Of a stretch of DNA of 64,000 nt, positions 1 through 64,000 are shown piece by piece (the stretch's first letter is position 1; every line of letters begins with the position of its first letter). Location: contig NZ_SOQX01000002.1 in the NCBI RefSeq assembly GCF_004366735.1, positions 248,001 to 312,000 on the forward strand, in the 5' to 3' direction. Below the pieces are notes generated by a model, which made no database searches, was not told the origin of the DNA, and was given only the letters and a program-made list of their open reading frames with translations. The stretch comes from Thiohalophilus thiocyanatoxydans (lineage in GTDB: Bacteria > Pseudomonadota > Gammaproteobacteria > UBA6429 > Thiohalophilaceae). The translations under genes were made by a program, and so were the position numbers.

Positions 1-27
1 GCAGGGATAAGGTGTTGTGTGTTGCCC

Positions 28-62
28 GAAAACCCGGCCTGGTCAATACCAACCGGGTTGCC
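28..62 (-). terminator. weak terminator-like hairpin after cysZ
   Basis: Just downstream of cysZ on the minus strand a 7-bp stem (AACCCGG at 31-37 with CCGGGTT at 53-59) is followed by a short T run (GGGTTTTC). The stem is GC-rich but the T tract is short, so termination would be inefficient at best. Confidence 0.35.
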
Positions 63-63
63 G

Positions 64-798
64 CTATTCCACGGGGTGACGATTGAATTGCTCGATGCGC
101 AAAGCCGTCGCTCCGGCGACCGCAACCGGCATCACCAGAAAGTTCAAGACCGGAATCAATGTCGCCAGCATGACCGCGCCCCCGAAGCCCAGGGATAAGA
201 ACCGTTTTTGCCGGATTACCCGGCGGATATCCGGAAAACTCAGTCCCTGATTGCCCAGCGGGTAATCGAGATACTCGATGCTCAGCATCCAGGCGCTGAA
301 GATGACCCACAGTACCGGCGCGACCAGATTGATCACCGGAATCAGGGTGATGACCACCAAAACGATGGCGATCCCGGCGAAAAGCAGCATTTTTTTAACT
401 TCACCGGTCAAAGCCTTGACGGTCTCCTCGAAGACCCCCGCCTCGCTGATCGGCGAGCGCCCGGTCAGGTTCTTCTCCACCGCGGCGGATAAAAAACTGT
501 TAAACGGCGAGCCGACCAGATTGGCCAGCACGGTAAAACTGAAGAACACCGCGATGCCGGTGGTGATGACAAAAATAAACCAGAGCAGACTGTCCAGCCA
601 GGCCAGCCAGTCAGGCAACGTCGGCATCAGCCACGCCAGCAGTACTTCGAACTGCGCGGCCAGCAGCCAGATCAGACCGGCAAAGATCAGGATATTAATA
701 ATCAGGGGAATCACAACATGGCGTTTCACGCCGGGCTTGCCAATCAGGCTCAAACCACGCAGCAGATAGCTTGCGCCGGTAAACGGATTACTGATCAT
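64..798 (-). CDS. cysZ: CysZ-like sulfate permease (EI24 family)
   Basis: Inner-membrane protein of 244 aa, the usual size for CysZ, which mediates sulfate uptake for cysteine synthesis. The sequence shows the family pattern: an N-terminal SNPFTGASYLLRGLSLI segment, hydrophobic segments at about 29-50, 66-92, 138-173 and 203-230, and a conserved SPFNSFLSAAVE stretch after the second. A strong GGAGG ribosome site lies 5 bases before the ATG. It stands alone on the minus strand, with no cys genes next to it. Family assignment is firm; the transported substrate is taken from E. coli CysZ. Confidence 0.85.
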   Translation of the reverse strand: MISNPFTGASYLLRGLSLIGKPGVKRHVVIPLIINILIFAGLIWLLAAQFEVLLAWLMPTLPDWLAWLDSLLWFIFVITTGIAVFFSFTVLANLVGSPFNSFLSAAVEKNLTGRSPISEAGVFEETVKALTGEVKKMLLFAGIAIVLVVITLIPVINLVAPVLWVIFSAWMLSIEYLDYPLGNQGLSFPDIRRVIRQKRFLSLGFGGAVMLATLIPVLNFLVMPVAVAGATALRIEQFNRHPVE

Positions 799-819
799 TT
801 GGCCTCCTGGGAGAGAAAA

Positions 820-1024
820 GATTTACCACGAAGACTCCAAGACACGAAGTAAATGATTTTTTAATATATTTTGATAATAGACCGGCAAGCAATTCTCTGG
901 CGTATTGAATCAGATAGAGAGACGCTTATTGTAATTTCGGCCTGTTTTGATTTATGCGCATCGTACTGCAAGCGACGTGACAAACAAACAGGGTTAACTT
1001 GGTGTCTTCGTGTCTTGGTGGTTA
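820..1024. repeat. inverted pair of ACCACGAAGAC-type short repeats
   Basis: The gap between cysZ and the sugar kinase begins with ACCACGAAGAC / CCAAGACACGAAG units (822-850) and ends with their reverse complement (990-1024, CTTGGTGTCTTCGTGTC). About 140 bp of AT-rich sequence lies between. The same unit type recurs at 2390-2420 and 7711-7773. No gene is seen inside. Confidence 0.7.
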
Positions 1025-2323
1025 TCAGTTCTTGTCACTGCGCAGGGCGATCAGCGCGCTGCCGTAGGCCGCTTCGGTGTTGGGGGCGGTTTCCACCGGG
1101 AGACCCAGCAGGCTCTGGCGGATCTGCGTCCAAGCGTCGTTGACGCTGCCGCCGCCGGAGGTGAGGATGCGTTTGGGAAAGGGGGCGCCCAGTTCGGCCA
1201 GGCGTTCGTAGCCCTGTTTTTCGATCCGCGCGATGCCTTCGAGCAGGCCCTGAAAAAACGTGACATCGTCGTCGGGTCGCGGCTCCAGCTGTGGGCTCAG
1301 ATGTGGATCGTTGATGGGAAAACGCTCTCCCGGAGCCGGCAGGGGATAGTAATCGAGTCCGGTGTGCTGTTGCGGATCCAGTTGCGTCGTCATTGCCTGC
1401 AGCTGCTCGTCGGAGAAATACTGCTTCAATACCGCGCCGCCGCTGCTGGAAGCGCCGCCCACCAGCCACAGATCGCCGAGGGGTTGACTGTAGACGCCAT
1501 ACTGGGCGGAGAGAATCGGCGAGGGACCCAGAACCTTCAGCACCAGGGTCGAGCCCAGTACGGTGACCGCGTCGCCTGGTTCACTGGCACCGGTGGCGAT
1601 AAACGAGGCGGTGCTGTCGGTGGTGCCGCTGACGATCAGTGTTTCCGGCGAGAGGTTGAAGCGTCTGGCCATGTGGGCGCTGATCGGACCGATGGGTTCG
1701 CCGGGTTGCTGCACGTCGGGCAACCAGGCGTTGTCCAGCGGCAGAGTATCCATCCAGCGCGGCCAGGTGTGGTGCTCGGCGTTAAACCCGGTTTTGAGGC
1801 AGTTGTTGAGATCGCTGATGCCGTAACGGTCGGTGAGTTTGCCGGCAATCCAGTCAGCCTGGTGCAGGCAGTGGGCGAGGGCGCTTTTATCGACGTGCAT
1901 ACTGAGCCATAACAGCTTGACCAGTCCGGCGTTGGGGCTGAGTACCGGATTATCCGGCGGCGCCATCGCCTTGAGATGTTCCACGTAAACCGGATCGCGT
2001 TGATCGTTGTACAGCAACGCCTCGTGCAACGGCTCGCCGGCGGCATTGGTCACCAGCACCGAGCCCGAGGTGCCGTCCACGGCGATCCGTTTTACCCGGG
2101 CGGGATCGATCTGTTCAAACAGTTCGTCCAGCACTCGCTCCACCGCCTGCCACCAGAGCCCGGGATCTTGATAGCGGGCATTGCCCTCGGCCCGGGCTGG
2201 CGGCAGATCGGTGCTGGCCGTGTAGAGAATCGTCGCATCACGATTGATCGCCGTTGCCCGGCAACCGGACGTCCCCAGATCAATCCCGACATACAATGCT
2301 GAAGAGGCAGTCATGGTGTTCAC
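1025..2323 (-). CDS. FGGY-family carbohydrate kinase
   Basis: Cytoplasmic sugar kinase of 432 aa with both halves of the FGGY fold. The N-terminal phosphate-binding loop YVGIDLGTSGCR is at residues 11-22, IAVDGTSGSVL follows, and the C-terminal adenosine motif ILTSGGGSVNDAW precedes a conserved small-residue end. The protein is shorter than typical glycerol or xylulose kinases (about 500 aa). That size matches the compact cyanobacterial/plant branch shown to phosphorylate D-ribulose, but the substrate cannot be settled from sequence. The GTG at 2323 has GGAAAA upstream; an ATG at 2314 is the alternative start. No sugar transport or catabolic genes are adjacent. A short CTTGGTGTC-type repeat (2390-2420) fills the gap to queF. 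Confidence 0.8.
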   Translation of the reverse strand: MNTMTASSALYVGIDLGTSGCRATAINRDATILYTASTDLPPARAEGNARYQDPGLWWQAVERVLDELFEQIDPARVKRIAVDGTSGSVLVTNAAGEPLHEALLYNDQRDPVYVEHLKAMAPPDNPVLSPNAGLVKLLWLSMHVDKSALAHCLHQADWIAGKLTDRYGISDLNNCLKTGFNAEHHTWPRWMDTLPLDNAWLPDVQQPGEPIGPISAHMARRFNLSPETLIVSGTTDSTASFIATGASEPGDAVTVLGSTLVLKVLGPSPILSAQYGVYSQPLGDLWLVGGASSSGGAVLKQYFSDEQLQAMTTQLDPQQHTGLDYYPLPAPGERFPINDPHLSPQLEPRPDDDVTFFQGLLEGIARIEKQGYERLAELGAPFPKRILTSGGGSVNDAWTQIRQSLLGLPVETAPNTEAAYGSALIALRSDKN

Positions 2324-2444
2324 TTTTTTTCCGGCCGTTGTCCAATTGATCGCCGCGAAGTGTTTGGGTCGCGTTATTTATCAATTTGAAACTTGGTGTC
2401 TTGGCGTCTTGGTGGTGAATGCTTTTGCGCTCTCGGCCCTGCTG

Positions 2445-2834
2445 TCACGGTAACGTGACGGCCTCGGGCGCTTGCCAGCCGCTCTGGCGGTGTTCGGCGA
2501 CGACGGAGGTATAGATCCCGCCGCGCACATTGAATTTGGCGGTCAGGCGCATGAAGCGCGGCTCGGTAGCCTTCACCAGATCATCGAGAATGGTGTTGGT
2601 GACCTTCTCGTGGAAGGCGCCCTCGTCGCGATAGGCCCAGACATACATCTTCAACGACTTGAGCTCGACGCATTTGGCTTCGGGCACGTACTCCAGATAG
2701 AGCGTGGCGAAGTCCGGTTGCCCGGTCTTGGGACACAGACAGGTAAACTCCGGTACCTCGATGCGGATGGTATAATCCCGCTCCGGCATCGGATTGTCGA
2801 AGGTTTCGAGGGTTTTGCTGGGCTGGCTGGGCAT
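2445..2834 (-). CDS. queF: NADPH-dependent 7-cyano-7-deazaguanine reductase (type I QueF)
   Basis: Reduces preQ0 to preQ1 in queuosine tRNA modification. At 129 aa it is the short, single-domain (type I) form. CPKTGQPD at residues 34-41 carries the nucleophilic Cys34 and the general acid Asp41, and VELKSLKMY at 56-64 is the NADPH/substrate motif that defines QueF against GTP cyclohydrolase I. FHEKVTN and the C-terminal RGGI are also conserved. It stands alone between sugar kinase and smc; no other que genes are in the window. Confidence 0.95.
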
Positions 2835-2879
2835 GGCGCGAAACCATACCCCAAGCTTGCCTGGCTGGCAAGCTTGGGC

Positions 2880-3060
2880 AGGGACGAGGAACGAGGTACG
2901 AGTGACGAGGTAATTTTGAATGAGCTGATATATATCACCCCACCCTGACCCTCCCCTTGAAGGGGAGGGGATAAAAAAACAGCCCCTGGCTCTCGGCTCT
3001 GTTCAGTTAACGTATTGAAATCCTTTGCGGTCCTCTGCGCCTTGGCGCCTCTGCGTTGAA
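2880..3060. repeat. GAGGTAC-type heptamers, CCCTCCCC palindrome and GCGCCTCTGCG units
   Basis: The gap before smc holds a run of 7-bp units (CGAGGAA, CGAGGTA, CGAGTGA, 2883-2912), then a CCCTCCCCTTGAAGGGGAGGGG palindrome-like segment (2947-2970), then GCGGTCCTCTGCGCC-type units (3017-3056). All three recur elsewhere in the window. No gene is seen. Confidence 0.7.
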
Positions 3061-3158
3061 GCTGTTTGTTGTCGATGGCACCACGGCGAAATTCAGAAGG
3101 CGGTTTTGCCAGTTTGTCAATCTTGCCTCCTTATATGAGGGTACTGTATCTTTCCCCG

Positions 3159-6100
3159 ATGCGACTGACCAAACTCAAACTCTCCGGCTTCAAATCTTTC
3201 GTCGACCCGACTACCGTCCCCCTGCCCAGCTCGCTGGTCGGGGTGGTGGGGCCCAACGGTTGTGGTAAATCCAACATCATCGACGCGGTGCGCTGGGTGA
3301 TGGGCGAGTCCTCCGCCAAGCATCTGCGTGGTGATTCCATGGCCGACGTCATTTTCAACGGTTCCACCTCGCGCAAGCCGGTCGGCCAGGCCACGGTGGA
3401 GCTGGTATTCGACAACAGCGACGGCAGCCTGGGCGGGCAGTACGCCAATTACAGTGAAATTGCCATCAAGCGCACGGTCACCCGCGACGGGCAGTCCATT
3501 TACCATCTCAACGGCACCCGCTGCCGTCGCCGGGACATCACCGACATCTTCCTGGGTACCGGGCTGGGGCCTCGCAGCTACGCCATTATCGAGCAGGGCA
3601 CCATTTCGCGCATCATCGAGGCCAAGCCCGAGGAGCTGCGCGTATTCCTGGAGGAGGCCGCCGGCATCTCCAAATATAAAGAGCGCCGCCGCGAGACCGA
3701 GAACCGCATTCGTCACACCCGCGAGAATCTGGATCGGCTCAACGATCTGCGTGAGGAGCTCGACAAGCAGCTCGCCAAACTGCAACGCCAGGCCAAAACT
3801 GCCGAGCGCTACAAGGTCCTGAAAGAGGAAGAGCGTCTGCTGCGCGCCCAGCTACAGGCCCTGCGCTGGAAGGGGGTCGACGAGCAGGCCAAGCAGAGCG
3901 ACAACAAAATCCGCGAACAGGAGACCGCGCTGGAAGGGGCGGTGGCCAAACAGCGGCATATCGAAACCGAGATCGAGCAGCAGCGCGGCCAGCATACCGA
4001 GGCCAGCGACACGTTCAACGAGGTGCAGAGCCGGTTTTACAGCATCGGCGCCGACATCGCCCGGCTGGAACAGTCCATCCAGCATGCCAGGGAGCGTCGC
4101 ACCCAGCAGGACCAGGATCTGCAACAGATCGAAAAGGACTGGAACGACGCCCAGGTCCACGTTGAGGCGGATCGCAAACGGATCGACGAGTTGGAGGCCG
4201 GCCTCAAGACCATTGAGCCCGATCTGCAAAACGCCGAGCAGCGCGAACAGAGCGCCAACGAAGCCTTGCAACGGGCCGAACAGGCGATGCAGGAGTGGCA
4301 ACAGGCGTGGGACGACTTCAACCAGCAATCCGCCGAGCCGGCCCGCCAGGCGGACGTGGAGCGCACCCGCATCCAGCATCTGGAACAGAAACTGACCCAG
4401 CTGCAGCAGCGGCTGGAAAAGGCCGAAGAGAGTCTGCAACAGCAGTCTCCCGAACGACTGCAGCAGGAAGTCGAGCAGCTGCAACAGCAGCTGGAACAGA
4501 CCGGCGAGACGGTCAGCCAGGCCCAGCAGGCGCTGACGGACAAACAGGAACAGATCACCACGCTGCGCGAGTCCAGTCATCAGGTGAATACCGATCTGGA
4601 TCAGGCCCGCAGCCGCTTGCAGGATCTGCGCGGTCGCAGTGCCTCGCTCGAGGCGCTGCAACAGGCGGCGCTGGGCAAGGACGAGGGCGCGGTCAATGAC
4701 TGGCTGAGCGGCCAGCAACTGCAGGATGCGCCGCGTCTGGCCGAAGAGATGGAGGTGGATACCGGCTGGGAGCGGGCGGTCGAATGTGTGCTGGGCGCGC
4801 ATCTGGAAGCGGTCTGCGTGGCCGGGGTCGATCCGCTGGCCGACATGCTCGGCAGCCTCCAGGAAGGCACCCTGACCCTGTTCGACACCAACGCCCCCGG
4901 CCCGGCCGGCGCCGCCCAACACGGCACGCCGCTGCTGGAGAAGGTCCGCGCCCCGTGGCAACTCGATGCCCTGCTGGGCGGCATCTATGCCGCCGAGTCC
5001 CTGGCCGAGGCGCTGGCCCTGCGCGCGCAGCTGGCGGCGCATGAATCGGTGGTGACCCGCGAGGGGATCTGGCTGGGCGCCAACTGGCTGCGGGTGGTCA
5101 AGGATCAGGAACAGGATCAAAAAACCGGCATTCTCAAGCGCGAACAGGAACTCAAGAGCCTGGACAGCCAGATCCAGGAAGAGAACGCCCGGGTCCAGGC
5201 GCTGCAGGAGCAGATGGAGCAGGAGCGCGAACGCTTGCGCGAGCTGGAGCAGGAACGTGACGAGGCCCAGGCGCAACTGAATCAGGCCAGCCGTCGCCAG
5301 GCGGAGCAACAGACCGATCTCAAGGCGCGCCAGGGGCAGATGGAACAGGTCCAGGCCCGCCAGCAGGCCCTGCAGACAGAGCAGCAGGAACTGCGCGCGG
5401 AGATGGAGCGGGATCAACAGGAACTGCAGGCCAGCCGCGGCCGGCTGCAGGAGCACCTGGATACCATGTCCGGCCTGGAACAGCAGCGCGAGCAGCTCAA
5501 CAGCCGGCGTGATGAACTGCGCCAAGCCCTGGAAGAGGCCCGCACCCAGGCCCAGCAGATGCGCAGCGAAGCGCACGAGATCAAACTGCGCGCGGAAAAA
5601 GAGCGCACCGAACTCAACTCGACCCGTCAGGCGCTGGAGCGGCTGAATAACCAGCTGACCCAGCTCTCCGGGCGCCGTGAAGAGTTGCAAAAGGCCCTGG
5701 CCGAAAGCGAGGCACCGCTCAAGGAGATGGAGCAGGAGCTGGCGGACAAACTCGACAAGCGCGTGGCGGTGGAGACCGAACTGGGTGAAGCCCGCCAGGC
5801 GATGGAAGCGATCGAACACCAGCTGCGCGAGCTCGAAGAGCAGCGGGTCGCCGCCGAACAGACGGCGCAAACCCTGCGCGGCGAGCTGGAACAGATCCGT
5901 ATCAGTCAGCAGGAGTTCACGGTTCGCCGCCAGACCCTGGAAGAGCAGATCAACGAATCAGGCTTTACCCTGGCCCAGCTGCTTGAAGAGCTGCCCGGGG
6001 AAGCCGAAGTGAGCCAGTGGCAGGAGCACGTCGAACAACTGGAAGCGAAGATTCAGCGTCTGGGCCCCATCAACCTGGCCGCCATCGAGGAGTTCGAGCA

Positions 6101-6674
6101 GCAGTCCGAGCGCAAGGCGTACCTGGATGCGCAGAACGAGGATCTGGTACAGGCGCTGAAGACCCTGGAAGAGGCGATCCACAAGATCGACAAGGAGACC
6201 CGGACCCGCTTCAAGGAGACCTACGACAAGGTCAACAGCGGGCTCAAGGATCTCTTCCCGCGCCTGTTCGGCGGCGGTCACGCCTACCTGGAGATGACCG
6301 GCGAGGATCTGCTCGAGACCGGCGTCACCGTCATGGCGCGTCCCCCCGGCAAGCGCAACAGTACCATCCACCTGCTCTCCGGCGGCGAGAAGGCGCTGAC
6401 CGCGGTCGCGCTGGTGTTTGCCATTTTCGAGCTGAATCCGGCGCCGTTCTGCATGCTCGACGAGGTCGACGCGCCGCTGGATGACGCCAACGTCACCCGC
6501 TATTGCGATCTCTTGCAGCATATGTCGGACAGGACACAGTTTATTTTCATTACCCACAATAAAGTCACCATGGAAGTCGCCAACCACCTGACCGGCGTGA
6601 CCATGCACGAACCGGGTGTCTCGCGGATGGTTGCGGTGGACGTGGACGAGGCGGCCAAGCTGGCCTCGGCGTGA
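3159..6674 (+). CDS. smc: chromosome segregation ATPase SMC
   Basis: Condensin core ATPase of 1171 aa that compacts and segregates chromosomes together with ScpA and ScpB (encoded at 18969 and 19830). Walker A GPNGCGKS is at residues 31-38. Two long heptad-rich coiled coils (about 170-500 and 680-1000, very Q/E/R-rich) flank a hinge around 520-660. The C-terminal head has signature LLSGGEKALTAVAL and Walker B FCMLDEVDAPLD. I chose the ATG at 3159 because MRLTKLKLSGFKSF is the standard SMC N-terminus; an in-frame ATG at 3135 would add eight residues. smc-zipA-ligA is a conserved gammaproteobacterial order. Confidence 0.96.
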   Translation: MRLTKLKLSGFKSFVDPTTVPLPSSLVGVVGPNGCGKSNIIDAVRWVMGESSAKHLRGDSMADVIFNGSTSRKPVGQATVELVFDNSDGSLGGQYANYSEIAIKRTVTRDGQSIYHLNGTRCRRRDITDIFLGTGLGPRSYAIIEQGTISRIIEAKPEELRVFLEEAAGISKYKERRRETENRIRHTRENLDRLNDLREELDKQLAKLQRQAKTAERYKVLKEEERLLRAQLQALRWKGVDEQAKQSDNKIREQETALEGAVAKQRHIETEIEQQRGQHTEASDTFNEVQSRFYSIGADIARLEQSIQHARERRTQQDQDLQQIEKDWNDAQVHVEADRKRIDELEAGLKTIEPDLQNAEQREQSANEALQRAEQAMQEWQQAWDDFNQQSAEPARQADVERTRIQHLEQKLTQLQQRLEKAEESLQQQSPERLQQEVEQLQQQLEQTGETVSQAQQALTDKQEQITTLRESSHQVNTDLDQARSRLQDLRGRSASLEALQQAALGKDEGAVNDWLSGQQLQDAPRLAEEMEVDTGWERAVECVLGAHLEAVCVAGVDPLADMLGSLQEGTLTLFDTNAPGPAGAAQHGTPLLEKVRAPWQLDALLGGIYAAESLAEALALRAQLAAHESVVTREGIWLGANWLRVVKDQEQDQKTGILKREQELKSLDSQIQEENARVQALQEQMEQERERLRELEQERDEAQAQLNQASRRQAEQQTDLKARQGQMEQVQARQQALQTEQQELRAEMERDQQELQASRGRLQEHLDTMSGLEQQREQLNSRRDELRQALEEARTQAQQMRSEAHEIKLRAEKERTELNSTRQALERLNNQLTQLSGRREELQKALAESEAPLKEMEQELADKLDKRVAVETELGEARQAMEAIEHQLRELEEQRVAAEQTAQTLRGELEQIRISQQEFTVRRQTLEEQINESGFTLAQLLEELPGEAEVSQWQEHVEQLEAKIQRLGPINLAAIEEFEQQSERKAYLDAQNEDLVQALKTLEEAIHKIDKETRTRFKETYDKVNSGLKDLFPRLFGGGHAYLEMTGEDLLETGVTVMARPPGKRNSTIHLLSGGEKALTAVALVFAIFELNPAPFCMLDEVDAPLDDANVTRYCDLLQHMSDRTQFIFITHNKVTMEVANHLTGVTMHEPGVSRMVAVDVDEAAKLASA

Positions 6675-6696
6675 CCCTCGCCAAAACATAGAATGA

Positions 6697-6795
6697 ATGC
6701 AATCCGCGAATGAACACCAATGAACGCGAATCTTTGAAACATTTGGCAGTACAGGAGTATTTTGCGTTTATTTGCGTTCATTGGCGGATTGATTT
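6697..6795. repeat. inverted AATGAACGCGAAT-type repeats
   Basis: Between smc and zipA a run of AATCCGCGAATGAAC / AATGAACGCGAAT units (6700-6735) is followed by the reverse-complement run (6763-6790). The two could fold into a long hairpin in DNA or RNA. Confidence 0.65.
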
Positions 6796-6877
6796 CTGAT
6801 ACGTTGTTCTGTGACTGCCAGAGTTAATTGGCGGTACTGGTGTATTCATCGCATATTTATGACAAGGTCGTGCTGAT

Positions 6878-7687
6878 ATGGACCCGCTACGGCTGACACT
6901 TCTTGCAATCGGCATCGCGTTTATCGTGATTGTCTATCTGGTGACGCGTATTCGCTCCGGTCAGGGTTTGCACTGGCCCGGTTTTCTGCGATTTCCCGCC
7001 CTGCGTTTCCCCTCACTACGACGTTCCGCCATCGAGGAAGAGAACCCATTTCCTGAACGGGATCCGTATTACGAGGAACTGGATGACGCGGAGCTGCAGG
7101 CCCTGTCAGAGGTGTCCTGGCAAGCCCGGCGCGACGACGATGTCGACGTGGCCAACCTGGGTAACCTGAATACCGTCGATGCCGTGGAGGAAGAGGGTGA
7201 GTCGCTGGTAATCGCCCTCAACGTCATGGCCAAAGCCGGTCATTATTTCCCCGGGGAGGAAGTGCTCGCCGCCCTGCAGGATAATGATCTGGAACACGGC
7301 GAGATGCAGATTTTCCACCGCTATCCCGATGGCGCCGCGAATGGGCGGCCCGTTTTCAGCCTGGCCAACACCGTTGAGCCGGGAACATTCGATCTGAATA
7401 CCATGGAAGCGTTACAAACCCCGGGTCTGTCGCTGTTCATGCAACTGCCCGGACCGATGGATGCGCGCAAGTCGTTCGAACTGATGCTCAATACCGGCCG
7501 CCAGCTGGCCGAACAGCTCGGCGGCGATCTGTGCGACGAACGACGCAATGTCCTGACCCTGCAAACTACCGGCCACCTCAAGGAACAGATCGAGGCGTAT
7601 CTGTTCCGCCGCAAAATGGCCGGGCTGCAAAAGCAACACCCCAAGGGCAAGGGCAAGGGCAAGGGCAAGGGCCGAGGGACGAGCTAG
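6878..7687 (+). CDS. zipA: cell division protein ZipA
   Basis: Inner-membrane anchor for FtsZ at the division septum. The 269-aa protein has an N-terminal membrane helix (about residues 5-23, LTLLAIGIAFIVIVYLV), a short acidic/proline linker, and a C-terminal ZipA FtsZ-binding domain (about 110-250, including LFMQLPGPMDARKSFELML). The linker is much shorter than in E. coli ZipA. The C-terminus ends in a KGKGKGKGKG tail encoded by tandem AAGGGC hexamers (about 7644-7673), a likely slippage-prone extension. Placement between smc and ligA supports the call. Confidence 0.93.
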   Translation: MDPLRLTLLAIGIAFIVIVYLVTRIRSGQGLHWPGFLRFPALRFPSLRRSAIEEENPFPERDPYYEELDDAELQALSEVSWQARRDDDVDVANLGNLNTVDAVEEEGESLVIALNVMAKAGHYFPGEEVLAALQDNDLEHGEMQIFHRYPDGAANGRPVFSLANTVEPGTFDLNTMEALQTPGLSLFMQLPGPMDARKSFELMLNTGRQLAEQLGGDLCDERRNVLTLQTTGHLKEQIEAYLFRRKMAGLQKQHPKGKGKGKGKGRGTS

Positions 7688-7707
7688 TTAGGGGCGAGAA
7701 AAAGAGC

Positions 7708-9823
<2,116 letters not shown>

Positions 9824-9844
9824 GGGAATGGATGTTTTTGTGCG

Positions 9845-10240
9845 AGTTGTAGGCCCGATATAGCGAAGCGGTATCGGGCTTTCATCTTACTCCCTCCCCA
9901 CCAAGGGGAACACCGAAGGCATAAAGTAGGGTGGGGTGATCAAGCATCCAGTTTCTACCTAAATGATCGTCCTGCGGGCGAGCTGGATTTTGAAAGCGGG
10001 TTCTCGCGACTCAGACTTTATTCCCTCCCCTCCAAGGGGAGGGGTAGGGAGGGGTGATCAAGCATCCAGCGTCTATCAAAATGATCGCCCTCCGGACGAG
10101 CCGAATCTTGAAAGCGGGCTCTCGCACCTCAGACTTTATTCCCTCCCCTCCAAGGGGAGGGGTAGGGAGGGGTGATCAAGCATCCAGCGTCTATCAAAAT
10201 GTGTTCGCCCTCCGGGCGAGCTGAATCTTGAAAGCGGGCT
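9845..10240. repeat. REP-like palindrome followed by 118-bp tandem repeats
   Basis: After ligA a palindrome (GCCCGATA...TATCGGGC, 9853-9880) is followed by almost three copies of a 118-bp unit. The shared block CAAGCATCCAG begins at 9941, 10059 and 10177. Each unit contains CCCTCCCC...GGGGAGGGG arms and a GCCCTCCGGGCGAG hairpin. The unit length is not a multiple of three and no conserved reading frame is seen. Confidence 0.8.
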
Positions 10241-10620
10241 CTCGCGCCCGCGCGGCGAGGTACTTTCTTGTACCGACTAGAAAGTACCCAAAGAAGCTCC
10301 CCCGAAAACGCCGCCGCTCCAGCCATTTCCAATGGCTGAACCGGTTCCCTGCGCTTCTCATTCCAGTCGGGCTCGCCAGACGGCACGTCCGTGTGCCGAC
10401 TGGCGAGTGGCGGCATCCTTGCCGCCACCCTGACGGGCTAATCCTCCTTCCACTGCGATGCTCGGCGGCGTATGACGGGATGGGAAACGACTAGACGGAG
10501 CTGAGAAAACCCTGATATCTCGACCAGACAATACCCTGCCAAGCTCGAAATATATTTTTCTCCCTGCTACGATTATGGCTAATTTCTATAATATCAGGAT
10601 CCGGGGCTGGAATAGACAGA
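10241..10620. other. intergenic block without a recognisable gene
   Basis: It starts with a hairpin (AGGTACTTTC...GAAAGTACC, 10258-10290), continues with GC-rich sequence resembling a dispersed intergenic repeat (CCAAAGAAGCTCCCCCGAAAA region), and then drops to AT-rich sequence towards the cassette-like gene. Short frames exist but none has a convincing start or composition. Confidence 0.4.
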
Positions 10621-10625
10621 CATCT

Positions 10626-10671
10626 GTCTAACCCCGTAAAAGACAGACGTCTGCATAACTAACTGTTAGAG
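10626..10671 (+). repeat. attC-like site upstream of the cassette-like gene
   Basis: The outer pair is GTCTAAC (10626-10632) and GTTAGAG (10665-10671), complementary at six of seven positions. A perfect CAGACGTCTG palindrome lies inside. This is the layout of an integron attC site (R'' ... R'), though at 46 bp it is shorter than most. The G/TTAGAG point would be the recombination boundary. Confidence 0.5.
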
Positions 10672-11219
10672 GGCATCCCAACTTATGGTCATGCGCGCGA
10701 CATTATGTACTGTATTGGGCGTAGTGTTTTTGCTCGCATCTATCTATGGCCTTATGGGTGTCTTGCAGGCCGCCTCGTTGTTTGTCGGTGTACGCGCCCT
10801 CTTAAATGCAAACCTTTGGGGCTCGGTTTTTCTTGTTAGCCTAGTTGTCTCTGTAGCCTGCTTTGTGGCCGCATTCCGCACTCAAGAATCAACCCCTTCA
10901 CGGTTAAGCTCAGCTACCGGTTTAGTGCTTTTCGCGTTTTCTATTTGGTTTGTTATTCCGGTAATTTACGACCTTCTGGCAATTGACAGTTGTCTTGATC
11001 GTGGTGGTAGCTTTGATTATGTGAATTCTGTATGCGACTTCTCTACAAACCACCCAAATATTTCCATCTTTAGTCGCCATGGTTTTCGGCTTACAACCTT
11101 CGTTATTTTTTCCTTGGTTGGACTCAAGCTTCTAGTCCCGTATTTGCACAATTATCTATCTCGGAGGAAACATGCCCTCTAACTTTGCGGTCAAGCGGGA
11201 CTGGCTTATTTTATAAACG
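10666..11219 (+). mobile_element. putative integron-type gene cassette (solo, no integrase seen)
   Basis: A low-GC gene is bounded on the left by G/TTAGAGGG and on the right by an attC-like site whose R'' is CTCTAAC. The reverse complement of CTCTAAC is GTTAGAG, exactly the left boundary, as expected if the element circularised by recombination between its own R' and R''. The stop codon TAA lies inside the R'' box, as in many gene cassettes. No integron integrase is present, so this would be an isolated cassette of the SALIN type. Confidence 0.5.
10685..11182 (+). CDS. hypothetical four-helix membrane protein (cassette-borne)
   Basis: Unrecognised protein of 165 aa with hydrophobic segments near 8-30, 38-60, 75-98 and 140-155. 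The third loop holds a cysteine pair (SCLDRGGSFDYVNSVCDF) that could form an extracytoplasmic disulfide. Codon use is AT-rich compared with the neighbours, consistent with transfer. GAGGG lies upstream of the ATG at 10685; a second ATG sits two codons later. Its stop overlaps the attC-like site. No function can be assigned. Confidence 0.65.
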   Translation: MVMRATLCTVLGVVFLLASIYGLMGVLQAASLFVGVRALLNANLWGSVFLVSLVVSVACFVAAFRTQESTPSRLSSATGLVLFAFSIWFVIPVIYDLLAIDSCLDRGGSFDYVNSVCDFSTNHPNISIFSRHGFRLTTFVIFSLVGLKLLVPYLHNYLSRRKHAL

Positions 11220-11225
11220 TTATGC
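11177..11225 (+). repeat. attC-like site at the 3' end of the cassette
   Basis: CTCTAAC (11177-11183, containing the TAA stop) is followed by TCAAGCGGGACTG, which resembles the L'' half of Vibrio and class 1 attC sites, then GCTTATT and GTTATGC (11219-11225) as R'. AAGC and GCTT can pair to form the inner stem. Confidence 0.5.
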
Positions 11226-11377
11226 CTAAAATATTAATCGACGTTGATCGGGGGAAGTCGGGGGACAGAAGTCGGGGGACAGTATACTTATTCCCTGGCG
11301 CGAATCTGTACCTGTCAGATGCAGGTGTGCTACTCCCGGATTTGATGCGCTTTTTACAAACACGTAAAGGGTAAGCC
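11226..11377. other. gap with direct repeat AAGTCGGGGGACAG
   Basis: The gap between the cassette and the next gene holds two copies of AGTCGGGGGACAG (near 11257 and 11270), followed by TATACTTATTCCC. Such tails are common beside REP-associated tyrosine transposase remnants, but no transposase reading frame is present. Confidence 0.35.
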
Positions 11378-11872
11378 ATGTTTCGCTGGATTATTTTTAT
11401 CGCATTGTTGCCGTATTCGGCCTGGCTGATATTCTCTTATGAGTACCATTTTATCGATCACGTCAATCTGGCGTTCCACGAGGCGGGGCATCTGATCTTC
11501 ACGCCGTTCGGGCAGACCGGGCATTTTCTTGGTGGCACCATAGGGCAGCTTTTTTTCCCGGTGGCGATTGCGGTCTACTTCTGGCGACAGGACAAGGCCT
11601 TCGAGGCGGGTGTCGGGGGCGTGTGGTTCGCGGAGAGCCTCATGTATGCTGCACACTACATGAGCGATGCGCGCGACATGCGGATGCCGCTGGTCGGCGG
11701 GGGCGTGCATGACTGGAATTTCCTGTTTGCGAAATGGGGTGTGCTGTACCGGGCCGAAGCGATCGGCACATTTTTCCATGTGCTGGCTGCGGTATTGCTG
11801 ATGGGAGCACTGTTGTTTATGTTCCGGCAGCTCAAAACCGGCAGGTCGGATGCGACAGAGCCTTTACTCTGA
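11378..11872 (+). CDS. membrane protein with HEAGH motif (possible M50-like metalloprotease)
   Basis: Protein of 164 aa with four hydrophobic segments (about 3-20, 48-66, 80-95, 128-148). FHEAGHLIF at residues 33-41 has the HExxH zinc-binding form seen in membrane-embedded M50 proteases, and further histidines occur (HYMSD near 89, HDW near 111). A second M50 hallmark (NxxPxxxxDG) is not visible, so protease activity is uncertain. It begins shortly after the cassette and precedes the cytochrome c gene by about 100 bp on the same strand. Probably a conserved but uncharacterised family. Confidence 0.6.
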   Translation: MFRWIIFIALLPYSAWLIFSYEYHFIDHVNLAFHEAGHLIFTPFGQTGHFLGGTIGQLFFPVAIAVYFWRQDKAFEAGVGGVWFAESLMYAAHYMSDARDMRMPLVGGGVHDWNFLFAKWGVLYRAEAIGTFFHVLAAVLLMGALLFMFRQLKTGRSDATEPLL

Positions 11873-11975
11873 AATTTACCGGAGTAAAGCCTTTTTCGTA
11901 TAAAACCGGTCTTTCTGCTTTTCCTCTCTCTTTGATATGGTTTAACGCGAAATCCAAAACCGGGAAAGGATTGCC

Positions 11976-12527
11976 ATGAAAAAAGTACTTGTGACGATTA
12001 TCGTGATGGTTGTGGTTATGGCGGCTGCGGCGCTGGGCGTAATTTACGGAGGAGCGTATGACGTGGCGGCCAGTACTTCGGATTCGCCACTGGTACGCTG
12101 GGCACTGACAACCACGCGCGAGAATGCCGTGAAGCGCGAGGCGCAGGGGATCGAGGTGCCGGAGTCTGTGCATCAACCGGATCAGGCGTTATTACGCAGG
12201 GGTTTTGTGCACTACGACGACATGTGTGTCACATGTCATGCGGCGCCGGGTGTGGACCCCGGTGAGATCCGGGCCGGATTGAATCCAAAACCGCCGCGAC
12301 TGGCCAGGCGGGCCAGTAAGCGAAGCCTGGCCGAGTTGTTCTGGGTGAGCAAACACGGGATCAGGATGACCGGGATGCCGGCCTGGGGTGAAACACATTC
12401 CGACGAAGAGCTCTGGGCGGTCGTTGCCTTTGTCAAACATCTGCCAAAGCTCAGTGCACAGGAATACGCGGCCATGCGTGAGCAGGCCGACAATGCCGGC
12501 CACCAGCACGAAGGCCATGCGCATTAA
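11976..12527 (+). CDS. membrane-anchored c-type cytochrome
   Basis: Mono-haem cytochrome c of 183 aa. An N-terminal hydrophobic anchor (residues 1-25, KKVLVTIIVMVVVMAAAALG) is followed by a periplasmic domain. The haem site CVTCH is at about residues 87-91, and a likely axial Met lies in MTGMPAWG. The C-terminus is His-rich (NAGHQHEGHAH) and could bind metal. GGAAAGGATTGCC precedes the ATG. The electron partner is unknown; it may be co-transcribed with the preceding HExxH protein. Confidence 0.8.
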   Translation: MKKVLVTIIVMVVVMAAAALGVIYGGAYDVAASTSDSPLVRWALTTTRENAVKREAQGIEVPESVHQPDQALLRRGFVHYDDMCVTCHAAPGVDPGEIRAGLNPKPPRLARRASKRSLAELFWVSKHGIRMTGMPAWGETHSDEELWAVVAFVKHLPKLSAQEYAAMREQADNAGHQHEGHAH

Positions 12528-12565
12528 GCTGATTTAATAAAGGAGTCGGGAATCCGCGGACAGTC

Positions 12566-12712
12566 GATTGTCAGGTAGCGCTCTGCGCAACCTGACCTAC
12601 ACTGCTAAGAACTAAGAACTAAGAACTAAGAACTAAGAACTAAGAACTAAGAACTAAGAACTAAGAACTAAGAACTAAGAACTAAGAACTCAGCACTCAG
12701 CACTCAGCACTT
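12566..12712. repeat. REP-like palindrome plus heptamer array (GAACTAA)n
   Basis: GTCAGGTAGCGCTCTGCGC (12570 region) is an inverted repeat of a family seen repeatedly in the window. It is followed by about 15 tandem 7-bp units: AACTAAG repeated from 12605, changing to ACTCAGC units at about 12690-12710. Confidence 0.85.
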
Positions 12713-12715
12713 TCC

Positions 12716-13099
12716 CTACTCCCTGATGAGTTTGCCGGACCCGTCCAGATAGATCTTGCCTTTTTCCATAACGGTATCATCCTCGGCCCGCTCCGAGGCC
12801 AGGTGGACCTCTTCCAGGGTCTCGGCCAGATCATCGACTTCATCTTCGATGCGTTTCAGGGCATTTTCCAGGGTATAGGTCAGCTGGTGAACCTCGCCCA
12901 TTTTCTCAGGGGTCATTCCACTGTCGAGCAGTTTTTCCAGTTTTTTGTTATAGACACTCAGGTTGTTGAGTGCTTCTTCCAGTGTTCTCGACGGTTCGCC
13001 TTCAAAATGTTCAGGCTCATCGTCGGCCTGCGCGCTGAATGTGGGCATGACCAGGGCAAAGGCGGCGGCGAATAGTAACGGACGCTTGTTCGATAACAT
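12716..13099 (-). CDS. periplasmic helical protein, DUF6746-like
   Basis: Small secreted protein of 127 aa. The signal peptide is MLSNKRPLLFAAAFALVMPTFSAQA with cleavage expected after AQA. The mature part is acidic and helical (EALNNLSVYNKKLEKLL, MGEVHQLTYTLENALKRIEDEVDDLAETLEEVHLASE). The pattern resembles a family of about 125-aa proteobacterial proteins of unknown function (DUF6746, by recollection of the HQLTYTLENAL motif). It stands alone downstream of the foldase gene, on the same strand. Confidence 0.7.
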   Translation of the reverse strand: MLSNKRPLLFAAAFALVMPTFSAQADDEPEHFEGEPSRTLEEALNNLSVYNKKLEKLLDSGMTPEKMGEVHQLTYTLENALKRIEDEVDDLAETLEEVHLASERAEDDTVMEKGKIYLDGSGKLIRE

Positions 13100-13242
13100 A
13101 ATCAGGGTCTCCGATAGCCGTGTAGTGAGAGGCCGGTGGTTTTAAATATGATATAAGTTAACCACAACAACACAACCGGGTAAATACGGATGCGTTGTTA
13201 CAGCCCGGATGTTGTTTTTCGGGTTAAATGGTTCCGGATAGA

Positions 13243-13271
13243 AAAAAGCCCCGCATTGCGGGGCTTTTTGG
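13243..13271. terminator. bidirectional intrinsic terminator
   Basis: A perfect hairpin AAAAAGCCCCGC-att-GCGGGGCTTTTT lies immediately after the stop of the parvulin gene on the minus strand. A and T runs on both sides allow termination in either direction. Confidence 0.9.
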
Positions 13272-13272
13272 C

Positions 13273-14073
13273 TTACTTGATTTCGACGTCGGCGTTTTCC
13301 CGAAGTTGAATCACGTATTGCTGGATGAGCTGGCTGGATTTCATGCTGCGCAGTTGATCCTTAACCTCTTCGAAGTCCGGGGGATTGACCGCGCGTTCAT
13401 CCTCCAGCTTGATAACGTGCCAGCCGAACTGGGTTTTGACCGGTGTTTTGCTGTAGGTGCCTTTGTCCATCTTGGCTACAGCCTGCGAGAAGGGCGGAAC
13501 CATCTGATTGGCGTTGAACCAGCCGAGGTCGCCGCCTTTGTCGGCGGTGGGGCCGGTGGATTTGTTTTTGGCCAGGTCGGCAAAGTCGGCGCCGCTGTCC
13601 AGTTCCTTGATGACGGCCCGGGCTTCGTCTTCGCTTTCAAGCAGGATGTGACTGGCCTTGAATTCCCGGGCATCGCTGGAGGACACGCGCTGGTCATACT
13701 CTTTTTTCAGTTCGCTGTCGCTAATCGGCTTGTTTTGCGCCTCTTTTTGGATCAGCGCCTGAATCAGGGCATCGGCTTGCAGTTGCTGGATGCGGAAGGC
13801 GACATCCGGATTCTGGTCCAGGTTCTGTTTTTTGGCTTCCTGCAACAGTAGCTGGCGGTTAACCAGTTCGTTGATCAGTGCTTCACGATCAATCTCGCCG
13901 GATTGACCTTGTTGCTGCTGGGAGCGGTATTTGAGGTAGCGTTCGTAGGTTTGCTGGGAGATCGGCTCGCCGTTGACAACGGCAACGGGATCGGCGGCTC
14001 GGGCGCCGGTGCTCAGCAGCAATCCGGATGCCAGGATGGCGGCGGATAATGACAAGATGTTGCGTTTAGACAT
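13273..14073 (-). CDS. periplasmic parvulin-type peptidyl-prolyl isomerase (foldase)
   Basis: Exported 266-aa protein. The signal peptide MSKRNILSLSAAILASGLLLSTGARA is followed by a SurA-N-like chaperone helix region (VVNGEPISQQTYERYLKYR, ELVNRQLLLQEAKKQ) and a PpiC/rotamase domain (FKASHILLESEDEARAVIKEL, GGDLGWF, FGWHVIKLED). With a single rotamase domain it resembles PpiC/Cbf2-type foldases rather than SurA, which has two. I chose the ATG at 14073 because AAGGAAG lies just upstream and a signal peptide follows; a longer frame to 14187 lacks both. Confidence 0.85.
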   Translation of the reverse strand: MSKRNILSLSAAILASGLLLSTGARAADPVAVVNGEPISQQTYERYLKYRSQQQQGQSGEIDREALINELVNRQLLLQEAKKQNLDQNPDVAFRIQQLQADALIQALIQKEAQNKPISDSELKKEYDQRVSSSDAREFKASHILLESEDEARAVIKELDSGADFADLAKNKSTGPTADKGGDLGWFNANQMVPPFSQAVAKMDKGTYSKTPVKTQFGWHVIKLEDERAVNPPDFEEVKDQLRSMKSSQLIQQYVIQLRENADVEIK

Positions 14074-14105
14074 AATAAATCTTCCTTTCTTGATGAGAAC
14101 GGGAG

Positions 14106-14405
14106 TTACGGAAACACCTTCTTGAAAGGTTTGACGGTAACCGATTGATAGACGCCGGCGGCGACATAGGGATCGGCGTCGGCCCACTGCTGGGCGTCGG
14201 CCTGCGAGGCGAATTCAGCGACGATTAATGAACCGCTGAAGCCGGCCGGACCGGGGTCTTCGCTGTCGATGGCCGGATGCGGGCCGGCCAGGATCAGGCG
14301 TCCCTGATCCTTGAGTTGTTGCAGACGTTCCAGATGCGCCGGGCGTGCGGCCTGACGCGGTTCCAGACTGTCGGCATTATCCTGGGCGATGATGGCGTAT
14401 AACAT
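14106..14405 (-). CDS. yciI: YciI family protein
   Basis: Small cytoplasmic protein of 99 aa with the ferredoxin-like YciI fold. It has [29 protein letters not shown] with the conserved His25 and Asp-containing loop, and ends in [40 protein letters not shown]. The biochemical role of stand-alone YciI is not established; some relatives are dehydrochlorinase-like. The gene starts directly after the yciB stop, so the two are translationally coupled, as in E. coli and Pseudomonas. Confidence 0.9.
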
Positions 14406-15089
14406 TCAGCTGTCCTTGCCAGGTTCGACTGACGGAGTGGTGGTCTCTTCCTGTTCCGTAACATGCAGGGAGAGGTAGACACCGAGTCCGATGAGAAAAA
14501 CGACACTGAGTACCAGCATACCAAAAAGTTTGAAGTTCACCCAGATCGATTCCATGGATTTGGCTTGCTGGCACAGTTCCACTGCCGCGCCGCTATAGGT
14601 GGCGGCGCAGTTTTCCAGATTGACGGCCTGATCGCTGGCCGCCAGCAGCGCCTGTTCGGCGACAAAATAGAAGTTGGCGACATACAGATTGGCCACCCCC
14701 AGCAGCACCGAAAACAGCGCCATGCTGAGGTTGGCGTTACGCCAGATCCGCGCCGGCACCTCGATGGCGTGGCCCATCATGCGCTGGATCAACGGTTTTT
14801 CCCCGATGAACTGGCTGGCGAAAAAGGCCACGGCAAAAGCCCAGTAGACCGCGGTGGGCTTCCACATGATAAACGCCTTGTTCTGAAACAGCAGGGTGGC
14901 GCCGCCGAGAATAATGATCAGCGCCAGGGTGACCAGATGCATGTTCTCGAATTTGCGATGCCGATACCAGTAGAAGGCGTTCTGCACGATGGAACCGGCA
15001 ATCGCTACGGCGGTAGCCGGGTAAATGCCATACAGCTTATAGATGATGAAAAACAGCAGTATGGGGAAAAAATCAAACAGAAACTTCAT
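14406..15089 (-). CDS. yciB: inner membrane protein YciB (septation protein A family), extended
   Basis: Polytopic inner-membrane protein implicated in cell-envelope elongation and septation. The start MKFLFDFFPILLFFIIYKLYGIYPATAVAI is typical. It is longer than usual (227 aa against about 180 in E. coli). An extra extracytoplasmic stretch (about 155-180, NLENCAATYSGAAVELCQQAKSM, with two cysteines) sits before the last membrane helix, and an acidic Thr/Glu tail follows it. The insertion may be lineage-specific. Adjacent to yciI with no gap. Confidence 0.9.
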   Translation of the reverse strand: MKFLFDFFPILLFFIIYKLYGIYPATAVAIAGSIVQNAFYWYRHRKFENMHLVTLALIIILGGATLLFQNKAFIMWKPTAVYWAFAVAFFASQFIGEKPLIQRMMGHAIEVPARIWRNANLSMALFSVLLGVANLYVANFYFVAEQALLAASDQAVNLENCAATYSGAAVELCQQAKSMESIWVNFKLFGMLVLSVVFLIGLGVYLSLHVTEQEETTTPSVEPGKDS

Positions 15090-15125
15090 GGCGATCCAGC
15101 TGTGGATGAATATGGTCTGACGGTA

Positions 15126-15887
15126 TCAGTGCAGCGTCGGATTATTGGTCATTTTGTAATATTTTTCCATGACTTCCCGCACATGTCCCGGATAGTCGAT
15201 CACATCCATCTGTTCCATACCCTCGCGGAAAAAGGTCGGGGCGTCCTCGGGCAGACGCAACAGGATCTGTTCGAACACCGATTCCATGATCGCCGGATCG
15301 TGGGTCCGGGTGGCGACGACGCCGTGATTGAGATTGAGCACGCGCCAGGGTCGCCCGGCATGGCTTTTGTCCTCGTCGGCCTTGACCTGCGGGGCGGCGG
15401 CATTGGCGATCTCATCCATGATACCGCTCAGTTCGGCGAGAAAATCGGAATCCTGGGTCTGGTTGGCGATGCGTGACAGCGCGTCGACCACATTGCGCAA
15501 CTCCTGCAGGCTGCCGATGTTGCGCGCGGTCCACAGGGCGATGGGAATCGCCAGTTCGTCCAGGGTCACCTGTAGTTCCTCCAGTTCGAGCAGTCCCGCC
15601 CACTGGCTCAGGGCATTGAGCTGGGCAAGGCCGTAATCGCCGAGCTGGCTGAGATCGTCGAGCTTCTCCGTCAGGGCTTCGCGGGACTTGCCGTCGCTGT
15701 TGCCGTGATACTCGGCATCGACCTGCTGGACGGTTCGCGCGAACTGCTTGAGGTTCTCGCCAATCTGGTGGGGATCTGCCAGATCGCTGGGTCGAATCGG
15801 GTTTTCGGCATAGGCCTGCTCCAGCGCCGCGGTGACTTCATCCACCACGTCGCTCAGGGCATTCAGATCGATCTCGACAATACTCAT
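15126..15887 (-). CDS. conserved hypothetical protein
   Basis: Protein of 253 aa without signal peptide or membrane segments. It is acidic and mostly helical in its first half (ALSDVVDEVTAALEQAYAENP, EALTEKLDDLSQLGDYGLAQL) and has a C-terminal part ending FFREGMEQMDVIDYPGHVREVMEKYYKMTNNPTLH. I do not recognise a characterised family. It lies between yciB and the divergent rnm gene, which often neighbours uncharacterised proteins. Coding composition and a clear ATG support a real gene. Confidence 0.65.
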   Translation of the reverse strand: MSIVEIDLNALSDVVDEVTAALEQAYAENPIRPSDLADPHQIGENLKQFARTVQQVDAEYHGNSDGKSREALTEKLDDLSQLGDYGLAQLNALSQWAGLLELEELQVTLDELAIPIALWTARNIGSLQELRNVVDALSRIANQTQDSDFLAELSGIMDEIANAAAPQVKADEDKSHAGRPWRVLNLNHGVVATRTHDPAIMESVFEQILLRLPEDAPTFFREGMEQMDVIDYPGHVREVMEKYYKMTNNPTLH

Positions 15888-16081
15888 CCGGTGTTCGTGT
15901 TTCGCTTGGTCATCAGGTCAGTTATTTTAACACAGGCACAAGATCCCGGCAGCCGACGTCCGGCGGGCCCGGCGCGATGGGGGTCTCGCTTTGGGGGCGG
16001 ACGCGTTACACTAGGGCTTGTTGAACACCGGTGTCGGGCGCGATTGTCCCGATTCTGATCAGACTTTTGCGACAGGCCATC

Positions 16082-16942
16082 ATGACATACCGTTTCGATC
16101 TGCATACCCATTCGACCGCCTCCGACGGCACGCTGAGTCCCACCGAGCTGGTGGCCACAGCGGTGGAGAAGGGCGTCGATCAGCTGGCGCTGACCGATCA
16201 CGACACCACCGCCGGTCTCGACGAGGCGCTGACGGCGGCGCGCGCGCAGGGGATCGGCCTGATCCCCGGCATCGAACTGTCGGTGAGCTGGGCGCACCAG
16301 ACCCTGCATGTGGTCGGGCTGCATATCGATCCGACCCATCCGGCGATGCGCGGGGGCATTGAGACCCAGCTGGGCTTCCGCCGCTGGCGGGCCGAGGAGA
16401 TCGGCCGGCGGCTGGAGAAGGCCGGTATCGCCGGGGCTTATGCCGGGGCCTGCCAGTACGCCAGCGGCGAGCTGGTGGGGCGCACCCACTTTGCCCGCTA
16501 TCTGGTGGAACAGGGCCATGCCCGGGACCTCAAGCAGGTGTTCAAGCGCTATCTGGTCAAGGGCAAGCCGGGCCACGTGCCGGGCGAGTGGGCGACGCTG
16601 GAGCAGGCGCTGGAGTGGATTCAGCAAGCCGGCGGGCTGGCGGTGATCGCCCATCCGGCGCGTTACAAACTGAGTGCCACCCGGCTGCGCCAGTTGCTGG
16701 GCGAGTTTGCCGGGCTGGGCGGGGCGGCACTGGAGGTGGTCTCGGGCAGCCACAGCCGGGACGACATGCTGCGCTTTGGCCAGTTGAGCCAGACCTGGAA
16801 CCTGGCCGCCTCCAGCGGCTCCGACTACCACGGCCCGGAGAACCCCTACCGGGATATCGGTCGCCTGCCCGAGCTGCCACCCGGCTGCCGGCCAGTCTGG
16901 GACAGCGAGGCCTGGGCCCGTTGCATCGGGGAGGCGGCATGA
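16082..16942 (+). CDS. rnm: PHP-domain phosphoesterase RNase AM (YciV/TrpH)
   Basis: Metal-dependent 5'-3' exoribonuclease of 286 aa; in E. coli it matures 5S and other rRNA 5' ends. PHP motifs visible: FDLHTHSTASDG (residues 5-16), LTDHDTTAG, PGIELSVSW, GRTHFARYL, VIAHPARY and SSGSDYHGPE, supplying the metal-binding His and Asp residues. The ATG at 16082 gives the standard N-terminus. The stop overlaps the yciO start as ATGA, so the two are coupled. Confidence 0.92.
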   Translation: MTYRFDLHTHSTASDGTLSPTELVATAVEKGVDQLALTDHDTTAGLDEALTAARAQGIGLIPGIELSVSWAHQTLHVVGLHIDPTHPAMRGGIETQLGFRRWRAEEIGRRLEKAGIAGAYAGACQYASGELVGRTHFARYLVEQGHARDLKQVFKRYLVKGKPGHVPGEWATLEQALEWIQQAGGLAVIAHPARYKLSATRLRQLLGEFAGLGGAALEVVSGSHSRDDMLRFGQLSQTWNLAASSGSDYHGPENPYRDIGRLPELPPGCRPVWDSEAWARCIGEAA

Positions 16943-17568
16943 GCCAGTTTTTCCAGATTCATCCGGTCGATCCCCAGCCGCGGCTGATTCGCCAGGCGGT
17001 GGAGCTGCTGCGCCAGGGGGCGGTGATCGTCTATCCCACCGACTCGGCCTACGCCCTGGGCTGCCACCTGGAGGACAAGAAGGCGATGGATCGGATCCGG
17101 CGCATTCGCCAGGTGGACGACAAGCACAACTTCACCCTGGTATGCGGCGAACTCTCCCAGATCAGCACCTATGCCAAGCTGACCAACAACACCCTGTTCC
17201 GGATCCTCAACAGCTACACCCCGGGCCCGTACACCTTTATTCTGAACGCCACCAGCGAGGTGCCGCGCCGGCTGCTGCACCCCAAACGGCGTACCATCGG
17301 TATCCGGATTCCCGACAACGCTATCGCCCAGGCGTTGGTGGCGGAGCTGGGCGAGCCGATCATGAGTTCGACCCTGATCCTGCCTGATCAGACGCTCCCC
17401 CTGACCGATCCCGAAGATATTCGCGAGCAGCTGGAGCACCAGGTGGATCTGGTCATCGATGGTGGCCACTGCGGTTTCGAGCCCAGTACGGTGGTCGACA
17501 TGACCGACGAGGTCCCGAAGGTGGTGCGTCGCGGCAAGGGCGAAAGCGCCCCCTTCGAGACGGACTGA
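16939..17568 (+). CDS. yciO: YciO, Sua5/YrdC-family protein
   Basis: Protein of 209 aa with the YrdC-like RNA/nucleotide-binding fold: AVIVYPTDSAYALGCHLEDKKAMDRI, KHNFTLVCGELSQISTYAK, PGPYTFILNAT, KRRTIGIRIPDN and a C-terminal EPSTVVDMTD. YciO is related to TsaC, which makes threonylcarbamoyl-AMP, but its activity is weak or different. The ATG overlaps the rnm stop. The rnm-yciO-trpS-scpA-scpB-rluB order is conserved in many gammaproteobacteria. Confidence 0.92.
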   Translation: MSQFFQIHPVDPQPRLIRQAVELLRQGAVIVYPTDSAYALGCHLEDKKAMDRIRRIRQVDDKHNFTLVCGELSQISTYAKLTNNTLFRILNSYTPGPYTFILNATSEVPRRLLHPKRRTIGIRIPDNAIAQALVAELGEPIMSSTLILPDQTLPLTDPEDIREQLEHQVDLVIDGGHCGFEPSTVVDMTDEVPKVVRRGKGESAPFETD

Positions 17569-17579
17569 AGCAAGCCGAT

Positions 17580-17610
17580 TTGCCTGCCGGCGGGGCCAAC
17601 AGGGTATAAT
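17580..17610 (+). promoter_or_regulatory. possible promoter upstream of trpS
   Basis: TTGCCT (17580-17585) and a perfect TATAAT (17605-17610) are separated by 19 bp, slightly longer than ideal, about 140 bp ahead of trpS. Confidence 0.35.
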
Positions 17611-17747
17611 GCCCGCCCTGCCGGCAACCGGGATCGGCAGCGCCGGAAAATAACAAGAATGATGACAATCCCCATGATCGCCGGCGGCGAGACCGTTGCC
17701 CGAATGTGCCATATTACTGATCTTCGATTTCTATTCTGGAGCCTGAA

Positions 17748-18965
17748 TTGACTGCCTTGCCCAATCAGAAACAACGTGTGCTGTCCGGCATGCGGCCGAC
17801 CGGCGCCCTGCATCTGGGCCATTACCACGGTGTGCTGAAAAACTGGATCAAGCTGCAGCACGAGTACGAATGCTTTTTCTTTGTCGCCGACTGGCACGCC
17901 CTGACTACGGAGTACGAGGATCCGCGGATCATCGAGCAGAGCGTCTGGGAGATGGTCATCGACTGGCTCTCGGTGGGGGTCAATCCGGGCTCGGCCACGC
18001 TGTTTATCCAGTCGCGGGTGCCGGAGCACGCGGAACTGCATCTGCTGTTGTCGATGATTACCCCGCTGGGCTGGCTGGAGCGGGTACCCAGCTTCAAGGA
18101 TCAGCAGGAAAAGCTCCGGGAGAAGGATCTGGCCACCTACGGCTTTCTGGGCTATCCGCTGCTGCAAAGCGCCGATATCCTGACGTACAAGGCCGGCCTG
18201 GTGCCGGTGGGCGAGGACCAGGTGAGCCATGTGGAGCTGACCCGCGAGGTGGCGCGCCGCTTTAACTATTTATATGGCCGCGAGCCCGGTTTCGAGGCGA
18301 AGGTCGAGGCGGCGATCAAGAAAATGGGCAAGAAGAACGCCAAACTCTACCAGGAGCTGCGTCGCCGCTTTCAGGAGCAGGGCGATGACGAGGCGCTGCA
18401 CACCGCCCGGGCACTGCTGGACGATCAGCAGAACATCTCCCTGGGCGATCGGGAGCGGCTGTTCGGCTATCTGGAAGGCGGCGGCCGGATCATCCTGCCC
18501 GAGCCCGACAGCCTGCTGACCCCGGCGCCGAAGATGCCCGGCCTGGACGGGCAGAAAATGTCCAAGTCCTATCACAATACGATCTCGTTGCGCGAAGATC
18601 CCGACGAAGTCGAGAAAAAACTGCGCACCATGCCGACCGATCCGGCCCGGGTGCGGCGCACCGATCCCGGCGATCCAGAAAAATGCCCGGTGTGGAAACT
18701 CCATCAGGTATACTCCGACGACGAGGTACGCGAGTGGGTGCAGCAGGGTTGCACCAGCGCCGGCATCGGCTGCCTGGAGTGCAAGGGACCGGTGATCGAC
18801 GCGATCCGGACGGAGCTGGCGCCAATCCACGAACGTGCCATGGAATATCAAGAGGATACGGGGCTGGTGCGCAAGATTATCACCGAGGGCTGCGACAAGG
18901 CCCGGGATACCGCGCGCCAGACATTACAGGAAGTCCGGCAGGCCATGGGCCTGGAGTATCGCTGA
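17748..18965 (+). CDS. trpS: tryptophanyl-tRNA synthetase
   Basis: Charges tRNA-Trp. Class I signature TGALHLGHYHG (residues 18-28) and KMSKS (about 270-274) are present, with the conserved KDQQEKLREKD segment. At 405 aa it is the longer bacterial form, with an insertion (about 185-240, KLYQELRRRFQEQGDDEALHTARALL) and an extended C-terminal part containing CLECKG, compared with the 334-aa E. coli enzyme. The start is a TTG at 17748 with GGAG 7 bases upstream; no ATG is available in frame at the N-terminus. Confidence 0.95.
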   Translation: MTALPNQKQRVLSGMRPTGALHLGHYHGVLKNWIKLQHEYECFFFVADWHALTTEYEDPRIIEQSVWEMVIDWLSVGVNPGSATLFIQSRVPEHAELHLLLSMITPLGWLERVPSFKDQQEKLREKDLATYGFLGYPLLQSADILTYKAGLVPVGEDQVSHVELTREVARRFNYLYGREPGFEAKVEAAIKKMGKKNAKLYQELRRRFQEQGDDEALHTARALLDDQQNISLGDRERLFGYLEGGGRIILPEPDSLLTPAPKMPGLDGQKMSKSYHNTISLREDPDEVEKKLRTMPTDPARVRRTDPGDPEKCPVWKLHQVYSDDEVREWVQQGCTSAGIGCLECKGPVIDAIRTELAPIHERAMEYQEDTGLVRKIITEGCDKARDTARQTLQEVRQAMGLEYR

Positions 18966-18968
18966 TTC

Positions 18969-19811
18969 ATGACCGAGACCATCGAGCACCACGACAACCC
19001 CGAGACGCCGGAACAGCAGGAGATGCCGTTTGCCGTGGTGCAGGGCATGCCGATGACCGCGCTGCCCAAGGATCTCTATATTCCGCCCGATGCGCTGGAA
19101 GTATTTCTGGCGGAAACCTTCGCCGGGCCGCTGGATCTGCTGCTCTATCTGATCAAGCGCCAGAACCTGGAGATTCTCGATCTGCCCATCGCCACCATCA
19201 CCGCCCAGTACATGGAGTATGTGGGTCTGATGACCGAGCTGCGCCTGGAGCTGGCGGCGGACTACCTGGTGATGGCGGCCATGCTGGCCGAGATCAAATC
19301 GCGCATGCTGCTGCCGCGGCCGGTCAGCGAGGAAGAGGAAGAGGGCGATCCGCGCGCCGAGCTGGTGCGCCGCTTGCAGGAGTACGAACGCTTTAAAAAG
19401 GCCGCCGAGGATATCGACGAGCTGCCCCGGGTGGGGCGCGATGTATTCCCCGCCGAGGTCAGGGCGCCCGATCTCAAGGTGGTGCGCACGCCGCCGGAGG
19501 TCGACATCAAGGATGTGCTGGCCGCGTTTACCGACGTCATGCGCCGCGCCTCCATGTACGAGCATCACCATATCAGGATGGAACCGTTGTCGGTGCGTGA
19601 ACGCATGTCACGGGTGCTGGGGGCGGTCAGGTCCGACAGCTTTACCGATTTCAACGCGCTGTTTACCATCGAAGAGGGGCGCAGCGGCGTGGTCGTCACC
19701 CTGCTGGCGATCCTCGAACTGCTCAAACAACACTTGATCGAAATGGTCCAGACCGAAGCCTACGGACCGATTCATGTCAAAGCCAAACAAGCCGTGAATA
19801 ACCAGGAATAA
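18969..19811 (+). CDS. scpA: segregation and condensation protein A (kleisin)
   Basis: Kleisin subunit that bridges the SMC heads. 280 aa. After a variable acidic N-terminus the conserved AETFAGPLDLLLYLIKRQNLEILDLPI segment begins at about residue 49. LELAADYLVMAAMLAEIKSRMLLP and a winged-helix C-terminus (FTDFNALFTIEEGRSGVVVTLLAILELLKQ) follow. It starts 3 bp after trpS and is followed by scpB, so it is probably in one operon with both. The smc gene is 12 kb away on the same strand. Confidence 0.95.
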   Translation: MTETIEHHDNPETPEQQEMPFAVVQGMPMTALPKDLYIPPDALEVFLAETFAGPLDLLLYLIKRQNLEILDLPIATITAQYMEYVGLMTELRLELAADYLVMAAMLAEIKSRMLLPRPVSEEEEEGDPRAELVRRLQEYERFKKAAEDIDELPRVGRDVFPAEVRAPDLKVVRTPPEVDIKDVLAAFTDVMRRASMYEHHHIRMEPLSVRERMSRVLGAVRSDSFTDFNALFTIEEGRSGVVVTLLAILELLKQHLIEMVQTEAYGPIHVKAKQAVNNQE

Positions 19812-19829
19812 CCGGGGCCGAAACGATCC

Positions 19830-20669
19830 ATGACTGAACAGGAACTCAAACGCATTATCGAAGCCATACTGTTTGCCGCTGACGATCCGGTGAACCTGAG
19901 CCAGTTGCAGGCGGTCTTCGCCGAGGATGACGGGCCGGACGCCGACGCGATCAAGGCGGCCATCGCCGCCCTGCAGGAGGATTACGCCGAACACAGTCTG
20001 GAGCTGCGTGAGATTAACTCCGGCTATCGCTTTCAGGTCAAACAGGATTACGCCAACTGGGTTGCCAAACTCTGGGAAGAGAAGCCGAGCCGCTATTCGC
20101 GCGCTGTACTCGAGACCCTGGCGCTGATCGCCTATCGCCAGCCGATCACCCGCGGGGAGATCGAGGAAGTACGCGGTGTCAGTGTCAGCACCCAGATCAT
20201 CAAGACCCTGCAGGAGCGCGAATGGGTCAAGGTGGTGGGCCATCGGGATGTGCCGGGCAAGCCGGCCCTGTATGCCACCACCCACGAGTTTCTCGATTAC
20301 TTCAATCTCAAGAGCCTGCAGGATCTGCCGCCGCTGGCCGAGCTGCGGGATATTGACTCGATCAACGCCGAACTTGACTGGGGTGATGAGGGGCAACAGG
20401 ACGCCGCCGCTGACAGCGAGTCGGAAGAAGCCTCGACAATGAATGACCTCGCCGGGACGGACAGCGAGGCTGACGTCGATACCGACACCGATACCGATAC
20501 CGAAGCCGAAGCCGAAGCCGAAGCCGAAGTCGAAGCCGAACAGCCGGCGGAAGCGGCATTGCAGGATGAAGAGGCCGATACCGACCGTGAAGCCGATGTC
20601 GACAGCGAAGAGGAAACTGGACAGGAAGAAGCGACCCGATCTGAACGGGTATTGAGTGCCGAGCACTGA
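19830..20669 (+). CDS. scpB: segregation and condensation protein B, with acidic repeat tail
   Basis: Winged-helix partner of the SMC-ScpA complex. The conserved core spans residues 1-175 (EAILFAADDPVNLSQLQAVF, ETLALIAYRQPITRGEIEEVRGVSVS, YATTHEFLDYFNL). About 100 further residues form a very acidic tail, including DTDTDTDTEAEAEAEAEVEAE encoded by GATACC/GAAGCC hexamer repeats (about 20470-20540). Repeat slippage probably makes the tail length variable. It lies between scpA and rluB. Confidence 0.93.
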   Translation: MTEQELKRIIEAILFAADDPVNLSQLQAVFAEDDGPDADAIKAAIAALQEDYAEHSLELREINSGYRFQVKQDYANWVAKLWEEKPSRYSRAVLETLALIAYRQPITRGEIEEVRGVSVSTQIIKTLQEREWVKVVGHRDVPGKPALYATTHEFLDYFNLKSLQDLPPLAELRDIDSINAELDWGDEGQQDAAADSESEEASTMNDLAGTDSEADVDTDTDTDTEAEAEAEAEVEAEQPAEAALQDEEADTDREADVDSEEETGQEEATRSERVLSAEH

Positions 20670-20675
20670 CGTCCC

Positions 20676-21512
20676 ATGGCCGAACGCGTACAGAAAGTCC
20701 TGGCCCAGGCCGGCTACGGCTCACGCCGGGAAATCGAATCCTGGATCGAGCAGGGCCGCATTGAAATCAATGGCCAGCCGGCCAAACTCGGCGACCGGGT
20801 CGAAGCGGAGGACGAGATCCGGCTCAACGGCAAACCGGTGCGCCGTACCCTCGATCTCGCGCCGCGCCGCATCCTGCTCTACAACAAACCCGAAGGCGAA
20901 ATCTGCAGCCGCAACGATCCCGAAGGCCGCCCCACGGTGTTCGACAAACTGCCGCCGGTGAAAAACGGCCGCTGGATCGTCGTCGGTCGCCTGGACATCA
21001 ACTCCTCCGGCCTGATCCTGTTTACCACAGACGGGGAGCTGGCCAATCGCCTGATGCACCCCTCCTATGAGATCGAACGCGAGTATGCGGTGCGCGTGCT
21101 GGGCGAATTCTCCGACGAGACGCGTCGCCGGTTACGCACGGGCGTCCAGCTGGACGACGGCCCGGCCCGTTTCGACGACATCGTCGACGGCGGCGGGCAG
21201 GGCGTCAATCACTGGTATTACGTACTGCTGCACGAAGGGCGCAACCGGGAAGTCCGGCGCCTGTTCGAACAGGTGGGCGTCACTGTCAACCGGCTGATTC
21301 GCACCCGCTTCGGCAACCTGTTTCTGCCGCGTCGGGTACCGCAGGGCAAGTGGCAGGAGCTGGGCGAAAAAGACCTCAACAATGTCCTGAAGCTGGTCGG
21401 CATGGACGAAGCCCTGCCCAAACCATCACGCCCGGCAAAAAAACAAACCCGCAAGAAAACCGCCAGCAAAAAACAAACTCGTAAAAAGACCTGGAGACGA
21501 ACCAGCCAGTAA
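20676..21512 (+). CDS. rluB: 23S rRNA pseudouridine(2605) synthase RluB
   Basis: Converts U2605 of 23S rRNA to pseudouridine. It has an S4 RNA-binding domain (RVQKVLAQAGYGSRREIESWIEQGRIEINGQ) and a catalytic domain with GRLDINSSGLILFTTDG, whose Asp (about residue 107) is catalytic. EGRNREVRRLFEQVG and LIRTRFG complete the RsuA/RluB signature. The C-terminus is a Lys/Thr/Arg-rich tail (KKQTRKKTASKKQTRKKTW), probably disordered and RNA-binding. It follows scpB by 6 bp. Confidence 0.94.
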   Translation: MAERVQKVLAQAGYGSRREIESWIEQGRIEINGQPAKLGDRVEAEDEIRLNGKPVRRTLDLAPRRILLYNKPEGEICSRNDPEGRPTVFDKLPPVKNGRWIVVGRLDINSSGLILFTTDGELANRLMHPSYEIEREYAVRVLGEFSDETRRRLRTGVQLDDGPARFDDIVDGGGQGVNHWYYVLLHEGRNREVRRLFEQVGVTVNRLIRTRFGNLFLPRRVPQGKWQELGEKDLNNVLKLVGMDEALPKPSRPAKKQTRKKTASKKQTRKKTWRRTSQ

Positions 21513-21534
21513 TTCCTTTTTCTTACTCACTGGG

Positions 21535-21857
21535 AATCAACGCGGAGCCCGCGGAGTCGCAGAGTTTGAATTGTCACGCGACGGCCGGGTGCAAGCAGTG
21601 ATATACAAGCTAACAATGTCAAAGATGTGTTTTTGACATGCTTTTCTCCGCGACTCTGCGCCTCCGCGAGCTCCGCGTTATTCTCAGGGCATATTTGAAA
21701 AGTGGTACAGGTTACATGAATCCCGGTAGGAGCCCCTCTGGCACGACAAACCATACCATCTCGACAGGTTCATCGGCTCCTGCGGTCTGGCGGATCGGGA
21801 TGATTTCCTCGGCACTCGTGACTCGTCCCTCGGAACTCGCCCGCGGGACGCGGGCTA
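21535..21857. repeat. inverted CGCGGAG-type repeats, then gap without a gene
   Basis: AACGCGGAGCCCGCGGAGTC (21539 on) and the reverse-complement run CTCCGCGACTCTGCGCCTCC (21646 on) flank about 80 bp. From about 21690 to 21857 I see no gene or clear repeat, except a short CTCGTGACTCGTCCCTCGG heptamer run near 21815. Confidence 0.65.
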
Positions 21858-22286
21858 TCAGCTGGCCTGCTTGATACGGTGTTTGGCGCGCAGGGTATAG
21901 GGTTTGAGTTCCATGGGCAGATCGATGTATTCGCTCAGCAGGATTACCAGCCGACGTGTGTTGCTGGTGCCGATCTGTTTGAGTTTGTCGACCGCTTTCT
22001 TGTCCTCGAGCGGACTGTTGAAGTCGCGCAGGATGTAGATGCCGTAATGGGGCGTGGTATCGATGTGTTCCAGCACTTCCAGCGGCGTTCGGGTATGGGG
22101 GAGCGAGATGTGCGCGGCACCGACGCGATGCATGCTCTCTCCGGCCTGGTATATATAGATCGCCTTGTTGCTGAAACGGTTTACCTGGTTAAACAGATCA
22201 ATGACCCGATCCGTGTCATAGGTTTCCATCGTGGCCAGCTTGAAGCGGGTTTCGAGCACCTTTTCCAGTTGTTGCAGGTAGTTCAT
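21858..22286 (-). CDS. hypothetical protein resembling the N-terminal domain of Ycf46-type AAA ATPases
   Basis: Cytoplasmic protein of 142 aa. The order LEKVLETRFKLATMETYDTDRVIDLF, PLEVLEHI, YGIYILRDFNSPLED, KLKQIGTSNTRRLVILLSEYIDLPMELKPY resembles the accessory domain that precedes the ATPase module in Ycf46-like proteins. Here the Walker A/B module is absent and nothing downstream supplies it. It could be a truncated derivative or a stand-alone regulator. GGGA lies 9 bases before the ATG. The family link is by recollection and moderately sure. Confidence 0.55.
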   Translation of the reverse strand: MNYLQQLEKVLETRFKLATMETYDTDRVIDLFNQVNRFSNKAIYIYQAGESMHRVGAAHISLPHTRTPLEVLEHIDTTPHYGIYILRDFNSPLEDKKAVDKLKQIGTSNTRRLVILLSEYIDLPMELKPYTLRAKHRIKQAS

Positions 22287-22648
22287 CCAGTTGATTCCCG
22301 TATGCGAACTTATGGACTAGTATAATCCCTTTCCCGCGGCTTCACAGTGCCGGCGCGTGACCGTGTTCAAATTCCGACCGTTTTGTCATGGCCGGCGGGA
22401 TAACCGGTTCGACCGCCAGGCCCTGTCCCGGCAGCGCCGGCCAGAACGCGAACGGGCTCCCCGACGGGCCGGATATCGCGTTGCGGATCGGAATAATAAA
22501 TACAATTAAAACAATAGCTTGAAGCGTTATTCGGGTGGCAAGCTGATAACAGGGCGGTTCCCGACGGTGGTTGCTTGATTTTACGGAACGGCTGGGTAAC
22601 AGTGCGGTCTATAAATAATCAGCATTGCGATTCAAAAAGGGGGGTAAC
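22287..22648. other. intergenic region without a gene
   Basis: About 360 bp between divergent genes. A TATAAT hexamer occurs at 22320 but I find no matching -35 box at normal spacing. The part next to the thioredoxin gene is AT-rich and contains a strong ribosome site (AAGGGGGGTAAC). No known riboswitch pattern was recognised. Confidence 0.4.
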
Positions 22649-23695
22649 ATGCTGTTGAACCGATTCTGGAGCCTTGTTCCGGTGGTAGTGTTGCTACTCG
22701 CCGGACAACCCGGCCAGGCCGCCGAAGGCGAGGGGCTGGATGAAGGGATGAACAATCCGGGCTATCACGAGAAACCGGCCTGGTTCAAAAATTCATTCCT
22801 GGATATTCGTGAGGACATCGACGAGGCCGCGCAGGAAGACAAGCGCGTGATGCTCTATTTCTATCAGGACGGCTGTCCTTACTGCGCGAAATTGCTGCAG
22901 GACAATTTCGGTCAGAAGGAGATTGCCGAGATGACCCGGGAAAACTTCGATGTGATCGCCATTAACATGTGGGGCGATCGGGAAGTGACCGATCTGAACG
23001 GCAACATGCTCACCGAGAAAAAGTTCGCCGAGAACCTCGAGGTAATGTTCACGCCGACATTGCTGATGATGGATGAAAACGGCAAGGTTGCACTGCGCGT
23101 CAACGGCTATTATGCGCCTGACAAGTTCATGGCCGCGCTGGAATATATCAGTGAGAAGAAAGAAAACCAGCTGAGCTTTCGCGAATACTACAAGGAACAG
23201 GGCGGCGAGAAGGCCAGCGGCGAGTTACATCAGGCCGAATTCCTGCAGGATCCACCCTACAATCTGCAAAAACTGTCCAGTCAAGACAAACCCCTGCTGC
23301 TAATGTTCGAGCAAAAAGCCTGCAAGGCGTGTGATGAGTTACACGGCGACATCTATCCCCGCGAAGCGACCCGCGAGCAGCTGGATCGTTTTGATGTGGT
23401 ACGGCTGGATATGTGGAGTGAGGAAGAAGTCGTCGGGCCCAACGGCGAGACCAAAACGGCCAAAGAACTGGCTGGCGAACTGGACATTAAATACGCCCCG
23501 ACGCTGGTGTTCTTTGATACCGACGGCAAGGAAGTATTCCGTGCCGAAGCCTATCTGAAAGCCTTCCATGTGCAGTCAGTCATGGACTACGTAGCGTCCG
23601 GCGCCTACAAGGAACAGCCCAACTTCCAGCGCTACATCTCCGCCCGCGCCGACAAACTCGAAGAACAGGGTGTGCACGTTGACTTGTGGGAGTAA
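22649..23695 (+). CDS. periplasmic protein with two thioredoxin-like domains
   Basis: Exported 348-aa protein (signal peptide MLLNRFWSLVPVVVLLLAGQPGQAAEG). Domain 1 holds YFYQDGCPYCAKLL with a CPYC redox centre like SoxW/DsbA. Domain 2 holds LLMFEQKACKACDELH with a CKAC centre. Each is followed by a cis-Pro strand (EVMFTPTLLMMDENGK and IKYAPTLVFFDTDGK). The repeated layout shows internal duplication. It probably reduces or oxidises periplasmic thiols, with substrate unknown. The ATG at 22649 has a strong ribosome site. A remnant of its 3' end is found at 24186-24248. Confidence 0.8.
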   Translation: MLLNRFWSLVPVVVLLLAGQPGQAAEGEGLDEGMNNPGYHEKPAWFKNSFLDIREDIDEAAQEDKRVMLYFYQDGCPYCAKLLQDNFGQKEIAEMTRENFDVIAINMWGDREVTDLNGNMLTEKKFAENLEVMFTPTLLMMDENGKVALRVNGYYAPDKFMAALEYISEKKENQLSFREYYKEQGGEKASGELHQAEFLQDPPYNLQKLSSQDKPLLLMFEQKACKACDELHGDIYPREATREQLDRFDVVRLDMWSEEEVVGPNGETKTAKELAGELDIKYAPTLVFFDTDGKEVFRAEAYLKAFHVQSVMDYVASGAYKEQPNFQRYISARADKLEEQGVHVDLWE

Positions 23696-23879
23696 CGCCA
23701 CTTTTCAGCGCTCTGGGAAATAACGCAGAGGACGCGGAGTCGCAGAGTTTTCTGTGACTCCGTCTGACTTGAAATATCGTTGTGAGATTGAGTGCGACTC
23801 ACAAGAAAGGTCTTCACAAAATGCTTTTTCTCCGCGCCTCCGCGAACTCCGCGTTTTGTTATCAAGGCATCAAGAAATG

Positions 23880-23942
23880 GCATCTTTTTGCGCGTACAGG
23901 ATCTGGCCGTTGACGTTCTGGCTGTCCGGGCCGAGGAGGTAG
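23880..23942 (-). pseudogene. 3'-end fragment of yciK (duplicate)
   Basis: This segment repeats the last 21 codons and stop of the yciK gene (24377-24449) with only two base differences. It encodes LLGPDSQNVNGQILYAQKDAIS on the minus strand. The identity extends downstream of the stop through the CTCCGCG array (23830-23879 against 24337-24386). There is no upstream part, so it is a non-functional remnant. Confidence 0.8.
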
Positions 23943-24185
23943 CGCGTAGTGTTACCTGACGCTTTTTCTTGTGGGATTGTCACGTAGGCTACCGCCAATG
24001 TGACCTGCTCACTCATTTTTCGATGCTCTGGGAATTAACGCGGAGGGCGCGGAGGCGCAGAGACGCGGAGTAAAAATGATCTAGTGGTAGGCCGGACATA
24101 GCACCCTGCGGGCATAAACTCCGCGGTGTCCGGCAATTTGCGGAATGCCCGATACCGCTTCGCTTTATCGGGCCTACGACTGCGT

Positions 24186-24248
24186 GCGTTCCATGTCCAA
24201 TCAGTGATGGATTACGTCGCCCCCGGTGCTTACAGGGATCAGTATTGA
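24186..24248 (+). pseudogene. 3'-end fragment of the double-thioredoxin gene (duplicate)
   Basis: Reads AFHVQSVMDYVAPGAYRDQY-stop, matching AFHVQSVMDYVASGAYKEQ of the intact gene (23561-23620). Only this short C-terminal piece remains, so it is a remnant of a second copy. Confidence 0.75.
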
Positions 24249-24376
24249 GGCATGAATATCAGGTAGTGCTATGCGCAACCTGATCTATGGAACTGTCCGC
24301 TATTCAAAACCTAAAATTCAACATTCAAAATTATTTCTCCGCGCCTCCGCGAACTCCGCGTTTTGTTATCAAGGCA

Positions 24377-25144
24377 TCAAGAAATGGCATCTTTTTGCGC
24401 GTACAGGATCTGGCCGTTGACGGTCTGGCTGTCGGGGCCGAGGAGGTAGAGGTAGGCGGGGAGCAGGGTCTCGATCTCGGGATGCTGGTTGGGATCTTCG
24501 CCGGGGAAGGCCGTGCGTCGGGTCTGGGTTTGTACCGGGCCGGGGATCAGGCTGTTGACCCGGATCGGGGTGTTGGTCTCCAGCTCGCTGGCCAGGATCT
24601 GCATCAGGTTGTCTGCGCCGGCCTTGCTCACGCTGTAGGCGCCCCAGTAGGCGCGGCCGCCCTGGATTTCGCTGGCGGAGGTGAAGATCAGCGAGGCGGC
24701 GGGCGATTTTTTCAGCAGCGGCAGCAGGGCCCGGGTCAGTAAGAAGGGCGCGTTCAGATTGACCTGCAGCACCCGGGCCCACAAGGTCACATCATAATGT
24801 TCCACCGGCGCAAGTGCGCCGAGTTGCGCCGCGTTATGGACCAGACCGTCCAGGCGGCCGAACTCCTGGTCGAGGGTCTCGGCCAGCTGTTGATAATGAT
24901 CGGGCGTGGCCCCTTCCAGATCCAGCGGCACGATCGCCGGCTCCGGGTGACCGGTGCCGACGATGCGGTCATAGACCTGTTCCAGCTTTTTAATGGTTCG
25001 TCCCAGCAGAATGACTGTGGCACCGTGCGCGGCAAGCGAGGCGGCCAGTTCGGCGCCGATACCGCTGCCGGCACCGGTGACAAGAATGATCCGATCCTGC
25101 AGCAGGTCCGGGGCGGGTTGATAATCTGAAAGTGCGGTTGTCAT
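24377..25144 (-). CDS. yciK: YciK-type short-chain dehydrogenase/reductase
   Basis: NAD(P)-dependent oxidoreductase of 255 aa with Rossmann motif VTGAGSGIGAELA (about 23-35), NAA (VHNAAQLG), catalytic Ser in FTSASEIQG, and YxxxK (YSVSKAGAD). The C-terminal part (RVNSLIPGPVQTQTRRTAFPGEDP) matches YciK. Its substrate is not established. The ATG overlaps the hpnE stop (ATGA), so it is coupled to the hopanoid genes, although yciK usually sits near rluB. Confidence 0.85.
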   Translation of the reverse strand: MTTALSDYQPAPDLLQDRIILVTGAGSGIGAELAASLAAHGATVILLGRTIKKLEQVYDRIVGTGHPEPAIVPLDLEGATPDHYQQLAETLDQEFGRLDGLVHNAAQLGALAPVEHYDVTLWARVLQVNLNAPFLLTRALLPLLKKSPAASLIFTSASEIQGGRAYWGAYSVSKAGADNLMQILASELETNTPIRVNSLIPGPVQTQTRRTAFPGEDPNQHPEIETLLPAYLYLLGPDSQTVNGQILYAQKDAIS

Positions 25145-26481
25145 GGAGAAGTGTCTTGTTCCGGGTTCGGGAGGGCCTGATGGGCCAGAGCCGCGCATTG
25201 TACCCCACTTCGTACCGCCCCTTCGAGTGTGGCGGGGTACCCGGTGCGGGTGTAGTCCCCGGCCAGCCATAAACCGCTGACCGCGGTGCGATGATCGGGA
25301 CGCTGTGCATTGATCCCGACCCGGCTGGCAAAGGTGGCGCGTTTCTCGCGCAGCACATACGCCTGCTCATGGGCGGGCCAGTCGGGAAACAGGGCGGCCA
25401 GCTCCTGCGCCAGCCGTTCGATCAGCTGCGGATTGTCCAGCTGCAGATGCTCGCCCTGACTGCTCAGCACCACTGCCAGCAGACCCGGCTGATCATAGAT
25501 GCCGCGATCGAAAACCCACTGGCCCAGCCCGCCGAGCAGCCCCAGCATGGGCTGCGGCAGTTGCACCCGGGCGGGGTATTGCAAATAGACGGTACAGATC
25601 GGCTCATAGGTAAACGCCTCACACTGTTGCTGTAAACTCGCCAGTGCCGGCTGCGCTTGACTCAGGGCGCTGACCGCGTGGGGCGGCACGGCGAGTATGA
25701 TCTGATCGGCGTGCAGCTCGCCAGCGGCCGTGCGAACCCCCTTGATCTGTTGATCGTCGATCAGCAACTGGCTCACGCGTTGACCCAGACGGACTTCACC
25801 GCCTTGCTGTTCGATATATTGCATGGCCGGTTCGTTAAACAGCGTGCCGAGATCGCGCCGGGCGTAGAGCAGATCCGAATCCCGGCGCTGATGCAAAAAG
25901 GCATCGCGCAGCACATTCACGAACAACGCGGCGGAACTCTCCGCCAGCGGCGTGTTCATTACCGCCAGACACAGCGGGTTCCAGAACTTGTGGATCAACT
26001 CGGGGGGCTGACCGGTCTGCTGCAACAGGGCAAGCAGGGATTGATCGGTGTCGCCTCCCAGCCGGTTGCGCCACAACCGCCAGCCGAATTTGAGGGCTTG
26101 CCGGCGACTGGCGTAGCTGAGGCCGCGGGCGCCGAGCAGGGCCCCGAGCAGATGCAGCGGTGCGGGCAGGCGCGGCGCGCGCAGTTCCAGTCCCGTCCCG
26201 TGGCTGTTGCAGACCAGCAGATGCAGATGCCGGCGCTCGAAAGCCGATTCCGGCACACCGATCTGTTGTAACAGGGCCAGGGTGCGGTGGTACGCCCCGA
26301 GGAACAGATGCTGACCGTTGTCCACCGCGTGGTCCGCGAAGGCGACTTTGCGCGCCCGTCCGCCCGGCTGACGCGCCGATTCCAGCAGCAGCGGCCGATG
26401 ACCGAGACCGGCCAGGCGGACCGCCGCCGCCAGGCCGGCCCAGCCGGCCCCGACGATGATCACCGATTCGCCGCGCCTCAT
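25141..26481 (-). CDS. hpnE: hydroxysqualene dehydroxylase HpnE
   Basis: FAD-dependent enzyme of 446 aa that reduces hydroxysqualene to squalene, the third step of the HpnCDE route. The N-terminal dinucleotide site VIIVGAGWAGLAAAVRLAGLG with PLLLESARQPGGRARKV is at residues 7-44, DNGQHLFLGAY follows, and the C-terminal FAD motif GLWLAGDYTRTGYPATLEGAVRSG is complete. I chose the ATG at 26481 because it overlaps the hpnD stop (TAATG) and gives the standard N-terminus. Confidence 0.92.
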   Translation of the reverse strand: MRRGESVIIVGAGWAGLAAAVRLAGLGHRPLLLESARQPGGRARKVAFADHAVDNGQHLFLGAYHRTLALLQQIGVPESAFERRHLHLLVCNSHGTGLELRAPRLPAPLHLLGALLGARGLSYASRRQALKFGWRLWRNRLGGDTDQSLLALLQQTGQPPELIHKFWNPLCLAVMNTPLAESSAALFVNVLRDAFLHQRRDSDLLYARRDLGTLFNEPAMQYIEQQGGEVRLGQRVSQLLIDDQQIKGVRTAAGELHADQIILAVPPHAVSALSQAQPALASLQQQCEAFTYEPICTVYLQYPARVQLPQPMLGLLGGLGQWVFDRGIYDQPGLLAVVLSSQGEHLQLDNPQLIERLAQELAALFPDWPAHEQAYVLREKRATFASRVGINAQRPDHRTAVSGLWLAGDYTRTGYPATLEGAVRSGVQCAALAHQALPNPEQDTSP

Positions 26482-27353
26482 TAATCCGTGTCCGCCACGG
26501 GCGGCTGCCGGCGACGCCATGTTTCCCGCCAGACGGTCTTCCCGGCCAGCCACAGCTTGGCGAGCGCGGTCAGGCTCAGGCGCTGGGTCAGCACATGAAA
26601 GCCGTCTTTTTCCAGTTCATCGAGCAGGCCTTCATAGATGGCGCTCATGACCAGTCCGGCGCGCTGGGCCCGGCGATCGATCGCCGGTAAATGATCATGG
26701 GCGCGTTGATAGTAGTCGCGGGCCCGCCGGGCCTCGAACGCCATCAATTGATAAAAGTCGGGGCTCTCCCGGCCTTGCAGCAGATCGTCCTCGCTCACAC
26801 CGAACTGCTGTAAATCTTCCCGGGGCAGATAGATGCGGCCGCGGCGGGCATCCTCGCCGACATCCCGCAGGATGTTGGTCAGCTGGAAGGCCATGCCGAG
26901 GTCCCGTGCATATTTGAGCGTGCGCCGATCGCGATAACCGAAAATCTCCGCCGACAACAGGCCGACCACGCTGGCGACCCGGTAACAGTAAAGTGAGAGT
27001 TCCTTGAAGGTGTCATAGCGCTGCTGATCGAGATCCATCTCCATGCCGTCGATGATCTCCAGAAAATATTCCTGTGGCAGATCAAAATCGCGGACGGCCG
27101 CTTGCAGCGCCCGGGTGACCGGATGCTGCGGTTGGCCGCTGTAGAGACGCTCGATTTCCGAGCGCCACCACTGCAACTTGACCCGCCGGATCTCCGGCAT
27201 GCTGTCGGCATCCACCACATCATCCACTTCCCGGCAAAAGGCGTACAGCGCGGTGATGGCGCGCCGGCGATGGCGGGGCAGAAACAGGAAACTGTAATAA
27301 AAACTGGAGCCGCTGGTCGCGGTCTTTTCCTGGCAATACTGTTCGGGCGTCAT
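26481..27353 (-). CDS. hpnD: presqualene diphosphate synthase HpnD
   Basis: Joins two farnesyl diphosphates to presqualene diphosphate. 290 aa with trans-isoprenyl synthase motifs: FYYSFLFLPRHRRRAITALYAFCREVDDVVD (first Asp-rich motif, about 18-48) and NILRDVGEDARRGRIYLPREDL (second motif, about 150-170). It lies 15 bp after hpnC and overlaps hpnE. No squalene-hopene cyclase is in the window, so the end product (hopanoids or other) is inferred from the gene set. Confidence 0.93.
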   Translation of the reverse strand: MTPEQYCQEKTATSGSSFYYSFLFLPRHRRRAITALYAFCREVDDVVDADSMPEIRRVKLQWWRSEIERLYSGQPQHPVTRALQAAVRDFDLPQEYFLEIIDGMEMDLDQQRYDTFKELSLYCYRVASVVGLLSAEIFGYRDRRTLKYARDLGMAFQLTNILRDVGEDARRGRIYLPREDLQQFGVSEDDLLQGRESPDFYQLMAFEARRARDYYQRAHDHLPAIDRRAQRAGLVMSAIYEGLLDELEKDGFHVLTQRLSLTALAKLWLAGKTVWRETWRRRQPPVADTD

Positions 27354-27368
27354 GATGGGCTCAGTTTA

Positions 27369-28268
27369 TCAGATTCCGCAGCCGGGTTTGCCCGGCCGCT
27401 GGCGTCGGCCCAGACGCGGGAAGGCGGCCTGAACGAACATGGCGAATCCGTCACGGGGCGTCAGTCGCGGGCGGGCAAACGCATCGTTCGGACTCTCGTG
27501 CAAATGTTTGAGAATGCGGGCGCCGCCGGCGATGATCAGCCGCAGTTCAAACGCGAAGCGTCCGGAAAGCCGCAGCCCCAGGGGCGCGCCGGATTCGAGC
27601 AGGCGCCGCGCCCGCTCGATCTGTCCCCGCATCAACGCCTGCATGGCAAAATCGGTGGTGCGATTGGCCAGGTGGGCCTCGGTCACGCCATGACGTTGCA
27701 TCTCATCCTGCGGCAGATAGATCCGGTTGTTCTCCGTGTAGTCCTGATGCATGTCCTGCAGAAAATTGATCAACTGCAGGGCGGTGCAGATGGCGTTGGA
27801 ATAACCGAGATTGAGCTCGGTGGCGGCGCGATTGAGATGCAGCAGCAGTTCGCCCACCGGGTTGGCCGACAGGCGACAATAGTCCATCACTTCCCCGAAA
27901 TCGGCATAACGGGTTTTCTGCACATCCTGGCGAAAGGCCTGCAACAGGCGCTCAAAGGGTTGCACGGGAAGTTGATGTTGCCGGATAACATCCTGCAGGG
28001 CGATGAACACCGGGTCATCGGCTACCCGGCCCTGCTGCAGCTGTTGCAGGCGTGCCTGATAATCATCGAGTTTTGCCAGACGTTGTTCGGCGCTGAGATC
28101 CCCTTCATCGGCAAAATCATCCGCGGTGCGGGCAAAAGCGTAAATGACCGTAACGGCCGGGCGAATACGCCCCGGCAACAGCCGGCTGGCGACGGGAAAA
28201 TTCTCGTAATGATCACGGGCCATTGCCGCGCAGTGCGCGTAAGCATCGGGCAGTCGGTCACTTGTCAT
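27369..28268 (-). CDS. hpnC: hydroxysqualene synthase HpnC
   Basis: Converts presqualene diphosphate to hydroxysqualene. 299 aa with the synthase motifs FPVASRLLPGRIRPAVTVIYAFARTADDFADEGD (first Asp-rich region) and INFLQDMHQDYTENNRIYLPQDEM (second). It is first in the hpnC-hpnD-hpnE-yciK run on the minus strand and diverges from a small membrane-protein gene across a 50-bp gap, which must hold both promoters. Confidence 0.93.
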   Translation of the reverse strand: MTSDRLPDAYAHCAAMARDHYENFPVASRLLPGRIRPAVTVIYAFARTADDFADEGDLSAEQRLAKLDDYQARLQQLQQGRVADDPVFIALQDVIRQHQLPVQPFERLLQAFRQDVQKTRYADFGEVMDYCRLSANPVGELLLHLNRAATELNLGYSNAICTALQLINFLQDMHQDYTENNRIYLPQDEMQRHGVTEAHLANRTTDFAMQALMRGQIERARRLLESGAPLGLRLSGRFAFELRLIIAGGARILKHLHESPNDAFARPRLTPRDGFAMFVQAAFPRLGRRQRPGKPGCGI

Positions 28269-28318
28269 GATAATAGTCTGTGGTATGGTTGTTTTATTGG
28301 CAAATCGGGGATAACAAC

Positions 28319-28543
28319 ATGAAAAAGCTGAAGCTGATCCTCTCGGGGATCATCATCGGACTGGCCTTGGGGCTGTGGTTCGGCGTCAATATTGGCAAAG
28401 GGAATCCGATATTGAGTAACCCCTTTGATGGGCCGACGCTCAAGCAGCGGCTTAAAGATACAACCGGCGATGCCGTGGAACGGGCCGGCAGAGAAATGGA
28501 AGAACTCGGTTCGGGTATCAAGGGTAACCTCGAGAAGGACTAG
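28319..28543 (+). CDS. small single-span membrane protein
   Basis: Protein of 74 aa: one membrane helix (KLKLILSGIIIGLALGLWFGVNIG, residues 3-26) and a soluble tail with charged helix (DAVERAGREMEELGSGIKGNLEKD). CGGGGATAAC lies upstream of the ATG at 28319. Its stop overlaps the stop of rmuC on the other strand within CTAG. No family recognised; the helix-plus-amphipathic-tail layout resembles small envelope-stress proteins but this is not evidence of function. Confidence 0.65.
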   Translation: MKKLKLILSGIIIGLALGLWFGVNIGKGNPILSNPFDGPTLKQRLKDTTGDAVERAGREMEELGSGIKGNLEKD

Positions 28544-29808
28544 GTTTCTTCGTCGGGGTTGGTTTCGATCTGACGCACCCCGCTTTCGACCTGTTCCTGT
28601 GCCTCGATCTCCTTGTTCGAACTGATGCCCATCTCGCGAAACTTCTGTACGCTGGGCAGGATGCGGCTGTCAAACGATCCCACCGTGCTGTTGAAATGCT
28701 TGACGGTCGTATCCAGGCTGCGCCCCATCTTTTGCAAGTGGCCGGTGAAGGTCGCCAGGCGCTGGTACAACTCTTCACCAATCTTCTTGATATGTTCGGC
28801 ATTCTTGGCCAGCTGCTCCTGGCGCCAGCCGTAGGCCACCGCGCGCAGCAGGGCGACAAAGCTGGTGGGGGTGGCCAGAATCACATTCTTGCTCAACGCA
28901 TCTTCCATCAATTGATAGTCGGTTTCCAGCGCCGCGCTGAGAAACTGATCGCCGGGGATAAACAGCACCACAAACTCCGGTGACTGGCTGAACTGGCTCC
29001 AGTACGCCTTGCTGTGCAGTTCGTTGATACGCTGGCGAACGTTTTTGGCATGACGCTGCATGTGCTGCTGGCGCTCTTCGTCAGTACTGCTTTCGATGGC
29101 GCTGAGATAGGCGTCCAGCGGCGTTTTGACATCCACCACGATCTCGCGCCCGTCGGGCATGCGCACGATCATATCCGGGCGCTGGCGGCCTTCGTCGGTT
29201 TTGACGTTTTCCTGCTGATAAAAATCGCAATGCTCGACCATGCCGGCCAGCTCGGCCAGCCGTTTCAGGGTGAGCTCGCCCCACTGACCGCGCACCTCCG
29301 GTCGGCGCAACGCCTGGACCAGGTTATGGGTCTGATCGCGCAGCGCCTGCTGGGTGAGATTCATGGTTTCGATATGCTTGTGCAGGGCGCCGTAGGCCTC
29401 CTTGCGCTCTTTTTCGATATTCTGGATCTGCTGTTCGGTTTTGTTCAGTGATTCGCGGATCGGTTTGACCAGCTCCTCGATGGCTTTTTCCTTCTGCGCC
29501 AGATCGCCCTTGGCCTCGCTTTGAAACTTCTCCAGCTTTTGCTGCGCCAGCTTCAGGAACTCCTCGTTATTATGTTTGAGCGCCTGACTGGAGAGGGCCG
29601 AGAAGGTATCGCTGAGCTGTTCCCGGGCCTCTTTCAGCGCCTTGATCTTCTCCTCGGCATGCCGGCGCTCCAGCTCCAGCGTGGTGCTCAGTTCACTGTT
29701 TTCCCGCTGCAGCGAATTGATCCGTCCCTGCAACCACAGATAGACCCCCAGCGCCCCGACCAGCAGGGAGCCAACAGCAATCGAGGCGTAAATCAGTTCC
29801 TGACTCAT
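28540..29808 (-). CDS. rmuC: DNA recombination protein RmuC
   Basis: Protein of 422 aa with an N-terminal membrane helix (IYASIAVGSLLVGALGVYLWL), a coiled coil (about 30-150) and the RmuC nuclease-fold domain (RGQWGELTLKRLAELAGM, RPDMIVRMPDGREIVVDVKTPLDAYLSA, EFVVLFIPGDQFLSAAL). In E. coli it limits inversions between repeats. That is of interest in a region so rich in inverted repeats, though no direct link is shown. Convergent with the small membrane protein gene. Confidence 0.93.
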   Translation of the reverse strand: MSQELIYASIAVGSLLVGALGVYLWLQGRINSLQRENSELSTTLELERRHAEEKIKALKEAREQLSDTFSALSSQALKHNNEEFLKLAQQKLEKFQSEAKGDLAQKEKAIEELVKPIRESLNKTEQQIQNIEKERKEAYGALHKHIETMNLTQQALRDQTHNLVQALRRPEVRGQWGELTLKRLAELAGMVEHCDFYQQENVKTDEGRQRPDMIVRMPDGREIVVDVKTPLDAYLSAIESSTDEERQQHMQRHAKNVRQRINELHSKAYWSQFSQSPEFVVLFIPGDQFLSAALETDYQLMEDALSKNVILATPTSFVALLRAVAYGWRQEQLAKNAEHIKKIGEELYQRLATFTGHLQKMGRSLDTTVKHFNSTVGSFDSRILPSVQKFREMGISSNKEIEAQEQVESGVRQIETNPDEET

Positions 29809-29809
29809 A

Positions 29810-30223
29810 TTTGAATTTTAAATGTTGAATTTTGAATGCTGAATTGATGACTTGCGCTTAAATTTAAAATTTAACATTCAAAATTCAACATTGTTCACTC
29901 CAGTTCTCTTCATGGGGAATTGTCACGTAGGCTATCGCCAACGTGACCTGCCCACTTATGTTTCAATTTTGAGTTTTGAATTTTGAATGTTGAATTGCGG
30001 ACATCGCATTTAATTCAAAACTCAACATTCAAAATTGTTTAATCCCGTCGTAGGTCAGGTTGCGCGCAGCGTTACCTGACGTTCTCTTTTTGAAAAGTTG
30101 TCACGCAGGCTGTCGCCAACGTGACCTGCCCACTTATGTTTCAATTTTGAGTTTTGAATTTTGGATGTTGAATTGAGGACATCGCATTTAATTCAAAACT
30201 CAAAATTCAACATTCAAAATTGT
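29810..30223. repeat. three inverted (TGAATTT)n heptamer elements with REP-like palindromes
   Basis: AT-rich 7-bp units (TTGAATT, TTGAATG, TTGAGTT) run one way and then as reverse complement at 29812-29893, 29966-30038 and 30142-30222. Between them are GTCACGTAGGCTATCGCCAACGTGAC and GTAGGTCAGGTTGCGCGC...TACCTGAC palindromes. The second and third copies, with their flanking palindromes, look like a duplication of about 180 bp. No gene. Confidence 0.8.
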
Positions 30224-30874
30224 CTAACTCACCCATTGCAGGATTGCTTCAGGCGATTCCACCAGCCCGTCGGCGCCCCAAGTATCGGGTTGTTCATCCT
30301 CGCCAATATAGCCGAACAGGGCAACCAGTGTCTGCATTCCGGCGCGGCGCCCGGCCTCGATGTCCCGCCGGGCATCGCCGACATACAGGCATTCATGGGC
30401 CTCGCTGGCGCACTGTTTACAGGCATGCAACAGTGGTGCGGGATCGGGTTTGCGCTGGGGCAGGGTATCGCCGCTGACAATACAACCCGCCCGTTCGGCC
30501 AGGCCCAGCGCCTGCAGCAGGGGATCGGTCAGCCAGCCGGGCTTGTTGGTGACCACGCCCCAGTTATGGCCGCGGCTCTCGAGGTTGTCGAGCAGCCCGG
30601 CCATACCGGGAAACAGGACCGTGTGCGTGGCGAGGTTGGTACGATAAATCTGCAGCAGTTGCTGGCGCAGGGCCTCGAAGTCGACGTGCGGCGCCGATTC
30701 CCCAAAGCCCAGCTCGATCAGCGCCTTGCCGCCGTGCGACACGACCGGGCGGATCACCTCATAGGGCAGGGCGGGCAGATCGTGGCTCAGACGCACGGCA
30801 TTCAGGGCATGGGCCAGATCCGGCGCGGTGTCGGCCAGCGTGCCGTCCAGGTCAAACAGGACCGTTTTGATCAC
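30224..30874 (-). CDS. gph: phosphoglycolate phosphatase (HAD family)
   Basis: Hydrolyses 2-phosphoglycolate. 216 aa with HAD motif [21 protein letters not shown] (Asp8 nucleophile), motif II VVTNKP, and motif [18 protein letters not shown] ... [17 protein letters not shown]. The ATG overlaps the ubiG stop by 4 bp, and ubiG-gph pairs are common in this order. Some HAD neighbours of ubiG act on related phosphates, so substrate specificity is inferred. Confidence 0.88.
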
Positions 30875-31578
30875 GACTTCTGGGAGTGCAGCAGGTAATT
30901 GACGCTGACATCGTGTCCCAGGGAATAGGTTCGGGTCAGCGGGTTGTAACTCATGCCGGTCAACTCGCGAGTCACCAGCCCGGCTTCACGCACCCAGCTT
31001 TCCAGTTCCGCCGGTTGAATGAATTTGGCGTAATCATGCGTGCCTTTGGGCAACAGCTTGAGCACATATTCGGCACCGATGATCGCAAACAGATAGGACT
31101 TGGGATTGCGGTTGATAGTGGAGAGAAACACATGGCCGTCGGGTTTGACCAGTTGCGCGCAGGCGCGAACGATCGCGGCGGGATCGGGCACGTGTTCCAG
31201 CATCTCCAGGCAGGTAACCACATCGTATTCGCCGGCTTCCCGATCGGCCAGTTCCTCGGCGGTGATCTGTTGATAGTCGACTTCCACGCCGGACTCATGC
31301 TGATGCAGTCGGGCCACGCTCAACGGCGCTTCCCCCATATCAATCCCGGTGACCGTCGCACCGCGCTGCGCCATGGACTCGGAGAGAATCCCGCCGCCGC
31401 AACCGACGTCCACGACCCGTTTGCCGGCAAGGCTCACGCGCCGGTCGATGTACTCCAGACGCAAGGGATTGATTTCATGCAGCGGTTTGAACTCGCCATG
31501 GGGATCCCACCAGCGCGAGGCCAGATCCTCGAACTTGGCGATTTCCTGGTGATCGACGTTGGTGTGTATTTGGCTCAT
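30871..31578 (-). CDS. ubiG: ubiquinone biosynthesis O-methyltransferase UbiG
   Basis: SAM-dependent methyltransferase for both O-methylations in ubiquinone synthesis. 235 aa: [29 protein letters not shown] is the characteristic N-terminus, [16 protein letters not shown] is the SAM-binding motif (about 54-69), and EMLEHVPDP and [21 protein letters not shown] follow. It is the first gene of a ubiG-gph pair on the minus strand. Confidence 0.95.
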
Positions 31579-31589
31579 ATAAATAGTAT

Positions 31590-31802
31590 ACAGAAATTCG
31601 CAGGGCCGAGGTACGAGGGACGAGTGACGAGTGACGAGGCAATTTTGTCAGGACTGAATTTACATCACCCCTCCCTGGCCCTCCCCTTGAAGGGGAGGGA
31701 ATAATCCTGCTATCAGCACGATCAATTCCCCCTCCCACAGGGAGGGGGTTAGGGGGAGGGGATCAAATCCAAGCCTCGTCCCTCGTCCCTCGGCACTTTT
31801 TG
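31590..31802. repeat. CGAGGTA heptamers with CCCTCCCC palindromes
   Basis: Runs of CGAGGTA/CGAGGGA/CGAGTGA units (31611-31640) and their reverse complement (CCTCGTCCCTCGTCCCTCGG, 31775-31794) flank two palindromic CCCTCCCC...GGGGAGGG segments (31675-31700, 31729-31760). Confidence 0.75.
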
Positions 31803-33119
31803 TCAGTCCAGAGGAGCCAGACGCTGCTGCCACTCGGCAGCCCGCTCCAGCACGGCATTCGGGTCGAGGGTCGTCAGTTCGCGCTGGTTGAGCAGCTGGC
31901 GGCCGGCGACCCAGACGTCGGTGACCTGTTCGCGGCCGGCGGCGTAGACCAGCTGGGAGACCGGGTGGTAGATCGGTTGAGTCTCCAGGGCGCCGAGATC
32001 CACGGCGATGAGGTCGGCCGATTTACCGACTTCCAGGGAGCCGATCTCCTGCTCCAGGCCCAGCGCCCGGGCGCCGTTGAGGGTGGCCATGCGCAGCACC
32101 GCCTCGGCGGGCAGGGCGCTGGCGTCGCCGGCCACGGCCTTGGCCAGCAGCGCGGCGCTGTGCATTTCGCTGAACATGTCCAGATCGTTGTTACTGGCGG
32201 CGCCATCGGTCCCCAGGCAGAGGTTGATCCCGGCCTGCTGCAACTGGTGCACCGGGCAGAAACCGCTGGCCAGTTTCAGATTGGATTCGGGGCAGTGCAC
32301 CACATGCACCCCGGCTTCGGCCAGGCGCGGGATCTCGTCCGGATTTACCTGGGTCATGTGCACCGCCAGCAGATGCGGATTGAGCAGACCCAGCTCGTCG
32401 AGGCGTTGCAGCGGGCGTTTGCCATCCCGGTCCTGACTTTCCGCAACCTCGTGGGCGGTCTCATGCACGTGCATGTGGATGGGAATATCCAGCTCTTCGG
32501 CGTAGGTGCGAATGCGTTGCAGGGTTTCGTCGGAGACCGTATAGGGTGCATGCGGTGCAAAGGCGGTGGTGATCAGGCTGTTGCCGCGCAGTTGATCGTG
32601 CAGGGCGATGCCCTTGCTCAGGTACTCATCGGGGTTTTGCGCCCAGGGCGTGGGGAAGTCGATCATAATCAGCCCCACACAGGCGCGCATCCCGGCCTGT
32701 TCCACCGCGCGCACCGTCTCCTCGGGGAAAAAGTACATGTCGTTGAAGCAGGTGGTGCCGCCGCGCAGCATTTCGGCGCAGGCCAGCAGGCTGCCGTCGT
32801 GCACAAACTCCTTGCCGATCCATTGTTGCTCCGCCGGCCAGATGTGCTGTTGCAGCCACTCCATCAGCGGAAGATCATCGGCTAGGCCACGCATCAGGGT
32901 CATGGCGGCATGACCGTGCAGATTGATCAGCCCCGGTAACAGAATGTGTTGATCCAGATGGCGGATCGTGTCGGCGCTATAGCGTTGCGCGGCTTCTTCG
33001 GCGGGCAGGATGGCCTCGATGCGTCCGTTATCAATGGCAATGGCGTGGTTTTCCAGCAAGACGCCCTGCGGTTCGATCGGCAGAATCCAGCGTGCATATA
33101 ACAGCGTGTCAATTTTCAT
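31803..33119 (-). CDS. mtaD: 5-methylthioadenosine/S-adenosylhomocysteine deaminase
   Basis: Zinc amidohydrolase of 438 aa that deaminates methylthioadenosine to methylthioinosine. Motifs: INLHGHAAMTLMRG (metal His pair), MHVHETAHEV, HCPESNLKLASGF, LGTDGAASNNDLDMF (metal Asp). The ATG at 33119 gives the usual TLLYARWILP start; the reading frame stays open upstream only because of 144-bp repeats. It is divergent from mtnA, as in Pseudomonas where the two act in the same salvage route via methylthioinosine phosphorylase. Confidence 0.92.
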   Translation of the reverse strand: MKIDTLLYARWILPIEPQGVLLENHAIAIDNGRIEAILPAEEAAQRYSADTIRHLDQHILLPGLINLHGHAAMTLMRGLADDLPLMEWLQQHIWPAEQQWIGKEFVHDGSLLACAEMLRGGTTCFNDMYFFPEETVRAVEQAGMRACVGLIMIDFPTPWAQNPDEYLSKGIALHDQLRGNSLITTAFAPHAPYTVSDETLQRIRTYAEELDIPIHMHVHETAHEVAESQDRDGKRPLQRLDELGLLNPHLLAVHMTQVNPDEIPRLAEAGVHVVHCPESNLKLASGFCPVHQLQQAGINLCLGTDGAASNNDLDMFSEMHSAALLAKAVAGDASALPAEAVLRMATLNGARALGLEQEIGSLEVGKSADLIAVDLGALETQPIYHPVSQLVYAAGREQVTDVWVAGRQLLNQRELTTLDPNAVLERAAEWQQRLAPLD

Positions 33120-33149
33120 GCCGGGAAAGATACAGGCATTGGATTCGCG

Positions 33150-33620
33150 GCTGCAAGTTTTTTGCGCCTCGGCGAGAGAACAAGCTGAACCCGGCAGAGT
33201 GCCCGCCCTGCGCATCTGAAAATGAACTCTCGCAGAGACGTTTATGCCCGTTGTTTGGGTGCAGAGTCCGCCATGGAAATATTTGTTTTTCTTTACGCCT
33301 TTGCGGCTCGGCGAGAGAACAGTCGAACGGGATGCACATTCCACGCGCCGGGCTCACTGAAAAAAATAATCTCTCGCAGAGACGTTTATGCCCGTTGTCT
33401 GGGTGCAGAGTCCGCCATGGAAATATTTGTTTTTCTTTACGCCTTTGCGGCTCGGCGAGAGAACAGTCGAACGGGATGCACATTCCACGCGCCGGGCTCA
33501 CTGAAAAAAATAATCTCTCGCAGAGACGTTTATGCCCGTTGTCTGGGTGCGGAGGCGCAGAGTTTGTAATGGGGTTATTTGTTTCTCTGCGTCTTTGCGG
33601 CTCGGCGAGAGGACCGAGAG
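33150..33620 (+). repeat. 144-bp tandem repeat, about 3 copies
   Basis: CTCTCGCAGAGACGTTTATG begins at 33227, 33371 and 33515, giving an exact 144-bp period. The first two copies are nearly identical; the third diverges in its middle. A partial copy (GGCGAGAGAACAAGCTGAAC) precedes at 33167. Because 144 is divisible by three, frames stay open on both strands, but there is no start signal or protein-like composition. It separates the divergent mtaD and mtnA genes, so it could affect their promoters. Confidence 0.9.
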
Positions 33621-33727
33621 GGTAAAAGGACTATTGTCGAGTTTTGTCTATTCCTGAAACATTTTGCCGTGTCTTCAGGTAGCTTGACGGATTACAATGG
33701 TTGCCCTGGAATAACCCCGACGTTTTT

Positions 33728-34777
33728 ATGCTGGAACAATACGACACCTTCAAACCGGTACTGTGGGACGACGAGGCGGTCTGTCTGCTGGATCAGCGTC
33801 TGCTGCCGCAACAACACCAGTATCTGTACTGCCGTAGCGTGGCCGAGGTGGCGCAGGCGATCCGGGATATGGTGGTGCGCGGGGCGCCGGCCATCGGCAT
33901 CACCGCCGCTTACGGCGTGGCGCTGGCGGCGCGGCAGCGCTATGCCGAGTCAGCGACAAACTGGCGTGACAACATCGAAGCAGATTTGCAGCAACTGGAA
34001 GGGGCCCGCCCCACGGCCATCAACCTCCACTGGGCCATCGCCCGCATGCGGGACAGGCTGGCCGGGCTGGACGGCGATCCGTTCGAGGTGTTGCTGCAGG
34101 AAGCGCGCGCCATTCATGAAGAGGATATCGCCGCCAATCTGAAAATGGGCAAGTTCGGTGCCTCGCTGATCGTACCGGGCAGCAGCGTGTTGACCCACTG
34201 CAATGCCGGGGCGCTGGCCACCGGCGGTCACGGCACGGCGCTGGGGGTGATTCGCAGCGCCCGGGCCGACGGCAAACTGGCGACGGTCTACGCCGACGAG
34301 ACCCGGCCCTGGTTGCAGGGCGCCCGACTGACCGCCTGGGAGCTGCTGCAGGATCAGATTCCGGTAACCCTGGTGGCCGAGGGCGCGGCGGCCTGGCTGA
34401 TGCAACAGGGCAAGGTGCAGTGGGTGATCGTCGGCTCCGATCGGATCGTCGCCAACGGCGATGTGGCCAACAAGATCGGTACCTATTCGCTGGCGGTGCT
34501 GGCGCGCCAGCACGGGGTCAAATTCATGGTGGCGGCGCCGACCTCCACCATCGACATGGCCGTCGCCGAGGGCGGAGCGATTCCCATTGAACAGCGGGAT
34601 CCCGCCGAATTGCTCGCCTGTGGCGGACAGCGGGTGGCGGCGGAGGGCGCCACGGCCTGGAATCCGGTGTTCGATGTGACGCCGGCACAGCTGGTGGACG
34701 CCATCGTGACCGAGCGGGGTATCATCGAACGTCCCGATAGCGCCAAACTGGCCCGCCACATGGGCCAACACCGCTGA
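33728..34777 (+). CDS. mtnA: S-methyl-5-thioribose-1-phosphate isomerase
   Basis: Isomerises methylthioribose-1-phosphate to methylthioribulose-1-phosphate in methionine salvage. 349 aa with [36 protein letters not shown] (catalytic Cys), [19 protein letters not shown], and [24 protein letters not shown] (catalytic Asp). I chose the ATG at 33728; an in-frame TTG at 33701 is possible. It lies just ahead of gyrA, as in Pseudomonas. Later salvage genes are not in the window. Confidence 0.93.
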
Positions 34778-34893
34778 TTATTTCCCCTCTGGCCAAGCCC
34801 TAAAAACAGGCCTTTTGCAAGGCGGTTTTCCACGATACGGCCACACCCGGTTTCTCACGCGCTTTTACAAAGATGCAGTGGGTGACCCTGCTA

Positions 34894-34902
34894 TGGTATA
34901 GT
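34894..34902 (+). promoter_or_regulatory. possible extended -10 element of gyrA
   Basis: TGGTATAGT at 34894-34902 fits an extended -10 (TGn-TATAGT) 62 bp before the gyrA start; no good -35 box is at the right distance. Confidence 0.4.
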
Positions 34903-34963
34903 AATCGCTCAGAAACGCTTCAAAAATCAATCGAGCCACTTTTAACCTGACCGAAAGCGACGC

Positions 34964-37513
34964 ATGAGCGAATTTGCCAAGGAAGTCCTCCCGATCAACA
35001 TCGAGGAGGAGATGAAGCAGTCCTATCTGGACTATGCCATGAGTGTCATCGTCGGGCGCGCCCTGCCCGATGTGCGGGACGGCCTCAAGCCGGTTCACCG
35101 CCGCGTGCTGTATGCCATGCGTGAGCTGGGCAATGACTGGAACAAGCCCTACAAGAAATCGGCCCGCGTGGTCGGTGACGTCATCGGTAAATACCATCCC
35201 CACGGCGACAGCGCCGTCTACGACACCATCGTGCGCATGGCCCAGCCCTTCTCGCTGCGCTACATGCTGGTCGACGGCCAGGGCAACTTCGGCTCGGTGG
35301 ACGGCGATGCGCCGGCAGCCATGCGGTATACCGAAGTGCGCATGGCCAGAATCGCCCATGAGTTGCTGGCCGACATCGAAAAAGAGACCGTCGATTACAC
35401 CCTGAACTACGACGAGTCCGAATACGAGCCGGAGATCCTCCCGGCGCGCATCCCCAATCTGCTGGTCAACGGCTCCGCCGGGATCGCGGTGGGCATGGCG
35501 ACCAATATTCCGCCGCATAATCTCAACGAAGTGATCAACGCCACGCTGGCGATGATCGACAACCCGGATATCACCATCCAGGAACTGATGAATTTCATTC
35601 CGGGACCGGATTTTCCCACCGCCGGTATTATCAACGGCGCGCGCGGCATTGCCGAAGCCTATGCCACCGGTCGCGGCCGCATCTATGTGCGGGCGCGGAC
35701 CAAGGTCGAGGAGATGGCCAACGGACGCGAACGGATCGTGGTCACCGAGTTGCCCTATCAGGTCAACAAGGCCCGCCTGCTGGAACGTATTGCCGAACTG
35801 GTCAAGGAACGAAAAATCGAGGGCATCAGCGAACTGCGCGATGAATCGGACAAGGAAGGCATGCGCGTGGTCATTGAACTGCGTCGCGGCGAAGTCACCG
35901 AAGTGATGCTCAACAATCTCTATCAGCACACCCAGATGCAGACTGTATTCGGCATCAACATGGTGGCGCTGGTCGAAGGGCAGCCGCAGCTGCTGAATCT
36001 GCACCAGATTCTGGCCGCCTTCATTCGTCATCGTCGCGAAGTGGTCACCCGGCGCACCGTGTTCGATCTGCGCAAGGCGCGGGAGAAGGCGCATGTGCGC
36101 GAAGGGCTGGCTATTGCGCTGGCCAACATCGATCAGATCATCGCCCTGATCAAGGCCGCCAAAAATCCGGCCGAAGCCAAGGAACAGTTGATGGCCACCC
36201 TCTGGGAACCCGGCGTGGTCAACCAGATGCTGGAGCGCACCGGCGCCGCAGCCTCGCGGCCGGAAGGGCTGGCACCCGAATTCGGTCTGGTCGACGGCCG
36301 CTATCGGCTGTCCGATGCTCAGGCCCAGGCAATTCTCGATATGCGCCTGCATCGCCTGACCGGCCTGGAGCAGGACAAGATCCTCAACGAATATGAAGAG
36401 CTGCTCAAACAGATCGAGGAGTTGCTGGCGATTCTGGCCAGCAGCGAGAAGCTGATGCAGGTCATCCGCGATGAACTGACCGAGATGCGCGATCAATACG
36501 GCGACGAGCGACGCACCGAGATCATCGCCAGTCAGGAAGATCTGACCATCGAGGATCTGATCACCGAGGAGAACGTGGTCGTGACCCTGTCGCACGAGGG
36601 TTACGTCAAGGCCCAGCCGATCTCCGCCTACACCTCGCAGCGCCGTGGCGGCAAGGGCAAGGCGGCGACCTCGGTCAAGGACGAGGACTTTGTCGACAAG
36701 CTGTTCGTCGCCAGTACCCACGACACCATTCTCTGCTTCTCCAGCCGCGGCAAGGTCTACTGGCTCAAGGTCTACGAGTTGCCGCAGGCCGGACGCACCG
36801 CACGCGGGCGTCCCATCGTCAACCTGTTGCCGTTGGAAGAAGACGAACGCATTAATGCGATTTTGCCGATTCGCGAATACCTGGAAGGACAGTTCATCTT
36901 CTTTGCCACCAGCAACGGCACGGTGAAGAAAACCCCGCTGACCGATTTCTCACGCCCGCGCGCCTCGGGCATCATCGCCATCGAACTGCGCGATAACGAT
37001 CATCTGATTGGCGTGGAACTGACCCGCGGCGATCAGGATGTGTTGCTGTTCAGCACCGCCGGCAAGTCGATCTGTTTCAACGAGCAGGATGTGCGGGCCA
37101 TGGGCCGCAGCTCGGTCGGGGTACGCGGCATGAAGCTGCAATCCGATCAGCACGTCATCTCGCTGATCATCGCCAGCGAAGGCCACATCCTTACCGCCAC
37201 CGAAAACGGTTACGGCAAGCGCACGCCCGTGGATGACTATCCCCGCCACGGTCGCGGCGGCCAGGGCGTCAAGTCGATCCAGACCTCGGAGCGTAACGGC
37301 GAAGTCATCGGCGCCGAACTGGTAGGTGAAGAAGACGAAATGATGCTGATTACCAGCCGCGGCACCCTGGTGCGCACCAAAGTCGACGAAGTCTCGATCA
37401 TGGGCCGCAACACCCAGGGCGTAAAACTGATCAGCCTCGGCGAAGGCGAAAAACTCTCCGGCATCGAACGGATCGCGAAGATCAGCGATGAAGAGGATGT
37501 TATTGAAGAATAA
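34964..37513 (+). CDS. gyrA: DNA gyrase subunit A
   Basis: Catalytic breakage-reunion subunit of gyrase, 849 aa. Active-site Tyr122 lies in [13 protein letters not shown]. The quinolone-resistance region reads [19 protein letters not shown] with Ser83 and Asp87, i.e. the susceptible residues. The GyrA box QRRGGKGKA that drives DNA wrapping is present near residue 560, and the C-terminal beta-pinwheel repeats follow. It precedes serC, as in Pseudomonas. Confidence 0.97.
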
Positions 37514-37534
37514 AACCCAACGCAGAAATGCAAT

Positions 37535-37660
37535 TTTGAATTCTGAATGTTGAATGTTGAATTAAATACAAATTCGCAATTCAAAATTTAAAATTCAACA
37601 TTCAAAATTATATCGTTACGCCTCTGCGCCTCTGCGTTAAATTGTTTTTTTAGAAAATCA
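37535..37660. repeat. inverted (TTGAATG)n heptamer element
   Basis: TTGAATTCTGAATGTTGAATG units (37541-37563) and their reverse complement (37577-37605) form a hairpin-like element, followed by CGCCTCTGCGCCTCTGCG (37620-37637), in the gap before serC. Confidence 0.8.
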
Positions 37661-37679
37661 GGCAAATCAGGAGTTGTGT

Positions 37680-38762
37680 ATGTCACGTGTATTTAATTTT
37701 AGCGCCGGTCCGGCGATGCTGCCCCAGGAAGTCCTGGAGCGCGCTCGCGAGGAGATGCTTGACTGGCATGGTACCGGGATGTCAGTGATGGAAATGAGCC
37801 ATCGCGGCAAGGAATTCATGTCCATCGCCGAGAAGGCCACCGCGGATCTGCGCGAGTTGATGGCGGTGCCGGACGATTACGAGATTCTGTTTTTGCAGGG
37901 CGGCGCCAGCAGCCAGTTCGCCATGGTGCCGATGAATCTGCTGCGCGACAAAACCAAAGCCGATTACCTCAACACCGGTGCCTGGTCGAAAAAGGCGATC
38001 GGTGAGGCGAAAAAGTTCTGTGACGTGAATGTCGCGGCGACCACCGAGGCCGACGGCTTCAGCAGCGCCCCGGCACAGGATGAGTGGCAGATCAGTGCCG
38101 ATGCCGCCTATGTGCATTACACGCCGAATGAAACCATCGGCGGTGTCGAATTCAACTATATTCCCGAAACAGGCGATGTGCCGCTGGTGGCGGACATGTC
38201 CTCCACCATCCTGTCGCGCCCCATCGATGTCTCGAAGTACGGCGTGATCTATGCCGGCGCGCAGAAGAACATCGGTCCGGCCGGCCTGACCGTGGTCATC
38301 GTGCGCAAGGATCTGATCGGCCAGACCCTCGACAAGACCCCGGCCATGTTCGATTATCAGGTCCATGCCGAAGCCGGCTCCATGGCCAACACGCCGCCCA
38401 CCTACGGCTGGTACCTGGCCGGCCTGGTCTTCGAATGGCTGAAAGAGAAGGGCGGTCTGCAGGGCATGGCCGAGATCAACAAGCGCAAGGCGGATAAGCT
38501 GTATCAGGCGATCGACACCTCTGACTTCTACGCCAACCCGGTCCGCCCCGATTGCCGTTCGTGGATGAACGTACCGTTTACCCTGGCCAACCCGGATCTG
38601 GACAAGACGTTCCTGGAAGAGGCCGCCAAACAGGGGCTGACCACCCTGAAAGGCCACCGCTCCGTCGGCGGCATGCGCGCCAGCATCTACAACGCCATGC
38701 CCGAAGCCGGTGTCGACACGCTGGTTGAGTTTATGGCCGACTTTGAAAAACGCAACGGGTAA
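37680..38762 (+). CDS. serC: phosphoserine aminotransferase
   Basis: PLP enzyme for the second step of serine synthesis and for pyridoxine synthesis. 360 aa with RVFNFSAGPAMLPQEVLERA, FLQGGASSQFAMVPMNLL, and the PLP-lysine motif IYAGAQKNIGPAGLTVVIVR. GGAG lies upstream of the ATG at 37680; a GTG two codons earlier is an alternative. It opens the serC-serA-pheA-hisC-tyrA-aroA-cmk-rpsA supraoperon. Confidence 0.95.
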   Translation: MSRVFNFSAGPAMLPQEVLERAREEMLDWHGTGMSVMEMSHRGKEFMSIAEKATADLRELMAVPDDYEILFLQGGASSQFAMVPMNLLRDKTKADYLNTGAWSKKAIGEAKKFCDVNVAATTEADGFSSAPAQDEWQISADAAYVHYTPNETIGGVEFNYIPETGDVPLVADMSSTILSRPIDVSKYGVIYAGAQKNIGPAGLTVVIVRKDLIGQTLDKTPAMFDYQVHAEAGSMANTPPTYGWYLAGLVFEWLKEKGGLQGMAEINKRKADKLYQAIDTSDFYANPVRPDCRSWMNVPFTLANPDLDKTFLEEAAKQGLTTLKGHRSVGGMRASIYNAMPEAGVDTLVEFMADFEKRNG

Positions 38763-39290
38763 GAATAGTGACGAGGGACGAGTAACGAGGTACGAGGCGA
38801 GTTTGCCCGGGCTGATTTTATATCACCCCACCCTGGCCCTTCGGGCAGTGACGAGGTACCAGGTACGAGTGACGAGGAGGGTTTGCCGGGGCTGATTTTA
38901 TATCACCCCACCCTAACCTTTATGCCCTCGGGTGCTCCCCTGGAAGGGGAGGGGATGATCTTGCTAATAGCAAAGATCAGTCCCCCTCCCATAGGGAGGG
39001 GTTAGGGGGAGGGGATACAAAAACTAGCCCCTCGTCCCTCGTACCTGGTACCAGCCCGGAAGGCCAGGGGGAGGGGATGATCTTGCTAATAGCGAAGAGC
39101 AGTTCCCCCTCCCACAGGGAGGGGGTTAGGGGGAGGGGATACAAAAACTAGCCCCTCGTCCCTCGTACCTAGTACCTGCCCGAAGGGCATGGGAGGGGAT
39201 AAAAATCCAGGTCCCTCGTAACTCGTAACTCGGCCCTGAGATATAAGTCCAGGGTAAGCTGCTAGTATTCAAGACACACAGAAACAGATA
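38763..39290. repeat. mosaic of CGAGGTA heptamers and CCCTCCCC palindromes
   Basis: About 500 bp between serC and serA. A unit TGATTTTATATCACCCCACCCT occurs twice (38812, 38895), preceded each time by CGAGGTA-type heptamers. Two copies of AGGGAGGGGGTTAGGGGGAGGGGATACAAA-type sequence follow (38992 and 39117 areas), each ending in CCTCGTCCCTCGTACC heptamers. No gene seen. The repeats break the operon spacing but all genes keep one direction. Confidence 0.8.
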
Positions 39291-39313
39291 ACCAAAGGTA
39301 ATCAATCCGTCCT

Positions 39314-40480
39314 ATGTATAAAGTTCTGACATTGAATAATATCTCTCTCGCCGGCCTGGAACGGCTGCCGCGGGACAAGTATGAAATCGCCTCCGAAATC
39401 GGCCATCCCGATGCGGTCCTGGTGCGCTCGACCAAGATGCACGAGATGGAGATTCCCGACAGCCTCAAGGCGATCGGTCGTGCCGGCGCCGGGGTGAACA
39501 ACATTCCGGTCGACAAGATGTCGGATCAGGGTATCGCGGTATTCAACGCCCCCGGCGCCAACGCCAACGCGGTCAAAGAGCTGGTGCTGGCCGGTATGCT
39601 GATGGGTTGTCGTAACATCGGACCGGCCTGGGATTTTGCCCGTTCCGTTGAAGGCACCGACGCGGAAATCAACAAGGCGGTGGAAGCCGGCAAGAAGAAC
39701 TTCGGCGGTTTCGAGTTGCCGGGGCGCACCCTGGGCGTGATCGGCCTGGGCGCCATCGGGCGTAACGTGGCCAACATGGCATTGCAACTGGGCATGCGCG
39801 TGGTCGGTTTCGATCCGGGTATTACCGTGGAAGGCGCCTGGCAGTTGTCCTCGGAAGTGGAAAAAGCCGGCAGCATGGACGAGCTGGTCTCCAAGGTGGA
39901 TTTCATTACCTTCCATGTGCCGCTGGTCGATGCAACACGGAATTTGATCAATGCCGAACGGCTCAAGATGATGCGCGACGGCGTGGTGATTCTCAATTTC
40001 GCGCGTAACGGCATTATCGATGATGAGGCGGTCAGTGCCGCGATCAAGGCCGGCAAGGTTTACGCCTATGTGTGTGACTTCCCGAGCAATCTGCTAAAAG
40101 ATCACGAGCGGGTTGTCGCCCTGCCGCATCTGGGTGCCTCCACCGTCGAGGCGGAAGAGAACTGCGCGATTATGGTCGCCGAACAGGTTCGTGATTATCT
40201 GGAGCATGGCAACATCCGCAATTCGGTCAACTTTCCGGAAGTCTATATGGAACGCACCGAAGGCCAGCGTATCGCGATCGTCAACCGCAATGAACCGAAC
40301 ATGGTTGGACAGATCACCTCGGTGCTTGCCAATCAGAATCTGAATATCGTGGATATGATTAATAAATCACGCGGCAATCTCGCCTATAATCTGATCGATA
40401 TCGACGGCAATGTGGATGACACCATGTACGAACAGTTGTGCAGTATTGGTGGCGTGTTAAAAGTGCGTCTGATCGACTGA
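39314..40480 (+). CDS. serA: D-3-phosphoglycerate dehydrogenase (short form with ACT domain)
   Basis: First step of serine synthesis. 388 aa with substrate domain (LVRSTKMHEMEIPDSLKAIGRAGAGVNNIPVDKMSDQGIAVFNAPGANANAVKE), NAD motif LGVIGLGAIGRNVANMAL, catalytic HLGASTVEAEENC (His of the Glu-His pair), and a C-terminal ACT domain (NEPNMVGQITSVLANQNLNIVDMINKSRGNLAYNLIDID) for serine feedback. Its position between serC and pheA is a departure from the usual pseudomonad order and puts serine and aromatic synthesis together. Confidence 0.93.
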   Translation: MYKVLTLNNISLAGLERLPRDKYEIASEIGHPDAVLVRSTKMHEMEIPDSLKAIGRAGAGVNNIPVDKMSDQGIAVFNAPGANANAVKELVLAGMLMGCRNIGPAWDFARSVEGTDAEINKAVEAGKKNFGGFELPGRTLGVIGLGAIGRNVANMALQLGMRVVGFDPGITVEGAWQLSSEVEKAGSMDELVSKVDFITFHVPLVDATRNLINAERLKMMRDGVVILNFARNGIIDDEAVSAAIKAGKVYAYVCDFPSNLLKDHERVVALPHLGASTVEAEENCAIMVAEQVRDYLEHGNIRNSVNFPEVYMERTEGQRIAIVNRNEPNMVGQITSVLANQNLNIVDMINKSRGNLAYNLIDIDGNVDDTMYEQLCSIGGVLKVRLID

Positions 40481-40496
40481 CACCCGGGAGCGGAAC

Positions 40497-41573
40497 TTGA
40501 GCGACGACCTTCTATCCCTGCGCCAGCGGATCGATGAACTGGACGAACAGCTCCAGGCATTGATCACCGAGCGGGCCCGCCTCGCCGAGGAAGTGGCGCG
40601 TACCAAGCAGGCCGAAGGGGAGGAGGTCTTCTATCGCGCCGAGCGCGAGGCCGAGGTGCTGCGCGGCGTCATGCAACGCAACCAGGGGCCGCTGAGCAAC
40701 GAGGAGATGGCGCGGCTGTTCCGCGAGATCATGTCCGCCTGCCTGGCGCTGGAGCGGATCATGAACATCGCCTTTCTCGGCCCGGAGGGGACCTTCACCC
40801 AGGCGGCGGCGCTGAAACATTTTGGTCATTCGGTGCAGACCCTGCCGCTGGGCACCATCGGTGATGTGTTTCGCGAAGTGGAGTCGGGTAACGCCTCCTA
40901 TGGCGTGGTGCCGGTGGAAAACTCCACCGAGGGCGTCATTAATCATACGCTCGACGAATTCATGAATTCGTCCTTGTCGATCTGCGGCGAGGTGGAGTTG
41001 CGCATTCACCACCATCTGCTGAGTAAAAACCCGGACATTCGCAACATTCACCGGGTTTACTCACATCAGCAATCCCTTGCCCAGTGCCGCAAATGGTTGG
41101 ACATGCATCTGTCGCAAGTGCAGCAGATCGACGTCAGCAGCAACGCCGAAGCCGCCCGCCTGGCCAGTACCGATCCGGAATCGGCGGCCATCGCCGGCGA
41201 GAGCGCGGCGGATATTTACGCGCTCGGTTATCTGGCGAAAAATATCGAGGACCATCCCGAGAACACCACCCGCTTTCTGGTGGTCGGCAAGCGCGAGACA
41301 CCGCCCAGCGGCAACGACAAGACTTCGATGCTGGTCTACACCCGGAACAAGCCGGGCGCCCTGTACACCATGCTCGCGCCCTTCGCCCAACACAACATCT
41401 CCATGTCACGCATCGAATCACGGCCTTCGCATCAGGGGATGTGGAATTACGCCTTCTTTATCGATATCGAGGGCCATATCGAAGACAACAATGTCCGCCA
41501 GGCCATCGATGAACTCGAAGAAAGCGCCAGTCTGGTGAAAATTCTCGGGTCTTATCCGCGGGCGGTATTATAG
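40497..41573 (+). CDS. pheA: bifunctional chorismate mutase / prephenate dehydratase
   Basis: Phenylalanine synthesis enzyme of 358 aa. An AroQ chorismate mutase is at residues 1-90 (LRQRIDELDEQLQALITERARLAEEVARTK), then prephenate dehydratase (IAFLGPEGTFTQAAALKHFG, VPVENSTEGVINHTLDEFM, NTTRFLVVGKR with the TRF motif), then an ACT domain with the ESRPS motif for Phe feedback. The start is a TTG at 40497 with GGGAG upstream, 16 bp after serA. Confidence 0.95.
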   Translation: MSDDLLSLRQRIDELDEQLQALITERARLAEEVARTKQAEGEEVFYRAEREAEVLRGVMQRNQGPLSNEEMARLFREIMSACLALERIMNIAFLGPEGTFTQAAALKHFGHSVQTLPLGTIGDVFREVESGNASYGVVPVENSTEGVINHTLDEFMNSSLSICGEVELRIHHHLLSKNPDIRNIHRVYSHQQSLAQCRKWLDMHLSQVQQIDVSSNAEAARLASTDPESAAIAGESAADIYALGYLAKNIEDHPENTTRFLVVGKRETPPSGNDKTSMLVYTRNKPGALYTMLAPFAQHNISMSRIESRPSHQGMWNYAFFIDIEGHIEDNNVRQAIDELEESASLVKILGSYPRAVL

Positions 41574-42045
41574 TTCTGAGTTCTGAGTTCTGAGTTCTGA
41601 GTTCTGAGTTCTGAGTTCTGAGTTCTGAGTTCTGAGTTCTGAGCTGAGTAGGCCGGACATAGCGATAGCGGTGTCCGGCAACCGACTAAAAGCAGGCTCT
41701 CTGGAAAAACGCGGAGATCGCAGCTCGGGAAGCGTCACATAGGCTCCGCCAATGTGACCTACAACTAAATTCCTGGGACTTAGGACTCAGGACTTGGATC
41801 TGTTTATCATATGAGAGGCTTGTAGCCGCGACTCGGGAGCAGGGGCACGACCGTCGCCGATGAAATCGCCTCCCACAAGAGAAGGGGCGAGGTTCTAGCT
41901 GTAGGTCAGGTTGCGCGTAGCGCTACCTGACACTTGCTCTTAGGACTTAGGACTTAGAACTTAGGACTTAGAACTTAGAACTCAGAACTCAGAACTCCGC
42001 GGCTCCGCACCTCTGCGCCCTCCGCGGTTAAATAAGATTCCTTAA
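41574..42045. repeat. heptamer arrays (TTCTGAG)n and (GGACTTA)n with REP-like palindromes
   Basis: Ten to eleven tandem AGTTCTG units follow the pheA stop directly (41574-41647). GCCGGACATAGCGATAGCGG, GTCACATAGGCTCCGCCAATGTGAC and a GTAGCCGCGACTCGGGA unit follow. Next come GTAGGTCAGGTTGCGCG...TACCTGAC (41900-41930) and GGACTTA/GAACTTA/GAACTCA units (41940-41997). About 470 bp separate pheA and hisC, normally tightly spaced. Confidence 0.85.
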
Positions 42046-42052
42046 AAGAGTG

Positions 42053-43201
42053 ATGTTCCGGAATATGACGATCTCTACCGAACAATTTGATGTCTGTGAT
42101 CTGGCTGCCCCGGGTGTGCGGGAGCTGACGCCGTATCAGCCGGGCAAGCCGATCGAGGAGCTGGAGCGGGAATACGGGCTGTCGGATGTGATCAAGCTGG
42201 CCTCCAATGAAAATCCGCTGGGTCCGTCGCCCGATGCGTTGACGGCGATCCGGGATAACCTGGCGGAACTGAGCCGTTATCCGGACGGCAACGGTTTTAT
42301 TCTCAAGCAGGCGTTGTGCAACCATTTTGATCTGGACGCCGCGCAGATCACCCTGGGTAACGGCTCCAACGATGTACTCGAACTGATCGCGCGGGCCTTT
42401 GTGACGCCGGACAATGAGGTCGTTTTCTCGCAACACGCCTTTGCCGTGTATCCGCTGGTGACCCGGGCCATCGGCGCCAGGGCGGTGGTCACGCCGGCCA
42501 GGGCGGGGGGGCACGATCTCGAAGCGATACTGGGCGCGATCACCGATCGCACCCGGCTGGTATTTATCGCCAACCCGAACAACCCGACCGGTACCTGGCT
42601 GACCCGGGCGGCGTTGCAGGCGTTTCTGGAGCAGGTGCCGCCCCATGTGCTGGTGGTTCTGGATGAGGCCTATTATGAATATGCCGCCGATCCGGCCACC
42701 GGCATCGCCGATTACCCCGACGGGCTGCAGTGGTTGGCGACGTTCCCCAACCTGATTGTGACCCGGACCTTCTCTAAGGCCTACGGGCTGGCCGGGCTAC
42801 GGATCGGCTACGCCGTCTCCCATCCCGAGGTGGCCGACTACCTCAACCGGGTGCGCCAGCCGTTTAATGTGAATCATCTGGCGCTGGCGGCCGTGAGCGC
42901 GGCACTGACCGACACTGCCCATCTGCAACGCGGCATCGCGCTCAATGTCCGGGGATTGCAACAGTATTACCAGGCGTTCGATCAGCGGGGGCTCGATTAC
43001 TTTCCCTCGGCGGGCAACTTTGTCACCGTGCGGGTCGGGCCGGCCGCCGAAATCAACGAGCAGTTATTGCGCCGGGGGATCATCGTGCGCCCGGTCGCCA
43101 ACTATGATCTGCCGGAACATCTGCGCATTTCGATCGGCAGCGAGAAAGAGAACCGGCGCTGTATCGACGCCCTGGACGAGATTCTGCAGGCAGGCGAATG
43201 A
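42053..43201 (+). CDS. hisC: histidinol-phosphate aminotransferase (HisC2 type)
   Basis: PLP aminotransferase of 382 aa. PGVRELTPYQPGKPIEELEREYG is the typical HisC2 start; KLASNENPLGPSP, NPNNPTGTWL, and the PLP-lysine motif TFSKAYGLAGLRIGY follow. In this aromatic cluster it probably also acts on phenylpyruvate and 4-hydroxyphenylpyruvate, as described for HisC2/HisHb in Pseudomonas. The start is uncertain: GTG 42050, ATG 42053 and ATG 42065 are all in frame and none has a strong ribosome site. Confidence 0.92.
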   Translation: MFRNMTISTEQFDVCDLAAPGVRELTPYQPGKPIEELEREYGLSDVIKLASNENPLGPSPDALTAIRDNLAELSRYPDGNGFILKQALCNHFDLDAAQITLGNGSNDVLELIARAFVTPDNEVVFSQHAFAVYPLVTRAIGARAVVTPARAGGHDLEAILGAITDRTRLVFIANPNNPTGTWLTRAALQAFLEQVPPHVLVVLDEAYYEYAADPATGIADYPDGLQWLATFPNLIVTRTFSKAYGLAGLRIGYAVSHPEVADYLNRVRQPFNVNHLALAAVSAALTDTAHLQRGIALNVRGLQQYYQAFDQRGLDYFPSAGNFVTVRVGPAAEINEQLLRRGIIVRPVANYDLPEHLRISIGSEKENRRCIDALDEILQAGE

Positions 43202-44070
43202 GCACCCCCGTGATCAACCAACTGACTATCATCGGCGTCGGCCTCATCGGCGGCTCGCTGGCCCGCGCCCTGCGCCGGGCCAATGCCGTAACGACCCTGG
43301 TCGGCGCCGGGCGCAATGCCGATCAGCTGGCAATCGCGCGCAAACTGGGGGTGGTCGATCGCACCGAGACCGATCTGGCCAAAGCCTGCGCCGGAGCGGA
43401 CGTGGTGGTGCTGGCCGTGCCGCTGGGCGCGATGCGCGCGGTGCTCGAGCAGATCGCCCCGACCCTCTCCCCGGACACGATCATCACCGATGTCGGCAGC
43501 GCCAAGGGCAGCGTGGTGAGCGATGCCGGGCAGATATTCAACGGCCTGCCGGCGCGCTTTGTGCCCGGCCATCCCATCGCCGGGACCGAGCAGAGCGGGG
43601 TGGAAGCGTCGTTCGCCGAGCTGTTTGACCAACGCCGTGTGATCCTCACCCCCGAGGCGGCCACCGATCCGGCGGCCGTGACCACCGTGTGCCAGCTGTG
43701 GGAGGCCTGCGGCGCCCAGGTGATGACCATGGCAGTGGCTCATCACGACGCGGTGCTGGCGGCGACCAGCCATCTGCCCCATGTGCTGGCCTACACCCTG
43801 GTCGACAGCCTGGCGCGTCAGGATGACAGCCGGGAGATCTTCGATTATGCTGCCGGCGGTTTTCGCGACTTCACCCGCATCGCCTCCAGTGATCCGCAAA
43901 TGTGGCATGACATCTGCGCGGCCAACCGTGAACCGCTGGTCGCGGCCCTGCAGCACTTTATCCGCGATCTGGAACAGCTGACTCGGGCCATCGAGCAGGC
44001 GGACAGCGATGCCATTAAACAGACTTTTGAACGCGCCAAGCAGGCGCGGGATGCCTTTTGTAACAAATAA
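43198..44070 (+). CDS. tyrA: prephenate dehydrogenase (TyrA)
   Basis: NAD(P)-dependent tyrosine-branch enzyme, 290 aa. The Rossmann motif ITIIGVGLIGGSLARALRRA is at residues 9-28, and TDVGSAKGSV, GHPIAGTEQSGVEASFAELF and HDAVLAATSHLPHVLAYTLV are the family's catalytic and dimer segments. No ACT domain. The start overlaps the hisC stop as ATGA. In pseudomonads TyrA is fused to AroA; here the two are separate genes 23 bp apart. Confidence 0.94.
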   Translation: MSTPVINQLTIIGVGLIGGSLARALRRANAVTTLVGAGRNADQLAIARKLGVVDRTETDLAKACAGADVVVLAVPLGAMRAVLEQIAPTLSPDTIITDVGSAKGSVVSDAGQIFNGLPARFVPGHPIAGTEQSGVEASFAELFDQRRVILTPEAATDPAAVTTVCQLWEACGAQVMTMAVAHHDAVLAATSHLPHVLAYTLVDSLARQDDSREIFDYAAGGFRDFTRIASSDPQMWHDICAANREPLVAALQHFIRDLEQLTRAIEQADSDAIKQTFERAKQARDAFCNK

Positions 44071-44093
44071 TTCAGGACTGCGAGTTCATTTCC

Positions 44094-45422
44094 ATGACCC
44101 AGAGTGATTCACCGGACCGGTTTACCGTCGCGCCGGGCGGCAAACTGGCTGGCCAGTTTCGTGTGCCCGGCGACAAGTCGATCTCCCACCGCAGTATCAT
44201 GCTCGGCGCCCTGGCGGAGGGTACCACCCGGGTCAGCGGCTTTCTGTCGGGGGCGGATAATCTGGCCACGCTCAACGCCTTTCGCGCCATGGGGGTCGAA
44301 ATCGACGGACCCGACGACGGGGAAGTGGTGATTCGCGGCGTGGGACTGCACGGGCTCAGGGCGCCGGCCGCGCCGCTGGATCTGGGCAATTCGGGCACCT
44401 CCATGCGCCTGCTGGCCGGCCTGCTGGCGGCCCAGCCGTTCGACTGCACCCTGACCGGCGATGCCTCCCTGAGCAACCGGCCGATGAAACGGGTCACCGA
44501 ACCACTGGGGGAGATGGGCGCGCGCATCGACACCAGCGAGGCGGGGACGCCGCCGCTGCACATCCACGGCGGGCAGCCGTTGCGGGGGATTCACTACGCC
44601 ATGCCGGTGGCCAGCGCCCAGGTCAAATCCGCTCTGCTGCTGGCCGGGCTGTACGCCGACGGCGAAACCTGCGTCACTGAGCCGGCACCGACCCGGGATC
44701 ACACCGAACGCATGCTCCAGGGTTTCGGCTATCCGGTGCGGCATGCGGGGGCGAGCGCCTGCCTCGACGGCGGCGGCAAGCTGGTTGCCCGGGATATCGA
44801 CGTCCCGGCGGACATCTCCTCGGCGGCCTTTTTTATGGTCGGCGCCAGCATCGCCCCGGACTCGGATATCACCCTCGAGCACGTGGGGATCAACCCCACG
44901 CGGCTCGGGGTGATCACGATCTTGCAGCAGATGGGCGCGGACATCACCCTGCACAATGAACAGAGCGTCGGCGGCGAGCCGGTGGCCGACATCCGGGTGC
45001 GCAGCGCCCCATTAAAAGGGATCGCCATCCCCGAGGTGCAGGTGCCGCTGGCCATCGACGAATTTCCGGCTCTGTTTATCGCCGCCGCCTGCGCCGAGGG
45101 GGAAACGGTGCTCACCGGGGCCCGCGAATTGCGGGTCAAGGAGAGCGATCGGATCCAGGTGATGGCCGACGGCCTGCAGACGCTGGGCATCGACGCCGAA
45201 CCCACCGAAGACGGCATGCGGATCCGCGGCGGCACGCTGGGCAGCGGCAGCGTGGACAGCCACGGGGATCACCGCATCGCCATGGCCTTTGCCATGGCGG
45301 CGCTGCGCGCCAGCGGGCCGATTACGATTCGCGATTGCGCCAATGTAGCCACCTCGTTCCCCGGGTTTGTGGATCGGGCGGCCGGGGCCGGTCTGGCCAT
45401 CAGTCAGGAGGGCGGGGCATGA
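44094..45422 (+). CDS. aroA: 3-phosphoshikimate 1-carboxyvinyltransferase (EPSP synthase)
   Basis: Sixth shikimate step, the glyphosate target, 442 aa. It has [54 protein letters not shown] and [28 protein letters not shown]. The LGNSGTSMR form (Ala instead of Gly in the NAGTA-like motif is not seen here) groups it near the type II class, so glyphosate sensitivity cannot be read off. Its stop overlaps the cmk start (ATGA). Confidence 0.95.
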
Positions 45423-46111
45423 GCGAGGTGCCGGTACTGACCCTGGACGGGCCCAGCGGCTCGGGCAAGGGCACCATCGCCAGCCGGGTGGCGCGCACCC
45501 TGGGCTGGCACCTGCTCGACAGCGGGGCGCTGTATCGCCTGGTTGCCCTGGGGGCCGCCCGGCGCGGGATTCCCATGGAAGACGAGGCGGCCCTGGCCGA
45601 CTACGCCTTGCAGATGGATGTGGTTTTCGAGGTACAGCCGGACAGCGGCGAGGTGCTGGCCAAGCTGGACGGCGAGGCGGTCGGGGACGCGATTCGCACC
45701 GAGCAGTGCGGCAACGACGCCTCCAAAGTGGCGGCGCTGGGGCCGGTTCGCGAGGCCCTGCTGCAGCGCCAGCGCGACTTTCGCCGCCCCCCCGGTCTGG
45801 TGGCCGACGGGCGGGACATGGGGACCACGGTGTTCCCCGACGCCGGGCTCAAGATCTACCTCACCGCCAGCGCCGAAGTGCGCGCCGAACGGCGTTATAA
45901 ACAGTTGAAAGAAAAGGGAATAAGTGCTAGTGTTGCCGACCTCTTTCGGGAGATCGCCGAGCGTGATGCGCGTGATACCGAGCGCCGCTCCTCGCCGCTG
46001 AAACCGGCCACCGATGCCCTTGTGCTGGACACCTCCTCACTGGATATCAATCAGGTGGTCGATCAGGTGCTGGAGCAGTGTCGAGAACGGTTTGACGTCA
46101 ACGTCCGGTAA
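45419..46111 (+). CDS. cmk: cytidylate kinase
   Basis: Phosphorylates CMP and dCMP. 230 aa: P-loop [18 protein letters not shown] (residues 8-25), [37 protein letters not shown], and [25 protein letters not shown] at the C-terminus. Coupled to aroA by a 4-bp overlap and followed by rpsA, an order conserved across gammaproteobacteria. Confidence 0.96.
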
Positions 46112-46119
46112 CCAGAGTG

Positions 46120-46142
46120 GACGAAGCCCCCGGGGTTTCGTC
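46120..46142 (+). promoter_or_regulatory. hairpin in the cmk-rpsA gap
   Basis: GACGAA (46120-46125) pairs with TTCGTC (46137-46142) around a C/G-rich inner stem. It lies 74 bp before rpsA, where S1 autoregulatory leaders are known in other bacteria. There is no T tract, so it is more likely leader structure than a terminator. Confidence 0.35.
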
Positions 46143-46215
46143 TGTGTGTTTAATCAACCCCGCAGTCTCGACTGCACGATACAAGGTCACGCGGTGACCT
46201 GAGGTTTAATCCAAC

Positions 46216-47889
46216 ATGAGCGAAAGCTTTGCAGAGTTATTTGAAGAAAGTTTAAACAAGACCCAGATGCGCCCCGGCGCAATCATTACCGGCACCGTCG
46301 TCGATATCAGCGACGACTTTGTGGTGGTCAATGCCGGACTCAAATCCGAAGGTGTCATTCCCCTTTCCCAGTTTGCCGGTGAAGACGGCGAACTCGAGGT
46401 CAACATCGGCGACAACGTCGAAGTGGCCCTGGACAGCGTGGAGGACGGTTTTGGTGAAACCCGTCTGTCGCGCGAGAAAGCCAAACGCGCCGAAACCTGG
46501 AAGAAACTCGAAGCCGCTCATGAAGCCGGCGAGACCGTGACCGGTGTCATTACCGACAAGGTCAAAGGCGGGTTTACCGTCGAGCTGGATCACATCCGCG
46601 CTTTCCTGCCCGGTTCACTGGTCGATGTCCGCCCGGTTCGGGACACCAGTTATCTCGAAGGCAAGGATCTCGAATTCAAGGTTATCAAGCTGGATCAGCG
46701 CCGTAATAACGTTGTGGTCTCCCGCCGTGCCGTGGTCGAGGAAGAAGGCGGCGCCGAACGCGACGCCATCCTGGAAAACATGCAGGAAGGTGCCGTGGTC
46801 AAGGGCGTGGTCAAGAACCTGACCGATTACGGCGCGTTTGTCGATCTGGGCGGTGTTGACGGCCTGTTGCACATCACCGACATGGCCTGGAAGCGGGTCA
46901 AGCATCCGAGCGAAATCGTCCAGGTCGGCGACGAGATCGAAGTCAAGGTGCTCAAGTTCGATCGCGAGCGCATGCGCGTCTCCCTCGGTCTGAAACAGAT
47001 GGGCGACGACCCGTGGGTCGATATCTCGCGCCGTTATCCCGAAGGGACCCGCCTGTTCGGCAAGATCACCAACATCGCCGACTACGGCTGCTTCGTCGAA
47101 CTCGAAGAGGGCGTCGAAGGCCTGGTGCATGTCTCCGAAATGGACTGGACCAACAAGAACATCCACCCGAGCAAGGTCGTGCAGCTGGGTGACGAAGTCG
47201 AAGTCATGGTGCTGGATATCGACGAAGAGCGCCGGCGTATTTCCCTGGGCATGAAACAGTGCCAGGAAAATCCCTGGGAAGCCTTCGCCGCCGAGCACAA
47301 CAAGAACGACAAGGTCAGCGGAACCATCAAGTCCATCACCGATTTCGGTATCTTTATCGGGCTGGACGGCGGTATCGACGGCCTGGTCCATCTCTCCGAC
47401 ATCTCCTGGAACGTGCCGGGCGAGGATGCCGTGCGCAACTACAAGAAGGGCGACGAGATCGAAGCCGTGGTTCTCTCCGTGGATCCGGAACGTGAACGCA
47501 TCTCCCTGGGCGTCAAACAGCTCGACAAGGATCCCTTCTCCAACTTCCTGGCCGAGAATGCCAAGGGCAGTATCGTCAAGGGCACCATCGGCGAAGTGGA
47601 TCCCAAGGGTGCGGTGATCGACCTGGGTGACGGCATCGAAGGTTACCTGCGCGCCTCGGAAATCTCCCAGGACCGCGTTGAAGACGCCCGCAGCGTCCTC
47701 AAGGAAGGCGAAACCGTGGAAGCCAAGTTCACCGGCGTGGATCGCAAGAACCGTCAAATCTCGCTGTCGATTAAAGCTATCGACTCCGATGCCGAAAAAG
47801 AAGCTGTGAAAGATTACAGCGGCAGCGGCAGCGGCGCTACGACGACCCTGGGTGATCTGCTCAAGGAACAGATGGACAATAACGAATAA
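46216..47889 (+). CDS. rpsA: 30S ribosomal protein S1
   Basis: RNA-binding ribosomal protein for translation initiation, 557 aa as usual. Six S1 domains can be followed: [27 protein letters not shown] (about 18-44), [106 protein letters not shown] and [26 protein letters not shown]. Followed by ihfB. Confidence 0.98.
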
Positions 47890-47933
47890 CGCGACAACCG
47901 GGATGGCTGGTAGCCTGGCCTGAAGGACGGATT

Positions 47934-48242
47934 ATGACAAAATCAGAATTGATTGAGATTCTCTCGCAGAAACAAAGTCAATTAGCCTACAAGGATGTTG
48001 AACTGGCCGTGAAAACCATGCTGGATCATATGGGTACTACACTGGCGAATGGTGAAAGGATCGAAATCCGTGGCTTTGGCAGCTTCTCATTGCACTACCG
48101 GCCGCCACGTATCGGCCGTAACCCCAAAACCGGGGATTCGGTCGAACTGGCAGCCAAATATGTCCCGCACTTCAAGCCCGGCAAGGAGCTGCGCGAGCGG
48201 GTCAACGAGAGCATGGAACGGGTTGAAATCCAGCCAGGTTGA
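47934..48242 (+). CDS. ihfB: integration host factor subunit beta
   Basis: DNA-bending protein of 102 aa: [14 protein letters not shown] at the start, [52 protein letters not shown] with the DNA-intercalating RIGRNPKTG loop. TGAAGGACGG precedes the ATG. The rpsA-ihfB order is conserved. It lies directly ahead of a strong terminator. Confidence 0.97.
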
Positions 48243-48270
48243 ACTGTTATTCCGTTTTGGCTATAACACC

Positions 48271-48305
48271 AAAGGCGGCATGAGCTTGGCTCCTGCCGCC
48301 TTTTT
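48271..48305 (+). terminator. intrinsic terminator after ihfB
   Basis: AAAGGCGGC (48271-48279) pairs with GCCGCCTTT (48295-48303) across a 15-base loop and runs into TTTTT. It closes the aromatic/rpsA/ihfB transcript. Confidence 0.9.
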
Positions 48306-48309
48306 AGTT

Positions 48310-48675
48310 TCAAGGGCCTTCGGCCCGGGACGAGGGACTGGGTAAGAGTGACGAGGAGATTTTGCCGGGGCTGATTCTATATCACCCCTCCCTAACCCTC
48401 CCCTTGCAGGGGAGGGGATGATCTTGCTAATAACGAAGATCGGTTCCCCCTCCCAACAGGGAGGGGGTTAGGGGGAGGGGATATAAAAAACTGGCTCCTC
48501 GTCCCTGGTATCTGCCCGAAGGGCCAGAAGGTAGGCCTGACATAGCAACCTTCGGGCATAAACTCCGCGGTGTCCGGCAGATTTTGCCCGATACCGCTCC
48601 GCTTTATCGGGCCTACATGCATAGAACTCAGAACTCAGAACTCAGAACTCAGAACTCAGAACTCAGAACCGGGAT
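48310..48675. repeat. heptamer and REP-like repeats before lapA
   Basis: CGAGGGA/CGAGGAG units (48330-48360) are followed by CCCTCCCC palindromes (48390-48480) and a GCCCGAAGGGC hairpin. A GCCTGACATAGC...GTGTCCGGC / GCCCGATACCGC...TATCGGGC pair (48540-48615) comes next, then six to seven AGAACTC units (48624-48668). Confidence 0.8.
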
Positions 48676-48690
48676 GAATGAGGATAAGCG

Positions 48691-48984
48691 ATGCTCAAGA
48701 TCATTTATATTGCCATCATTGTGCTTCTGGTGATCACCGGACTGGTGTTTGCCGTGCTCAATGCCGAACCGGTCGCGTTCAATTACTATTTTGACACGCT
48801 CTCCATTCCCCTCTCGTTGTCCATGCTGGTGGCGATGATTATCGGTGCAATTCTGGGCGTACTGGCCAGTACCGGTGTGATTCTGCGCCACAAACGGGAG
48901 ATCGCCCGCCTGCGCAAGGCGGTGGACATGTCTGAAAAAGAAATCAACAATCTGCGTTCGATTCCGCTGCGCGACGATCATTGA
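48691..48984 (+). CDS. lapA: lipopolysaccharide assembly protein A
   Basis: Small inner-membrane protein of 97 aa with two membrane helices (IIYIAIIVLLVITGLVFAVL and LSMLVAMIIGAILGVLASTGVIL) separated by a short loop, and a cytoplasmic coil (LRHKREIARLRKAVDM). With LapB it controls LpxC turnover through FtsH. GAGGAT lies 6 bases before the ATG. Its stop overlaps the lapB start (TGATG). Confidence 0.9.
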   Translation: MLKIIYIAIIVLLVITGLVFAVLNAEPVAFNYYFDTLSIPLSLSMLVAMIIGAILGVLASTGVILRHKREIARLRKAVDMSEKEINNLRSIPLRDDH

Positions 48985-50153
48985 TGGGTATTGAGATCCT
49001 CTTTTTATTGCTGCCGGTGGCAGCGCTGTCCGGCTGGTGGCTGGGACGGCGTGGCCGGATCCAGCGCGAGAATGATAGTGGCCTGGAGCTGCCAAGCGAC
49101 TATATCAAGGGACTGAACTACATCCTCAATGAGCAGCAGGACAAGGCCATTGACCTCTTTATCCAGATGCTGGATGTCAACAGTGAAACCGTGGAAACCC
49201 ATCTTGCCCTGGGCAGTCTGTTTCGCCGTCGCGGGGAAGTCGATCGCGCCATCCGCATTCATCAGAACCTGATCGCCCGACCGACCCTGAACAAGTCCCA
49301 GCGTGCTCTGGCACTGTTTGAACTGGGTCAGGATTACATGCGTGCCGGCTTGCTGGACCGCGCCGAATCCCTGTTCGGCGAACTGGTCGACAGCGCCCCC
49401 CATTCCGAGGCGGCCCTGCATCATCTGGTGGAAATCTATCAGCAGGAGAAAGACTGGGGCGATGCGATCAAGGCCGCGCAACGACTGGAACAGAGCGCCG
49501 GGCTTAATCTCGCGTACATGGTGGCCCAGTTTTACTGCGAGCAGGCTGACCAGGCACTGCGCCAGGGCGAACCGTCACGCGCGCTGAAACTGTTGCGCCG
49601 GGCCATGAACGAGGATCGCCAGTGCGTCCGCGCCAGCATCATGGAAGGCGATATCGAGCGCAGCGCCGGCAACTACAAAGCCGCGCTCAAGGCCTATCAG
49701 CGGATCGAACAGCAGGACCCCGAATATCTTTCCGAAGTCATCCAGCCGATGCTCGAATGTTACAGGGCGCTGCAACGTACCGATGACGCGATCAATTATT
49801 TCAACACCCTGCTGGAGAAGTATGCCGGGATTTCCTGCATGCTGGTGCTGGCGGATTTGATCGAAATGCGTGACGGTGAGCAGGCGGCTACCGAGTTCAT
49901 TACCCGTTTTCTCAAGCAGCGCCCGTCGGTGCGCGGTATGGATCGCCTGATTGAACTTAATATGGGCCAGGCCAGTGAATCCGTGCGGGACAAATTGCAT
50001 GTGCTCAAGGAAGTGACCGATCAGATCCTCGCCAATAAATCGGTGTACACCTGTCAGCACTGCGGCTTCAGCGGCAAATCCCTGCACTGGCAATGTCCCA
50101 GTTGCAAACACTGGAACACCATCAGACCGATTCACGGAGTAGAAGGAGAATAA
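48984..50153 (+). CDS. lapB: lipopolysaccharide assembly protein B
   Basis: Inner-membrane TPR protein of 389 aa that brings LpxC to FtsH and coordinates LPS synthesis. An N-terminal membrane helix ([21 protein letters not shown]) is followed by TPRs from about 35 to 330 and a C-terminal rubredoxin-like metal site [23 protein letters not shown] with two CxxC pairs. Translationally coupled to lapA; a TTG just upstream at 48981 is an alternative start. Confidence 0.95.
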
Positions 50154-50154
50154 G

Positions 50155-50865
50155 GTGGCCTGTACATCACCGGTGATTGTGGCGCTCGATTACGCCAATG
50201 CCCGCGACGCGCTGGCGTTCGTCGACAAGGTCTCGCCCGAACGCTGCCGTCTGAAAGTCGGCAAGGAACTGTTCACCGCCGAAGGACCTGAACTGGTCCG
50301 CGAACTGGTCCGGCGCGACTTCGACGTCTTTCTGGATCTCAAGTTTCACGACATCCCCAATACCGTTGCAAAAGCCTGTGCCGCCGCCGCTGATCTGGGT
50401 GTGTGGATGATCAACGTACACACCCTGGGCGGTTCGAAAATGCTGCAGGCCGCCCGCGAGGCGGTTGCCGGATCCGCCAGCCAGCCCTTGTTAATCGGTG
50501 TGACCATCCTGACCAGCATGGGATCGGCCGATCTGCATGAAGTCGGGCTGCCCGGCGAGCCCATGGAGAATGTCGAAAGACTGGCCGCGCTGGCGGCGCA
50601 GAGCGGACTCGACGGCGTGGTCTGCTCCCCGCAGGAAGTCAGCAGGTTACGCCAGCAATTGCCCGAAAACTTCCAGCTTGTCACCCCCGGCATCCGGCCC
50701 GCCGGCAGCGCCGGCGGCGATCAGACCCGGATCATGACCCCGGTCGACGCCATGACCGCCGGCAGCAGCTACCTCGTCATCGGCCGCCCCATCACCCAGG
50801 CTGACGATCCGATGCAGGCGTTGGACGAGATAGAACAAAGTCTTCAGTTGGCAGTTAGCAGTTGA
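50155..50865 (+). CDS. pyrF: orotidine 5'-phosphate decarboxylase
   Basis: Last step of UMP synthesis. 236 aa TIM barrel: [20 protein letters not shown] (Asp), [19 protein letters not shown], catalytic [16 protein letters not shown] with the Lys-Asp pair, GVTILTSMG and TPGIRPAG. The start is a GTG at 50155 preceded by AGAAGGAG, one base after the lapB stop, so coupled to lapAB. Confidence 0.96.
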
Positions 50866-50869
50866 TAGA

Positions 50870-50962
50870 AAAATTATGAATGTTGAATTTTAAATGTTTA
50901 ATTTTGGTGTGGCACAGCCACGCCAACTAATTAAAAATTCAACATTAAACATTCAAAATTGC
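50870..50962. repeat. inverted (TTGAATT)n heptamer element
   Basis: ATGTTGAATTTTAAATGTTT units (50879 on) and their reverse complement (50929-50960) flank a GGTGTGGCACAGCCACGCC hairpin. Confidence 0.75.
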
Positions 50963-50964
50963 CG

Positions 50965-50982
50965 TGTAGGACTTGTCCTACA
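50965..50982 (+). promoter_or_regulatory. 18-bp palindrome TGTAGG-N6-CCTACA upstream of the ComEA-like gene
   Basis: TGTAGGACTTGTCCTACA is a perfect inverted repeat about 76 bp upstream of the predicted transcription start. It has the length and spacing of a GacA upstream activating sequence (TGTAAG-N6-CTTACA), with both half-sites changed symmetrically. Related sites lie at 55157-55174 and 59203-59220. Confidence 0.5.
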
Positions 50983-51013
50983 AACCTTTCCGAAAATTCT
51001 GACACCCCGCGGC

Positions 51014-51042
51014 TTGATTCCACGGGTCGGGCCGACAATACT
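51014..51042 (+). promoter_or_regulatory. sigma70-type promoter of the ComEA-like gene
   Basis: TTGATT (51014-51019) and AATACT (51037-51042) are separated by 17 bp; the start would fall near 51049, about 40 bases before the ATG. Confidence 0.5.
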
Positions 51043-51070
51043 GATCATCGTCAGGACAGACAAACCATCC

Positions 51071-51084
51071 GAGAAAGGAGTCTC
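51071..51084 (+). promoter_or_regulatory. GGA-loop hairpin over the ribosome binding site
   Basis: GAGA-AAGGAG-TCTC folds into a 4-bp stem with the Shine-Dalgarno sequence AAGGAG in the loop, the geometry favoured by CsrA/RsmA. A second GGA-loop (GTC-AGGACA-GAC) lies at 51050-51061. Confidence 0.4.
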
Positions 51085-51087
51085 AAC

Positions 51088-51381
51088 ATGAAAAAACTGA
51101 TCCAAACCCTGGTCCTTACCCTGAGCATGCTGTCCGCCGGTTTCGCCTTTGCTGAGCCGGTGAATATCAACAGCGCCACTGCCGCGGAGTTGTCCGCCAA
51201 CATCAACGGTGTCGGTCAAAAGAAAGCGGAGGCGATTATCAAGTACCGCGAGGAACATGGTCCCTTCAAACAGATCGAGGATCTGATGAAGGTCCAGGGC
51301 GTCGGTCCCGGCATCTTCGCCAAAAACCGGGAGAACCTCAAACTGGCTTCCAAACAGGCCGCCCTCGGTCACGAGGAATAA
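51088..51381 (+). CDS. ComEA-like helix-hairpin-helix protein
   Basis: Exported 97-aa protein: signal peptide MKKLIQTLVLTLSMLSAGFAFA, then a ComEA-type double helix-hairpin-helix DNA-binding domain (VNINSATAAELSANINGVGQKKAEAIIKYREEHGPF ... LMKVQGVGPGIFAKNRENLKL). ComEA proteins bind incoming DNA in the periplasm during natural transformation. GAAAGGAG lies 7 bases before the ATG. It is a single-gene transcript ending at a strong terminator. Confidence 0.9.
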   Translation: MKKLIQTLVLTLSMLSAGFAFAEPVNINSATAAELSANINGVGQKKAEAIIKYREEHGPFKQIEDLMKVQGVGPGIFAKNRENLKLASKQAALGHEE

Positions 51382-51414
51382 CAGTCCACGATAAACCAAT
51401 GAGTCCTGACACCA

Positions 51415-51440
51415 GGGCGCACATCTGTGCGCCTTTTTTA
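51415..51440 (+). terminator. intrinsic terminator after the ComEA-like gene
   Basis: GGCGCAC (51416-51422) pairs with GTGCGCC (51427-51433) around a 4-base loop and is followed by seven T. Confidence 0.92.
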
Positions 51441-51454
51441 TGGGAAAGAAAGTT

Positions 51455-51935
51455 GGCAGACGGCAGTCGGAAGTCCTAAGTCCCAAATCCTAAGTCCCAA
51501 GTCCTAAGTCCTAAGTCCTAAGTCCTAAGTCCTAAGTCCTAAGTCCCAAGTCCCAAGTCCCAAGTCCCAAGTCCCAAGTCCTAAGAACTCCGAACTCAGC
51601 ACTCAAAATCCGTAGGTCACACTGGCGAAGCCTGTGTGACGATTCCCGCGACCGATTGTCAGATAGCGCTATATGCAGCTTGACCTATACTGTTGCTCAG
51701 CACTCAGCACTCAGCACTCAGCACTCAGCACTCAGCACTCAGCACTCAGCACTCAGCACTCAGGAGTGCCGGACACCGCTCGCGCTATGTCCGGCCTACG
51801 ACTGTGGCGTTGCCTTCAGCATGTCGAGGAAAATGATCGGAAATAATAGAAATAAGGCGCGTTCCACGCACCATAAGCTGCAAACCGCCATCTGCGACTG
51901 CTAACTTTACTTTCAACTCAGAACTCAGCACTGAA
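51455..51935. repeat. long heptamer arrays (AGTCCTA)n and (CAGCACT)n with REP-like palindromes
   Basis: From 51455 the 7-bp pattern runs about 140 bp: GTTGGCA, GACGGCA, GTCGGAA, then some 16 units of GTCCTAA/GTCCCAA, then GAACTCC/GCACTCA. A GTAGGTCACACTGGCGAAGCCTGTGTGAC palindrome (51612-51641) follows. Next are about ten CAGCACT units (51697-51764) and GCCGGACACCGC...GTCCGGC (51768-51798). No gene in the gap. Confidence 0.88.
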
Positions 51936-52001
51936 TGAGTTGCCCGAACGATGGCGTCTTTGCTATCGTATGCACCGGATAACTCAAGGTGTCATGCGCT
52001 A

Positions 52002-52886
52002 ATGAAGTCAATCAAAAAGGCGGTTTTTCCCGTTGCCGGTCTCGGCACCCGTTTTCTGCCGGCGACCAAAGCCAGTCCCAAAGAGATGCTGCCGGTGGTT
52101 GACAAGCCGCTGGTCCAGTACGCGGTGGAGGAGGCGATCTCCGCCGGTTGTGAACAGATGATCTTTATCAACGGCCGCAGCAAACAGGCGATCCCCGACC
52201 ATTTTGATAAAGCTTACGAGCTGGAAAACGAACTGGAAGAAAAGGGCAAGACCAAGCTGCTCGAAATCGTTCGCAACATCGTCCCGGATCATGTCAGCTG
52301 CATTTACCTGCGCCAGGCCGAAGCACTCGGCCTGGGCCACGCCGTATTGTGTGCCCGACCGGTAGTAGGGGACGATCCCTTTGCCGTGATTCTGGCCGAC
52401 GATCTCATCGACGGCGGCGACAAAACCTGTATGCAACAGATGGTGGAACAATACACCCGTTACGGCAGCAGCATCCTGGGTGTGGAAGAAGTACCGATCG
52501 AAGAGACTTTCAAATACGGCGTGATCAAATCCACCGCGCTGGAAGATCGTCTCTCCCGCGTCGAAGAGATCGTCGAAAAACCCGCGCCGGACAAAGCTCC
52601 CTCCAACCTCGCCGTGGTCGGCCGTTATATCCTCACCCCGCACATTTTTGAATTGCTGGAGAACACACAAAAAGGCGCCGGCGGTGAAATCCAGCTGACC
52701 GACGCCATCGCCGACCTGCTCAAGGACGAACAGGTCCTCGCCTATGCCTTTAAAGGCAAGCGTTACGATTGCGGCAGCAAACTCGGCTACCTGCAAGCCA
52801 CCGTCGAATACGCCCTCAAACATCCCGAACTCAAAGACGACTTCCGCGCCTATCTGCTCGACTACGTCAAGCACATCAGCTCTTGA
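52002..52886 (+). CDS. galU: UTP--glucose-1-phosphate uridylyltransferase
   Basis: Makes UDP-glucose for cell-envelope and exopolysaccharide sugars. 294 aa with [40 protein letters not shown] (nucleotide loop and Lys), [19 protein letters not shown], and [15 protein letters not shown]. The ATG at 52002 gives the standard N-terminus. Its product is the substrate of the ugd product encoded at 62109. Confidence 0.95.
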
Positions 52887-52889
52887 GCT

Positions 52890-53500
52890 GATGTGCAGGG
52901 CCGAGGTACGAGGTACGAGGAAGTCATCCGCCAGATCGTAGCCGTAGGTCACATTGGCGAAGCCTATGTGACGATTCCGGGTCCAGGGGATTTGCCAGGC
53001 TGATTTTATATCACCCCGCCCTGGCCCTTCGGGCAGTGACGAGGGACGAGTAACGAGGTACGAGGAGGGTTTGCAAGGGCTGATTTTATAACACCCCACC
53101 CTGGCCCTTCGGGCAGTGACGAGGGACGAGTAACGAGGTACGAGGAGGGTTTGCCAGGGCTGATTTTATAACACCCCACCCTGGCCCTTCGGGCAGTGAC
53201 GAGGGACGAGTAACGAGGTACGAGGAGGGTTTGCCAGGACTGATTTTATATCACCCCTCCCTAACCTTTATGCCCTCGGATGCTCCCCTGGAAGGGGAGG
53301 GGATGTCTTGCTAATAGCGAAGAATCAGTCCCCCCTCCCACAGGGAGGGGGTTAGGGGGAGGGGATACAAAAACTAGCTCCTCGTCCCTCGTACCTAGTA
53401 CCTGCCCGAAGGGCATGGGAGGGGATAAAAATCAGTTTCCCCTCTCTGGAGCAGTGCCGCTGAATGAGCAGTTGATCGGTGCGTAGAACGCACTCTACCT
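52890..53500. repeat. 80-bp tandem repeats flanked by heptamers and CCCTCCCC palindromes
   Basis: TGATTTTATA begins at 53001, 53081, 53161 and 53241, an exact 80-bp period. Each unit has CACCCC(A/G)CCCTGGCCC, a CCTTCGGG hairpin and CGAGGGA/CGAGTAA/CGAGGTA heptamers. A GTAGGTCACATTGGCGAAGCCTATGTGAC palindrome lies at 52943-52971. CCCTCCCACAGGGAGGGGGTTAGGG and CCTCGTCCCTCGTACC follow to about 53410. Confidence 0.88.
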
Positions 53501-53778
53501 AACCGTCATCTGGGAACTATCAACTTTCTTTGGGCGACAGGCCGGACAAAGCACCCTGCGGGCATAAACTCCGCGGGATCCGGCGAATTTTGCCCGATAC
53601 CGCTATCGCTATATCGGGCCTACTCGTTTTCCGGCGAAGGAGTCTTTCTGCGCACGGATCACAGGTTGCTCACTGGATCAGAGGAGAAAATCCTCGTCCC
53701 TCGTCCCTGCCTTTCGGGCATCGCCCGAAAGGCCTGAAATTGCTGGAAATTTAGACAGTTAGCCAACTGATCCCGGAC
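53501..53778. other. gap before the tRNA with REP-like elements
   Basis: Holds a GCCGGACAAAGC...GGATCCGGC and GCCCGATACCGC...ATATCGGGC pair (53541-53620), a CCTCGTCCCTCGTCCC heptamer run (53692-53706) and a CCTTTCGGGC...GCCCGAAAGG hairpin (53709-53733). No gene. Confidence 0.5.
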
Positions 53779-53807
53779 TTGACCCGCCGGGGTCGGGCCA
53801 GTAAGAT
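53779..53807 (+). promoter_or_regulatory. promoter of tRNA-Asn
   Basis: TTGACC (53779-53784) and TAAGAT (53802-53807) are separated by exactly 17 bp, followed by a GC-rich discriminator (ACGCGGCC) typical of stringently controlled stable-RNA promoters. It sits 12 bp before the tRNA. Confidence 0.75.
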
Positions 53808-53818
53808 ACGCGGCCTGT

Positions 53819-53883
<65 letters not shown>

Positions 53884-53894
<11 letters not shown>

Positions 53895-54105
53895 TTTCCT
53901 AACCTGCTCGACCCTTCCTTATATTAATATTCCGGTTGCCCTCACGTTATGGTGGCTTCGTTGGTCGATTCCAGGTGCTAGCTGCTAGGTCCTAGAAACT
54001 AGCCCCTGAGAGCCGGGGAGCCATTTCCTAACCTGCTCGATCCTTCCTCATATTAATATTCCGGTTGCCCTCACGTTATGGCGGCTTCGTTGGCTGGTTC
54101 CAGAT
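53884..54105 (+). repeat. direct repeat containing the 3' end of tRNA-Asn (129-bp offset)
   Basis: CCGGGGAGCCATTTCCTAAC at the tRNA 3' end recurs at 54013, and similarity continues for about 90 bp (ATATTAATATTCCGGTTGCC..., GGCTTCGTTGG). The second copy carries only the last 11 bases of the tRNA. The segment between holds CTAGGTCCTAGAAACTAG heptamer-like sequence. The pattern equals a duplicated attachment site or a local tandem duplication; no integrase is present. Confidence 0.75.
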
Positions 54106-54120
54106 CCCAGGTGCTAGTGA

Positions 54121-54263
54121 CTAAATAAGCGTTCCGAATACCAGGTCACGTGCTTCAAAAGATTGCTTCGCTTCGCTCGCAATGACCGAAAATATTGGGG
54201 TCATTGCGAGGAACAACGTGACGAAGCAATCTCTCTGGACTGGTATTCGGAACGCTTATTTAG
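54121..54263. mobile_element. 143-bp MITE-like palindrome
   Basis: Perfect 24-bp terminal inverted repeats (54121-54144 and 54240-54263, starting CTAAATAAGCGTTCCG) enclose a second inverted pair (GATTGCTTCG ... CGAAGCAATC and CTCGCAATGACC ... GGTCATTGCGAG). The inner part belongs to a palindrome family dispersed in many bacteria (TCATTGCGAGG...GAAGCAATCT). There is no coding capacity; a non-autonomous element is the best reading. Confidence 0.75.
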
Positions 54264-54289
54264 ATTCTAGCCCCTTATTTTGGCTGCCT

Positions 54290-54445
54290 GCCAACTGCAA
54301 ACTGCGACTGCCAACTTCTCTCGGGTCGATTGTCAGGTAGACCTATGAGTAATCCGGCCTACGCTACTGCAGAACTCAGAACTCAGAACTCAGAACTCAG
54401 AACTCAGAACTCAGAACTCAGCACTCAGCACTCAGCACTCAGCAC
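54290..54445. repeat. (CAGAACT)n and (CAGCACT)n heptamer array
   Basis: Units GTTGGC-/TGCCAAC occur near 54290-54315, then about twelve tandem CAGAACT and CAGCACT units from 54370 to 54453, ending at the 3' end of the pseudopilin gene. Confidence 0.85.
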
Positions 54446-55045
54446 TCAGCACTCTAACGGTTCCCCATTGGCCTTGACCCGGCTGCTGCGTACCCGGCCG
54501 GTTTTCATCAGAATGAGCGCCCGGGCGTTGTCGGGATAGCGTTCGTCGCACAGGGTGAAAGTGCCGTTGGTGCGGGTCATGCCGCTGGGGCGGTAGGTGA
54601 CATAGTGGCTGGAGCCGAAGGCGGCGTAGGTCAGTGTCTGACCAGCGCTGCCAGGACCCTGGGTGTGAAGAATCGGCTCGTCGTCGTCCCGCCGGCGGTC
54701 GTGATCCCGGTCGATGAAGATGATCCAGCCGTCGTGCCAGCCGGCGTCCTTGCGCCGGCAATATTCCCCGTCCGGGCTTTTGCAGAGGACGACCTGCCGG
54801 TTGCGCTTGATCGCCTCCGAGCGGGTGAGCGCCAGGCTGATGGCCAGATCGTTCATCCGGGCGAGACCGCGTTCCGAGGCCTGGAACTGGCCCAGTGCCG
54901 GCACCCCGAGTCCGAACAGAATCGACATCACGGCGATAACGGCGATCAGCTCCAGCAGCGTGAAGCCCCGGGCCGGGATAGTGAAATTTGAATGCCCGCC
55001 ACCGCGATCCATGCGGCAACAGGACTTGGCGTGTATGACATCCAT
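54446..55045 (-). CDS. FimT/GspH-like type IV minor pseudopilin
   Basis: Pre-pseudopilin of 199 aa. Prepilin peptidase site ARG/FTLLE (cleavage after residue 27, Glu at +5) is followed by the hydrophobic helix FTLLELIAVIAVMSILFGLGVPAL, then a GspH-type soluble domain (LALTRSEAIKRNRQVVLCKSPDGEYC, DGWIIFIDRDHDRR, YRPSGMTRTNGTFTLCDERYP). FimT-type proteins prime type IV pili and some bind DNA during transformation. I chose the ATG at 55045 (GGGGG upstream); GTG 55057 and ATG 55012 are in frame. The last residues (NGEPLEC) border the heptamer array. Confidence 0.85.
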   Translation of the reverse strand: MDVIHAKSCCRMDRGGGHSNFTIPARGFTLLELIAVIAVMSILFGLGVPALGQFQASERGLARMNDLAISLALTRSEAIKRNRQVVLCKSPDGEYCRRKDAGWHDGWIIFIDRDHDRRRDDDEPILHTQGPGSAGQTLTYAAFGSSHYVTYRPSGMTRTNGTFTLCDERYPDNARALILMKTGRVRSSRVKANGEPLEC

Positions 55046-55067
55046 GTCAGCCCCCACATCCTTGTTG
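55002..55067 (-). promoter_or_regulatory. three GGA-loop hairpins over the fimT start (CsrA/RsmA-like sites)
   Basis: On the fimT strand: CAACAAGGATGTGG (55054-55067) contains ACAAGGATGT, an excellent match to the CsrA consensus. TGACATGGATGTCA (55036-55049) is a perfect stem with the ATG start codon and GGA in the loop. CCGCATGGATCGCGG (55002-55016) is a third stem with GGA in the loop. Binding there would block initiation. Confidence 0.5.
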
Positions 55068-55111
55068 AAAATTAACTTACGCCATACTCCCGCCGGGCGG
55101 AAGGCCGGGCC

Positions 55112-55174
55112 TGTAGGATAACGCAGCCAGTTCGTGTAGGGATCGGCTGAAATTTATGTAGGAAAAATCTTACA
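55112..55174 (-). promoter_or_regulatory. fimT upstream array: TGTAAG-N6-CCTACA plus two more CCTACA boxes
   Basis: Read towards fimT: TGTAAG-N6-CCTACA (55174-55157) is GacA-UAS-like; CCCTACA (55141-55135) and TCCTACA (55118-55112) follow at 22 and 23 bp. A -10-like TAAGTT lies at 55079-55074. The same array is found at 58811-58861 with the shared inner sequence TTTCAGCCGAT. Confidence 0.5.
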
Positions 55175-55189
55175 AAAGAGAAGTTGGCA

Positions 55190-55328
55190 GTTTGCAGTCG
55201 CAGTTAGCAGTATAAAGTGCGGCGAAGCCGCTCCTGCAGGTCCTTCAGGCGCTGGCGCTTGAAGGACAGGGCCGAGGTACGAGGGACGAGGAAAGACCAA
55301 GAACTAAGAACTAAGAACTCAGAACTAT
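55190..55328. repeat. heptamer-rich gap
   Basis: GTTGGCA/GTTTGCA/GTTAGCA units (55191-55213), a GCGCTGGCGC hairpin area (55245-55265), CGAGGTA/CGAGGGA units (55274-55291) and AGAACTA/AGAACTC units (55299-55326) run up to the aminotransferase stop. Confidence 0.7.
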
Positions 55329-56510
55329 TTAACTAACGCTTTTGATCCTCTTCACCGCCTCCTGCAGGTTATCCAGGCTGGTGGCAAAGGAGAGGCGCAT
55401 GTTGCCGGGGCTGCCGAAGGCGGAGCCGGGGACCATGGCGACGCCGGCTTTGTCGAGCAGGAACTCGGCCAGGCCGATGTCGTCGTTGACGCCCTCGATC
55501 CGCTCGATCAGGCCGGTCATGTCGGGGAAGGCGTAGAAGGTGCCCTGGCCGGGCAGGCAGCTGATGCCGTCGATCCGGTTAAGCTCGTCGACCAGGTAAT
55601 CGTGGCGGGTCTTGAAGGCCTGCAGCATCTCCCCAATACAGCTCTGGTCCCCGTCCAGCGCGGCCTGGGCCGCCACCTGGGCGATGGAGGTGGGGTTGGA
55701 GGTGCTCTGGGACTGGATTTTCTTCATCGCCTTGATGATCGGCTCGGGGCCGGCGGCGTAGCCGATACGCCAGCCGGTCATCGAATAGGCCTTGGAGACG
55801 CCGTTCAGGACAATAGTCCGCTCGTAGAGGTCCGGGCAGGCGTTGACGAGGTTGCTGAACGGCTCGTCGCGCCACAGGATGTGCTCGTACATGTCGTCGG
55901 TGGCGATCAGCACCTGCGGATGGGCGCGCAGCACCGCGCCCAGCGCCTCCAGCTCGGCCTTTGTGTAGGCCATGCCGGTGGGGTTGGAGGGGCTGTTGAG
56001 CACCAGCAGGCGGGTGTTGTGGTTGAGGCTCGCTTCCAGCTGCTCGGGGGTGATCTTGAACTGCTGGTCGATGGTGGTGTCCATAATGACCGGCTTGCCG
56101 TCGGCCAGCAGCACCATGTCCGGGTAGGAGACCCAGTAGGGGGCCGGGATCAGCACCTCGTCGCCGCTATCGAGCAGCGCCTGGGCCAGGTTGTAGAAGC
56201 TCTGCTTGCCGCCGCAGGAGACCAGCACCTGGTCCGGCCCATAATCGAGCCGGTTGTCGCGGATAAATTTGGTGATGATCGCCTGCTTGAGGCCGGGCGT
56301 GCCGTCCACGGCGGTGTACTTGGTAAAGCCGTCCTGGATCGCCTTGATGGCCGCAGCCTTGATATGGTCGGGGGTGTCAAAATCCGGCTCGCCGGCACCC
56401 AGCCCGATAATGTCCTTGCCCTGGGCCTTCAGTTCGTTGGCCAGCGCGGTGACCGCGAGGGTGGGGGAGGGTTTGATGCGTTGAACCCGGGCGGAGAGCT
56501 TGATATCCAA
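55329..56510 (-). CDS. aspC: aspartate aminotransferase family (class Ib-like)
   Basis: PLP aminotransferase of 393 aa. LSARVQRIKPSPTLAVTALANELKAQGKDIIGLGAGEPDFDTP is the usual N-terminus; ILIPAPYWVSYPDMV-type, LNSPSNPTGMAYTKAEL, and the PLP-lysine motif LNGVSKAYSMTGWRIGYAAGP follow. I chose the TTG at 56510 (MDIKLSARV) because GAGG lies 8 bases upstream and homologues begin there; a TTG at 56543 would add 11 residues but lacks a ribosome site. Divergent from uvrB, the conserved pseudomonad order. Confidence 0.9.
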   Translation of the reverse strand: MDIKLSARVQRIKPSPTLAVTALANELKAQGKDIIGLGAGEPDFDTPDHIKAAAIKAIQDGFTKYTAVDGTPGLKQAIITKFIRDNRLDYGPDQVLVSCGGKQSFYNLAQALLDSGDEVLIPAPYWVSYPDMVLLADGKPVIMDTTIDQQFKITPEQLEASLNHNTRLLVLNSPSNPTGMAYTKAELEALGAVLRAHPQVLIATDDMYEHILWRDEPFSNLVNACPDLYERTIVLNGVSKAYSMTGWRIGYAAGPEPIIKAMKKIQSQSTSNPTSIAQVAAQAALDGDQSCIGEMLQAFKTRHDYLVDELNRIDGISCLPGQGTFYAFPDMTGLIERIEGVNDDIGLAEFLLDKAGVAMVPGSAFGSPGNMRLSFATSLDNLQEAVKRIKSVS

Positions 56511-56584
56511 TGGTACGGCCTCATCGACAGCGTTGCTTGACAAAGGCGTGTAATATACTGGAAACCTTCTCCTGACTGAATCGC

Positions 56585-58672
<2,088 letters not shown>

Positions 58673-58674
58673 AG

Positions 58675-58800
58675 AAAGTTGGCAGATGGCAGTTTGCGGT
58701 TGGCAGTCGTAAATCTTAAGTCGTAAGTCGTTGACTGGATAGTTGTTAGGGCGTGATCCCGATTAGAATTTCTGCCATCTGCCATCTGCCATCTGCCAAC
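58675..58800. repeat. GTTGGCA / TGCCATC heptamer element
   Basis: GTTGGCAGATGGCAGTTTGC (58678 on) and its inverted partner TGCCATCTGCCATCTGCC (58774-58797) flank TAAGTCGTAAGTCG units. The right arm stops exactly where the TCCTACA box array begins. Confidence 0.75.
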
Positions 58801-58810
58801 TTCGATTTTG

Positions 58811-58861
58811 TCCTACACCATTTTCAGCCGATTCCTACAACACGATCGGTCCCGTCCTACA
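58811..58861 (+). promoter_or_regulatory. three TCCTACA boxes at 22-bp spacing
   Basis: TCCTACA occurs at 58811, 58833 and 58855, exactly 22 bp apart (two helical turns). TTTCAGCCGAT between the first two is identical to the fimT copy. A -10-like TATGTT follows at 58884-58889 with no -35 box, suggesting an activator-dependent promoter. Confidence 0.5.
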
Positions 58862-58889
58862 GCTTTTTCGGGAAGGGGGCACTATGTTG

Positions 58890-58971
58890 TTTCTCAACAA
58901 GGACGTTGTACGTGATAGGGATATCACACCCAAAGTCCCGCCCGGCAAGGATGCCCGGCGGGCATTTTTTT
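58890..58971 (+). ncRNA. candidate CsrA/RsmA-binding small RNA
   Basis: About 78 nt would be made from the activator-like promoter to the terminator. Three hairpins each show GGA in the loop: CAAC-AAGGAC-GTTG (58895-58908), GTGATA-GGGA-TATCAC (58912-58927), and GGC-AAGGAT-GCC (58944-58955) at the tip of the terminator stem. The segment aligns with the fimT leader, and the second hairpin shows paired changes (TGACA/TGTCA there, TGATA/TATCA here). A short frame from ATG 58884 has a good ribosome site but no stop before the terminator. An orphaned fimT-type leader is the alternative. Confidence 0.45.
58936..58971 (+). terminator. intrinsic terminator of the candidate small RNA
   Basis: CCCGCCCGGC (58937-58946) pairs with GCCCGGCGGG (58953-58962), with one mismatch, around AAGGAT, and is followed by seven T. 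No conventional gene precedes it; uvrB ends more than 260 bp upstream. Confidence 0.7.
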
Positions 58972-58984
58972 GCACAAAAAAAGC

Positions 58985-59185
58985 TGGCAGTTATCATAAG
59001 GACTTAGGACTTAGGACTTAGGACTTAGGACTTAGGACTTAGGACTTAGGACTGTTCTTTGTAGGAGGGGCTTACAGCCGCGACTCGGGAGAAGGGGCAC
59101 AACCGGTCGCCGATGGAAATCGTCTCCCACAACAAACAGCACTCAGCACTCAGAACTCAGAACTCAGAACTCAGCAGGTAGGGAA
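58985..59185. repeat. (GGACTTA)n array, REP-like unit and (CAGAACT)n array
   Basis: About eight GGACTTA units (58999-59053) are followed by a GTAGGAGGGGCTTACAGCCGCGACTCGGG element with its partner CGCCGATGG...CTCCCAC (59060-59131). Five CAGCACT/CAGAACT units (59141-59174) follow. Confidence 0.85.
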
Positions 59186-59202
59186 AACCCTGATACCCGT
59201 TC

Positions 59203-59243
59203 TGTAAATGATTCTTTACACTCACCGGCGACTCATCTACTAT
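59203..59243 (+). promoter_or_regulatory. promoter of the exopolysaccharide operon with overlapping palindrome
   Basis: TTTACA (59215-59220) and TACTAT (59238-59243) are 17 bp apart. The -35 box is the right half of TGTAAATGATTCTTTACA (59203-59220), a perfect TGTAAA-N6-TTTACA palindrome that also fits the GacA box pattern including the central AT. Transcription would start near 59250, about 90 bp before the ops element. Confidence 0.6.
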
Positions 59244-59325
59244 CACGTTCAACGGGTGAACAAAGCGATTTTTATAAGCTGGCCCGTAAGTTAAGCTAGA
59301 AACCTTTATTATGTTGTGGGAATAA

Positions 59326-59350
59326 CCTGTACGACAGGGCGGTAGCGTGC
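59326..59350 (+). promoter_or_regulatory. ops (operon polarity suppressor) element for RfaH
   Basis: GGCGGTAGCGTGC at 59338-59350 matches the ops sequence through which RfaH is loaded onto paused RNA polymerase. A small hairpin CCTGT-ACG-ACAGG (59326-59338) directly precedes it. It lies about 170 bp before the first gene of the operon that encodes RfaH itself. Confidence 0.85.
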
Positions 59351-59374
59351 CCAAATGCCCCGCTCCCAGCTCGT

Positions 59375-59516
59375 GGGTCCGATATAACACGCGGTATCGG
59401 GCAAATCCGCGCCGGACACCGCTAGCGCTATGTCCGGCCTACGACTCTAAATTCAGCTTGTAGGCCCGATAAAGCAACGCGGTATCGGGCAAACCCGCTC
59501 AGCACTCAGAACTCTT
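59375..59516. repeat. REP-like pairs and heptamers in the operon leader
   Basis: GATATAACACGCGGTATCGG, GCCGGACACCGCTAGCGCTATGTCCGGC (59413-59440) and GCCCGATAAAGCAACGCGGTATCGGGC (59464-59490) palindromes are followed by CTCAGCACTCAGAACTC (59498-59514). They lie between ops and the marR start, so they are inside the leader RNA and could fold. Confidence 0.75.
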
Positions 59517-59520
59517 TTTA

Positions 59521-59868
59521 ATGCTAACCGACGAAACCCGCTACAAGCTGTTAAAACGGCTGGAAGAGAACCCGCACATTAACCAGCGCGAGCTGGCCAA
59601 TGAGCTGGGCATCAGCCTGGGCAAGACCAATTACTGCCTCAAGGCGCTGATCGATAAAGGCTGGGTCAAGGTCGGCAATTTCCGCCAAAACCCGCACAAA
59701 TTGCAGTATGCTTATCTTCTGACCCCAAAGGGGCTGGAAGAGAAAGCGCGGGTGACCCTGCGCTTTTTAAAACGCAAACAGCAGGAACACGAACAACTGC
59801 TGGAAGAACTCAAGGAGCTGCGCGAAGAGGTCGCCGCTCTCAAGCCGCTCGAAGAAGGGGAAGTGTAA
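59521..59868 (+). CDS. MarR-family EPS-associated transcriptional regulator
   Basis: Winged-helix regulator of 115 aa ([73 protein letters not shown]) with a C-terminal coiled coil. It belongs to the MarR-like family that opens exopolysaccharide gene clusters. There is no Shine-Dalgarno sequence: the ATG follows heptamer sequence GAACTCTTTTTA. It ends 2 bp before rfaH, so the two form a unit. Its likely target is the palindrome at the operon promoter, by inference. Confidence 0.85.
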
Positions 59869-59870
59869 GG

Positions 59871-60371
59871 ATGCATCACTGGTACGTGGTCCAGACCAAG
59901 CCGCAAAAAGAATCGCTGGCCGTGGCGAATCTCGAGCGCCAGGGCTATACCACTTATTTCCCTAAAATGGCCGAGGCCAAACGTCGACGCCAGCGCTGGC
60001 AAAAAATTATCGAGCCGCTGTTTCCCCGCTACCTGTTCGTCCAGCTGGCCCGGGGGATCGACGACTTCGCCCCCATTCGCTCGACCCTGGGCGTGCTGAA
60101 CATGGTCCGCTTCGGCAACGAACCGGCGACCATCTCGCAACAGGCGATCGACACCATCCACCGGCAGGAACAGATTCTGCTCGGTGAACCGGGCGACCAA
60201 CCCGCCTGGCGGCCGGGCGACAAGGTTCAGGTCGTGGAAGGCGCCTTTACCGGCCTCAACGGCGTTTTTGAAAAAGCCAGCGGCACCGAACGGGTCATCA
60301 TCCTGCTGGACATGCTGGGCCGCCAGAACCGCGTCACCGTCGAAACCCACGACATCGTCCCGGCGAGATAG
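59871..60371 (+). CDS. rfaH: transcription antiterminator RfaH
   Basis: NusG paralogue of 166 aa that prolongs transcription of envelope and polysaccharide operons bearing ops. HHWYVVQTKPQKESLAVANLERQGYTTYFPKM starts the NGN domain, PLFPRYLFVQLARGIDDFAPIRSTLGVLNMVRFGNEPATI holds the polymerase-binding part, and a KOW-type C-terminal domain follows (WRPGDKVQVVEGAFTGLNGVFEKAS). Being inside an operon with its own ops resembles LoaP, TaA and UpxY systems more than E. coli, where rfaH is unlinked. Confidence 0.9.
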   Translation: MHHWYVVQTKPQKESLAVANLERQGYTTYFPKMAEAKRRRQRWQKIIEPLFPRYLFVQLARGIDDFAPIRSTLGVLNMVRFGNEPATISQQAIDTIHRQEQILLGEPGDQPAWRPGDKVQVVEGAFTGLNGVFEKASGTERVIILLDMLGRQNRVTVETHDIVPAR

Positions 60372-60768
60372 CACCTGTAGGAGGGGCTTGACGTACATGG
60401 ATGTACTAACACCCAAAACACTCGCCTTGCTCGCGGGGTGGGCTCTGTCGCGGAAGGCATGGTGCCCTGACCTATCGAAGATAGGTAGGGTACTCATAAT
60501 AAAACCCGCAGGGGTTCTATGAGACAAGACCTGAGCAACGCGAAGTAATGCTGAATGAAACCCGAAGGGGTTCTACAGTGAGCCGTGAGAGACTCAGCCG
60601 CGACTCGGGAGAAAGGGCACAACCGTCGCCGATAGCCCGTAGGCCCGATAAAGCAACGCGGTATCGGGCAGCTCGTGCCGGACACCGCGGAGTTTATGCC
60701 CGAAGGGTGCTATGTCCGGCCTACGACTAAGAACTAAGAACTATTTCTTGACTCAGAACTGGATTTAT
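60372..60768. repeat. gap with several dispersed repeats
   Basis: A GTAGGAGGGGCTTGACG unit and GTACATGGATGTAC palindrome (60376-60407) are followed by ACCTATCGAAGATAGGT hairpin (60470-60486). Two AAACCC(GCA/GAA)GGGGTTCTA hairpins (60502 and 60559) come next, then another CGCGACTCGGGAGAA unit (60600) and GCCCGATAAAGC / GCCGGACACCGC pairs (60643-60725). CTAAGAACTAAGAACT heptamers (60726-60742) end it. No gene seen. Confidence 0.75.
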
Positions 60769-60769
60769 A

Positions 60770-61591
60770 ATGAACAACAATAACCAAATACCACCCCAGA
60801 ATCAGCCCCCGTCTCCACAACAATACTACTACCCTGACGACGAAATCAGCCTCATCGATCTCTGGAACACCCTGATGCGGCGCAAAAAAATCGTGATCGC
60901 TGTATTCGCACTGGTTATTGTCGTAGCCGTCATCTATCTGCTACTGACAAAACCGGTCTATGAAAGTAGGGCAATGATTCAGGTTGGACAAGTCGGAAGT
61001 GTTGGCGATGTTGAGGAATTTTCGGAAATGAAACAACGCCTGTTAGCGGAATCTCCAGTACTGGATTCTGTTGAGAAAAAATCTAATAACACGGCAACCC
61101 TGGTTGTTACGAATACTGACAGAGAAACCAGCCAGGAACAGCTCGACAAGATAGTGAATAACCTGCTGGACAAGCATCGCAACCGTTTCCATGATCTTAG
61201 CTCTCCCGTGAAGGAACGCCGCGATACACTCCAGCGCCGCCTGAGCGGTTTTGAGCATCAACTCGATGAACTGGACCTGCAGATCAATCGGTTACGCGCC
61301 GATCAACCGGTACAGGCCGCCGTGCTGATGATTGAAAAAGGCAACATCATCCGTGCCACCCCGGAACTGGAAGAGAGACTGGCCGAACTGGAACAGGCAC
61401 TCAGCGAACCCAGGACCCAACAGACGGAAATGGTGGGCGAAATAGTATCGCCGGAAAATCCCATCAAACCCAAACCCGGCCTGGTCATGGCCCTGTCCAT
61501 CATCCTGGGCCTCATGCTCGGCATCTTCGCCGCCTTCTTCGCCGAATTCATCGCAAAGGCAAGAACCTCGACCACGGGAACGGTAATGTAG
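60770..61591 (+). CDS. Wzz-like polysaccharide chain-length determinant protein
   Basis: Inner-membrane polysaccharide co-polymerase of 273 aa. A Pro/Gln-rich N-terminus is followed by DDEISLIDLWNTLMRRKKIVIAVFALVIVVAVIYLLLTKPVYES (Wzz signature and first membrane helix, about 25-66). A periplasmic coiled-coil region (HRNRFHDLSSPVKERRDTLQRRLSGFEHQL) and the C-terminal Pro-rich second helix (PIKPKPGLVMALSIILGLMLGIFAAFFAEFIAKA) complete the pattern. It is shorter than O-antigen Wzz proteins (about 325 aa) and has no kinase domain. Confidence 0.88.
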   Translation: MNNNNQIPPQNQPPSPQQYYYPDDEISLIDLWNTLMRRKKIVIAVFALVIVVAVIYLLLTKPVYESRAMIQVGQVGSVGDVEEFSEMKQRLLAESPVLDSVEKKSNNTATLVVTNTDRETSQEQLDKIVNNLLDKHRNRFHDLSSPVKERRDTLQRRLSGFEHQLDELDLQINRLRADQPVQAAVLMIEKGNIIRATPELEERLAELEQALSEPRTQQTEMVGEIVSPENPIKPKPGLVMALSIILGLMLGIFAAFFAEFIAKARTSTTGTVM

Positions 61592-61592
61592 A

Positions 61593-61650
61593 TTTTAGTT
61601 CTTAGCTCTTAGTACTAAGAACACAGCACTCAGCACTCAGCACTATCTTT
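61593..61650. repeat. heptamer array between wzz and the four-helix protein
   Basis: AGTTCTTAGCTCTTAGTACTAAGAAC forms an inverted pair (61598-61621), followed by three CAGCACT units (61624-61644). Confidence 0.75.
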
Positions 61651-61669
61651 TATTCAGGGAGGAGTAAAA

Positions 61670-62041
61670 ATGAGCGGAATAAAACGGTTCGAAGACCTGG
61701 TAGCCTGGCAAAAATCCAGGGACATGGCTGCCACAATTTATAAAACCACCGGCGAAGGCAGTTTTTCCAAAGACTTTGCCCTTCGCGACCAGATTCGACG
61801 AGCAGCTGTATCGGTTATGTCGAATATCGCGGAAGGTTTCGAGCGTAAAGGGTCAAAAGAATTTCACCAATTCCTGGTTGTCGCCAAAGCCTCCTGTGCC
61901 GAAGTCCGCTCCCAGTTATACGTTGCTCTCGACGTAGGATATATAAACAAGAATATATTTGAACACTTGTACGAGAGCTCGGTTGAAGTATCAAAAATAA
62001 TCTCTGGCCTGAGAGCCTCAGTCGCCAAACAATGTGAATAA
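61670..62041 (+). CDS. four-helix bundle protein (S23/IVP family), copy 1
   Basis: Protein of 123 aa of the 23S rRNA intervening-sequence-protein family: [76 protein letters not shown]. The SNIAEG motif is diagnostic. It is not inside an rRNA gene here. The fold is shared with Avd of diversity-generating retroelements, but no reverse transcriptase is in the window. It has a good GGGAGGAG ribosome site, unlike its neighbours marR and ugd. Function unknown. Confidence 0.88.
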
Positions 62042-62108
62042 TCAAGTACTAAGTACAAAGAACTCTTTTATGACTAAGTACTAAGAACTCGGAACTTAGA
62101 ACTCTTTT
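62040..62108. repeat. heptamer array upstream of ugd
   Basis: AAGTACTAAGTAC, AAGAACTCTTTTATGACTAAG, ACTAAGAACTCGGAACTTAG units run to the ugd start. The phrase GAACTCTTTTATGACT occurs twice (62063 and 62101), the second containing the ugd ATG. Confidence 0.8.
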
Positions 62109-63392
62109 ATGACTCAGAACTCAGAACTCAGAACTAAGAACTATAAAGTGGCCATCGCCGGCACCGGCTACGTCGGTCTCTCCAACGCCATCCTGCTGGC
62201 CCAGCACAACGAGGTTGTCGCCCTGGACATCGATCCGGAAAAAGTCGAACTCATCAATGCGCGCAAATCCCCGATCATCGACACCGAGATCGAGGACTAC
62301 CTGGCGAACAACAACCTCAACCTGCGCGCCACGCTGGACAAAAACGAGGCCTATCAGGACGCCGACTTCGTCATCATCGCCACCCCGACCGACTACGACC
62401 CGGTAACCAACTACTTCAACACCAGCACCGTCGAGTCCGTCATCGCAGACGTCCTGGCCATCAACCCCGACACCACGATGGTCATAAAATCAACAGTACC
62501 CGTAGGGTACACAGCCGGGTTAAAGTCTGAAGATTTCCGACTTCCGACTTCCGATTGCGACCTGAAAAATGTGAGTCTGTTTTTTTCACCAGAATTCTTG
62601 AGAGAAGGTAAAGCACTACACGATAACCTCTACCCCTCGCGCATCATCGTTGGCGAACAATCCGAGCGGGCCGAAACGTTTGCCAACCTGCTCAGGCAGG
62701 GCGCGGTAAAAGAAGACATCCCGGTGCTGTTCATGAACAGCACCGAAGCCGAAGCGGTCAAACTGTTTGCCAACACTTATCTGGCCATGCGGGTCGCCTA
62801 CTTCAACGAACTGGACACCTACGCCGAGACCCATAACCTCGACACCCGGCACATCATCGACGGCGTCTGCCTGGATCCGCGCATCGGCAGCCACTACAAC
62901 AATCCCTCGTTTGGCTACGGCGGCTATTGCCTGCCCAAGGACACCAAGCAGCTGCTGGCCAATTACCAGGATATTCCCGGTAACATCATCCAGGCCATTG
63001 TCGATGCGAATACCACCCGCAAGGATTTTGTCGCCGACAGCATCCTCAGGCGACTCAACAACACATCCCCTCTCCCTCAGGGAGAGGGCAAGGGAGAGGG
63101 GATATCAAAGCAGAAAACCGTCGGTGTCTACCGCCTGGTCATGAAAAGCGGCTCCGACAACTTCCGCACCTCCGCCATCCAGGGCGTGATGAAGCGAATC
63201 AAGGCCAAGGGCATCGAAGTCGTCGTCTACGAACCGGCGCTGGAAGATGACAACTTTTACAACTCCCGCGTCATCAAGGATTTGAACGAATTCAAACAAA
63301 CCTGCGACATCATCATCGCCAACCGCCGGTCAGAAAACCTGACCGATGTCGCAGACAAGGTATACACGCGGGATCTGTTTAACAGCGACTAG
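62109..63392 (+). CDS. ugd: UDP-glucose 6-dehydrogenase, with in-frame repeat insertions
   Basis: Oxidises UDP-glucose to UDP-glucuronate for polysaccharide. 427 aa: [29 protein letters not shown] (NAD site), [25 protein letters not shown], and catalytic Cys in [19 protein letters not shown]. It is close to E. coli Ugd (388 aa, from memory) except for three additions: residues 1-12 are encoded by heptamers, about ten residues ([10 protein letters not shown], near 62526-62560) by TTCCGAC heptamers, and about twenty ([15 protein letters not shown], near 63064-63104) by the CCCTCTCCC palindrome. The frame stays intact. No ribosome site is seen at the ATG; a GTG at 62148 is an alternative start. 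Confidence 0.93.
62526..62560 (+). repeat. heptamer repeat inside ugd
   Basis: TTCCGACTTCCGACTTCCGA (62535 on) is three tandem 7-bp units of the AGTCGGA type also seen at 51468. It is translated as part of an extra loop relative to E. coli Ugd. Confidence 0.7.
63064..63104 (+). repeat. CCCTCTCCC palindrome inside ugd
   Basis: CCCCTCTCCCTCAGGGAGAG followed by GGCAAGGGAGAGGGG is a member of the intergenic CCCTCCCC palindrome family. It adds about 20 residues between two conserved segments of Ugd. Confidence 0.75.
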
Positions 63393-63404
63393 AGGAAGGC
63401 AATG

Positions 63405-63490
63405 CTGAATGATGAATTTTGAATGTTGAATTTATAAATAACAGCCGTGACAACTATTCAACATTAAGCATTTAAAATTCAAAATTAATA
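63405..63490. repeat. inverted (TTGAATG)n heptamer element
   Basis: GATGAATTTTGAATGTTGAA (63411 on) pairs with TTCAACATTAAGCATTTAAAA... (63457-63487), around GTGACAACT. Confidence 0.75.
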
Positions 63491-63509
63491 GCAACATCGG
63501 AGGTTTATC

Positions 63510-63878
63510 ATGGCAAAGGAAAATGCCGTTCTGGAAAAGTCATTCGCGTTTGCGGTTCGGGTGATCAATATACACAAAAAATTGGCGGCTAATCGTGAGT
63601 ATATTTTGTCCAAACAGTTATTACGCGCCGGGACGTCGATTGGTGCCAATGTGAATGAGGCTCAGGCCGGTCAGAGTCGAAATGACTTTACTGCCAAAAT
63701 GGCTATAGCGAGCAAAGAAGCCAGAGAAACCAAATACTGGATTGACTTGCTGGTGGAAACAGGCTATTTGGTCAGACAGGATGATGAGACGAAATCTCTC
63801 ATTGATGAATCCGAGCAACTAGTCAGGTTATTGACAAAGATCGTCAAATCAAGCGCCTGTTATAAAATAGATAGATGA
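63510..63878 (+). CDS. four-helix bundle protein (S23/IVP family), copy 2
   Basis: Protein of 122 aa: LEKSFAFAVRVINIHKKLAANREYILSKQLLRAGTSIGANVNEAQAGQSRNDFTAKMAIASKEARETKYWIDLLVETGYL. The SIGANVNEA motif corresponds to SNIAEG of the first copy, but the two differ greatly and belong to separate subgroups. GGAGG lies 6 bases before the ATG. It is flanked by a heptamer element upstream and ATTCAAAA-type repeat downstream. Function unknown. Confidence 0.88.
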   Translation: MAKENAVLEKSFAFAVRVINIHKKLAANREYILSKQLLRAGTSIGANVNEAQAGQSRNDFTAKMAIASKEARETKYWIDLLVETGYLVRQDDETKSLIDESEQLVRLLTKIVKSSACYKIDR

Positions 63879-64000
63879 GGCGAATGACAATTCAAAATCA
63901 AAAATTCAACATTCACCATTTCTCGAAGCACAGCTCCAGGGTCACCTTTATTTTGCACCGTTCGAAAGCAGCAGGCCGTATCTAATGCCAACCTTGCAGC
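63879..64000. other. window end, no gene seen
   Basis: ATTCAAAATCAAAAATTCAAC heptamer-like sequence (63891-63915) is followed by about 85 bp without a recognisable feature; the polysaccharide cluster probably continues beyond the window. Confidence 0.5.

Follow-up and report, generated by a model that had tools for sequence, protein, structure and literature searches.

An ops element ahead of marR and rfaH in a polysaccharide operon of Thiohalophilus thiocyanatoxydans, a variant of the RfaH/ops system

The window analysed here, a stretch of 64,000 nucleotides from one contig (C2) of Thiohalophilus thiocyanatoxydans, ends within the head of a polysaccharide gene cluster, which occupies its last 5 kb and continues past it on the same contig in one direction. 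The co-directional, mostly polysaccharide-type genes span ~34 kb, the last ending at ~C2:342027, and the translations of those lying past the window were judged by eye to be manC-, epimerase-, ABC transporter-, neuB-, wecB-, glycosyltransferase- and sugar transferase-like. A perfect ops element lies in the leader of this gene run, and the first two genes behind it encode a MarR_EPS regulator and RfaH. The features of the locus are as follows:

59215-59243 (+), promoter-like site TTTACA-17-TACTAT ahead of ops, from a consensus scan alone
59312-59337 (+), hairpin before ops, stem TGTTGTG (59312-59318) with TACGACA (59330-59336), 7 pairs
59326-59330 with 59334-59338 (+), shorter competing stem, CCTGT with ACAGG, from the minimum-energy fold
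59338-59350 (+), ops element GGCGGTAGCGTGC, perfect 13-mer, from an exact-pattern search of window and genome
59351-59520 (+), leader from ops to marR with a REP-like repeat, exact 27-mer at 59464-59490
59521-59868 (+), gene for a MarR_EPS regulator, 115 aa (TIGR04176, 159.9 bits, above the cut-off of 88)
59871-60371 (+), rfaH, 166 aa (TIGR01955, 153.1 bits, above the cut-off of 144.5)
60372-60769 (+), intergenic stretch from rfaH to wzz with REP-like repeats and no second ops, exact 27-mer at 60643-60669
60770-61591 (+), Wzz-type chain-length gene, the first polysaccharide gene (Pfam PF02706, 54.7 bits, cut-off 25.5)
62109-63392 (+), nucleotide-sugar (UDP-glucose type) dehydrogenase gene (TIGR03026, 339.7 bits, cut-off 189.8)

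The genome encodes one RfaH; a second match, on contig C13, is 24% identical and, at 51.7 bits, stands at the level of distant NusG-like proteins. Two four-helix-bundle proteins are encoded among the polysaccharide genes (61670-62041 and 63510-63878; TIGR02436, 116.7 and 100.5 bits, cut-off 24), the first of which also matches Pfam 23S_rRNA_IVP. At 63067-63100, the ugd-like gene contains a short in-frame repeat similar by eye to SPPGGEGQGEGE in a second dehydrogenase gene (L009, 7998-9395), and short tandem repeats (GGACTTA, CAGCACTCAGAACTC) were likewise seen by eye in the gaps at 58990-59050, 59130-59180, 61595-61650 and 62040-62140, some of them reaching start codons.

The initial annotation had placed a perfect ops element, preceded by a hairpin, in the leader of an operon with rfaH as its second gene, and the exact-pattern search bore this out, with GGCGGTAGCGTGC at 59338-59350 (+) and rfaH as the second gene downstream. 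No other exact copy occurs in the window or elsewhere in the 2.9 Mb genome (one forward, none reverse), and this one matches the consensus in full, lies on the coding strand and precedes a long gene run. Under a first-order Markov model with the composition of the window, 0.14 copies of the 13-mer are expected per genome and ~1e-5 per 500-base leader on the right strand. Across C2:306800-365900, the stretch holding the cluster, no other ops with up to one mismatch to the 12-base ops was found on either strand. A degenerate form of ops (GGCGGTAGNNT) was uninformative, with 18 places in the genome vs 42 for the reversed pattern, and the exact core was used instead. Several further sites were not counted as ops: GGCGGTAGCGT at C1:114992 (L001:1501-1511), which lies 52 bases before a GGDEF-like reading frame (by eye) and could be chance; GGCGGTAGTGT at C2:346286 and C5:42007, both within reading frames of the other strand; and GGCGGTAGCCTAC at 23984-23996 (-), to which the GGCGGTAGCCTGC sites at C1:453027 and C1:453271 are similar, these looking like another repeat.

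Within 58660-60800, the consensus scan returned two promoter-like sites (58969 and 59215) vs 1.0 expected in shuffles, which is weak evidence; with the same limited weight, it placed no promoter-like site between ops and marR, and a scan of this stretch returned no terminator-like site. The hairpin preceding ops is present as two competing predicted stems that end at ops, the minimum-energy fold here being the short CCTGT/ACAGG stem and the longer seven-pair stem its alternative. Between ops and marR, the leader (59351-59520) is predicted to fold strongly, at -60.8 kcal/mol (a raw energy with no shuffle baseline). The REP-like hairpins that had been noted in the leader are real and belong to a genome-wide repeat: GCCCGATAAAGCAACGCGGTATCGGGC was found at 43 places in the genome with up to three mismatches, vs 0 for the reversed pattern, and two exact copies of it flank marR-rfaH. 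Sub-threshold Rfam matches to naRNA4 on the minus strand (60642-60721 and 59376-59439; 26.2 and 21.2 bits, gathering score 59.5; E 0.051 and 0.69) overlap the REP-like repeats and were set aside. By eye, no Shine-Dalgarno-like stretch is seen at 59496-59520, ahead of marR, and rfaH has a purine-rich one; a lack of Shine-Dalgarno-like sites is noted for RfaH-controlled genes in the available text of PMC7819879.

Comparison with other ops sites indicated that the hairpin is conserved at such sites. In the 45 bases before ops at 44 sites, a stem ending at ops scored a mean of 14.5 vs 9.5 in shuffles (0 of 200 shuffle rounds as high), and the mean fold z was -1.5 before ops and -0.07 after it. Positions -6 to -2 paired with the 5' side in 189 of 220 cells in the minimum-energy folds of these 44 sites, as compared with a mean of 117 in shuffles (highest of 100: 137) and of 144 in swaps of the 5' part (highest of 100: 171). 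When 63 sites were taken, 271 of 315 cells were paired, whereas swaps averaged 192 (highest of 300: 221); folding was also stronger than in 189 control stretches from further upstream (P 2e-8). As a MAFFT alignment did not line up the 5' arms, each sequence was scored for pairs on its own, and each paired hairpin position is formed by several pair types. In 57 of the 63 sites, the end of the stem falls between -2 and +1 of ops; the +1 limit is partly set by the cut, the folds stopping at the second ops base. In the genus mate, the leader is widely different, and ops and the hairpins stay, with one pair changed (T-A to C-G).

With polymerase held at U11 of ops, the spacing from stem to RNA end is ~9-12 bases, close to that found for the his pause hairpin. 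Polymerase pauses at ops U11 according to PMC11001881, and the available text of that paper describes the ops pause as distinct from hairpin pauses; we hypothesize that the natural leader combines an ops pause with a hairpin pause. Because the E. coli waaQ and rfbB leaders fold likewise, with a hairpin ending at ops, and a JUMPstart stem-loop was reported in gamma-Proteobacteria in 2010 (PMC2864571, as far as its available text goes), the predicted hairpin before ops is a divergent form of the known JUMPstart element. It resembles the JUMPstart RNA motif (Rfam RF01707) in being a stem-loop directly before ops. RF01707 itself gave no match at E up to 1 in the leader of the window, with the gathering score not reached, and it was over the cut-off in 0 of 20 genomes searched, with some weak matches falling on ops sites, and in 1 of 14 control genomes.

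To place the locus within its class, the same 369 genomes were searched for TIGR01955 and for the exact 13-mer, which was present in 38 of the 68 genomes with RfaH over the cut-off and in 36 of the 301 others (Fisher P 1e-13); the reversed control pattern did not differ (11/68 with RfaH vs 55/301 without). The 13-mer was absent from the remaining 30 of the 68 RfaH genomes. With weaker RfaH counted as present, the numbers were 42/81 vs 32/288, a tally that leaves out G225 (RfaH match of 67.8 bits, 13-mer present); its inclusion gives 43/82 vs 31/287 and leaves 38/68 unaffected. From the matches of 81 genomes down to E 1.1e-18, 82 RfaH loci were taken, each with flanks of up to ~8 kb; the window was included, and NusG-like matches were omitted together with a further weak one in G283 (62.1 bits). 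Under a rule of an exact 11-base core and up to one mismatch in 13, ops lay on the rfaH strand in 34 of the 82 loci, 25 of them perfect, and on the opposite strand in none. No ops was nearby under the same rule in 48 loci, some of which lie at contig ends, so a broken contig is possible there. Start codons in these loci were set by script, and loci of related genomes are non-independent, which a binomial value for the strand bias does not take into account. A search of genome contigs for related loci returned two Chlamydiae loci only and was not used further.

The element was also linked to the gene that separates it from rfaH in the window. Among 42 genomes with MarR_EPS over the TIGR04176 cut-off, in which the stretch around marR was scanned, ops was found in 13 of 16 genomes with RfaH over the cut-off, in 2 of 5 with weaker RfaH and in 1 of 21 without (13/16 vs 1/21, P 2e-6). 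The RfaH-less exception (G194) has the sequence GGCGGTAGCGTAC near marR, and its genus relative G057 has RfaH. Ops lies 33-450 bases ahead of marR in 10 of the 16 ops-bearing MarR_EPS loci and behind the predicted marR start in the other six, and in several of the 16 rfaH is outside the scanned stretch. The locus of G089 covers 1.5 kb only, with a start set by hand, and that of G219 has ops inside the predicted marR frame, so its marR start is unsure. With its presence tracking RfaH and its strand and position kept, the 13-mer at 59338-59350 behaves as a genuine RfaH element, and we consider it a real ops that is most likely functional.

Of the 34 loci with ops in cis, 30 place it behind the rfaH start and four ahead, so that ops-rfaH linkage is common and self-control the exception. 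Common orders with ops after are rfaH, an HTH gene of ~200-250 codons and then ops, or marR, rfaH and then ops; in many relatives (L130, L132-L134, L138, L141-L143 and others), the HTH protein of ~200-250 codons between rfaH and ops has a weak TIGR04176 match. The four loci with ops ahead of rfaH are this window (-533 bases), G242 (-491, with marR between), G134 (-98) and G318 (-52), and in the latter three rfaH is followed by genes that look polysaccharide-type by eye, a transposase-like pair intervening in G242. In G338, a variant (GGCGGTAGCGTTA) precedes rfaH and GGCGGTAGCGTGG lies behind it. Within the family of the window, RfaH was over the cut-off in 20 of 40 genomes, and at 22 RfaH loci (two under the cut-off, up to 1.5 kb on each side) ops was after rfaH in 12, ahead in three and not in the stretch in seven; in one of these seven (G239), a same-strand ops preceded by a hairpin lies 13 kb further downstream. 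The family members with ops ahead are this genome, its genus mate G403 and G394, and both G403 and G394 keep the order ops-marR-rfaH. In a tree of 99 RfaH proteins, those of the window, G403, G242, G179 and G394 form one clade (support 100/99, bootstrap not settled), and ops is ahead of rfaH in four of its five members; G134 and G318 fall outside it, and the tree, its bootstrap not settled, needs at least three layout changes. The fifth member, G179, has no ops within three mismatches in the 3 kb before rfaH; a broken marR lies there (L182, the 900 bases before rfaH), ops and marR having decayed together.

The RfaH of the window aligns over its full length with E. coli RfaH chains (E 2.5e-19; ~30% identity in structure alignments), and scores 114.8 against the related model PRK09014, under its cut-off of 124. 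Changes at K10, R16, H20, T72 and R73 of E. coli RfaH strongly harm the ops pause, as described in the available text of PMC2871177; the window protein keeps K10 and T72, and R16, H20 and R73 are changed, so that two of the five are left. Among relatives that have ops in cis, K10 is K in 33/35 and T72 is T in 35/35, and positions 20 and 73 vary, commonly with the drift seen in the window protein (N20 in 27/35, L or I73 in 25/35). Four residues tied to autoinhibition in E. coli RfaH, E48, I93, F130 and R138, are kept in the window protein. AlphaFold2, given an alignment of 58 class members without E. coli RfaH, modelled a NusG-like KOW domain in the beta form (mean pLDDT 93, pTM 0.68), a kind of prediction that input alignments steer; the single-sequence model reached a pLDDT of 33.7. 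The top Foldseek match of the window model was a NusG model, followed by E. coli RfaH in its fully recruited state at ops (8phk, TM 0.52). If the modelled beta-form KOW means no autoinhibition, ops may not be needed.

Self-activation of rfaH through its own ops appears likely to us: we give a probability of roughly 0.65 to RfaH being recruited at ops in its own leader and raising its own expression, since rfaH lies behind the only exact ops of the genome. Transcription would start upstream of the hairpin, and polymerase copying 59338-59350 would pause at ops, the RNA hairpin ending there probably lengthening or shaping the pause. RfaH, itself the product of the second gene on this transcript, would then bind the paused polymerase through the non-template ops strand and exclude NusG and Rho, and the RfaH-polymerase complex would traverse the repeat-rich leader, marR, rfaH and the polysaccharide genes (~34 kb). 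RfaH would in this way boost its own expression in a positive loop that amplifies the operon. We infer recruitment, antitermination and feedback at this locus by analogy with E. coli RfaH. Counting for self-activation would be the co-occurrence across the class, the strand bias, the linkage to MarR_EPS, the layout kept in the clade, the predicted hairpin and the single genomic ops; counting against it would be the two of five ops residues kept, the modelled beta-form KOW, the 48/82 loci without ops, the 30/68 genomes without the 13-mer and the loss in G179. The switch-like polysaccharide expression that the initial annotation expected from such a loop is unsupported. Since each RfaH molecule acts on a single polymerase, feedback of this kind would by itself give amplification and not a switch, and MarR, encoded between ops and rfaH, could dampen the loop.

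Ops may instead serve the polysaccharide genes, with rfaH riding along as marR-rfaH heads the cluster and the feedback, present on paper, being negligible, for instance because little RfaH suffices or because rfaH has an additional promoter of its own. We judge this unlikely. The usual placement of ops after the rfaH start does imply that self-control is not generally needed, and the loci with ops 33-450 bases ahead of marR, several with rfaH elsewhere, imply that an ops-marR head is possible without rfaH; yet the layout with rfaH behind ops is kept in four of five clade members, and no second ops gives the distal genes an access that bypasses rfaH. Somewhat less probable again is that the window RfaH is monomorphic and constitutively active and loads in cis without ops, which would then be a mere pause site or a relic. 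The modelled beta-form KOW, with its mean pLDDT of 93, and the change of three of five key ops-binding residues are consistent with this, and such proteins beside long operons are described in the available text of PMC13015549. A useless ops would, however, decay, yet ops tracks RfaH across the class and is perfect here, and the model derives from 58 class members with no E. coli RfaH, its single-sequence counterpart having failed. E48, I93, F130 and R138 also speak against a monomorphic protein by being kept, but E48 and R138 are kept in beta-form predictions as well, by the account available in PMC13015549. A chance match at 59338-59350 is highly improbable, for although ~0.14 exact copies are expected per genome and 36/301 RfaH-less genomes also contain a 13-mer, the place, strand and hairpin of ops argue otherwise and the genus mate keeps ops and hairpin though the rest of its leader differs.

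The locus is a variant of the RfaH/ops system and invites comparison with several known systems. Like E. coli RfaH with ops/JUMPstart in the waaQ and rfbB leaders, it has the identical 13 bases, a hairpin ending at ops and polysaccharide genes behind; unlike there, rfaH is the second gene behind ops. The likeness to LoaP, TaA and UpxY that had been drawn for this locus fits in gene position, but LoaP uses an RNA hairpin and no ops is named for the others in the available text of the sources. UpxY of Bacteroides fragilis is also an antiterminator with its gene near the start of the polysaccharide operon that it activates, acting on the leader ahead of its own gene (PMC7819879, available text), but it is a different NusG paralogue, the window RfaH scoring 82.9 bits against NF033644 (below the cut-off of 100), and the available text of PMC7819879 names no ops for it. 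LoaP of Bacillus velezensis is similarly a NusG paralogue whose leader bears an RNA hairpin, although the window RfaH reaches 53.3 bits against NF033641 (below the cut-off of 125); LoaP binds the RNA hairpin and acts on intrinsic terminators, according to the text available for PMC12691694. The monomorphic RfaH proteins beside long operons (PMC13015549, a preprint, in its available text) resemble that of the window in being encoded in their likely target operon and, by our model, in their NusG-like KOW, but they are called ops-independent, whereas a perfect ops heads the window operon.

In the available text of earlier surveys, certain NusG paralogues are described as encoded within the operons they target, by a mode of recruitment not known there, the neighbours of RfaH vary, and one RfaH cluster goes with an HTH regulator (PMC7593976, PMC7819879); this last may be the pairing of MarR_EPS or HTH genes with rfaH seen here. 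The 2026 preprint describes RfaH beside long operons as monomorphic and ops-independent and associates ops with action in trans; its genomic-context method is based on gene distances, and the available text mentions no ops search (PMC13015549). A clean cis/trans split is not fitted by these loci, in which cis-encoded RfaH often has ops in cis. Our searches of open-licence papers turned up no report of ops ahead of rfaH itself. From NusG to RfaH, the proposed path, as given in the available text of PMC7593976, PMC7819879 and PMC13015549, runs through action in cis without ops first, after which autoinhibition and the recognition of ops emerged jointly with action in trans.

With a modest chance of being right, and so offered tentatively, is the view that cis-encoded RfaH is a living intermediate, not autoinhibited (beta KOW), addressed by ops together with an RNA hairpin whose end lies ~9-12 bases back from the end of the paused RNA, and acting on its own operon. 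If true, ops targeting would predate autoinhibition and action in trans, pausing at natural ops would be assisted by a hairpin and not due to the consensus alone, and the layout in the clade of the window would also make RfaH its own activator. Many rfaH genes beside likely polysaccharide operons, in many families of the class, are accompanied in the same stretch by an ops that is perfect or has one mismatch, and a few lie behind it, which provides natural systems for directly testing in what order these steps came, what the hairpin does and how self-targeting acts. The class-wide linkage of ops to rfaH and marR_EPS matters more than the single loop, and ops adjoining rfaH and marR_EPS is a simple rule for finding RfaH-controlled polysaccharide loci in environmental bacteria. 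Three related genomes (G259, G355 and G147) contain 6, 5 and 3 exact 13-mers respectively, pointing to a likely larger ops regulon beside the cis-linked site. At the 44 ops sites, the bases directly 3' of the 13-mer are conserved as well, commonly C, T or C, G or A, A, A.
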